Below are positions 1 through 40,120 of a stretch of 40,120 bases of DNA, piece after piece; within the stretch, counting starts at the first letter, position 1, and each line of letters begins with the position of its first letter. A model generated the notes under the pieces. The model saw only the letters and a program-made list of their open reading frames with translations, was not told the DNA's origin and searched no databases. This DNA comes from Ignavibacteria bacterium (lineage in GTDB: Bacteria; Bacteroidota; Ignavibacteria; Kapaibacteriales; UBA4661), in the NCBI GenBank assembly GCA_014654705.1, contig JACVZY010000064.1, positions 1 through 40,120 of the forward strand, written 5' to 3'. Made by a program: the position numbers and the translations under genes.

Positions 1-34
1 GGCAGACTGGCTGCCGCTTTGATTGCTCTGATTT

Positions 35-62
35 TTAACTTTTAATTGGCATTAAAAGTTAA
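35..62. repeat. AT-rich perfect hairpin, 12-bp stem
   Basis: TTAACTTTTAAT at 35-46 is followed by the 4-base loop TGGC and its exact reverse complement at 51-62. It lies in the 288-base gene-free left edge, downstream of the kinase that ends at 289. The stem has almost no G or C, so it is a poor classical terminator. It could be an extragenic palindrome or a protein-binding site. A small GGCAG/CTGCC hairpin also sits at 1-15. Confidence 0.6.
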
Positions 63-139
63 TTTCTAGAGCAGATTGGTGAAACGGATTCGGTGCGATT
101 TTGCTCACTACTGCTTTTTTTAAGAGTTTGTTACCCCTT

Positions 140-209
140 GTGGAGTGCAGAATTTTAATTCTGTCGTTTCGTCACATAGACATGTCGGAATTAAAATTCC
201 GTACTCTAC
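140..209. repeat. Long imperfect inverted repeat (24-nt arms)
   Basis: The left arm 140-163 and right arm 186-209 are reverse complements at 20 of 24 positions, with a 22-base loop between them. Three of the four differences would be G-U pairs in RNA copied from the plus strand, leaving one true mismatch. Each arm contains the short palindrome GAATTTTAATTC. The element lies past the stop of the minus-strand kinase at 289, so it could act as a terminator or be a mobile extragenic palindrome. No open frame here looks like a real gene. Confidence 0.65.
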
Positions 210-288
210 GTGAAAAGCCCTTCGATATCAGTCTAATTGTCGCAATCCTCCTCAATCCGTTTCAACAATTCTCATCATTACATCCACA

Positions 289-3200
289 TTAAAAATTCTT
301 TACTGCCGCTCGCTTGGTTTCAGCACCGGGCAATTCCACAATAAACGTCGCGCCGGTATTTGTATCGGTAGTTGCGTGCGATTCGCACCAGACTTTGCCA
401 TTCATCGCTTCCACAAGTTTTTTAACGATGCTCAAGCCCAGTCCTGTGCTGTCCTCGCCGCCGGTTGGTCGCGCCGAAAGCCGCACAAACTTACCGAAGA
501 GTTGGTCTATTTCCTCAGGCGTAATGCCGTGCCCTTCGTCCTGAATTTCTATACGTACCCGTGAATCCCGCTTGAGAAGCCGCACAAAGACGCTTTTGCC
601 CTGCGGAGAATACTTCACGGCATTGGAGAGAAGATTGTCCACCACCTGCGCCAGCGCACCTGCGTCGGCAAAAACGGGTAATTGTTCAGCGTCGGTAGAA
701 AAATTGATTGTGATATTTTTGGCTCTGGCGCGGTCGTGATATTCCTGAACGTATTGCTCCACAAGCTGTGACGTATCAATCTCGGTGATGGTCAACTTCA
801 TATTTCCTGTTTCAATGGCGTTAATATCCAGCAAATTCGAGATGATGTCGCTCATGCGCCGTATCGTCTGCTCAAGCGAGGCGAATTGTTTCATCAGCTC
901 TTCTGTGCTCATCTTGTCGTAGTGCCTCCGCATCAGCCCTACATTCATCATCATGCCTGCCAATGGGCTTTTCATATCGTGGGCGGCAATGCCGAGAAAC
1001 TCATTTTTTTCGGTATTAAGATGTTCCAACATTTGATTTTTTTCTTGCAATGCCGTATTTGCCAGTTCAATTTCTTGTGCTTGCTGCCCTTGAATTTCCA
1101 CTTGTCGGCGGATTTCCTCGTTTGCTTGCTCCAATTCTTGTGTTCGTGCCGCTACCATCTGTTGCAATACTTTTGCCTTCGCCCGTAAACGCCGAACACG
1201 CCACTGAAAGCCTTGATAGGCAATTCCGCCGACAGCTATCAGGCAAAGCCCCATGAACCACCGCGTCTCCCAAAAAAATGGCTCGAGGTAAAGACTGACG
1301 ACTGCTGCTTGGTCGTTCCATACGCCGTCGTTATTACAGGCCGTTACGCGAAATTGATACGTTTTGCCGCGCTCTAAATTCGTGTATTCCACCGACCGTT
1401 TATTTCTACCAACCTCAAACGGTTTATCGTCGAATCCGACCAATTGTACACGAAAATGGATGCGTTCGGGGGCAATAAAACTGAGCGCAGTAAAAGTAAA
1501 GGAGAATTTTTTTATTCCGGCAGCAACCTGTAGTGAGCCGTTTTCGGGGAAGGTGTGATGCTGACGGAAATCATTATCGAGAGCAACCGACTCAATCATC
1601 ACCGAGGGAACGAGGGGATTCAGAGGAATATCGTTGGGAGTGACGACGACAATGCCGCCTGCGGTAGGAATCCAGATTTTGCCGTCTTTGGTACGGCAAT
1701 TCCGGCTATTGGAGGCTTTGCTCGAAATCGCTATCCCGTCGAATTTATCGAAAAGTGTGGGCGTAATCGTAACTGATTTTCCCGCTGCAATATCGTTCAG
1801 TTGCTGTTTCTGAATGCGTATCAGCTTTCCCGTGGTGAGCATCCACAGCCCGCCTATGCCATCCTCAATAATCTGACCGGTATTGTTGAGAGCAATAAAT
1901 CCCGTTTCTTCCGAGTAGGAAGTAATCACTCCATTGTGGAAACGGCATAAACCGTTATCGGTCGCAAGCCAAAATACGCCGTCGCGGTCTTCGCAAATAC
2001 CAAAGACCTTGTTGGACAAGCCAAATCCTTTGTTGTAATGCCGTACACTATCGCCCGTGATAGCAAATAAGCCATTCCCATTCGTGCCGACCCAGATTGT
2101 TCCGAAGCGGTCTTGATGGATGGTGTGAATAAATTCCTTTGCCAAATAGACGTGAGGCGGAGTGCCGTTCCGAAAATTCTTTGCCGTCACGACATTCAGA
2201 CCGCTTTCCGTACCAACCCATAATGCGCCATCCTTGCTTTCAAACAAGCACCGTACACGTCCGTTGGAAAGACCGTCTTGGGGTAAGAACGTTTGTATGT
2301 TTTTGCCGTCATAGCGGGCAAGTCCGCCGTTGGTGCCTATCCATAAAACGTTTTCTTTGGTACTTCGGCACACATCGCGTACCGTCAAATTGGGGAGTTG
2401 TCCCTGAGTGGCGCTCAGAGTCGTAAACTCACCATTTTGGAAATGACTCAATCCGTTTTCTGTGCCAATCCACATACTCCGGTCGGTGTCTTCAATGACC
2501 GCATGGACGGCATCATCGGCGAGTCCTTCGACTTCGGTGTAGGTCGTGAACTTTCCGTTCTGCAAGCAGGAAAGCCCCGCGCGGTATGTGCCTATCCACA
2601 AATTACCTTCGCGGTCTTCCAGAAATTTTGCGTTCAGGAGGCGTTTATTATGTCGCAATGCTGCGACGTGCCCTGCATGCAAGCGGTACAATGCTTGATT
2701 GGTGCTTATCCAGAGCGTACCGTTTCTGTCGGCACGAAGTGAATAAGCATTGCCTTCGATGCGCTGCTCTTGTGCATTTTCCCACAGTGCAGCACCCGAA
2801 TTAGTGTATGTGAGCAGACCTTTGTTCAGCGTTGCCATCCACACAGTGCTGTCGGGCGTTTCGGCAATATCGGTGACACTGGAAAAGGGCAGTGTGGGAT
2901 ATTCTTTGTGGAGTTCGCGTAGGTTTTCTCCTTCCCGCAGAAAGACCCCTTGATTGCGCACCAGTACCCAGAGGCGTTTGCGGGCATCACAACGTACTTT
3001 CTGCACGGCTTCTCCGCGAAAAAGCACGTCTGCCGAGATGCGTACCGAATCCGAATTGGGCGCAAGCGTGATGCGCTGAAGCCCTTTGGTCGTCCCAACC
3101 CAGAGAGTACCGTTGTCATCTTTTGTTAAGCTGCTGATGGTATTGCTCGCCAAGCCTTGGGTGGTGGAAAAACCGCGAAATTTCCCGTTTCGGTACGAAA

Positions 3201-3585
3201 GCAATCCGCCGCCTTCGGTACCAATCCATAAATTGCCAAATTCGTCTATGCACAAGGATGAAAGAGCATTGACGGTGATTTCTTTGGTGTTTTTAGGTGT
3301 AAAGGCAGTGAAGGTTACTCCGTCGAAGCGTACTAATCCGGTGAAGGTTGCCAGCCAAATGTAGCCGTCGGGAGTCTGCTCAAGGGCGGTAATGGTTAGC
3401 GAAGGCAAACCGTTGTCGCTATCCCAATGACGCATGGTATATTGTGTCAGCGCTTTTCGAGGGTCGAGACCCCGCACAGAATGTGGTGTCTGTTTGGACG
3501 GTGGTATGCTTGCCGCTTGCTGTTGTGCAAAGGTAGTAGTGTGTCCGATGAAAGACAAAGCGAGAATAACAACAAGAATGAGCAT
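289..3585 (-). CDS. Two-component-propeller sensor histidine kinase (non-hybrid)
   Basis: The 1098-residue protein is a membrane sensor kinase. A signal peptide (about residues 1-20, ending FAQ) is followed by many two-component-propeller repeats with the IWxGTxxGL pattern. A Y_Y_Y-type beta domain comes next (about 670-765), then one membrane helix (about 777-793) and a helical linker. The HisKA dimerisation domain has its phosphorylatable His at about 869 (AAHDMKSPL), and the ATPase domain has intact N (DNLLSNAVKY), G1 (DEGHGI) and G2 (GLGLSIVKK) boxes. The propeller should sit in the periplasm and the kinase in the cytoplasm. Unlike Bacteroides hybrid (HTCS) kinases it ends after the ATPase domain, with no receiver or AraC-type domain. 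The ATG at 3585 is used because an in-frame stop lies close upstream. The ligand is unknown. Confidence 0.93.
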   Translation of the reverse strand: MLILVVILALSFIGHTTTFAQQQAASIPPSKQTPHSVRGLDPRKALTQYTMRHWDSDNGLPSLTITALEQTPDGYIWLATFTGLVRFDGVTFTAFTPKNTKEITVNALSSLCIDEFGNLWIGTEGGGLLSYRNGKFRGFSTTQGLASNTISSLTKDDNGTLWVGTTKGLQRITLAPNSDSVRISADVLFRGEAVQKVRCDARKRLWVLVRNQGVFLREGENLRELHKEYPTLPFSSVTDIAETPDSTVWMATLNKGLLTYTNSGAALWENAQEQRIEGNAYSLRADRNGTLWISTNQALYRLHAGHVAALRHNKRLLNAKFLEDREGNLWIGTYRAGLSCLQNGKFTTYTEVEGLADDAVHAVIEDTDRSMWIGTENGLSHFQNGEFTTLSATQGQLPNLTVRDVCRSTKENVLWIGTNGGLARYDGKNIQTFLPQDGLSNGRVRCLFESKDGALWVGTESGLNVVTAKNFRNGTPPHVYLAKEFIHTIHQDRFGTIWVGTNGNGLFAITGDSVRHYNKGFGLSNKVFGICEDRDGVFWLATDNGLCRFHNGVITSYSEETGFIALNNTGQIIEDGIGGLWMLTTGKLIRIQKQQLNDIAAGKSVTITPTLFDKFDGIAISSKASNSRNCRTKDGKIWIPTAGGIVVVTPNDIPLNPLVPSVMIESVALDNDFRQHHTFPENGSLQVAAGIKKFSFTFTALSFIAPERIHFRVQLVGFDDKPFEVGRNKRSVEYTNLERGKTYQFRVTACNNDGVWNDQAAVVSLYLEPFFWETRWFMGLCLIAVGGIAYQGFQWRVRRLRAKAKVLQQMVAARTQELEQANEEIRRQVEIQGQQAQEIELANTALQEKNQMLEHLNTEKNEFLGIAAHDMKSPLAGMMMNVGLMRRHYDKMSTEELMKQFASLEQTIRRMSDIISNLLDINAIETGNMKLTITEIDTSQLVEQYVQEYHDRARAKNITINFSTDAEQLPVFADAGALAQVVDNLLSNAVKYSPQGKSVFVRLLKRDSRVRIEIQDEGHGITPEEIDQLFGKFVRLSARPTGGEDSTGLGLSIVKKLVEAMNGKVWCESHATTDTNTGATFIVELPGAETKRAAVKNF

Positions 3586-3652
3586 GATACCAAGAGGAAG
3601 AGAGGTGAAGCGTGATTGCTCGCAATAGATACTATCTCACATTCTATCTGAA

Positions 3653-3692
3653 CAAAAATCCTTCGGAAGGCGTTAATAAACAAGCCTTTTTT
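3653..3692. terminator. Weak, possibly bidirectional terminator
   Basis: On the plus strand AAGGC (3667-3671) pairs with GCCTT (3684-3688), which runs into six T residues. On the minus strand CCTT-CCG-AAGG (3670-3660) is followed by ATTTTTG. It lies in the 144-base gap between the kinase ending at 3730 and the kinase starting at 3585. The stems are only 4-5 bp, so this is tentative. Confidence 0.3.
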
Positions 3693-3729
3693 CAAGAACG
3701 CACACTTTTTCGGGTATCGACGGCTCGTA

Positions 3730-6700
3730 TCAAGGATTGGTACTTGTTTTGGGTAAGTCAATAAAAAAGCTCGTTCCTTTGCCTACTTCGCTCTCGCAGC
3801 GTATCGTGCCGCCATGCCGCTCAATGATTTGTTTGGATATACTTAGTCCCAAACCATTGTTGCCGGAGGATTTTGTGCTGAAAAATGGTTCAAATATTCT
3901 TCTCGATACTTCTGCGCTCATACCGGAGCCGTCATCACTTACTTGCACCACAACACGATTTTCATTCTCGCTGCGAACTTGCACCCGTATCTGTCCCGCA
4001 CCTGCTTGCACGGCGTTGATGAGCAGATTGAGCATGATTTGATTTAGCTCTCCCCAATTCGCCTCAAGGGCAAGCCTTTTGTCAATGTCCGTAATGATGG
4101 TTGTTTGCTTGAATTGATATTGAAACATTTCGAGCGTGGAGACAAATTCCGTGTCGAACGAACCAATATACATACCTTCGCGTTGATGTTTGGTAAAGTG
4201 TTGCAAGTTGGCAACGATACCTTTCACACGCATCGCACCTACGCTCGCAATCTCAAGCACGTGGTTAGCTTCATCAGTCAGCTTGGAAAACTGCTGTGCT
4301 TTTTGTGATTGTTTCGAGCGTTCATCAAGCAAGGAAAAGAAGAACTCGGTGATTCTTTTGACGGTACTTTTTGCATCGTGTACGGCGGCGATAACTGCGG
4401 CATTGGGGTTATTGATTTCGTGCATTACGCCTGCGGTGAGCATACCGGCAGCATTCATGCGCTCGCTATGCACAAGTTGGCTTTGTGCTTGCTGCAATTC
4501 TTTGAATGCCTCGTCGAGGGCGAGATTTTTTTCTTGAAGTTCGCTGTTTGCATATTCGATTTCGCGGGCTTGTTCGGTCTGAACGCTGATTTGGCGTTGA
4601 ATCTCAATGTTTGCTTCCAAAAGCTCGCTTGTGCGCTCTGCCACCTCGCGCTCCAAGCGTTCGGCACGCAGACGTGTTGCGCGAAGCCGCATGCGGTACA
4701 ATCCAAACAGCGCGGCTGCGAGTGCCATACCGGAGGTTAGCCTGAACGTCCATGTCTGCCACCACGGGGGCAGGACTACAACGGTGAGCATGAGGCGTTC
4801 TGAACCCCATGCGCCATCGCTATTGCAGGCTTTGGCAAAAAGTCGGTATGTTCCTGCTTCTACATTTGTATAAGCGATGTCGCGTTTTGCCACTGGCGAG
4901 CGCCATTCATGGTCGAACCCTTCCAAGAACCATTGGTAGCGGTTGCGAGAAGGGGCTGTAAACTCCAGTGCGGCAAGTTTTGCTTCAAACGACCGTTCAT
5001 CGTAGGAGAGCGTGATTGTGTCGGCAGCACTGTTGCCGGAGAAAGCGCTTGGTATCAGTATAGTGCGTGAGGTCGTGCGAAAATTTTCGATAATCAATTC
5101 TGGTGCTTGGGGGTTGGGGGCAGTTTCTTCCGGGAAAAAAGCATTAAAACCATTGATACCACCAAAGAATAATTCTCCCGCAGTGCTCTGGAAGTACGAG
5201 TGACGGTTAAATTCTTGGGATTGCAAGCCATCGGCAGTGCTGAAGCGGCGGAATTGTTTTGTCTCTGGGTCAAATTCGCATAATCCTGCATCGGAACTTA
5301 TCCAGATTTTTCCTCGTCGGTCTTCGAGTGCTATGTAGGCGTTATTGTGCGGCAATCCGTTTTGTTCCGTTAAACGGTACGATTCATTCTTGAGACCGTC
5401 CACCATACACACACCGGCTCCTTTGGCGCTGAACCAACATCGTCCGTGGCTGTCGAGCGTGAGATAGCAGCCCGTGTTGGGGTCTTCAAGAAAGGGCACA
5501 AGCGTTTCCCAATAGCGCGTTTGCATTTGTCCTGTGAGCGGATTCCAGTGGAATAATGTTCCCAGACTGTCCTCGCGGAAGCCACGCCGCTTTTTCATTC
5601 CGACCAGTGTTCCCTTACTATCGCAGGCAAGGGGAATAAAAGGCAGTGAGGTAAAAAGTTGTTTTCTGTACGCACTTGGTTGGTCGCCTTTGCGATAGCT
5701 TACGCGCAGAAGTGCACGCTCTCCTGCGGCATGAATCCAAAACACGGTGTCGTTTTGATGAAGAAAATCTCCCCAGTGCAATGTATCCTTCGGGTACAGC
5801 GCAGACGAGCGCATGATTTTTCCCTGAGGATTGATGAGCACAGGCGGCTTGCCCGGTAGCCACGTGTAGCCGTTTTTGTCTGAGTAGGATTGCCACAATG
5901 CGGGTGTGCGGGAGAGTTGAAAACCCTTGGGGCTATTCGGCGCATAGACGGTTGCCGAATCGCGAGTGGGATTTAAGTGATTGACCCCGCCATATTGCGT
6001 ACAAATCCAGAGATTATCATCTTTGTCAGCGCTGATACCGCGAATGTAATTGTCGGAGAGCGAGCGGGCGTTAAAAGGGTTATGGCGATAGATACGGAAT
6101 TTTAAGCGATACGGAGCATACTTGAATAATCCATATGTCTCATCACCCACCCAATACACTCCCGAACGGTCGCGGAAGACAATGCGCTCGCCAACAGAAG
6201 CGCTATTGGGGGTGAGTGTTTGCGAAAGCGGAGTGCCGTCAACGTTCAAAGGGCATGAAGACAAAGTGCCGGAAACAGTATTGAATGTTGTAATGCCAAT
6301 TTGAGAAGGAACCCAAAACACTACATCGCCCTTTGCCGTTTGTTCCAGAGCGATACCTTTCATGTTGGAATTCAAATCCGGCAAGACGTAGCGCTGTGAT
6401 ACTTGTAACGTTGCGGGGTCGAGTTTATAGGTCAAACCATCGTTACGAAATGCCCAGATGTAGCCTTCGTTATCTTCATGAAGCCAAGAAATGAGATAGT
6501 CATTTTTGCTTGAGAGTGAGTCCGGAAAACGGGTGCGGAGAAGAAACGTGTGACGGGATTGGTCAAATTCAAAGAGAATGTTCTCCTGACCGATAAGCAA
6601 GCGTCCGCGTCGGTCTTGATGGATGCTCAAGAGAGACTTATTACCGTTTCCAAGTAAAGGTGTTCTGTAAAGCACGCCACCCAGAGATGGACGTTCCGCA

Positions 6701-7212
6701 TTAAAGCAAACTAAGCCTTGACCCGATGCTGCCCAGACATTATCTTCCTTATCGCTTGTTATCATATGAATCGTTAATCTCGGCAGTACTTTGCCTTCAG
6801 CAAGCATAGGAAGACGTTCAAAACAATCGCGCCGAGGGTTGTACACGCAAATACCGCGCCCCGTGCCCACCCAGATAGCGCCGTTAGCGGTAACATGAAG
6901 AGAGGTAATAATCGGATGATTGATGCTGGATGAGTCTTCGGGGACGTGGAGATATTGCTTAAATTCGTAGCCGTTATACCGATTTAATCCATATTCGGTG
7001 CCAATCCAAATATATCCCGTACTATCTTGCGCCAGAGAACGAATAGAATTGTGCGACAATCCATTATCGACAGAAAAGCGCTCAAAATGTATTTGGCGTA
7101 AGCGTTCGCGGGGTGATTCTGTCTGAGAATACGAACTACTCGGCGGCTGGGAAAAAGCCACACCGAGAGAGAATATCATCCAAAGTGGTATGCGTATCAT
7201 CTGTCTTGGCAT
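3730..7212 (-). CDS. Two-component-propeller sensor histidine kinase, HEINNP type
   Basis: From the ATG at 7212 the product has 1160 residues. It has a hydrophobic N-terminus (signal peptide or anchor), a propeller with IWIGTEYGLNRYNG-like repeats and a Y_Y_Y-type domain. A membrane helix (about residues 815-835) and a long coiled coil follow. The kinase core has its H box at GVMHEINNP (His about 931), N box NLLINAVQA, G1 DDGSGM, F box FEPFFSTK and G2 GLGLSI, all intact. This H box resembles NtrB-like kinases and differs from that of the 289-3585 paralogue, so similar sensors are joined to different kinase cores. The frame stays open to a TTG at 7395. The extra 61 residues look non-coding and that TTG lies in a hairpin, so the ATG just before a signal peptide is preferred; the ATG at 7200 is also possible. 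Confidence 0.9.
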   Translation of the reverse strand: MPRQMIRIPLWMIFSLGVAFSQPPSSSYSQTESPRERLRQIHFERFSVDNGLSHNSIRSLAQDSTGYIWIGTEYGLNRYNGYEFKQYLHVPEDSSSINHPIITSLHVTANGAIWVGTGRGICVYNPRRDCFERLPMLAEGKVLPRLTIHMITSDKEDNVWAASGQGLVCFNAERPSLGGVLYRTPLLGNGNKSLLSIHQDRRGRLLIGQENILFEFDQSRHTFLLRTRFPDSLSSKNDYLISWLHEDNEGYIWAFRNDGLTYKLDPATLQVSQRYVLPDLNSNMKGIALEQTAKGDVVFWVPSQIGITTFNTVSGTLSSCPLNVDGTPLSQTLTPNSASVGERIVFRDRSGVYWVGDETYGLFKYAPYRLKFRIYRHNPFNARSLSDNYIRGISADKDDNLWICTQYGGVNHLNPTRDSATVYAPNSPKGFQLSRTPALWQSYSDKNGYTWLPGKPPVLINPQGKIMRSSALYPKDTLHWGDFLHQNDTVFWIHAAGERALLRVSYRKGDQPSAYRKQLFTSLPFIPLACDSKGTLVGMKKRRGFREDSLGTLFHWNPLTGQMQTRYWETLVPFLEDPNTGCYLTLDSHGRCWFSAKGAGVCMVDGLKNESYRLTEQNGLPHNNAYIALEDRRGKIWISSDAGLCEFDPETKQFRRFSTADGLQSQEFNRHSYFQSTAGELFFGGINGFNAFFPEETAPNPQAPELIIENFRTTSRTILIPSAFSGNSAADTITLSYDERSFEAKLAALEFTAPSRNRYQWFLEGFDHEWRSPVAKRDIAYTNVEAGTYRLFAKACNSDGAWGSERLMLTVVVLPPWWQTWTFRLTSGMALAAALFGLYRMRLRATRLRAERLEREVAERTSELLEANIEIQRQISVQTEQAREIEYANSELQEKNLALDEAFKELQQAQSQLVHSERMNAAGMLTAGVMHEINNPNAAVIAAVHDAKSTVKRITEFFFSLLDERSKQSQKAQQFSKLTDEANHVLEIASVGAMRVKGIVANLQHFTKHQREGMYIGSFDTEFVSTLEMFQYQFKQTTIITDIDKRLALEANWGELNQIMLNLLINAVQAGAGQIRVQVRSENENRVVVQVSDDGSGMSAEVSRRIFEPFFSTKSSGNNGLGLSISKQIIERHGGTIRCESEVGKGTSFFIDLPKTSTNP

Positions 7213-7387
7213 ATTGTCTCGTGAGATTGTTGTCTCATTGTCTTCAATCACAAAAAGAGGGTCTGCTGTATCTTCTGTATGGAATTGTTCAGGATGAAGA
7301 TGATTATTGTGCTTCAGTACAGTGGTGTTGTACCAATTTGCATTCTCTAACGCACTAATCCAAATAATCCTAACGAATCTCGGATGA

Positions 7388-7425
7388 AATGCCAAAGGAG
7401 GAGAAACGCAAGCTCCTACGGCATT
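7388..7425. repeat. Intergenic hairpin downstream of TPR kinase
   Basis: AATGCC (7388-7393) pairs with GGCATT (7420-7425). After a symmetric 2x2 internal loop, AGGAG (7396-7400) pairs with CTCCT (7413-7417), leaving a 12-base loop. It begins 13 bases past the stop of the minus-strand gene at 7438, so it may be a terminator or an extragenic palindrome. It also lies across the far upstream open frame of the next kinase, which argues against a start there. Confidence 0.5.
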
Positions 7426-7437
7426 GCTCTGTACAAT

Positions 7438-9750
7438 TTATTGTGACGAAGGAAGCTCTATAATAAATGTTGCACCGTTGTTCAACTCCGATTCGCACCA
7501 TACACGCCCGTTCATTGCTTCGACCATTTTTTTGACAATGCTCAAGCCAAGTCCTGTGCTGTGTTCGCCTCCGGTGGGGCGTGCCGAGAGGCGAGTAAAT
7601 TTACCAAAAAGTTTTTTCATGTCTTCGGGTGAGATTCCTTCTCCTTCATCTTGCACTTCCACCCGAACTTTCTGCTCAGCCCTGCGAACACGCACAAAGA
7701 CGTTCTTCCCGAGTGGTGAGTATTTAACGGCATTGGAAATAATATTGTCGAACACCTGCATCATTGCTTGCTCATCAGCCACCACAAGAATGGCTTCTGA
7801 TTCTGAAGAATAATGCAGTGTGATATTTTTGGCAGCAGCAGCAGACTCATATTGCCACACTGTCGCCTCGATAATTGGGCAAACATCTACTTCCGTCGTT
7901 GCGAATGTCCGCAATCCCGATTCCAGATGATTGATTTCCAAGATGTTTTTTACCAGCTCAAGCATTCGGTCGGCTGTGCCAACGATTCGTCCAGACAGTT
8001 CAACTGTTTGTTCGCCTTCCACAAAGCCGCTTTCCATCAGTTCTGCCAGCCCGCGTACCACAGCAATCGGATTTTTGAGGTCGTGCGATACAATACCAAG
8101 GATTTCGTCTTTTTCGGTGATGAGTTCTTGTAAGCGATGGTTGACATTGGTTATCACGACATTGTTTTCGTTTAATGTGGCGTTCGCCATCGTAATCTCG
8201 GCAGCTTGTTCTTCGAGGAGCGCATTCTGCCGAAGAATTTCCGCATTGGCGCTGAGTTTTTGTCGGTACAGGCTCATAAGCCAGAGGGTTGCGGCTATAA
8301 CGGCGACTAAAATTGCAGCAAGCGACCACTGCACGACTCGTTGGCGCTCAAGATTGGCACGCTGAAATTCTCGTTCGGTGGCAGCAAGAGCTAATGCTTG
8401 TTTGTTGCGCTCATCGCGTAAAAATGCTTCGGTCATGTCAGCTTCTTGCTGTTGTGCGCTCAATTCTTGCATTTGCTTCAGAACGAGGATGGACTGTTGC
8501 TGCGCTCGTTGTTCGGCTGCGGAGCGCGCAAGATCTATTGTTTGGCGCTTCAATTCACTTTCTTGGAGGGCTTTTTCTTTGTTCAGAATAGTGATTTTTT
8601 GTTCTCGTTTTTCTGCCTCATACTGCTCCTTCAGTTCACTTGCTTTTTTGAGATTTTCCGCATTAACGAGGGAATCCTTCAGCATCATGGCGTGGCGAAA
8701 ATACTCTAATGCCTGTTTGTGTTGTCCGAGAGAGTCATAGCAGACTGAGAGCGTCTCCAGCGCTACTTTTTTGGAGAGCCTTGCGCCGACGGAATCGGCA
8801 AGGGCAAGTGACCGACGCGCATATATAAGTGCCGAATCGTAGCGGGAGCGCCGGATGTACACGCTCGCAATGCTGTTCATCGTTGTTGTTTTGTCGGCTT
8901 TGTCGCCAAGTTCTTCTTGCAGTCGTAGTGCTTTGAAGTTGTACTCTGTTGCTTTTTCGTATTTTCCTTGATGCTCGTACACCGTGGCAATATTGCTCAG
9001 AGTAGAGGCGATACCATTTTTGTCTCCGATTTCTTCTTGTAGCCGCAATGCTTTGAAATTGTATTCTGCCGCTTGGTCATACTTTCGGTCATCATTGTAT
9101 ATAATAGCAATGCTTAGTAGGGTATTGGCAGTACCCCATTTATCGCCGAGTTCCTCTTTTATTCGCAAGGATTTGAAAAGATACTCCAAAGCCTCGCTGT
9201 ATTTGCCCTGACGGGAGCGAACAATGGCAATGTTGCCGAGTGCGTTGGAAATACCAATCTTGTTGCCGACTTCTTCGCTTAGGCGCAGTGATTTGAAATA
9301 ATATTCCAGTGCGTCGCTGTATTTTCCTTGTTGATAATACACAATAGCAATATTGTTCAGAGCGCCGGCAATACCACCTTTATCGCCTAGTTCTTCACTG
9401 ATATGGAGTGCCGTAAGATATGACTCCAATGCTGCATCATATTTTCCCCGAAAATAATGAACTGTGCCGATGTTTCGTGCTGCACGAGCGATGCCTTTCC
9501 GAAAACCGAGGCGTTCGGCTATTTTCCATGCCTCGCGTGCATAGACCAACGACGAATCGTAATGCGCGGTGATACGCCAGAAATAACCCGAAAGGTCATT
9601 CATCGCATTAATCCGCACGGAGTCTCGTTGTGCCAATGCAATCACCCGCCGCAGCGAGTCTGCCTCGCGGGGTGTTTGGATATTCGTTTGTGCCGGTGCA
9701 ACACCGAACAATACGAAAACAAGCAAAACAACGGTACAATAGCGTTTCAT
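7438..9750 (-). CDS. TPR-repeat sensor histidine kinase
   Basis: From the ATG at 9750 the product has 770 residues and opens with a clear signal peptide (MKRYCTVVLLV...APAQ). About seven 40-residue tetratricopeptide repeats follow (pattern NIAxVYxxQGKYxxALEYxxKSL, roughly residues 35-360). Next are a helical stretch, one membrane helix (about 474-494) and a coiled coil. The HisKA domain has its His at about 556 (VSHDLKNP), and the ATPase domain has DNIISNAVKY, DEGEGIS and GLGLSIVKK motifs. The repeats should be periplasmic and the kinase cytoplasmic. There is no receiver or output domain. An ATG at 9816 adds 22 residues, but it lies inside the palindrome at 9806-9835 and puts residues before the signal peptide, so it is rejected. 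The kinase core closely matches those of the genes at 289 and 18106. Confidence 0.92.
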   Translation of the reverse strand: MKRYCTVVLLVFVLFGVAPAQTNIQTPREADSLRRVIALAQRDSVRINAMNDLSGYFWRITAHYDSSLVYAREAWKIAERLGFRKGIARAARNIGTVHYFRGKYDAALESYLTALHISEELGDKGGIAGALNNIAIVYYQQGKYSDALEYYFKSLRLSEEVGNKIGISNALGNIAIVRSRQGKYSEALEYLFKSLRIKEELGDKWGTANTLLSIAIIYNDDRKYDQAAEYNFKALRLQEEIGDKNGIASTLSNIATVYEHQGKYEKATEYNFKALRLQEELGDKADKTTTMNSIASVYIRRSRYDSALIYARRSLALADSVGARLSKKVALETLSVCYDSLGQHKQALEYFRHAMMLKDSLVNAENLKKASELKEQYEAEKREQKITILNKEKALQESELKRQTIDLARSAAEQRAQQQSILVLKQMQELSAQQQEADMTEAFLRDERNKQALALAATEREFQRANLERQRVVQWSLAAILVAVIAATLWLMSLYRQKLSANAEILRQNALLEEQAAEITMANATLNENNVVITNVNHRLQELITEKDEILGIVSHDLKNPIAVVRGLAELMESGFVEGEQTVELSGRIVGTADRMLELVKNILEINHLESGLRTFATTEVDVCPIIEATVWQYESAAAAKNITLHYSSESEAILVVADEQAMMQVFDNIISNAVKYSPLGKNVFVRVRRAEQKVRVEVQDEGEGISPEDMKKLFGKFTRLSARPTGGEHSTGLGLSIVKKMVEAMNGRVWCESELNNGATFIIELPSSQ
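8881..9480 (-). repeat. 120-bp tandem repeats encoding TPR units
   Basis: Within the TPR kinase gene the same DNA block recurs at exact 120-base spacing. The TTCTTC-type block starts at 8911, 9031, 9151, 9271 and 9391. Each period encodes one 40-residue TPR-like unit. Neighbouring copies are alike in DNA as well as protein, which suggests growth by tandem duplication. Confidence 0.8.
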
Positions 9751-9805
9751 CGGTGATTCAAATGAGCGATGAAGGTAAGGTAAGCGCTTCAAAATATTTT
9801 TGTGC

Positions 9806-9835
9806 CGTAGAGACAAGTCATGCCTTGTCTCTACG
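9806..9835. repeat. Extragenic palindrome overlapping a stop codon
   Basis: CGTAGAGACAAG (9806-9817) is the exact reverse complement of 9824-9835, around the 6-base centre TCATGC. On the minus strand the right arm includes the TAG stop (9833-9831) of the receiver-cyclase gene. The hairpin therefore starts in the last codons of that gene and lies 56 bases before the TPR kinase start at 9750. It has no T-run, so it is more likely an extragenic palindrome or mRNA-stability element than a classical terminator. Confidence 0.7.
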
Positions 9836-11066
9836 AGATTTCTTTCAGACTTTCTTTCAGATGTTCTTTCAGAAAATACGTCTGCATCACGCCTTTGCCC
9901 TTAATGTCAACTTCACCGCGTTTCTCAAATGCAAACGTATCTTTCAGGAGGGTAAAGACTTCTTCCGAAACGTGTACTTTTCCTGCTTCGCCATGGGATT
10001 CCATGCGACTGGCGATATTGACCGTATCGCCCCAGAGATCGTAGGCAAATTTTTTCTGTCCAATAACTCCCGCCACCACTGCACCCGTGTGGACACCGAT
10101 TCGCACTTGGATGGTCGTATCCAAACGCTGCGCGATTTCCGGTAGCAATTCGGGAAATATTTTCAGACGTTCTTGCATCTCCAGAGCCGCCCGAGCAACC
10201 GTGGCGCAATGATCGGGGTAGGGATCAGGAACTCCTGCCACAAGCATATACGCATCGCCAATCGTTTTGATTTTTTCTAAGTGATAACGCTCGGCTATGC
10301 TATCGAAGAGCGTAAAGACTTCATCCAGCACCGTCACCACTTCTTCAGGAGAAAGACGACTGGAAAGTTTGGTGAACCCGACAATATCCGAGAACAGTAT
10401 TGTAACGTTTTCTAAGCGCTCCGCTATTTTGGTTTCGCCTGCCTTTAAGCGCTCGGCAATAGAAATGGGCAAAATATTCTGCATCAGAGCTTCCGTTTTT
10501 TTCTGCTCGGCATCAAGGCGTTTATTGGCGAGTGCTAATTCGCTGCGCTCGCGTTCGATTTCGCGTGTTCGGTCTTCCACTTTGCGTTCCAGCGACGCAT
10601 TCCATTCTTCCAGTTCTTTATTGCGAGCTGCTAATTCTTCGCGTTGTTTTTCCACGAGCACGTGCTGAAGATAGCTTTGGTGAGCCTCTTTGATGGTCAG
10701 CGCCAAATCTTGACGATCCCACGGCTTTGCGATAAAGCGGTATAAATTTGCGTGGTTGATGGCACTGGCTATGCCCTCAATGCTGCTTTGTCCGGTGAGC
10801 ATGATTTTTCTTGCCGACGGCACAAGAGCGTGTGCTTTATTGAGTGCCTCGTCGCCGCGCATACCGGGCATGATATAATCCGAAATAATCACCGAAATTG
10901 CCTGATTTTCGCTGATATACTCGTGGAGCATTTCGATAGCATCATCACCACTTTGGGCGAGTTCAATACGGCAGGTTGTCCCCATTGCCTGTTGCAACTC
11001 TATTTCAAGACTGGTAAGTACGACATCCTCGTCATCAATGCAGATTATGACAGGTTTTTTCTCCAT
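9831..11066 (-). CDS. Receiver-class III adenylate cyclase response regulator
   Basis: The 411-residue cytosolic protein joins a phosphorylation input to cAMP synthesis. Residues 1-125 are a receiver domain with acidic pair D11/D12, phospho-acceptor D63 (ISDYIMPG), T91 (MLTGQ) and K114 (IAKPW). A coiled coil (about 130-205) leads to a class III cyclase domain (about 205-405). That domain has metal-binding Asp residues in FSDIVGF and IGDAYM, Lys in EKIKTIGDAYM and Asp in YDLWGD, which indicate ATP rather than GTP as substrate, and a transition-state Asn/Arg pair in NIASRMES. It starts 2 bp after the stop of the stand-alone receiver gene, with GAGGAG ending about 10 bases before its ATG, so the two are probably cotranscribed. 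None of the neighbouring kinases has its own receiver, so one of them may phosphorylate it; this is an inference. Confidence 0.93.
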   Translation of the reverse strand: MEKKPVIICIDDEDVVLTSLEIELQQAMGTTCRIELAQSGDDAIEMLHEYISENQAISVIISDYIMPGMRGDEALNKAHALVPSARKIMLTGQSSIEGIASAINHANLYRFIAKPWDRQDLALTIKEAHQSYLQHVLVEKQREELAARNKELEEWNASLERKVEDRTREIERERSELALANKRLDAEQKKTEALMQNILPISIAERLKAGETKIAERLENVTILFSDIVGFTKLSSRLSPEEVVTVLDEVFTLFDSIAERYHLEKIKTIGDAYMLVAGVPDPYPDHCATVARAALEMQERLKIFPELLPEIAQRLDTTIQVRIGVHTGAVVAGVIGQKKFAYDLWGDTVNIASRMESHGEAGKVHVSEEVFTLLKDTFAFEKRGEVDIKGKGVMQTYFLKEHLKESLKEIS

Positions 11067-11068
11067 GC

Positions 11069-11476
11069 TTATTCTTTCTCCTCTAGTAAGGTCAGACCAC
11101 TTTGGATGGTCTCAAAAAGTTCCTCCGGACTCCACGGTTTCGCCAAGCAACGATGAATTTGTGCCACTTCCCACGCTCGTTGAATAGCGGCATCGTCTGC
11201 TTGTCCAGTAAGAAGAACCTTGATAATACCGGGAAATCGCTCGTTCACTTCTATCAAAAATTCATCCCCGCGAACCCCCGGCATAAGCCAATCGGAGACG
11301 ATAACCAGTAAGCGCAAACCATTTCCCACAAGGTCTTCGATAACTTCGATTGCTTCTTTTGCGCTTTCGGCAGATTCGTAAAGGAATCTATCCCCAAAAT
11401 GAGCGCGAAGTTGAATCTCCAAGCTCTCCAAAATCATCGGTTCGTCATCCACACACAGAATTACTTTTTTGTTCAT
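11069..11476 (-). CDS. Stand-alone receiver-domain response regulator
   Basis: This 135-residue protein is a single receiver domain. The acidic pair is D10/D11, the phospho-acceptor D62 (IVSDWLMPG), with T90 (LLTGQ) and K113 (LAKPW). There is no output domain. The LTGQ and KPW motifs match the receiver of the cyclase encoded 2 bp downstream, so the two receivers look like relatives, and this one may be a phosphorelay carrier or competitor. The ATG at 11476 is chosen over the overlapping GTG at 11479. Confidence 0.9.
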   Translation of the reverse strand: MNKKVILCVDDEPMILESLEIQLRAHFGDRFLYESAESAKEAIEVIEDLVGNGLRLLVIVSDWLMPGVRGDEFLIEVNERFPGIIKVLLTGQADDAAIQRAWEVAQIHRCLAKPWSPEELFETIQSGLTLLEEKE

Positions 11477-11585
11477 CACACACTACTCCGGGTACAGTGA
11501 TTGGTTATTGATAGCCACACGATGAGGCGCAACTTATGACGGTTGCTTCAATAAACACAGGAAAATTCGTCCGCAGATTAGAATT

Positions 11586-14500
11586 TTATCCTTTTGCTCC
11601 ATTGCCAACCGGCAGCCAAACGTGAAACATCGTGCCAATGCCTTTTTCGCTCTCAAACCATATTTTTCCGCCGTGCCGCTCGGCTATTTGCCGCGCTATC
11701 TCCAAGCCCAAACCACTGCCTTCGCCGGCAGATTTGGTGGTGAAAAAAGCGTCAAATACTTTTGCTTGAATTTCCTCCGGAATGCCGCCACCGGTGTCTT
11801 TGAACCATACCTCCACGCCTTCGTTGCCGTCCGCGCCGTTCGCACGTCGAACCCCCACTTGCAAGAGTCCTTTGCCCGCACCCATCGCTTGGAGGGAATT
11901 ATGGACAAGGTTTGTCCAAATTTGGCGCAGTTCGTCGGCGTAACACCACACGAGCGGCACGTCTTCGTAGAATCGTTCTAGTTCTGTGCCTTGTTTGATT
12001 TGGTTGTAGTAGAGCGTCAGAACGGTTTCCACGGTTTCGCGTAGATCTGTTTGCGTCTTTTCTCCTGTGTGGTCGGTGTGTGCGTACGTCTTCAGGGCAA
12101 AAACAATCTTTGAGGCGCGTTCCACTGCAGTCCGTATCGTCGCGCTGGTGCGTTGCAATGTAGCGAGGTGATTGGCGGTCTCGAAGATAAATTCGCTTTC
12201 AGCATGAAGCAGTAGAGATGAGTACCGTTCAGGTTCGGCGGCAACACCAAGATTTGCCAGAATGTCGGCGCGTTCGTATGCACTCGCAATTCCCAAACGT
12301 TCAAGCGCTTCACGAAGAGTTTTGCGGCGTTCGCGTTTTTCTCTGGCTCCGAGCAAAATATCATTCTGTGACGCTTCGTCCAGCAGGAGTCGGAAAAGGT
12401 TCTGGTCGTCGTCATTGAGCAAGGCTGTTAGGCGCGGCAAATTCGTTAGTACGGTCGTCAATGCCGTTGCGAGGCTAGAAGCAGATGACTTGATTGCCCC
12501 AAGCGGCGTATTGATTTCGTGTGCGATTCCGGCAATCAAATGTCCCAAAGCAGCCAATTTTTCGGACTCGACAAGTTGTTCTTGTGCCGTGCGCAAGTCG
12601 CGAAGTGTGTCATCAAGTGCGTGGTATGCCCGTGCGTTATCAAGGGCGATTGCTGCATAACTCGCCAAGGTCTGCAAGATAACAATATGGTGTGGCTTAT
12701 AGGCATTCTTTTCAAAACTTTGCGTGGTGATAAGTCCCAGCACGCGATCTTCCACCAAAAGCGGCAAATAGAGCAGGGAATAGGGCTTTTGAGATATGCT
12801 ACCGTCTTCCAGTTCATATCCGGCATCAAAGACCGAAATATCGGAAATATACTGTGAGGCATCAACGGCGATGTCGTTAATAACAACCGGCTTTTTATTT
12901 TCGATACACCAGACCGGAAATTGGTTTTTGCGCTGCATATCGCGTGTGTAGGGCAGATAGCGCTTGCCGTTTTCGATGGCGAATTGGTATTCGATAATGT
13001 TTTGTTCGGGGTGATACAGCCCGATACCGAAAACAGTTGCGTCCATCAGTTCGTTCACGGCTTGATAGACAATAGTGAGAATTTTTTCCAAATCAAGTGT
13101 CGCCGTGATTTTTTGCCCAATACCGCTCAGAACCTTGATGTTTTCATACGAATCCGCAAGTTGAGCGTGTGCTTTTTGAATTGCCAGAGCCTGCTGCTCC
13201 ACAATATCTTTTTGGCGCAGAATTTCCATATTTGCGGCGCTTTGTTCGCCGTAGAGTTTGCTCAGTTCGTCGCGGTCGCGTTGGCTTTGTTCGTAGAGAA
13301 TCGCATTACTCAGGCTTCCACTCAGTTGTTTGCTCACGGCACGTAAAAATTCAATATCATCGTTCGTCAGATTGGTTGGGTGAAAAACACTAATAAAAAC
13401 AATACATCCCTCCAAGCCGGTGGCTGTTTCCAGAGGGAAAGAAATCCACGAGGCAATAGGAGAAATGGTGTAGATTTCGCGGTCGGCGGGCAACATTTCG
13501 TCGTCGTGATGTAAACTCGGAATATAGAAATGTTCTTTTTTGCGGGCGACAAATGTTGTTAAGCTACGGCGTTCATTCAAGGGAATGTCAATAGCCTTGT
13601 AACGTTCTGTATCCTCGGGATGCACTCCGGCACCATAAACACCGTAAATATCCAACGTTTGCCTTTCATCATTGACAACTTGGATAATGGTTTTGCTGAA
13701 GGTAAATCGTTCGCGTAAGACAACTAATACCCGTTCCATGAGAATATCGAGATCAAGCGTCGAGGCTGCGGCTCCGATGATAGCGTTACGGCGGCGAATG
13801 TCGGCGTTGACTTCACGTAATTCTGTTTCCTGCTGGTGCAGTTCTTCGTAGAGCCGAGCGTTATTGATGGCGACGGCTATCTGGGTTACATATACGCTGA
13901 AATTATGTACTTGTGATTGTGTCAAAGGAGTGAACTGTCCACTGGTGTAAAACTGCACCGTTCCGATAACTTCACCTTGAACTTCCAGTGGGTAGAGTAC
14001 CACCGAACTGAAACCAAGGAGTTTATGCCACATACGATCAGCAGGAGACATGGGAAGCGACTCAACGACAGGTACGTAGAAGGGTTTCTTTTTAGAAAAA
14101 ACATAATTGACGATGCTTTCGTGGCGGTCACTGGACATCTGCATTTCTTTTACTGCCGTGAGGATTTCAGGCGTTATCAGCTCACCGTACATTGCATACA
14201 TTTTTTGAGCTTTCTCTTGTGGGTCGTAAAGCCCAATACTAATTGTTTTGAACGCTGCATACTCCGGCACCTCAGCCAGAGTCGTTAAAACCGTTCGCAT
14301 GATAGCTTCCACATCAAGGGTGGAGTTCACCTGATAGGTTAGTTCATTGATGATTCGTAATTCTGTTTCTTGCTGCTGCATCTCCTCATAGAGTCGGGCA
14401 TTATTGATGGCGGAGGCTATTTGCGTCACGTACACCCCGAATTTTTCCACTTGCCGGGGCTGCAAGGGATGTGCTTTGCCGGAGGTGTAAAATTGTACCG

Positions 14501-17500
14501 TTCCTATGCTCTCGTCCTGTACGACGAGCGGATACATCACCACCGATGTAAAGCGCATCCTGTCGTACCATTCGCGGTCAGTCTGCGACATTTCTGTCGG
14601 GTCTGCGTGTGGCACATAAAAGGGTTTCTTTTTCGTAAAAACGTAACAGGCGATGCTTTCCTTGCGTTCGATGGAAATCTTCATCTGCTTTGTGTATTCA
14701 AACATTTCGGGTGTTGCCAGTGCGCCATAGAGGGCATATATTTTCAGGACATTCTCTTCCGGTTCGTACAAAATAATGCTGATGGTGGTGAATGCTGCAT
14801 ACTCCGGCAGCGTGGCGAGAGCGGCAATAACGGTTCGCATGATAGCATCTACGTCCAGTTTAGAATTGACTTGCCGTGCCAGCTCGTTCATCTCGCGAAG
14901 TTCGGCTTCGTGCTGGTGCAGTTCTTCGTAGAGACGGGCATTATTGATAGCAGCAGCTATCTGCGTCACATACATCCCAAACTTTTGCACCTGCGTTTCA
15001 TTCAAACGTTTATATTCGCCGATAGTATAAAAATTTGCCGTGCCAATCACATTCCCTCGGACTTCGAGCGGATACAATACGGCAGAGGTGAACTTGAAAA
15101 TGTCGTACATCCGTCGGTCGGTAGGGCGGAGCATCATGGGAACAACAAACGGTGCGTAGTAGGGCTTGTTTTGTGCGAAAACGTAGGTAATGAGGCTTTC
15201 TTTTTGGGGAACAGAGAAGATAAGTTCTCCCATTGCCGCTCTCTTTTCCGGTGTAGCCATATCGCCGTAACCCTTGTAGAGTTTTATTGTTTCTTCCTCC
15301 GGGTCATAGAGATGAATACTGATGGTGGCAAATGCCTTAAATTCCCTTGATGCAGCCAGTGTCGAAAGGATGGTCTGCATGATGGCATCTACATCAAAAG
15401 TGGAGTTCAGCTGCCGCGCCAGTTCATTGCTTATGCGCAGTTCTTCCGAACGCTCTGCAACAGTTCGCTCCAGCCTCGCTGCTCGCTTTCGGATGCGCCT
15501 TACTCGCCAGAGAAATATTCCATATCCAATTCCAAGAGCGGCGGCGAGTGCTCCAAGACGAAACCACCACGTTTGCCACCACGCCGGAAGAATACGAATC
15601 ACCAGCACTGCCGTTTGTGACTGCCAAACCCCATGCGCATTTGCCACTTTGACTTGCAAGCGATATGTTCCGGGGGCAAGGTTCGTATAGGTCATCCGGC
15701 GGTCTGTTTTAGGGCGTGTCCAGCTTGTATCAATGCCGTCCAAGCGCCAAGAATAGAGATTCCGTTCGGGAAAGGTAAATTCCAATGCGGCAGCTTCGAC
15801 GGTGAAATAGTTTTGCCGATAGTCCAGTTCAATTTCTGTGCGGTACGCCACCGAATAGGTTGTGTCTCTGCCAATATCGCGCAGGTTCATGATAGCGGCA
15901 AGCGGCGGTATCGGATTCGGAAGCAAAGAGTCGGGAAAAAAGCTATTCAGTCCCTCTGTGCCACCAAAAAACATTTCTCCGTTTTTGCTTTGGTAATACG
16001 ACTGACGATTAAATTCTTTGCCCTGCAAACCGTTCTCATTGTCGTAGTATTGTATTGTTCCCGTTAGTGGATTATACGAACAGATACCGTTATCGGTGCT
16101 AATCCACAACAAACCACGCCCGTCTTCCAGTATCGCATAACAGTTATCGTGTGGCAAACCGTTGTCTATAGTCACTCTTGTAAATGCGTCACGCTTGCGG
16201 TCATATTTTGCAATCCCACCACCCTTGGTGGCGAACCATAAATCTCCATTGCGGGTCTCGGTGATGGCTGTGATAAAATTGTCGCCGATTGTCTGGGCAT
16301 TCGTTCTTTCGCATTCGTAGCGACGAAGAGTTTTGGTTGTTGTGTCATAACGAAACAACCCCGCGTAGTCTGCTATCCACAACTGCCCAAAGCGGTCTTG
16401 GTGAACAGCGTGAACCATCTCCGGGTACTCGCCTTTGCTTGTTCGGGCAGTAAAGTATTTCACCGTTCGACGGTTGGGAGAAATTATGCAAAGCCGTAAA
16501 CGGTTTGCTCTACCAATCCAAAGATTACCTGCATGGTCTGGACTAATGCTGATGACATTGGTTATGATGGTGGTATCAGAGGATGAATCACCTGAAAATT
16601 GGTGAAAACCACGCTCAGGGTGTTCAGGGTCGAACGTTTGCAATATGCCGCCCCCATAGTTTGTTCCCACCCACATCAGTCCCGATTTTTCTTGATGGAG
16701 TGCCCAAACGTTGTCGTGCCGAAGGGCATTTTTTGTTTTGTGAGGATTCGCACGGTATCGCGTAATAACGCCGGTACGACGGTTAATAGAGTTCAAGCCG
16801 CTACCTTGAATACCTACCCAGATATTACCATTTTTGTCCTCAATAATTCCCCTTGCATAGTTTCCGCCGAGGCTGTTGGAATCAATCGGATTATGGCGAT
16901 AGAGCTTAAACTGGAGTTTATACGGAGCGTACCTTACAAGCCCCCATTGGGCAGTAACAAACCATAATACACCGGAACAATCTAGGTATATTGCACCGGG
17001 ACCGCCGGAAGGTCTGGTTGCTTCCAACAATCCTGATGATACAGTGGGGATACATTCACGCACCATACCCGTCCGAATATCAAGCTGGTACAATGCTTTC
17101 CATGTCCGAAACCAAATGCGGCTAGGTGAGGCGTTCACAATGAATTGGGAAATACCGCTTCCTGAAAAATTCTGCATGGAAAACGTGCCGACAGTTGCTC
17201 CGGTCTGAACATTGACACCGTAAAGATTGTTTTTTGCGGCAAACCATAACGTATCGCTTCCAGAGTTCAAAAACATTTCCGCACCGGCAGGCAGGCTGAA
17301 TGCCGCACGAGTGAATGTGTCGTTGCGGTCGTCATAGTGAAATAATTCTTCCCCTTGTTTGAGCCAAAATTTTCCTGAGCCGTCGAGTGCGGCGGAAAAT
17401 TTTTGGGGATAATATCGTCGTGCTACTTTTCCCGAATGTTTATCGAAGCGATGAAGAACCGAACCCGCAATAACCCATAATCGTCCTTCCGCGTCGTTGA

Positions 17501-17963
17501 ACAGATTTTCAATATTATCGCTCGCTAATGAACTTGAGTCACTCGAACTATAAACGTATCGAATACATTCATTTCGGGTACGGTCAAATCGGTTCAAACC
17601 ACCTAATGTACCTACCCAGAGTATGCCTTGTTTGTCTTCGCACAATGATTTTACGACATTATGCGACAACGATAGGGGATTGCCCGCTTGCCGAGCGTAG
17701 AGTCGGAATGTACCGTCGTAACGATACAATCCATTGTCTGTTCCAATCCACATTACGCCCGTTTTGTCCTGCAAAAAACACGTTGGTATGGCGTTATTGA
17801 ATCCCTGCTCAGGTGTGAATCGCTCTATGGGAAAATCATTGTACCCCGGTTGCGCTAGAAGTGGTAACGAGGATAGAGCGAAAGCGTATCCCAAGAGAAA
17901 CCACAAGAAATTCTTCACGTAAAAACGCTTTGTGACAAGTAAATAAGTCTTTGATGGCTCCAT
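11586..17963 (-). CDS. Giant propeller/penta-GAF sensor histidine kinase
   Basis: This 2125-residue protein is the largest in the window. It has an N-terminal signal or anchor helix (about residues 17-38), a propeller (about 40-690), a Y_Y_Y-type beta domain (about 700-790) and a membrane helix (about 797-817). Five GAF-like domains follow. The first three (about 845-1024, 1025-1204, 1205-1384) are tandem copies, the fourth is more divergent (about 1390-1590), and the fifth is a more ordinary GAF (about 1610-1780). The kinase H box is GIAHEINTP (His about 1815), the N box NLVHNSLQAM, G1 DTGGGIP and G2 GSGLGL. Roughly 115 extra residues separate the H box from the second dimerisation helix. 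It could integrate a periplasmic signal with several cytoplasmic small-molecule signals. No receiver is attached; the free receivers encoded just downstream at 11476 and 11066 are plausible partners. Confidence 0.92.
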   Translation of the reverse strand: MEPSKTYLLVTKRFYVKNFLWFLLGYAFALSSLPLLAQPGYNDFPIERFTPEQGFNNAIPTCFLQDKTGVMWIGTDNGLYRYDGTFRLYARQAGNPLSLSHNVVKSLCEDKQGILWVGTLGGLNRFDRTRNECIRYVYSSSDSSSLASDNIENLFNDAEGRLWVIAGSVLHRFDKHSGKVARRYYPQKFSAALDGSGKFWLKQGEELFHYDDRNDTFTRAAFSLPAGAEMFLNSGSDTLWFAAKNNLYGVNVQTGATVGTFSMQNFSGSGISQFIVNASPSRIWFRTWKALYQLDIRTGMVRECIPTVSSGLLEATRPSGGPGAIYLDCSGVLWFVTAQWGLVRYAPYKLQFKLYRHNPIDSNSLGGNYARGIIEDKNGNIWVGIQGSGLNSINRRTGVITRYRANPHKTKNALRHDNVWALHQEKSGLMWVGTNYGGGILQTFDPEHPERGFHQFSGDSSSDTTIITNVISISPDHAGNLWIGRANRLRLCIISPNRRTVKYFTARTSKGEYPEMVHAVHQDRFGQLWIADYAGLFRYDTTTKTLRRYECERTNAQTIGDNFITAITETRNGDLWFATKGGGIAKYDRKRDAFTRVTIDNGLPHDNCYAILEDGRGLLWISTDNGICSYNPLTGTIQYYDNENGLQGKEFNRQSYYQSKNGEMFFGGTEGLNSFFPDSLLPNPIPPLAAIMNLRDIGRDTTYSVAYRTEIELDYRQNYFTVEAAALEFTFPERNLYSWRLDGIDTSWTRPKTDRRMTYTNLAPGTYRLQVKVANAHGVWQSQTAVLVIRILPAWWQTWWFRLGALAAALGIGYGIFLWRVRRIRKRAARLERTVAERSEELRISNELARQLNSTFDVDAIMQTILSTLAASREFKAFATISIHLYDPEEETIKLYKGYGDMATPEKRAAMGELIFSVPQKESLITYVFAQNKPYYAPFVVPMMLRPTDRRMYDIFKFTSAVLYPLEVRGNVIGTANFYTIGEYKRLNETQVQKFGMYVTQIAAAINNARLYEELHQHEAELREMNELARQVNSKLDVDAIMRTVIAALATLPEYAAFTTISIILYEPEENVLKIYALYGALATPEMFEYTKQMKISIERKESIACYVFTKKKPFYVPHADPTEMSQTDREWYDRMRFTSVVMYPLVVQDESIGTVQFYTSGKAHPLQPRQVEKFGVYVTQIASAINNARLYEEMQQQETELRIINELTYQVNSTLDVEAIMRTVLTTLAEVPEYAAFKTISIGLYDPQEKAQKMYAMYGELITPEILTAVKEMQMSSDRHESIVNYVFSKKKPFYVPVVESLPMSPADRMWHKLLGFSSVVLYPLEVQGEVIGTVQFYTSGQFTPLTQSQVHNFSVYVTQIAVAINNARLYEELHQQETELREVNADIRRRNAIIGAAASTLDLDILMERVLVVLRERFTFSKTIIQVVNDERQTLDIYGVYGAGVHPEDTERYKAIDIPLNERRSLTTFVARKKEHFYIPSLHHDDEMLPADREIYTISPIASWISFPLETATGLEGCIVFISVFHPTNLTNDDIEFLRAVSKQLSGSLSNAILYEQSQRDRDELSKLYGEQSAANMEILRQKDIVEQQALAIQKAHAQLADSYENIKVLSGIGQKITATLDLEKILTIVYQAVNELMDATVFGIGLYHPEQNIIEYQFAIENGKRYLPYTRDMQRKNQFPVWCIENKKPVVINDIAVDASQYISDISVFDAGYELEDGSISQKPYSLLYLPLLVEDRVLGLITTQSFEKNAYKPHHIVILQTLASYAAIALDNARAYHALDDTLRDLRTAQEQLVESEKLAALGHLIAGIAHEINTPLGAIKSSASSLATALTTVLTNLPRLTALLNDDDQNLFRLLLDEASQNDILLGAREKRERRKTLREALERLGIASAYERADILANLGVAAEPERYSSLLLHAESEFIFETANHLATLQRTSATIRTAVERASKIVFALKTYAHTDHTGEKTQTDLRETVETVLTLYYNQIKQGTELERFYEDVPLVWCYADELRQIWTNLVHNSLQAMGAGKGLLQVGVRRANGADGNEGVEVWFKDTGGGIPEEIQAKVFDAFFTTKSAGEGSGLGLEIARQIAERHGGKIWFESEKGIGTMFHVWLPVGNGAKG
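13861..15440 (-). repeat. Three tandem 540-bp GAF-coding units
   Basis: Inside the giant kinase gene the same DNA recurs at exactly 540-base spacing. For example, the TTATTGAT block of the NNARLYEE segment starts at 14941, 14401 and 13861. Each unit encodes 180 residues with shared anchors: LDVDAIMRTV, KKKPFYVP, a YPLxVxxxxIGT segment and VTQIAxAINNARLYEE. The exact spacing without indels points to in-frame tandem duplication. Confidence 0.85.
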
Positions 17964-18105
17964 TGTGTTCTTCCTGCTGATATACTGCTTGCTGATAATC
18001 TGTGAGGTCTGCGAAGCAGCAATCTACTATCTTTTCGGTAATCACCAAGTCAGATTAGCGTTTTAATTGTCATTTAATTTTCCGTAGTCTGGAGGCTGAG
18101 TTTGC

Positions 18106-20097
18106 TCAGGCAGCAGCAGGGAATTCCACAATAAACGTCGAACCTTTCCCCAATTCCGACTCGCACCATACACGCCCGTTCATCGCCTCGACCATTCTCT
18201 TAACAATGCTCAAGCCCAGACCTGTGCTGTGCTCGCCACCCGTGGGACGGGCAGAAAGGCGGGCGAATTTGCCAAAAAGTTTTTTCATGTCTTCTTCGGA
18301 AATTCCTTCGCCCTCGTCTTGAATTTCGATGCGCACAGCATCACCATTTCTCAGAATCCGCACAAATGCTTGTTTGCCGTGCGGGGAATATTTCACCGCG
18401 TTGGAAACGAGATTGTCCAGCACTTGTATCAGTGCGTGTTCGTCGGCGCAAACAATGTTCTCATCGGTTTCATTACTGAAGTGGAGCGAGATGTGCTTTG
18501 CTTCGGCTGGTGCTCGGTATTGATCAACGACGGTTTTTACTACGGGCGAAATATCGAAACTGACCATGGTGAGCTGCAAGCCGCCTGATTCCAGTTGATT
18601 CATATCCAGTAGATTCGTTATGATATTTCCCATACGCTGCGTCGTTTGTATGATGGCGTTTTGGGATTGTACGATTTGTTCTTGTGTCATGCGACTTCCG
18701 TAACGCTGCATCTTCTCAACAGAAAGGATAATCGAAGCAAGCGGGTTTTTGAGGTCGTGCGCGGCAATGCCCATAAACTCGTTTTTCTCCATGTTGAGTG
18801 CGAAGAGCTGCTCGTTTTGCTGATGCAGCTCGATATTTGCCTCGTTAATTTCGATGGCTTGGTCTTCCAAAATGCGTTGCTGTTCTCGAAGACGCTGTTC
18901 AGAGCGCCGTTTAATGCTGTATCGGTTCACTGCAAAGCCTAAAAGTGCCAGCACGAGTATCATGCCAACGATTAAACTGTTTCGTTGAAATGTTTGCTCG
19001 GAGATTTCGCGCTCTTGCAGTAAACGTCCTTGTTCTAAGAGTTTGATTTGTTGTGCTTTTTTTTCGGACTCATAGCGGGCTTGCATTTCGTTGATACTTT
19101 CGGTTTGTTCGGCAGTGAAAATACTGTCTTTGAGTGCCGAATAGCGCTCGTGTGCGGCTAAGGCTTTGGCTATAAAACCTTGTGCTTTGTAGAGTTCCCA
19201 AAGCGATTTATAGCCATCCACTTCCCATTCCCGCGCACCGATAGAGTCTGCTAAGGCAATGCCCGCTTTGAGCGATGCCTCTGCTTGGGCATACTTTTTT
19301 GCTTTGCCAAGTGCTGTACCGATATTCATTAGGGTATTGGCTTTACCGTAGGTATTGCCAATTTCGTCTTGAAGAGCCAATGCTTGCTGGTAGTATTCCA
19401 GTGCCTTCGTCGCATTATTTTTTCCTTCCCACGCCATACCGATATTGTTTACCACAATACCGAGTATCCTTTTGTTATTGAGATGTCTGACAATTTGTGC
19501 TGCCGGAACAAAATACAGCAAGGCAGAATCAAATTGTTTTCGGTCTAAAAAAGCATTGCCAATGTTATTCATCAGTCCGGCTGCATTGGCGCTATCTCGC
19601 AATTCATTCCGTAGTTGCAAGGCAGCGAGGTAGTTTTGAATTGATTGCTCGTATTGACTTTGCCGTTGATAGACATTGCCAATGTTTGTATGCGCCACAG
19701 CGATTTGCTCTTTTTTGCCAAGCCTTTCCGCCATTCTCAGCACTTGCAAGTGTTCGGCGAGAGCTTGACTATACTGGCTTTGATTGTAATACGCTTTGCC
19801 AATGGAGGCGTGGGCATTCATGATGCCGGAAGGGAAATTCAGCGTTTCCGCTAGTTTCAGGGACATCTGGTAATACATAAGGGCAGTGTCCTTTGTGTGA
19901 AGGTTGCCCAATCGCACAAGAGTTCTGACGCGGTGTGTGTCTTGGGCTTGGGTTTGCAATAATGCACGAAGCGAATCTTTTTGGTGTTGTTGAGCGCTTT
20001 GCCCCTTGAGGAGTGCTGGGGAGAGGAGTACCGCAAATAAGCAACAAAGGGCAAAAAAGAATAGACGATTGAGGAGCATACGACAGGGAAAGGGCAT
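18106..20097 (-). CDS. TPR-repeat sensor histidine kinase
   Basis: From the ATG at 20097 the product has 663 residues: a signal peptide (FFFALCCLFAVLLS...GQS), about six or seven TPR units in the periplasm, one membrane helix (about 375-391) and a helical linker. The HisKA domain has its His at about 447 (AAHDLKNPL), and the ATPase domain has DNLVSNAVKY, DEGEGIS and GLGLSIVKR motifs. The last 110 residues are close to those of the kinase at 7438, including LFGKFARLSARPTGGE. No receiver is attached. The ATG at 20079 would also give a good signal peptide, while the one at 20154 adds residues that do not look like a secretion signal. No Shine-Dalgarno sequence helps to choose. Confidence 0.9.
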   Translation of the reverse strand: MPFPCRMLLNRLFFFALCCLFAVLLSPALLKGQSAQQHQKDSLRALLQTQAQDTHRVRTLVRLGNLHTKDTALMYYQMSLKLAETLNFPSGIMNAHASIGKAYYNQSQYSQALAEHLQVLRMAERLGKKEQIAVAHTNIGNVYQRQSQYEQSIQNYLAALQLRNELRDSANAAGLMNNIGNAFLDRKQFDSALLYFVPAAQIVRHLNNKRILGIVVNNIGMAWEGKNNATKALEYYQQALALQDEIGNTYGKANTLMNIGTALGKAKKYAQAEASLKAGIALADSIGAREWEVDGYKSLWELYKAQGFIAKALAAHERYSALKDSIFTAEQTESINEMQARYESEKKAQQIKLLEQGRLLQEREISEQTFQRNSLIVGMILVLALLGFAVNRYSIKRRSEQRLREQQRILEDQAIEINEANIELHQQNEQLFALNMEKNEFMGIAAHDLKNPLASIILSVEKMQRYGSRMTQEQIVQSQNAIIQTTQRMGNIITNLLDMNQLESGGLQLTMVSFDISPVVKTVVDQYRAPAEAKHISLHFSNETDENIVCADEHALIQVLDNLVSNAVKYSPHGKQAFVRILRNGDAVRIEIQDEGEGISEEDMKKLFGKFARLSARPTGGEHSTGLGLSIVKRMVEAMNGRVWCESELGKGSTFIVEFPAAA

Positions 20098-20239
20098 AAA
20101 AAGGTAAATTTTGGGGTGGTACGATGTGCAAAGGATTCGTAGAGTTGAAAGCAAAACAAAGCGTCAAGATACACATTTTCACCAATGAGAAAAACGATGA
20201 AATCCTTTGAACGCTGGATGATAGTCGAATGATGAATGG

Positions 20240-20255
20240 GATTCTGCCAAGAATC
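20240..20255 (-). terminator. Small hairpin downstream of exported propeller gene
   Basis: GATTCT (20240-20245) and AGAATC (20250-20255) form a perfect 6-bp stem with a 4-base loop, 20 bases past the stop of the minus-strand gene at 20276. There is no T-run, so termination is uncertain. A longer-range inverted pair, ATTTTCACC (20175-20183) and GGTGAAAAT (20264-20272), flanks it. Confidence 0.3.
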
Positions 20256-20275
20256 GAATCTATGGTGAAAATTGA

Positions 20276-22432
20276 TTATCGCCGTACCAGCAAGAGTTTG
20301 ACTACGCGCTCGCTACCTGCTTGCACGACCACGCTGTATGTGCCGTTGGGTAAGGTGCGGAGGTCTTGCTCTATGTCGTGCGTACCTGCTGGCATCTCGC
20401 CAAGCGCTGTGTGCTGCACCAAGCGACCAAGTATATCGAAAATACGAACCTCTGTTACGCCTGCTTTTGGTATCTCCAGTGTCAGTCGCGTGCGGTCAAA
20501 AGCGGGGTGGGGAGCGAAGGAAATCCCGACAGAGGAAGTTTGGAGTGTAGAGGTGCGAACAGAGACTGAAGGAGTATTGCTGATATCTGCTTTGAAAACC
20601 CCGCCGCCCTCTGTTCCCGCAAAAAGTGTTGAACCGCTTATCACGAGAGATGATACGGACATGTTTATCAAGCCGCTATTGACCGCTTGCCATGTTGCGC
20701 CATTGTCTGTCGAGCGAAATGCCCCGGTGCCATTCGTACCAGCAAAGAGCGTCCCTGTGTTGCTCAAGGTGAGTGCAGAGATATTAGAAATCGATAACCC
20801 CGCAGTGACCTGAGTCCAGTTCACGCCGTTGTTCGTTGAGCGAAATACTCCGCCACCATTCGTTCCGGCAAAGAGTGTCCCTGTACTGCTCATAGTGAGA
20901 GCTTGAATAAAGGAATCCGACAATCCTGAATTGATAGAAGACCAACTCGCACCGTTATCCAGGGAGCGAAATACTCCGCTGCTATTTGTTCCTGCAAACA
21001 GTGTATTTGTACTGCTCATGACGAGAGCAGGGACACTAGAATTCGATAACCCCGTATTGACCTGAATCCAGTTCGCACCGTTGTCTGACGATCGAAACAC
21101 GCCGCCGCCGCCAGTTCCAACAAAGAGCATTCCTAAGTTATTCCCTGTGAAAGTAAGGATATTGAAATTCGATAATCCAGCATTAACCTGAGTCCAATTT
21201 GCGCCGTCGTCTATCGATCGAAATACACCACCGCCGCCAGTTCCGGCAAAGAGTACTCCAGTAGTACTCACGGTGAGAGCATGGATATATGAATTTGATA
21301 GTCCTGTATTAATTGGAGTCCAGTTCGAGCCGTTGTCCGAGGAGCGAAACATCCCGCTGCCAAAAGTTCCGGCAAAGAGTGTCCCAGTGCTATTTATGGT
21401 CAGGGCAAGAATACGTAATTTTGAATACCGTACATTGCACGGAGTCCAGTTCGCACCGTTGTCCGAAGAGCGGAACATCCCGCCGCCAAAAGTTCCGGCA
21501 AAGAGTGTCTCAGTGCTGTTTAGGATGAGCGCAGAGATAGTAAAATCCGATAACCTCATATTTACCTGAAGCCAGCGTGTGCCGTTATCGGAGGAGTAAA
21601 ACACCTTGCCGTCCCTCGTACCTACAAAGAGTGTTCCTGAGTTGCTCAAGGTGAGCGTGAGAACAGCGGAATTTAATAATCCTGTATTTACTTGAATCCA
21701 GTTCGCGCCATTGTCTGAAGAGCGAAACACTCCGTCGCCATTCGTCCCCGCAAGGAGTATTCCTGTACTACTCACGGTGAGAACATTGACTTGGGAATTC
21801 GATAACCCCGTATTGACCTGAATCCAATTCGCGCCGTTGTCTGAGGAACGAAAGACACCACCATATGTTCCGGCAAAGAGTGTCCCTGTGCTACTCATGG
21901 TGAGGGTATAAACATCGGACTTCGGTAATCCCGTATTAACCAAAGTCCAATTTGCCCCGTTGTCCAATGAATGAAATATACCGCCGTCACTGGTTCCGGT
22001 AAAGAGTATTCCTGTGCTGCTCACGGTGAGGCTACGGATGGTGGGTTTCGATAACCCCGTATTGACAGAAGTCCAATTTGCGCCGTTGTCAAGCGATCGA
22101 AACACCCCGTTACCATTCGTACCTGCAAAAAGGGTTCCTGTGCTACTCACGGTGAGAGCATTGATTTGGGAATTCGATAACCCTGTATTGCTCTGAATCC
22201 AATTCTCGCCGCCGTCTGTCGAGCGAAAGACCCCACCACCGCCAGTTCCGGCAAAGAGCGTCGTACCATTGTTTGCAAAACAACTAATAAAACCTCCATA
22301 CGGACCATTCGTCTGCTGCCAGCGTATATCCTGAGCCTGTGCGGGAACGGCAGTGCACAGAGAGAAGAAAAAAACGAAATACAACGCCAGAGTTTGCGCT
22401 GTTGTCTGGGTACAACCAAGAGTAGGTTTCAT
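20276..22432 (-). CDS. T9SS-exported beta-propeller repeat protein
   Basis: From the ATG at 22432 the product has 718 residues. The signal peptide probably ends at AQA (about residue 33). After an incomplete first blade there are 13 near-identical repeats of about 42 residues (about 70-613), with the core pattern FRSxDNGANWxxVNTGLS then TGTLFAGTxGGGVF. This is a BNR/sortilin-like beta-propeller pattern. The last 80 residues (APHPAFDRTRL, EVRIFDILGRLV, LPNGTYSVVV) are a type A sorting domain of the type IX secretion system, so the protein should cross the outer membrane and be surface-attached or released. No catalytic motif is visible. It may bind a ligand, or its repeats may be purely structural; its place among sensor kinases may be coincidence. 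Confidence 0.9.
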   Translation of the reverse strand: MKPTLGCTQTTAQTLALYFVFFFSLCTAVPAQAQDIRWQQTNGPYGGFISCFANNGTTLFAGTGGGGVFRSTDGGENWIQSNTGLSNSQINALTVSSTGTLFAGTNGNGVFRSLDNGANWTSVNTGLSKPTIRSLTVSSTGILFTGTSDGGIFHSLDNGANWTLVNTGLPKSDVYTLTMSSTGTLFAGTYGGVFRSSDNGANWIQVNTGLSNSQVNVLTVSSTGILLAGTNGDGVFRSSDNGANWIQVNTGLLNSAVLTLTLSNSGTLFVGTRDGKVFYSSDNGTRWLQVNMRLSDFTISALILNSTETLFAGTFGGGMFRSSDNGANWTPCNVRYSKLRILALTINSTGTLFAGTFGSGMFRSSDNGSNWTPINTGLSNSYIHALTVSTTGVLFAGTGGGGVFRSIDDGANWTQVNAGLSNFNILTFTGNNLGMLFVGTGGGGVFRSSDNGANWIQVNTGLSNSSVPALVMSSTNTLFAGTNSSGVFRSLDNGASWSSINSGLSDSFIQALTMSSTGTLFAGTNGGGVFRSTNNGVNWTQVTAGLSISNISALTLSNTGTLFAGTNGTGAFRSTDNGATWQAVNSGLINMSVSSLVISGSTLFAGTEGGGVFKADISNTPSVSVRTSTLQTSSVGISFAPHPAFDRTRLTLEIPKAGVTEVRIFDILGRLVQHTALGEMPAGTHDIEQDLRTLPNGTYSVVVQAGSERVVKLLLVRR
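20594..22225 (-). repeat. 13 tandem ~126-bp repeats
   Basis: Within the exported propeller gene a unit of about 126 bases (42 codons) recurs 13 times. Each has a CCGTTGTC-like block (DNG), a block encoding the NTGLS segment and a block encoding TLFAGT. DNA similarity between units is high, so recombination between units and copy-number change are likely, and short-read assemblies may miscount them. Confidence 0.85.
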
Positions 22433-22669
22433 TGTATTGTCCGTTGAGTGAAGTCCCAAAGGAGTTTCCATGATAGTTGTTGAGTTTGATTTATCGAAGG
22501 AGAATGTTTTCAAAGGAGAATAATGCGAGAGCATAGTTACTGCACTTACCAACCGCAATCAAAGGCAGCGACATCCAAAAGATACGAAGAAGTTGGTGAA
22601 CATTTTCACGAAAATTGCGGAGAGCGCCGGAAAATCATACGAATCCATTGTCCAACATAATCCTAATGG

Positions 22670-24541
22670 TCACGTCAGGTTGCCCACCAAGAACCACGTC
22701 CGCATCATGCCTTTGCCTTTGACTTCAATTTCCCCACGCTCCTCGAACACAAACTTCTCTTTAAGCGCTTCGTACACCTCTTCCGAACAGTGAATCCGTC
22801 CCGGCTCCCCGTGCGATTCCATGCGGCTTGAGGTGTTTACGGTGTCACCCCAGAGGTCATACGCGAATTTGCTTGTGCCGATAACGCCCGCCACTGCCTC
22901 GCCTGTGTGTATGCCGATACGCACTTGTACGTGTCCGCCGAGATTGCTTGCTGCTGAGAGGCTATTCATCACGTGCTGCATTGCAAGCGCAAAGCTGGCT
23001 ACGCGCTCTGCGTGGTCTGGGGAGCGTTCCGGCAGACCGCCTGCGACCATGTAGGCATCGCCGATGGTTTTGATTTTTTCCAAGCCATACTTGGCAGCCA
23101 AAGCATCAAATTCGCCAAAAATTCCGTTCAAACCTTCCACCAAATCTCGTGCGGAGACTGTTTGCGACAGTTTTGTAAAGCCGACAATATCCGCAAAAAG
23201 CACCGTTACGCTTTCGTAGTGGTCAGCAATGGCGCGTTCGCCAGACTTGAGACGTACAGCAATCGGGGCAGGCAGGACGTTCAGTAAGAGGCGTTCAGAT
23301 TCTTGGTGTAGGTCTGTAATGACGAGGTTCTTTTCTTCCAGCACGGCGTTAGAGACTTCAATTTCTGTTGCTTGTTCGTCCAGAATCGCCATTTGGCGAT
23401 GTATTTCGGCGTTTGCTTCGGCGAGTTCTTTGTTTTTTTGACGCTCCAGTGCGGCTTCTTGTTCCACTTTTTCCGTTGCCAAACTCGTCTGCAAGTACCG
23501 CAAGCGTGATGCCGTCTCGTTATTCAGCACTTCTTCCTTCACGGCATGATAGCGTTTGTAATGATCAAATGCTTCAACAACGTTTCCTGCGCGTTCATAG
23601 ACTTCCGAAAGGGCATGATGAATGTCGCAGACCTTCGGTTTTGCACCAATTTCAAGGGCAATGTCCAATGCGGTCAAAAGAAGATTTGTCGCCTTGTTAA
23701 ATTCTCCCGTTGCTGAAAGAACAATTCCCAGATTCAGCAAACTCGTGATTTCACTGGAGCGATTATTGTTTGCGCTGCGAATGTGCAATGCTTGTTCGTG
23801 GTACTCAATAGCATCCTGAAAACGCCCTTGGCGGTAATAGACGCTGCCAATATCGTTCAGCGACCGTGCCTCACCGAGCACATTTCCTTGAGAACGGTGA
23901 ATGATGAGCGCGTGTGTGCTGTATTCCAGTGCGTCTTCGTAGCTCCCCATCGTTTCCAATGCAAGCGCCAAACCGTTCATAATACGTGCTTCGCCAATGA
24001 CATTACCCGCAGCTTTGAAGTTTTGCAGGGCTTTGTCGAAATAAGCAACTGCTTGGTCGGTATCGCCGATACTTTGGTGAATGCCGCCCATTACGTTCCA
24101 TGCCCAGCCTGCAAACTCCGCATCATCAGTCGTTTCCAAGCTCTTCACCCCAGCCATTGCATTGCTGAGTGCTTGGTCGTAATTACCAAGCGACCAATGA
24201 ATAGAGCCGATCAGTAATCGCGTACGTCCTTTGCCTTGTTCATCTTCAAGAGCTTCAAAGGCATAAAGGCTTTTGATAGCATAGTCCAAACCTTCTTCAT
24301 TGCGTGAAAGCAGGTACATCGCAAAGCCGATGCTGAGGTACGCTTGTGCTATGCCGAGCGTGTAATCGGCGGTTTCGGCAAGGAGCAGGGCGTCATTCGC
24401 AAATTGTAGTGCGCGGGTGGTGTCGCGGAAACGCAACAAAAAACTCATTTCATTCAAAATATCCGTGCGTTCTTCTTCGCTGTGAGCAGCCTTGAAGCGT
24501 TCTTCGAATGGGGCAAGCAGGTCTTGAATTGTTGTTGTCAT
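22670..24541 (-). CDS. TPR-class III adenylate cyclase
   Basis: From the ATG at 24541 the product has 623 residues, with no signal peptide or membrane helix, so it should be cytosolic. TPR units fill about residues 30-340 (for example YRQGRFQDAIEYHEQALHI). A coiled-coil linker (about 350-420, QATEIEVSNAVLEEKN) precedes a cyclase domain (about 425-620). The catalytic set is complete: metal-binding Asp in FADIVGF and IGDAYM, adenine-selecting Lys in EKIKTIGDAYM and Asp in YDLWGD, and the Asn/Arg pair in NTSSRMES. The product should be cAMP. The linker resembles those of nearby kinases, and the cyclase domain is very like that at 9831. The ATG at 24559 is only six codons upstream and cannot be excluded. 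Confidence 0.92.
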   Translation of the reverse strand: MTTTIQDLLAPFEERFKAAHSEEERTDILNEMSFLLRFRDTTRALQFANDALLLAETADYTLGIAQAYLSIGFAMYLLSRNEEGLDYAIKSLYAFEALEDEQGKGRTRLLIGSIHWSLGNYDQALSNAMAGVKSLETTDDAEFAGWAWNVMGGIHQSIGDTDQAVAYFDKALQNFKAAGNVIGEARIMNGLALALETMGSYEDALEYSTHALIIHRSQGNVLGEARSLNDIGSVYYRQGRFQDAIEYHEQALHIRSANNNRSSEITSLLNLGIVLSATGEFNKATNLLLTALDIALEIGAKPKVCDIHHALSEVYERAGNVVEAFDHYKRYHAVKEEVLNNETASRLRYLQTSLATEKVEQEAALERQKNKELAEANAEIHRQMAILDEQATEIEVSNAVLEEKNLVITDLHQESERLLLNVLPAPIAVRLKSGERAIADHYESVTVLFADIVGFTKLSQTVSARDLVEGLNGIFGEFDALAAKYGLEKIKTIGDAYMVAGGLPERSPDHAERVASFALAMQHVMNSLSAASNLGGHVQVRIGIHTGEAVAGVIGTSKFAYDLWGDTVNTSSRMESHGEPGRIHCSEEVYEALKEKFVFEERGEIEVKGKGMMRTWFLVGNLT

Positions 24542-24608
24542 AGTCTGTCGTTGGTGCAAGAATAGAGAGGAAAAAGAGATTGAGTCAGTGAGAAGTTTTG
24601 TTCAGATT

Positions 24609-24728
24609 GGGGCTTACGAAAAACCGCATCAACGTTGGGAACAAGGGGGTGCAACCCCTTGTTATTCCTAGTGTTCTGCAACAAGGAAGTATGCTCCCTT
24701 GTTCGTTCCTTTCGCTTTTTGTAAGCCC
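24609..24728. repeat. Nested palindromic element (~120 bp)
   Basis: The outer arms GGGCTTACGAAAAA (24610-24623) and TTTTTGTAAGCCC (24716-24728) pair with one bulged base. Inside are two similar hairpins: AACAAGGGG/CCCCTTGTT (24640-24648 with 24655-24663) and AACAAGG/CCTTGTT (24680-24686 with 24697-24703). The element fills most of the gap between the dehydratase stop (24741) and the cyclase start (24541). It resembles a composite extragenic palindrome or a miniature non-autonomous mobile element, and may also end dehydratase transcripts. Confidence 0.65.
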
Positions 24729-24740
24729 TAATAATGTCAC

Positions 24741-25688
24741 TTACTGCCACGGCAATTTGTCTAAATCAACATTTCCGCCGGTCAAAATCACGCCTACGCG
24801 CTTGCCTTGAATATTCAATTTTTTCTCCAGCACTACCGCTACCGCAACAGCGCATGACGGCTCAATGATAATTTTCATCACTTCCCAGATTGTCCGCATT
24901 GCGCGAATGATTGCTTCTTCGCTGACGGTGTGAATGGCGGAAACGCGCTCTTGAATGATGGGAAAGGTGAGTGTGCCAAGTGAGGTACGAAGACCATCAC
25001 AGATAGTCCGGGGGGGAGTAATGGCGGGATAAATCGTGCCATCGCGCAGCGAACGAAAAGCATCATCGGCTTCTTCGGGTTCGCAACCGATGACTTTGAT
25101 ATGAGAATAGAGAGACGTAGCCGCAAGTGCTGTTCCTGAGAGCAAGCCGCCACCGCTCACGGGCGCGAGGACGTAATCCAGATTTGGCGTATCTTCCACA
25201 AGTTCTTTTGCGCAGGTGCCTTGCCCGGCAATCACGCGCACGTCGTTGTAGGGGTGAATGAACGTAGCACCAGTGCGGTTTTGTACTTCGTCAGCAGCAG
25301 TTTCACGGTCAGCTTGGGTATTGCCGCAAAAGATGATTTCGCCGCCGTACGATTTCACCGCATTTTTCTTGATTTGGGGCGAGTTTTCCGGCATGACGAT
25401 ATACGCCTGAATGCCGCGAGTGCGGGCAGCAAGCGCCACTGCCGCCGCATGATTGCCGGAGGAGTGCGTCACAACGCCGTTTTTTGCTTCGGTATCGGTA
25501 AGTGAAAAGACTGTGTTGAAAGCGCCTCGCGCCTTGAATGCTGCTACCTTTTGAAAATTTTCGCACTTAAAAAAAAGCTCGCCGCCCGTGCGCTCATTCA
25601 AAATATGGCTCGTGAAAACGGGTGTGCGGTGAATAAATGGTTTGATGCGTTCGTGCGCTGCGATGATGTCGTGAAAGGTTGCGTTCAT
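24741..25688 (-). CDS. PLP-dependent threonine/serine dehydratase-like enzyme
   Basis: From the ATG at 25688 the product has 315 residues and is a fold-type II pyridoxal-phosphate enzyme. The cofactor Lys is expected at K52 (KVAAFKARGA). The SSGNHAAA loop (from residue 76) binds substrate carboxylate, PVSGGGLLSG (from 177) binds phosphate, and EPSCA and LTGGNVD complete the site. Family members deaminate L-threonine or L-serine, racemise serine or act on hydroxyaspartate, and the sequence alone does not decide between them. The regulatory C-terminal domain of biosynthetic IlvA is absent, favouring a catabolic or racemase-like enzyme. The frame is open upstream to 25838, but those residues come from low-complexity DNA and overlap the ATPase gene, so the internal ATG is used. 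Confidence 0.9.
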   Translation of the reverse strand: MNATFHDIIAAHERIKPFIHRTPVFTSHILNERTGGELFFKCENFQKVAAFKARGAFNTVFSLTDTEAKNGVVTHSSGNHAAAVALAARTRGIQAYIVMPENSPQIKKNAVKSYGGEIIFCGNTQADRETAADEVQNRTGATFIHPYNDVRVIAGQGTCAKELVEDTPNLDYVLAPVSGGGLLSGTALAATSLYSHIKVIGCEPEEADDAFRSLRDGTIYPAITPPRTICDGLRTSLGTLTFPIIQERVSAIHTVSEEAIIRAMRTIWEVMKIIIEPSCAVAVAVVLEKKLNIQGKRVGVILTGGNVDLDKLPWQ

Positions 25689-25697
25689 TGGTGAAAA

Positions 25698-25735
25698 AAA
25701 GAAAGAGTGAAAAAGAAAAAAGAAAGAGTGAAAAA
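25698..25735. repeat. Purine-rich direct repeat, 21-bp period
   Basis: AAAGAAAGAGTGAAAAA occurs at 25698-25714 and again at 25719-25735, within a purine-only-like tract between the dehydratase start and the ATPase stop. Read on the minus strand it is a pyrimidine-rich leader just before the dehydratase ATG. It may be slippage-prone, or it may keep the leader unstructured. Confidence 0.55.
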
Positions 25736-25753
25736 AGAATAGTATAGTTGCTC

Positions 25754-28429
25754 TTAATGCCGCCGAATATAGTATTTCCGCGCTTCTTCTGCCAAAACAA
25801 TCAGAATTGGGAGCGGTGCGAGACAGAACAGATACCACATCTCAAAAAATGCCGTGCCAAAAAGATGTTGCAAAAATGGCACGGTGACTATCGCTGTGAG
25901 CAAGGTAAGTTCATACACCACGCCCCAGAGATAAAACGTATTACTAAAGACACCCACCGACCAAAGGCTTTCGCGGTTGCTCCGTGCTGCAAGTCCCGCA
26001 CCAATCTGCCCGAAAACGATGGCTGCAAACGCCAGTGTCATTGCGGCTTTGTAGTCGTTGTTATTGCTGAGATTGTTGAGTGAAAATGCCGTCGTCCAGT
26101 CAATGCCATGCGAGGAGAGATACCACAAGAAGAGCGCCATTGAAAACAGGGCTTCCAGAAAGCCCAAAAATCCATACGCCCGTAGAAACACATCCATCGT
26201 CAGCAAACGAGCATTGATGTTGCGGGGAGGGCGTGTCATAACGCCAGCTTCGGAGCGCTCTGCGCCGAGTGCAAGGGCGGGAATGAGGTCAGTGCCGACA
26301 TCGACCGCAAGCACCATAGGAACAGTGAGCGCAAGCGGCAGTCCGCCGATGAAAAATGCAATAAATGGGACAAGTTCTGCCATATTACTTGCCATGATGT
26401 ACGTGATAAACTTTTTGATATTGTCAAAACAGGTGCGCCCTTCCTGAATGCCGCTGACAATCGTTGCGAAATGGTCGTCGAGAATAATGGCATCTGCCAC
26501 CTCGCGGGCAATGTCCGTGCCGCTTCCCATCGCGATTCCTACGTCTGCTTTTTTGAGCGCCGGAGTATCGTTCACGCCGTCGCCTGTGACGGCAACGATT
26601 TCGCCCATTGCTTTCAGCGCCTCTACTAACTGCAGTTTGTGGTCAGGCGTTGCACGCGCAATCACGGCGTTTTGGCTGAGGACGGTTGCGCGTTGTTTGT
26701 CGTTCAGCGCAAGAAATTGTTCACCTGTGAAGACGTTGCGGTGGTTGTGTTTATTGGGATTGCTGGTGCCCAAGATACCAACTTGTTCCGCAATTGCAGC
26801 TGCCGTGAGCGGGTTGTCACCTGTGACCATTATCACCCGCACACCAGCAGCGGCACAGGATTGAATTGCCTCTTTCACGCCTTCGCGTGGCGGGTCAATA
26901 AGCGCAATCATGCCCGTGAAAATCAAGTTCGCTTCCGCTTCTGCGCGGTTGTGCGTTACCTCCGTTGTTGTTTTATGTGCGAATGCAATCACGCGATAAC
27001 CCTGACGTGCCAAGCTGTCATGCTGCTTAGTGAGCCGTGTGCGCATGGCGCTGTCTAGGGTTTTCGTGCCATTGCGCACTTGCATCAGCGAGCAAGCACT
27101 CACGACTGATTCAAAAGCACCTTTGCACGAATAGACAACGCTTGTCGCTTGGCTGTCTGTGTGCGTGTCCACCGTCGTTGTGCGCTTCAGGCTGTAATCA
27201 AACACAAATTCGTGAACGCGCGTGTATGCTGCACGGAGCGGAGCAACCTCGCCAAAACTCTCAAGATAGTGGTAAATCGCCTTGTCGGTAGGGTCTTCCG
27301 AACCTGTGCTGACGTTGTTGCAGAGCGTCAGGGTTCTCTCGCTGGCGGCATCCGGCACTTGGGTAACGTCTATCACCTCGCCACCCGAAACAACCTTTTT
27401 GACTTCCATCTTGTTCTCGGTGATAGTCCCTGTCTTGTCTGTGGCTATGACCGTTACCGAACCGAGATTCTCAATGACATCCAACTTTTTGACGAGAAAT
27501 TGAACATTTGCCATGCGCTTCGCACCCAGCGCCAGAGCCATTGTAACTGTCGGCAAGAGTCCTTCGGGGACGTTAGCGACGATAATACCAATCGCAAAAA
27601 CGCAATTTGCCCAAATGTTCATGCCTTTCATGTTGCCTAAGAGAAAAAATACGACGCCCATACCCAACGCCAAAAAAGAAATAACACGCGACACGTAGGC
27701 GATTTCCAGTTCAATATGACCAATGTCTTTTTGCACGGATGCGGTGGAGCGGGCTATTTTCCCATACTCCGTGTTTGCGCCTGTGGCAAAAACGACTGCC
27801 GTTCCGCGTCCCGAAACGATGTATGTGCCTGAAAAAGCGACGTTATCTGCCTCTTGGAGCGATGGCTTGAGGGATGCTTGCTCGGTCAAGGCTACGGGCA
27901 TAGACTCGCCCGTGAGAATACTTGCGTTCAGCGATAATTCTTCGCTCGTGATAATGCGCACGTCAGCAGGCAGCTTGTCGCCTTCGTTCAGTAAAACAAT
28001 ATCGCCTACTACTAATTCTGTCGCCTCAAGGTCAATCGCTACGCCGTCCCGCAGTGCTTTTGCTTTCGCAGGAAGCAGGCGTTTCATGGTTTCAAGCGTT
28101 TTTTCGGTGCGAAATTCCTGCACAAAACTGAAAATGCCATTGACCAAGACAACGAGGACAATAGCAATGCCAATGGGCAACATATCCGATTCCGGATTGA
28201 CCACGTGTGCAGCAAAGCACAGGGCTGCGGCAAACCAGAGAAGTAACGCAAAAAAATGGGTGAACTGCCGCACAAAGCGCACAATCATGGATGTTTGCTT
28301 TGCTGCTAGAAGTTCGTTTCGTCCCAATCGGGCAAGGCGCTCTGCGGCAACGCTTGATGCCAAGCCGATGGATTGGGATTCAAGCGCAAGCAAGGCTTCA
28401 TCGGGTGAATAGGACTGTATCGGTTTCAT
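25754..28429 (-). CDS. P-type (P2) cation-transporting ATPase
   Basis: From the ATG at 28429 the product has 891 residues and is an inner-membrane ion pump. An N-terminal cation-ATPase domain (residues 1-70) leads into the first helices, then the actuator domain with LTGES (about 172-176). Helix 4 has PEGLL (288-292) and the phosphorylation site is DKTGT (D331). Downstream are the nucleotide-domain KGAFE segment, TGDNPLTA, GDGVNDTPAL and six C-terminal helices. PEGLL, and VDVGTDLIPALALGAE in helix 6, resemble Na+/K+-ATPase-type (P2C) pumps more than SERCA-type PEGLP pumps, so Na+/K+-type monovalent transport is possible, but ion specificity cannot be read with confidence. No beta or gamma subunit gene is nearby. 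Confidence 0.93.
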   Translation of the reverse strand: MKPIQSYSPDEALLALESQSIGLASSVAAERLARLGRNELLAAKQTSMIVRFVRQFTHFFALLLWFAAALCFAAHVVNPESDMLPIGIAIVLVVLVNGIFSFVQEFRTEKTLETMKRLLPAKAKALRDGVAIDLEATELVVGDIVLLNEGDKLPADVRIITSEELSLNASILTGESMPVALTEQASLKPSLQEADNVAFSGTYIVSGRGTAVVFATGANTEYGKIARSTASVQKDIGHIELEIAYVSRVISFLALGMGVVFFLLGNMKGMNIWANCVFAIGIIVANVPEGLLPTVTMALALGAKRMANVQFLVKKLDVIENLGSVTVIATDKTGTITENKMEVKKVVSGGEVIDVTQVPDAASERTLTLCNNVSTGSEDPTDKAIYHYLESFGEVAPLRAAYTRVHEFVFDYSLKRTTTVDTHTDSQATSVVYSCKGAFESVVSACSLMQVRNGTKTLDSAMRTRLTKQHDSLARQGYRVIAFAHKTTTEVTHNRAEAEANLIFTGMIALIDPPREGVKEAIQSCAAAGVRVIMVTGDNPLTAAAIAEQVGILGTSNPNKHNHRNVFTGEQFLALNDKQRATVLSQNAVIARATPDHKLQLVEALKAMGEIVAVTGDGVNDTPALKKADVGIAMGSGTDIAREVADAIILDDHFATIVSGIQEGRTCFDNIKKFITYIMASNMAELVPFIAFFIGGLPLALTVPMVLAVDVGTDLIPALALGAERSEAGVMTRPPRNINARLLTMDVFLRAYGFLGFLEALFSMALFLWYLSSHGIDWTTAFSLNNLSNNNDYKAAMTLAFAAIVFGQIGAGLAARSNRESLWSVGVFSNTFYLWGVVYELTLLTAIVTVPFLQHLFGTAFFEMWYLFCLAPLPILIVLAEEARKYYIRRH

Positions 28430-28474
28430 AACGTTGGCGGTGTGGCGTGTGCGAAAATAATTGAGCAATCGAAA

Positions 28475-29062
28475 CTATTTGGAAGTGCCGGGCGCTGGAA
28501 ACTGTGCCACAATATCTTTTAAGCGCGATTCCACAGAACGTTCAAATTCGGCAATGCTTTCGATCGGCTGCTCCGACCAACCCCGCCATACAAGGCGCTG
28601 TTGCTTGCGGTCAACCACGTCCACGATAAGTGTTCCCTCGCGGTATTGCACTTCGCGGAAACGGTTGCTGACCATCATCGGTTCGTACATCGAGAGAAAA
28701 TACCCGCGATTGGCAAAGTACCTGTTCGGTGAATAGAGATAGCTTGGCGCTTGCAGGACGCGCTTGCGTTCTTCGACTGTGACGTGGTGATGCACCAAAA
28801 AATCCGCTTGAAGCGTGTCCAACGTATAGCCCTTCGTTTTCAAAAGCTGCACCACTTCTTGCTCAACGCGGCGTTGAAGAATCGCATTATCGTATTTCGT
28901 TTCCTGCCATGTAGAATCAGGCAACCATGCAAAGGTGCGGTATGCAGCGAAATTGATGGAAGAATCAACGCTTGTGGCAATGCCGGAGGAGGCGCAAGAA
29001 CTGAGTGCCAGAACGCTAAGGACAAGACAAAAACCAAGCGCGAGGAATGAACGAGATTTCAT
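28475..29062 (-). CDS. DUF4136 lipoprotein
   Basis: The 195-residue product starts with a lipoprotein signal whose lipobox LSSC puts the acylated Cys at residue 23. The mature part has features of the DUF4136 family: FAAYRTFAWLPDS, a QRRVEQEVVQLLKTKGY segment, HHHVTVEER, and a GTLIVDVVDRKQQRLVWRGW strand near the end. Members are outer-membrane or periplasmic lipoproteins of unknown function. It lies 45 bases upstream of the P-type ATPase start and 30 bases downstream of the thioredoxin-like gene, all on the minus strand, so cotranscription is likely. Confidence 0.88.
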   Translation of the reverse strand: MKSRSFLALGFCLVLSVLALSSCASSGIATSVDSSINFAAYRTFAWLPDSTWQETKYDNAILQRRVEQEVVQLLKTKGYTLDTLQADFLVHHHVTVEERKRVLQAPSYLYSPNRYFANRGYFLSMYEPMMVSNRFREVQYREGTLIVDVVDRKQQRLVWRGWSEQPIESIAEFERSVESRLKDIVAQFPAPGTSK

Positions 29063-29092
29063 CCTATTGTTCCTAAAAAAATGAGAAATACA

Positions 29093-29650
29093 TTATTTTT
29101 TCCATTTGATATTGCAGCCAATACTTGGCTTTTGTTCTTGACGAATGGCTTCACCGGGCAAAAGCGCATCCAAGGCGGCTCGCAGATCGTGTCCACTTGG
29201 CGGAATATCGTTTCCTGGGCGTGCATCATCGAATTGTCCGCGATAAACGCAGAGCAGTTCTGCATCGAAGACGAAAAAATCGGGTGTGCAGGCTGCTTTG
29301 TATGCCCGCGCTACGTCTTGTGTTTCGTCGTAGCAGTACGGAAAAGGGTAGCCAAATTCCAGTGCGTGATATTTCATTTTGTCGGGCGCATCGTCGGGGT
29401 AGAGTTCCACGTCGTTAGAACTGATTGCCACAAACGAGCATCCGTGCGGTATGTAGTCCTTCGCAAGGCGCACAAGTTCAGCGTTCAGAAGCATCACATA
29501 GGGACAGTGATTGCAGATGAACATGATGACGGTTGCTTTTTCGCCGCGCACATCCTCAAGCGAAGTGGGCTTTCCATACACGACTTCGGGAAGTGTGAAA
29601 TCGGGCGCTGGTGTTCCAAGTGGAATCATAGTGGAAGGGGTTGCTGCCAT
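29093..29650 (-). CDS. Thioredoxin-like (AhpC/TSA-type redoxin) protein, CNHC motif
   Basis: The 185-residue product has a peroxiredoxin/thioredoxin fold: PAPDFTLPEV at the start, a VIMFICNHCPYV segment with Cys pair C46/C49 followed by P50, and the C-terminal PSIGCNIKW signature seen in a widespread thioredoxin-family group. No signal peptide is evident, so it should be cytosolic. Its substrate is unknown. It is the first gene of the minus-strand block and is divergent from the export cassette, sharing a 257-base upstream region with it. An alternative start is Met8. Confidence 0.88.
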   Translation of the reverse strand: MAATPSTMIPLGTPAPDFTLPEVVYGKPTSLEDVRGEKATVIMFICNHCPYVMLLNAELVRLAKDYIPHGCSFVAISSNDVELYPDDAPDKMKYHALEFGYPFPYCYDETQDVARAYKAACTPDFFVFDAELLCVYRGQFDDARPGNDIPPSGHDLRAALDALLPGEAIRQEQKPSIGCNIKWKK

Positions 29651-29755
29651 AATACCAAAAATGAGTGCTGTGTTGCAAATGAATGAAGTGGAAAGTGAGC
29701 AAATATGCTGCTTTTGTCCGCTTCTGCCAAAAGTTTCTTTTCGTGTAGGCGAGCC

Positions 29756-29791
29756 TATCCGCTATCGGACGCACTTGTCCGTTTTCGGACA
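29756..29791 (+). promoter_or_regulatory. Tandem palindromic operator, probable activator (UAS) sites
   Basis: The second site (29776-29791) is the perfect palindrome TGTCCG-TTTT-CGGACA. The first (29756-29771) is TATCCG-CTAT-CGGACG, differing at one base per half-site. Their centres are exactly 20 bp apart, about two helical turns, so two dimers would bind the same DNA face. They end 53 bp before the sigma-54-type promoter, a usual distance for NtrC-type activators. A third half-site, TGTCCG at 29715-29720, lies further upstream. Binding by the activator encoded at 35159 is an inference. Confidence 0.7.
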
Positions 29792-29844
29792 CATTGTTCG
29801 TGCTGTGTTTGTCTGAAAGCCGCATACAATCTAGCTTTGCGTTT

Positions 29845-29860
29845 TGGCACAGTTATTGGC
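29845..29860 (+). promoter_or_regulatory. Probable sigma-54 (-24/-12) promoter
   Basis: TGGCAC at 29845-29850 and TTGGC at 29856-29860 resemble the sigma-54 consensus TGGCAC-N5-TTGC. The -24 element is perfect. The -12 element has TTGG where TTGC is expected, with GC one base later. Transcription would start near 29871, leaving a leader of about 37 bases before the ATG at 29908. The palindromes upstream and the sigma-54 activator gene in the same cluster support this call. Confidence 0.65.
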
Positions 29861-29907
29861 TATTCTTCATGAGCAATATCATATTTCACTCCTAATTTTT
29901 TCACAGT

Positions 29908-31173
29908 ATGGACAGAGAACTTTCTACACGAGCCGTCTGGCAAGGGCGCATGAAATCTGCGCTCAAGATTGTTCTTCCGCTTGGGGTAGTCCTTGTGGCA
30001 GCAGCCTACGCGGGCGGACTCATGGCTCCAAGCATTGAAGGGAATCGGATTCGCACGGCGATTGTCGAAGCAGGTAGTATCGAAGGGACGCTGGATGCGA
30101 CAGGCGTAGTCATGCCGGAATTTGATTTGGTAATGAACAGCCCCGTTGAAGCCCGCGTCGTGCGAGTGCTGCGACGTACGGGCGATAGCGTTCGGAAAGG
30201 TGATGCAGTGCTGGAATTGGACGTGCGCGGAGCAGAACTGGCGCTGGAGAAACTCAGCGACAACATCGCGCTCAAGCGAAATGCGGAGGCGCAGCTCAAA
30301 GCCACGCTGACCGCAAAACTTCAACAACTCGAAAACACCATTCGCATCAAACGGCGCGAAATTGAATCGGACAGTAATGCGGTCGAGCAAAACCGCAAGC
30401 TCTTCGACAAAGGCTATATCTCAAGCGGGGAATTACAGAAGTTTATCATTCAAGCGAAAAAGTCTGCCGATGAACTGGATGCGCTCCAGAAAGATTACCG
30501 CAATGCACAGGTTTCATCGGCATTACAGCAAGAAGGTGTTGCGCTTGAAGTGGCGATATTGCAAAAAGATAAAACCCAATCCATACGCGAGTTAGAGCAA
30601 GCAAGCGCAAAAGCAGAGCAAAATGGCGTGGTAACGTGGGTGCTGCAAACCGTCGGTGCGCAAGTCCGCAAAGGCGAGATGATAGCTCGCATTGCCGATT
30701 TGACCTCGTTCCGCATTGATGCCAGCATATCCGATATGCAGCGAAGTCGGTTGTCCGTCGGTATGCCCGTGCGGGTGAATGTTGGTGCGGGTGTGCAGCC
30801 GTTGGAAGGTTTTGTGAGCGGCGTGCAGCCGACGGTTGAAAATGGTGTGGTGAAGTTTACCGTGGCTCTGCACAGCAAAGCGCATTCAGCCCTGAAACCC
30901 AACGTGCGAGTAGATGTAGGCGTGGTGGTAGCGCAAAACGCTCAAACGCTTGTCGTGAAGCGCGGTGCGTTCTTCCGCGGCGAAGGCAGTGCGGATGTGT
31001 TTGTCCTGCGCTCGGAAGGTGCGAAGCGCTTTGCTGTCAGAACGCGCGTCGTTATCGGCATGGCAAATACAGAGTTCTGCGAGATTCGGAGCGGCTTGCA
31101 GGCGGGCGACGCGGTGATTCTCTCCGATATGAAACAGTATGAAGAGCATGAAAAAATCAAGATTACCAATTGA
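29908..31173 (+). CDS. MacA/HlyD-type membrane fusion protein
   Basis: The 421-residue periplasmic adaptor has one N-terminal membrane helix (about residues 18-40), a split lipoyl-like domain (SPVEARVVRVLRRTGDSVRK, and the returning half GVVTWVLQTVGAQVRKGE) and a long coiled-coil hairpin (about 115-235). A beta-barrel and membrane-proximal part follow (IDASISDMQRSRLSVGMPV to the end). Such proteins link an inner-membrane pump to an outer-membrane channel of the TolC type; no TolC gene is in the window, so a channel encoded elsewhere would be needed. It is the first gene after the sigma-54-type promoter. No Shine-Dalgarno sequence precedes its ATG. Confidence 0.92.
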   Translation: MDRELSTRAVWQGRMKSALKIVLPLGVVLVAAAYAGGLMAPSIEGNRIRTAIVEAGSIEGTLDATGVVMPEFDLVMNSPVEARVVRVLRRTGDSVRKGDAVLELDVRGAELALEKLSDNIALKRNAEAQLKATLTAKLQQLENTIRIKRREIESDSNAVEQNRKLFDKGYISSGELQKFIIQAKKSADELDALQKDYRNAQVSSALQQEGVALEVAILQKDKTQSIRELEQASAKAEQNGVVTWVLQTVGAQVRKGEMIARIADLTSFRIDASISDMQRSRLSVGMPVRVNVGAGVQPLEGFVSGVQPTVENGVVKFTVALHSKAHSALKPNVRVDVGVVVAQNAQTLVVKRGAFFRGEGSADVFVLRSEGAKRFAVRTRVVIGMANTEFCEIRSGLQAGDAVILSDMKQYEEHEKIKITN

Positions 31174-31212
31174 GAAGTCGTACAAAAAAACGTACAAATT
31201 TTCTTCGACCGT

Positions 31213-31240
31213 AGCACAGACACTCCTGTCTGTGGCTTTT
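31213..31240 (+). repeat. Intra-operon hairpin with T-run
   Basis: CACAGACA (31215-31222) pairs with TGTCTGTG (31227-31234) around the loop CTCC. The stem can extend by AG/CT with one bulged G, and TTTT follows at 31237-31240. It lies in the 117-base gap between the adaptor and ATPase genes and could weaken read-through or stabilise the upstream mRNA. The rest of the gap holds the direct repeat CAATCAACATT at 31248-31258 and 31262-31272. Confidence 0.55.
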
Positions 31241-31290
31241 GAAACCTCAATCAACATTTAACAATCAACATTCATAATTTCCCAATAGCT

Positions 31291-32013
<723 letters not shown>

Positions 32014-32044
32014 AGTATCACAAACCAATCAATACCCCAAAAAT

Positions 32045-33310
32045 ATGCTTCGTAATTATCTTCTCATCGCGTGGAAAGTTTTGCTCCGGCGGAAATTTTT
32101 CACCTTCATTAGCCTCGTGGGAATTAGCCTCACACTGGCGACACTGCTTGTGGTAACGGCGTTTGTGGATAACATTGCTCATCCGCCCCTACCATTTCTT
32201 AAAACCGATAGAATGTTATTCGTCCAGACAATGATGGCAAAGGGCGGGGATAATGTTATCTTTAGCAACGCCGGTTTCGGCTTTCACGACAAATATGTTC
32301 GACAGCTGCCGGATATAGAAGCAATAGCGGTGATAGGTAGCGGGATTATTGATGCGTATCCAAGTGGGCAGAAAGTCAGGATGAACGTCTCCTACACCGA
32401 AGCATCTTTTTGGCATATTATGGATTTTGAATTTATAGAAGGCGGCGGTTTTACTGAGGAGGATGTTGTCAATGTCAGAAACGTGGCGGTCATTTCCGAA
32501 GAAACCCGAACACGCTTTTTCGGGAACACGAGTGCGTTGGGAAAAATGCTGCCGATAGATGGCAAATCCTTTCGCGTCGTTGGTGTGGTGAAGAATGTTT
32601 CGGCGACATCTTTTGTGTATAGTGCCATTTGGTTTCCCATTACGATTGATTTTGTGCCGGAGGCGCGCTCAGAAATCGTGCAAGGCGTTGGCGGCGGCTA
32701 TCGGTCTATTATCCTCGCTAAAAGTGTGAATGACATTCCCCGCATCAAAAATAATTTTCAGACAATGCTTTCCCGCGTCCAGATTCCTACGCCACCCTTT
32801 ACCAAAATGTACGGTGGAGCTACGTCTATCTTGGAGTCTCATGCAATGGAACTTTTGAGTATGAGTGATGAGGATGAAGATTTCGGGACGAGAAACTCTT
32901 TGGCACTTATGATTGGAGTATTGGTTGCCGGAGCGCTTGCGTTTATGCTTCTTCCGGCGATAAATTTAGTCAATCTCAACGTGAGCCGCATCTTAGAGCG
33001 AGCATCTGAAATTGGTGTTCGCAAAGCATTCGGCGCAAGCAGACGTGCGCTTGTCGGGCAGTTTGTCGTCGAAAATTGTATTCTGACTGTGATTGGTGGT
33101 GCAATCGGTATCCTTCTGGCAGAGCTGTTTTTTCTCTGGTTTGCGTGGATTGATTTTGTGCCCCATACGACGTTTCATATCAACTACCGAGTGGTGGTTT
33201 ATGCAATAATCATGTCGCTTGTCTTTGGTTTGTTGTCAGGTGTTTTGCCTGCATGGAAAATGTCTCGTTTACCCATCGTCTCGTCCCTCAAAGGAGGCAT
33301 CAATGTTTAA
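32045..33310 (+). CDS. FtsX/MacB-type ABC permease 1
   Basis: The 421-residue protein has the four-helix MacB topology: one N-terminal helix (about residues 19-42), a large periplasmic domain (about 43-280) and three C-terminal helices. The conserved cytoplasmic coupling segment SEIGVRKAFGASRRALVGQF follows the second helix. It begins 31 bases after the ATPase gene and its last 8 bases overlap the next permease gene, so translation of the two is probably coupled. It should pair with permease 2 as a heterodimer. Confidence 0.92.
   Translation: MLRNYLLIAWKVLLRRKFFTFISLVGISLTLATLLVVTAFVDNIAHPPLPFLKTDRMLFVQTMMAKGGDNVIFSNAGFGFHDKYVRQLPDIEAIAVIGSGIIDAYPSGQKVRMNVSYTEASFWHIMDFEFIEGGGFTEEDVVNVRNVAVISEETRTRFFGNTSALGKMLPIDGKSFRVVGVVKNVSATSFVYSAIWFPITIDFVPEARSEIVQGVGGGYRSIILAKSVNDIPRIKNNFQTMLSRVQIPTPPFTKMYGGATSILESHAMELLSMSDEDEDFGTRNSLALMIGVLVAGALAFMLLPAINLVNLNVSRILERASEIGVRKAFGASRRALVGQFVVENCILTVIGGAIGILLAELFFLWFAWIDFVPHTTFHINYRVVVYAIIMSLVFGLLSGVLPAWKMSRLPIVSSLKGGINV
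33292..33297 (+). promoter_or_regulatory. Strong Shine-Dalgarno for permease 2
   Basis: AGGAGG lies 5 bases before the ATG at 33303, inside the last codons of permease 1. Other starts in this operon (29908, 31291, 32045, 34652, 35159, 38690) show no comparable motif. It therefore fixes the start of permease 2 and is unusual in this window. Confidence 0.75.
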
Positions 33311-34559
33311 TACTACTCATATCGCACACCTATTCAAACTGGTGTGGAATCGCAAGCGCTCTAATGCACTTATGATTATCGAACTCTTTGCAGCGTTTTT
33401 GGTCTTGTTTATGGTCACAACAGCCATTGTGCATTACTACACAAATTCCCGCAAGCCGCTTGGATTCTCGTATCAGAATGTCTGGAACGTCTCTGCGATT
33501 CCGAAAAATTCTTCCGAGTTATTCTTTAATCCGCAGGCAACGCAGTTATCGGCAGCAGCCCGCACTGCACAAATCATTCAATCCATGCTTGCTTCACAGC
33601 CCGAAATTGAGATGGTGAGTTTTGCGAGCACCGGACCATTTTCTTTCTCGACCAGAACGAGTCGTTACCGCGAGGGGCGCCGATTTGAGATAGAAGAGAT
33701 AGAAGTAACCGACGATGTGGACAAGACGCTGAATATAAGCGTCTCCGAGGGGCGTTGGTTTAACGCTTCCGATGATATGTACAACGGCACGACCGCTACT
33801 GTGAAGCCGGTGGTGATTAATGAAAAAACAGCAGAAACCTATTTCGGAACGGAGAGTCCGATTGGGAAATTGCTTCGAGAACCGGGACCGGATTCGCATG
33901 GTGTAACACAAACAGGACTGCGCGTTATCGGAGTAATGAAGGATTTTCGGAAAAATGGAGAGTATTCCATTTCGCGGAATATGCTTTTCAATCGCGTGAG
34001 TCTTCAGGATACTTCCACGCTCGTGCCTCATCAAATTCTTCTCAAAATGAAGTCCGGTGTGGATGCAGGGTATGAAGAAAAACTGATGAAGATTCTTCAG
34101 CAAACAGCACCGGACTGGTCGTTTCAAATTTCGACGTTGGAGCATGGACACGAAAATGTTTTGAAAGCATATCTCATACCTCTGGGGGTGGGCATGATCG
34201 TGGCGGTGTTTTTGCTAACGACCATTGCCTTGGGGTTAGTGGGAGTCGTCTGGCAGTCCGTCATGCGGCGTATGCGTGAGCTTGGGGTTCGGCGGGCATT
34301 TGGTGCTACTCAACGTGATATTCACGTGTTCGTTCTTGGTGAAATTGCTGTATTGACGACCTTTTCGGTGATATTGGGCGGCATTCTTCTGGCGCAGCTG
34401 CCCTTAATGCCCATTTTTGAATACGTCACACCGAATGTCTATGCCGCCGGTGTGGTGATTTCGATTCTGGGAATGTATCTCGGTACTGTGGTGTGTGCCT
34501 TGTATCCGAGCCGCATTGCAGCAGTGGTGCAGCCTTCGGAAGCACTGAGGTATGAGTAA
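33303..34559 (+). CDS. FtsX/MacB-type ABC permease 2
   Basis: The product has 418 residues from the ATG at 33303, which overlaps the permease 1 stop and follows a strong AGGAGG. An N-terminal helix (about residues 20-43), a periplasmic domain (about 44-290) and three C-terminal helices give the same fold as permease 1. The coupling segment here is MRELGVRRAFGATQRDIHVF. The two permeases differ widely in their periplasmic domains, pointing to distinct roles in one heterodimeric exporter. The exported compound is unknown; family members move peptides, lipoproteins, macrolides or lipids. Confidence 0.92.
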   Translation: MFNTTHIAHLFKLVWNRKRSNALMIIELFAAFLVLFMVTTAIVHYYTNSRKPLGFSYQNVWNVSAIPKNSSELFFNPQATQLSAAARTAQIIQSMLASQPEIEMVSFASTGPFSFSTRTSRYREGRRFEIEEIEVTDDVDKTLNISVSEGRWFNASDDMYNGTTATVKPVVINEKTAETYFGTESPIGKLLREPGPDSHGVTQTGLRVIGVMKDFRKNGEYSISRNMLFNRVSLQDTSTLVPHQILLKMKSGVDAGYEEKLMKILQQTAPDWSFQISTLEHGHENVLKAYLIPLGVGMIVAVFLLTTIALGLVGVVWQSVMRRMRELGVRRAFGATQRDIHVFVLGEIAVLTTFSVILGGILLAQLPLMPIFEYVTPNVYAAGVVISILGMYLGTVVCALYPSRIAAVVQPSEALRYE

Positions 34560-34651
34560 CACAGCCTTGTTCTTGCGACTTGCGGAGAGTTTTTGTAGAT
34601 TGGGATGAACTTGCTTGCTGTACTCTTTTCTTTCAACAATTCTCAATCATA

Positions 34652-34885
34652 ATGGCTACTTTGGAACACGCACTGGAACTCGTCTCGGAGCTTTCCCGCG
34701 AAGAGCAAAACGAAGTAGAAGAAATTCTCCGCAAGCGCCGGATTGAAGCACGGCGCGAGGAAATTGTCGCTAATGCCCGCGAAGCAATAGTTGAAGACGA
34801 TGCGGGGCTTTTGCGCTCGGAAACTGCTTCAGAACTCATTCAACGCCTACGAAGTCTCACGGAATCTGCTAATGCGATCGATTAG
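34652..34885 (+). CDS. Probable antitoxin of a YafQ/RelE-type pair
   Basis: The 77-residue product is highly charged and predicted to be helical (SELSREEQNEVEEILRKRR). It has the size and layout of small antitoxins paired with RelE/YafQ-type toxins: an N-terminal helical part and a flexible C-terminal part. I do not see a clear DNA-binding fold. It overlaps the toxin gene by 14 bases, as is usual for such pairs. The 92-base gap before it could hold its own promoter; none is recognised. Confidence 0.75.
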   Translation: MATLEHALELVSELSREEQNEVEEILRKRRIEARREEIVANAREAIVEDDAGLLRSETASELIQRLRSLTESANAID

Positions 34886-35156
34886 GACTTCGACAAAATT
34901 TGACCGCCTTTATGCAAAATTTATACGCAATAATCAACGTTTGCAGCAAGATGTAGAGCGGTCTTTCATTCTTTTAGCTGAGGACACTGCTCATCCTGAA
35001 CTCAAATCACATCCGCTTAAAGGGCAGCTTTGGGGATTCAGTGCTTGTTCTTGTGGTTATGACTGCCGTATTATTTTTCAGATTCGCCGTGACGAGGCGA
35101 CAAACGAAGAATACATCCTGCTCGTGGACATCGGCACACACGATGAAGTGTATTGA
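34872..35156 (+). CDS. YafQ/RelE-family mRNA interferase toxin
   Basis: The product has 94 residues from the ATG at 34872. It shows the conserved pattern of this family: TSTKFDRLYAKFIRNN, then HPLKGQLWGF, CGYDCRIIFQI and the C-terminal ILLVDIGTHDEVY. His47 and His90 match the positions of histidines important for RNA cleavage in E. coli YafQ, so it may be active. It would cut mRNA on the ribosome unless bound by the antitoxin. Its stop is only 2 bases before the ATG of the sigma-54 activator. An in-frame start further upstream at 34791 lies inside the antitoxin gene and is rejected. Confidence 0.85.
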   Translation: MRSIRTSTKFDRLYAKFIRNNQRLQQDVERSFILLAEDTAHPELKSHPLKGQLWGFSACSCGYDCRIIFQIRRDEATNEEYILLVDIGTHDEVY

Positions 35157-35158
35157 CC

Positions 35159-36568
35159 ATGACTCAAACCATTCTCATCATAGACGACGACCGCGCCGTG
35201 CAGCGCTCTATCGCGATGGCACTCAAGCAAGCGGGGTATCATTCCGAAAGCGCTTCTTCTGCGGAGGAAGCGCTTTCGGTCTTGCATACAGGCGATTTCG
35301 CGGCTGCCGTGCAAGACATGAATTTTTCGCGCAGCACGAGTGGCGAAGAAGGTTTGTCCTTGCTGGAGCGCATCAAATCCGGCTTTCCCACTTTGCCCGT
35401 GCTGCTCATCACGGCGTGGGGGTCGGTGGAACTGGCTGTCGAAGGTATGAAGCGCGGGGCAGCTGATTTTATGCTGAAGCCGTGGGCAAATGAAGAACTC
35501 GTGCGCCGTCTGGAAACCTCACTGTCGCTTGCTTCAAACGGAAATAATGGCAAAGAAAATACTCTCAGCACTGCTTCTTCTAACAGCGTCCTCACACGAG
35601 CGAAACTTGATGCGGAGTATGATTTTACAGGTATTATCGGCGAAGACCCGAAATTGCTGGCGGTGTTGGCGGTTATCGGGCGTATTGCCCAAACTGACGC
35701 ACCGGTGCTGATTACGGGCGAGAGCGGTTCGGGCAAAGAACTGATTGCTGATGCGATTGTCAGGAACTCTCGCAGGCGCGATGCGTCTTTTGTGCGGGTG
35801 AACATGGGCGGTATTACGCCAACGCTTTTCGAGAGTGAACTTTTCGGACACGTCAAAGGCGCTTTCACGGGCGCAGTCAGCGACCGCAAGGGCAGATTCG
35901 ACCACGCACACGGCGGGACGATTTTCTTGGATGAAATTGGTGATTTGGATGCTTCTTCGCAAGTAAAACTCCTTCGCGTCTTGCAAGAACGCACCTTCGA
36001 GGCAGTTGGCTCCAGCACGACCAAAACCGTGGATGCGCGGGTGATTTCTGCCACAAACCGCAATCTTTCTGCCATGATAGAGCGTGGCACGTTCCGCGAG
36101 GATTTGCTCTATCGCTTGAATTTGATTGCGGTGCATTTGCCTCCGCTTCGCGAGCGCACTGGCGACATTCGGTTACTCACGGAACATTTTTTGGCGAGTG
36201 CTGCGCGGCAGTATTTCCGTGAGGGGTTGAAGATTCAACCCGACGCGCTTCGGTGGCTGGAATCACGCCCGTTCACGGGCAACATCCGGGAACTGAAGCA
36301 TTGCATAGAGCGCACGGTTTTGTTGGCTGCGGGCGACCGCCTCACGGTGCAGGATTTCCAAACTGCGCTTGCGGTGGAATCGCCGGAACACCGCACAGGT
36401 ACGCTTCCGGCGGTCGGCACGATGACGCTGGACGATATTGAGCGGGCAATGATTCTGAAAACAATTGAGCAATTTCCGGGCAACGTCAGCCGCATAGCCG
36501 AAGCACTGGGGCTGACGCGGCAAGCGCTGTACAGGCGTTTGGAGAAATTTGGGTTGGATGTGGGGTGA
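35159..36568 (+). CDS. NtrC-type sigma-54-dependent response regulator
   Basis: The 469-residue activator has a receiver (residues 1-120; D9-D11, phospho-acceptor D53, T85, K107). Its AAA+ domain (about 155-380) has Walker A GESGSGKE (187-194), the sigma-54 contact loop GAFTGA (234-239) and Walker B TIFLDEIGDL (254-263). A C-terminal Fis-type helix-turn-helix (about 440-465, VSRIAEALGLTRQALYRRL) completes it. It should activate a sigma-54 promoter when phosphorylated. The natural partner is the kinase at 38690 and the natural target the promoter at 29845. A TTG at 35153 is in frame but overlaps the toxin gene; the ATG at 35159 is preferred. Confidence 0.95.
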   Translation: MTQTILIIDDDRAVQRSIAMALKQAGYHSESASSAEEALSVLHTGDFAAAVQDMNFSRSTSGEEGLSLLERIKSGFPTLPVLLITAWGSVELAVEGMKRGAADFMLKPWANEELVRRLETSLSLASNGNNGKENTLSTASSNSVLTRAKLDAEYDFTGIIGEDPKLLAVLAVIGRIAQTDAPVLITGESGSGKELIADAIVRNSRRRDASFVRVNMGGITPTLFESELFGHVKGAFTGAVSDRKGRFDHAHGGTIFLDEIGDLDASSQVKLLRVLQERTFEAVGSSTTKTVDARVISATNRNLSAMIERGTFREDLLYRLNLIAVHLPPLRERTGDIRLLTEHFLASAARQYFREGLKIQPDALRWLESRPFTGNIRELKHCIERTVLLAAGDRLTVQDFQTALAVESPEHRTGTLPAVGTMTLDDIERAMILKTIEQFPGNVSRIAEALGLTRQALYRRLEKFGLDVG

Positions 36569-38685
<2,117 letters not shown>

Positions 38686-38689
38686 AACT

Positions 38690-40033
38690 ATGACACTCCG
38701 CACTCAGTTTATACTCTATCTGGCGGTGCTTCATTGTTTGCTTGCTGCTGCTTCGGGGTTTGCCTTGTGGCGTGTACATCCCGCATGGATACTGCTGGTG
38801 GAAGCGGTGTGCGGCGTGTCGTTTTGGATTGCATTTGTCCTCTTTCGCCGTTTTTACGAGCCACTTCGATTGCTCAAGTCCAGTGCTGATTTTTTGAAGG
38901 AAACGGATTTTTCTACAACACTACTCCCAACGGGACAACCCGAAACTGACGCACTCGTCAGCGTTTACAACACGATGCTGACCACGCTTCGTACAGAGCG
39001 CGTTCGTGTGGAGGAAAAAGGAATTTTACTGCAAACGCTCATCAATGCTTCGCCCACCGGTATTCTGCTGTGCGATGAATCGCTGACGGTGCTGTCCGTG
39101 AATCCTGCATTAGAAGCGATGTTTGCCATGATTGCCAAAGACATTATCGGAAACCGCTTGGAAACGCATATTGCGCCTTTCGCTGAACTTATGCAACGTA
39201 TCAGCATTGGAGCATCGGAGGTCTTCACTCATAAAGCACGACGCTTCAAGGTTCATAAAGCGGGCTTTGTAGAGAAAGGCGTGCCGCATATTATCGTGCT
39301 TGTGGAGGAACTTACTGACGAGCTACGGGCTTCGGAAAAAACTGCGTATCAGCGCATCATTCGCGTTCTGGCGCACGAGGTGAACAATTCTACCGGAGCG
39401 GCGCGGTCGCTGATGGAATCTGCTTTGCATTACGAACGCTACTTCGTGCCGGAGATGCCAGATGATGAGCGCACGGACTTCCGCGACGCACTCTCGGTCG
39501 CAAGCGAGCGATTGGCGGGGTTGGGCGAGTTCATGCGGGAGTACGCCCATGTGGTGCGCTTGCCTACGCCGAAGCCGCAATCCTTCGACATCGGCGAACT
39601 TCTCGTTACGACAGCAACGCTTTTTGGAGAAGTTTGTAAGGCTCATAACATCACGCTCCGCGTCATTACGCCAAACGACGCAATGATGATTTATGCCGAT
39701 AAAGTACAGTTGCAGCAAGTGCTCACCAATCTGACGAAAAATGCGATAGAAGCTGTGCAGGGTGTCGAAGATACCACGCAAGACCGCTCGGTAACGCTGT
39801 CTGTGCGCCGTCGTGATAGTGCATCGGTGAGTATTGCCGTAGAAGATACGGGAGCAGGCTTGAACGCAAGCGCGGCAGCGAATATCCTCACGCCATTTTT
39901 CACCACGAAAGAAACGGGTCAGGGAATTGGGCTAATGCTCGTGCGCGAAATAGTCGCTGCGCATGGTTTTGCGTTTTCGCTGGAGAACCGTGCGGGAGGT
40001 GGGGCGAGGGCGGAGATGGTGGTAGCGCAGTAA
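38690..40033 (+). CDS. NtrB/NtrY-like membrane sensor histidine kinase
   Basis: The 447-residue product has two N-terminal membrane helices (about residues 7-27 and 32-53) with almost no periplasmic loop, a HAMP-like linker (about 54-110) and a PAS domain (about 115-210, ASPTGILLCDESLTVLSVNP). The kinase H box is LAHEVNNSTG (His about 229), N box NLTKNAIEAV, G1 DTGAGL, F box FFTTKE and G2 GQGIGL. The short loop suggests it senses a membrane or cytoplasmic cue rather than a periplasmic ligand. It should phosphorylate the NtrC-type regulator encoded at 35159; two redox-like genes lie between them. Confidence 0.93.
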   Translation: MTLRTQFILYLAVLHCLLAAASGFALWRVHPAWILLVEAVCGVSFWIAFVLFRRFYEPLRLLKSSADFLKETDFSTTLLPTGQPETDALVSVYNTMLTTLRTERVRVEEKGILLQTLINASPTGILLCDESLTVLSVNPALEAMFAMIAKDIIGNRLETHIAPFAELMQRISIGASEVFTHKARRFKVHKAGFVEKGVPHIIVLVEELTDELRASEKTAYQRIIRVLAHEVNNSTGAARSLMESALHYERYFVPEMPDDERTDFRDALSVASERLAGLGEFMREYAHVVRLPTPKPQSFDIGELLVTTATLFGEVCKAHNITLRVITPNDAMMIYADKVQLQQVLTNLTKNAIEAVQGVEDTTQDRSVTLSVRRRDSASVSIAVEDTGAGLNASAAANILTPFFTTKETGQGIGLMLVREIVAAHGFAFSLENRAGGGARAEMVVAQ

Positions 40034-40120
40034 GTACGATACTGCTTATTTCATTGGTTTAAGCTGTGCCGGTCTTTGGGGCGAAGTTTTCTGAATATGT
40101 ATAAGAGCATCAAATTCAGA

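Follow-up and report, generated by a model that had tools for sequence, protein, structure and literature searches.

Paired NtrC-type activator sites and a sigma-54 promoter predicted to control a MacAB-like export cassette in an Ignavibacteria bacterium

It is proposed that positions 29756-29859 of the DNA analysed here, a stretch of 40,120 nucleotides (the window, which is contig C64 of its own genome, the 5.72-Mb assembly G000), constitute a sigma-54 control region that would be bound by the NtrC-type response regulator encoded from 35153, which the sensor histidine kinase encoded from 38690 would phosphorylate to turn on an export cassette; we hold this combined reading with good confidence. 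Sequence comparison lends good support to a sigma-54 promoter under the control of paired NtrC-type sites; the promoter and its matched sites are very probably a real two-component switch turning on the export genes, and the main binder is likely to be the 35153 regulator rather than its paralogue on contig C111. The features concerned are as follows.

29715-29720, + strand: isolated half-site TGTCCG
29756-29771, + strand: predicted distal activator site TATCCGCTATCGGACG, conserved in position in G001 and G007
29776-29791, + strand: predicted proximal activator site TGTCCGTTTTCGGACA, a perfect palindrome unique in G000
29817-29834, + strand: third element, AAGCCGCATACAATCTAG, conserved with consensus AAGSCGCATAAAATCTTG and beginning 29 bp 5' of the -24 GG
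29845-29859, + strand: sigma-54 -24/-12 element TGGCACAGTTATTGG, TGGCAC-AGTTA-TTGG, with orthologous elements before other macA genes
29908-31173, + strand: macA-like periplasmic adaptor of the HlyD family (PF13437; best NCBIfam model DarC, below cut-off)
31291-32013, + strand: ABC ATPase of MacB/LolD/DarD type (PF00005; below the NCBIfam cut-offs shown)
32045-33310, + strand: MacB_PCD/FtsX permease 1 (Pfam; first half of TIGR03434 ADOP, below cut-off)
33219-34559, + strand: MacB_PCD/FtsX permease 2 (Pfam; second half of TIGR03434, below cut-off)
35153-36568, + strand: NtrC-type response regulator with receiver, AAA+ and Fis-type HTH domains, likely ATG at 35159 (Pfam, alignment)
38690-40033, + strand: PAS/HATPase sensor histidine kinase, H229 in AHEVNNS (Pfam, alignment)

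The region 29756-29791 holds two 16-bp palindromes, 20 bp centre to centre; one matches TGTCCG-N4-CGGACA perfectly, the distal one (TATCCGCTATCGGACG) has two mismatches in 12, and 53 bp separate the perfect palindrome from TGGCAC at 29845-29850. A first-pass annotation had described this element, the palindrome and its near copy, and all are present where it placed them. The half-site TGTCCG that it added is indeed at 29715; beyond the window's genome it is conserved only in the nearest relative, G001, and is missing from G007, and it is probably not functional. Three matches to the palindrome with at most two mismatches occur in the window (mean 1.41 in shuffled sequences), and since 15 of 100 shuffles also reach three, the near copy alone is unremarkable; the perfect palindrome is present as a single copy in the 5.72-Mb genome (reversed control 0). 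The pattern TTTGGCAY-N5-TTGS is found once in the window against an expected 0.07, a count reached in six of 100 shuffles, and TTTGGCAY-N5-TTG at 25 places in G000 (eight in the reversed control). An rpoN gene is encoded on contig C51 of the same genome (PF04552 above cut-off), and the position of the sigma-54 element predicts a transcript start at about 29871. The -12 element of the window is TTGG where the consensus is TTGC; it is varied among promoters of the host's order and reads TTGCA in five distant promoters from other families. An organism-wide shift of the -12 element to TTGG was considered and dropped, because the base after TTG varies and some sites read TTGC.

Conservation, rather than these local statistics, is the decisive evidence for the predicted sites. 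Orthologues of MacA, 94 to 40% identical, are found in G001, G002, G005, G006, G007, G009 and G018; the G002 gene is cut at a contig end, leaving seven macA genes with upstream sequence, the window's own included. All seven are preceded by a site pair with 4 bp between the sites and by a -24-like element, which supports the annotated sigma-54 promoter with paired activator sites before the macA cassette. The -24 element of the orthologues is TGGCAC, with TGGTAC in G009 and TGGCAT in G018. The perfect palindrome occurs in three of ten family genomes (G000, G001 and G007), once each and before macA, and nowhere in the reversed control. Mismatches in the 12 positions of the distal and proximal sites number two and none in these three genomes, three and two in G005 and G006, four and one in G009, and six and two in G018; with degenerate sites in four of the seven and three to six mismatches in their distal copy, spacing counts as much as letters for the second copy in those four. 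A comparison of G000 with G007 gives 32 identical positions out of 36 for the site pair, 14 of 19 for the third element and 14 of 18 for the sigma-54 element, against 68 of 184 for the remaining upstream sequence. The divergent gene upstream of macA is present in G001 and absent from the 19-kb stretch of G007, which indicates that the site pair belongs with macA.

The same comparison bears on whether the repeats are merely the hairpin of a transcription terminator, a reading suggested by a pattern scan in which 29776-29791 appears terminator-like on the + strand. The upstream neighbour (29093-29650) is encoded on the - strand, and the palindromes therefore do not seem to follow the end of any + strand gene; moreover, the T-run at 29776-29791 is weak, terminator-like sites in the region number 13 against 14.8 in shuffles, and the sequence is conserved as two sites and not as a stem with a T-run. 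We regard a terminator here as exceedingly improbable.

The spacing of the sites, counted in bases between the end of the second site and the -24 GG, falls into two classes in the host's order, 52-55 bp in 11 promoters and 64-66 bp in 14, which differ by one helical turn and account for all 25 measured promoters. The macA distances of G005 (54), G006 (54) and G018 (52) are among the 25; two diverged G009 pairs (66 and 66) were left uncounted, and arrays of the order with no fitting -24 element (L181 and L205) stand outside the set. In a phasing test of 24 promoters, not one of 20,000 random sets equalled their phasing at 10, 10.5 or 11 bp; the 25th promoter, G001:C417 (distance 64), was not part of this test, and the 25 are related by descent and thus are not independent events. 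Between the sites and the -24 element, sequences in the host's order are little alike except for the third element. Outside the order, 14 distances fall at 52-54, 61-62 and 81-84 bp, with one at 137, and phasing this good arose in 9, 35 and 499 of 20,000 random sets for periods of 10.5, 10 and 11 bp, respectively; for a hand-chosen reduced set of 16 distances the corresponding numbers were 43, 75 and 1537. The 52-54 group outside the order (L188-L191, L196 and L197) was counted from a poor second site, and L192, for which a -24 match was not found, was left out of the distances.

Palindromes of such size are also typical of TetR-/MarR-like repressors, so that the two sites might be operators of an unrelated repressor with the sigma-54 element there by accident. 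Their size fits this idea, but no repressor is encoded among the nine scanned ORFs of the window, all 25 measured promoters show the sites in helical register with the -24 element, and across the class such arrays adjoin NtrC-type regulators or exporters; we consider it very improbable. Strand, the weak T-run, phasing and NtrC-type neighbours led us to reject the terminator and unrelated-repressor readings alike.

The class-wide evidence comes from pair scans of 391 genomes. Pairs with 4-bp spacing gave 23 rows, corresponding to 20 distinct arrays in 18 genomes (five rows in the reversed control), and pairs with 5-bp spacing gave 38 rows, corresponding to 19 distinct places in seven genomes (reversed control 0). 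Judged by comparison with proteins of the macA and C111 clusters, HlyD, MacB/FtsX or NtrC-type regulator genes adjoin 35 of the 39 distinct arrays (18 of 20 with 4-bp and 17 of 19 with 5-bp spacing), so the recurrence of the pair at exporter and regulator genes of related genomes, which the first-pass annotation had named as a check, is what the search returned. No exporter or regulator of this family was found within 1.5 kb of L181, L187 or L205 (G016:C9:7907-7943), nor at L203, which is on a short contig; a fitting -24 element was likewise not found at L181, L187 and L205, the last having one weak match at 111 bp. YTGGCAY lies on exactly one side in 15 of 16 five-bp loci and is present at three further loci too, and arrays in other families have GGC(A/C/G)Y-N5-TTG elements. 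Fourteen of the 4-bp arrays lie beyond the host's order, and several (L177, L182, L185, L186, L192 and L193) are situated between a divergent regulator gene and HlyD gene; the second site is poor, with four to six mismatches, in L188-L192, L196 and L197.

In G000 itself, the degenerate motif TGTYCR-N4-YGRACA occurs at 14 places (seven in the reversed control), nine of them in the two regulator clusters: one at macA and eight on C111, the other five being single sites in about the number expected by chance. The eight C111 sites make up four tandem pairs inside about 32 kb, each with a 5-bp gap and each followed by a TTTGGCAY element; these four are among the 35 arrays that adjoin exporter or regulator genes. 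One pair is located between the paralogous NtrC-type regulator gene and a divergent HlyD gene, and three precede MacB_PCD/FtsX permease genes 804 to 878 codons long, one of these at a distance of 0.8 kb.

This second cluster gives rise to the most serious alternative, namely that the C111 paralogue is the main binder of the macA sites, or a second one, macA being part of a wider exporter regulon and the 35153 regulator having a different role or one that overlaps. The C111 sites have the same consensus, TGTYCR-N4-YGRACA, and the same phasing; the Fis-type HTH segments of the two regulators, which are 42% identical overall, are similar; a close relative of the C111 paralogue is encoded in most genomes that carry the macA pair; and outside the host's order the 4-bp arrays adjoin relatives of the C111 regulator, which means that spacing does not separate the two proteins. 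Regulators at these outside arrays are 55-62% identical to the C111 paralogue and 40-44% to the window's regulator. Within the genus, by contrast, macA pairs are spaced by 4 bp with mostly CGGAC half-sites while C111 pairs are spaced by 5 bp with mostly TGAACA on one side, and all seven genomes with a macA pair have the 35153 regulator, either the window's own or an orthologue 56-95% identical to it. We therefore think this alternative unlikely and prefer the 35153 regulator, though the paralogue might bind as well. Because distant arrays adjoin C111-type regulators, the class-wide evidence supports a group of regulators and not the 35153 protein alone; what points to the window's own regulator as the probable binder is the set of seven macA orthologues. 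The predicted activator motif tracks a group of NtrC-type regulators and their HlyD/MacB/FtsX neighbours and is not private to one of them, since the C111 paralogue goes with nearly the same motif.

The regulator (ORF from 35153, ATG at 35159) and the kinase at 38690 are as the first-pass annotation described them. The regulator scores 223 bits against PF00158, and its receiver residues D11, D12, D55, T87 and K109 are invariant among 13 aligned sequences; the AAA+ signature is GAFTGA in the window regulator and its closest orthologues (G001, G002 and G007), whereas among the more distant orthologues and the paralogues it is GAFTSA in G009 and GAFTDA in the other eight of the 13. Residue H229 of the kinase is invariant in all six aligned sequences, including the C111 kinase. 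The best PDB matches of the regulator are the NtrC-family entries 4l4u and 3dzd and the NifA entry 9qq6, followed by 1ny5, and its best NCBIfam models are AtoC and NtrC, both below their cut-offs. Members of the NtrC family (NtrC1, NtrX, ZraR and AtoC) have the same receiver-AAA+-Fis HTH architecture and paired palindromes upstream of -24/-12 elements; the window system is unlike them in its motif TGTYCR-N4-YGRACA, its exporter targets and its sites, which in the host's order lie in a single helical register, 52-66 bp from their end to the -24 GG. A gene for a DUF255/thioredoxin-like protein (36850-38685) separates regulator and kinase, which adjoin each other in G007, G009 and G018.

Being the window's sole sigma-54 activator says little for the role of the 35153 protein, as the genome has nine strong sigma-54 activation domains. 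PF00158 gave 14 matches in G000, nine above 200 bits and five weak; the latter are probably other AAA+ proteins, and weak matches mean little because the family matched all 14 control genomes. Reading 38 regulator matches as 38 sigma-54 activators was rejected, since PF00158 gave only those 14. The statement that the cassette encodes its own activator is true of the window but not of G006, where macA and the regulator gene are inside different contigs and the site pair before macA is still present. A search of the 700 bp before the regulator gene, allowing up to three mismatches, found no site in G000, G001, G002 or G006 and one, with three mismatches, in G005; with no convincing site of its own before the gene, autoregulation could occur only via read-through from macA. 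Such read-through is possible, and a pattern scan of the + strand from 34457 to 36027 found no terminator-like sites.

We propose that one dimer of the 35153 regulator most likely sits on each palindrome, with about two helical turns from one palindrome to the other and a fixed register between the pair and the -24 element. Phosphorylation of the bound regulator by the 38690 kinase would then produce an active oligomer able to open the sigma-54 polymerase complex, and the export genes would be switched on. Binding, phosphorylation by this kinase and a start near 29871 are steps that we infer from the arrangement of the locus; the inducing signal, for which envelope stress or an exported compound is our guess, belongs with them.

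The export genes comprise an HlyD adaptor, an ABC ATPase and MacB_PCD/FtsX permeases, all detected by Pfam, which is the gene set of a MacAB-type exporter. In MacAB, MacB is one fused ATPase-permease protein; no such fusion is found here, the ATPase and two permeases being separate ORFs, and the cassette is hence called only MacAB-like. Scores are also below the DarBCD equivalog cut-offs (DarC 97.6 against 450, DarD 246 against 375, DarB 18.8 against 700). MacAB, the darobactin transporter DarBCD and ADOP permeases thus resemble the cassette in their HlyD adaptor, MacB/LolD-type ATPase and MacB_PCD/FtsX permeases, and differ from it in that here the ATPase is apart from the permease and the permease is two half-length proteins. 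The true start of permease 2 is probably later than the TTG of its ORF. The two permeases are 59 and 55% identical to those of G001 (L079:3669-6171), against 92-95% for MacA, ATPase, regulator and kinase, and look exchanged or fast-evolving. Between permeases and regulator, 34580-35156 contains a small ORF (101 aa from a TTG) and a YafQ-like toxin ORF (PF15738), probably a toxin-antitoxin pair, with the toxin stop adjoining the regulator start. Toxin relatives precede the regulator in G005 and G007, and a comparison of the G001, G002, G006, G009 and G018 loci found none; in G001 a small ORF between the ATPase and permease genes (L079:3092-3403) has, by eye, a RelE-type toxin look.

The third element, AAGSCGCATAAAATCTTG, starts 29-31 bp 5' of the -24 GG in promoters whose activator sites lie about 54 or about 65 bp away. 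The first-pass annotation mentions neither this element nor the one-turn phasing nor the second regulon on C111. A profile was built from 15 of 21 promoters, the G000 promoters and the near-identical macA promoter of G001 being left out; in leave-one-out scoring, 12 of the 15 exceeded 10 bits and 14 were located at exactly 30 bp. Three of 25 candidate sigma-54 sites of G000 score above 5 bits (the window, C111 HlyD and C93 promoters), while three of the five G000 regulon promoters misfit the candidate pattern and hence are not among the 25. With only three of 25 candidates scoring, a general role as a part of sigma-54 promoters is unsupported. The C93 promoter (L174:7560-7709) precedes a gene for a CAP-domain protein and carries the same third element together with other twin palindromes, TGTCAG-N6-YYGACA, with 31 bp from start to start and 43 bp between the nearer one and the GG; these palindromes are kept in G001. 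Among the loci compared (L174, L126 and L123), a G007 promoter has the third element without the TGTCAG-N6-YYGACA pair. The element thus goes with the promoter and not with the sites of the 35153 regulator, and is common to at least two promoter sets with different activator palindromes. We tentatively suggest, at somewhat less than even confidence, that this 18-bp sequence is a third functional element in a subset of Kapaibacterial sigma-54 promoters, where the polymerase alpha subunit, or else a bending or accessory protein, would make contact. Another possible reading is a sigma-70 -10 box (TACAAT); inspection by eye showed no conserved -35 to match.

Analogous systems are known. A comparative reconstruction of the sigma-54 regulons of Desulfovibrio (PMC4641369) presents, in passages of its text, the same logic of conserved activator sites near activator genes and activator sites commonly less than 100 nt from the promoter; the terms efflux and ABC transporter are absent from its main text. 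Dependence of sigma-54 enhancers on helical periodicity is likewise known: the Vibrio qrr and synthetic sigma-54 enhancers treated in parts of another paper (PMC4740811) share a sensitivity to a periodicity of about 10.5 bp, with synthetic-enhancer loops longer than 100 bp where the present register consists of two discrete distances in 25 promoters. The motif and regulon were found described nowhere in the literature searched, which is weak evidence as most subscription papers were outside its scope, and within the same scope no paper was found that joins Kapabacteria and sigma-54. That search mentions no third element, though the element itself was not its subject.

The kind of system is thus familiar; its novelty lies in the third element above all, and also in its motif, regulon and strict phasing. 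For an uncultured lineage, the analysis provides a predicted DNA motif and regulon for one group of NtrC-type regulators and links a sensor kinase to MacB/FtsX exporters. By comparison alone, it suggests that short activator-promoter distances keep to whole helical turns, and, if the reading of the third element is true, that element would let unusually close, rigidly phased sites activate.
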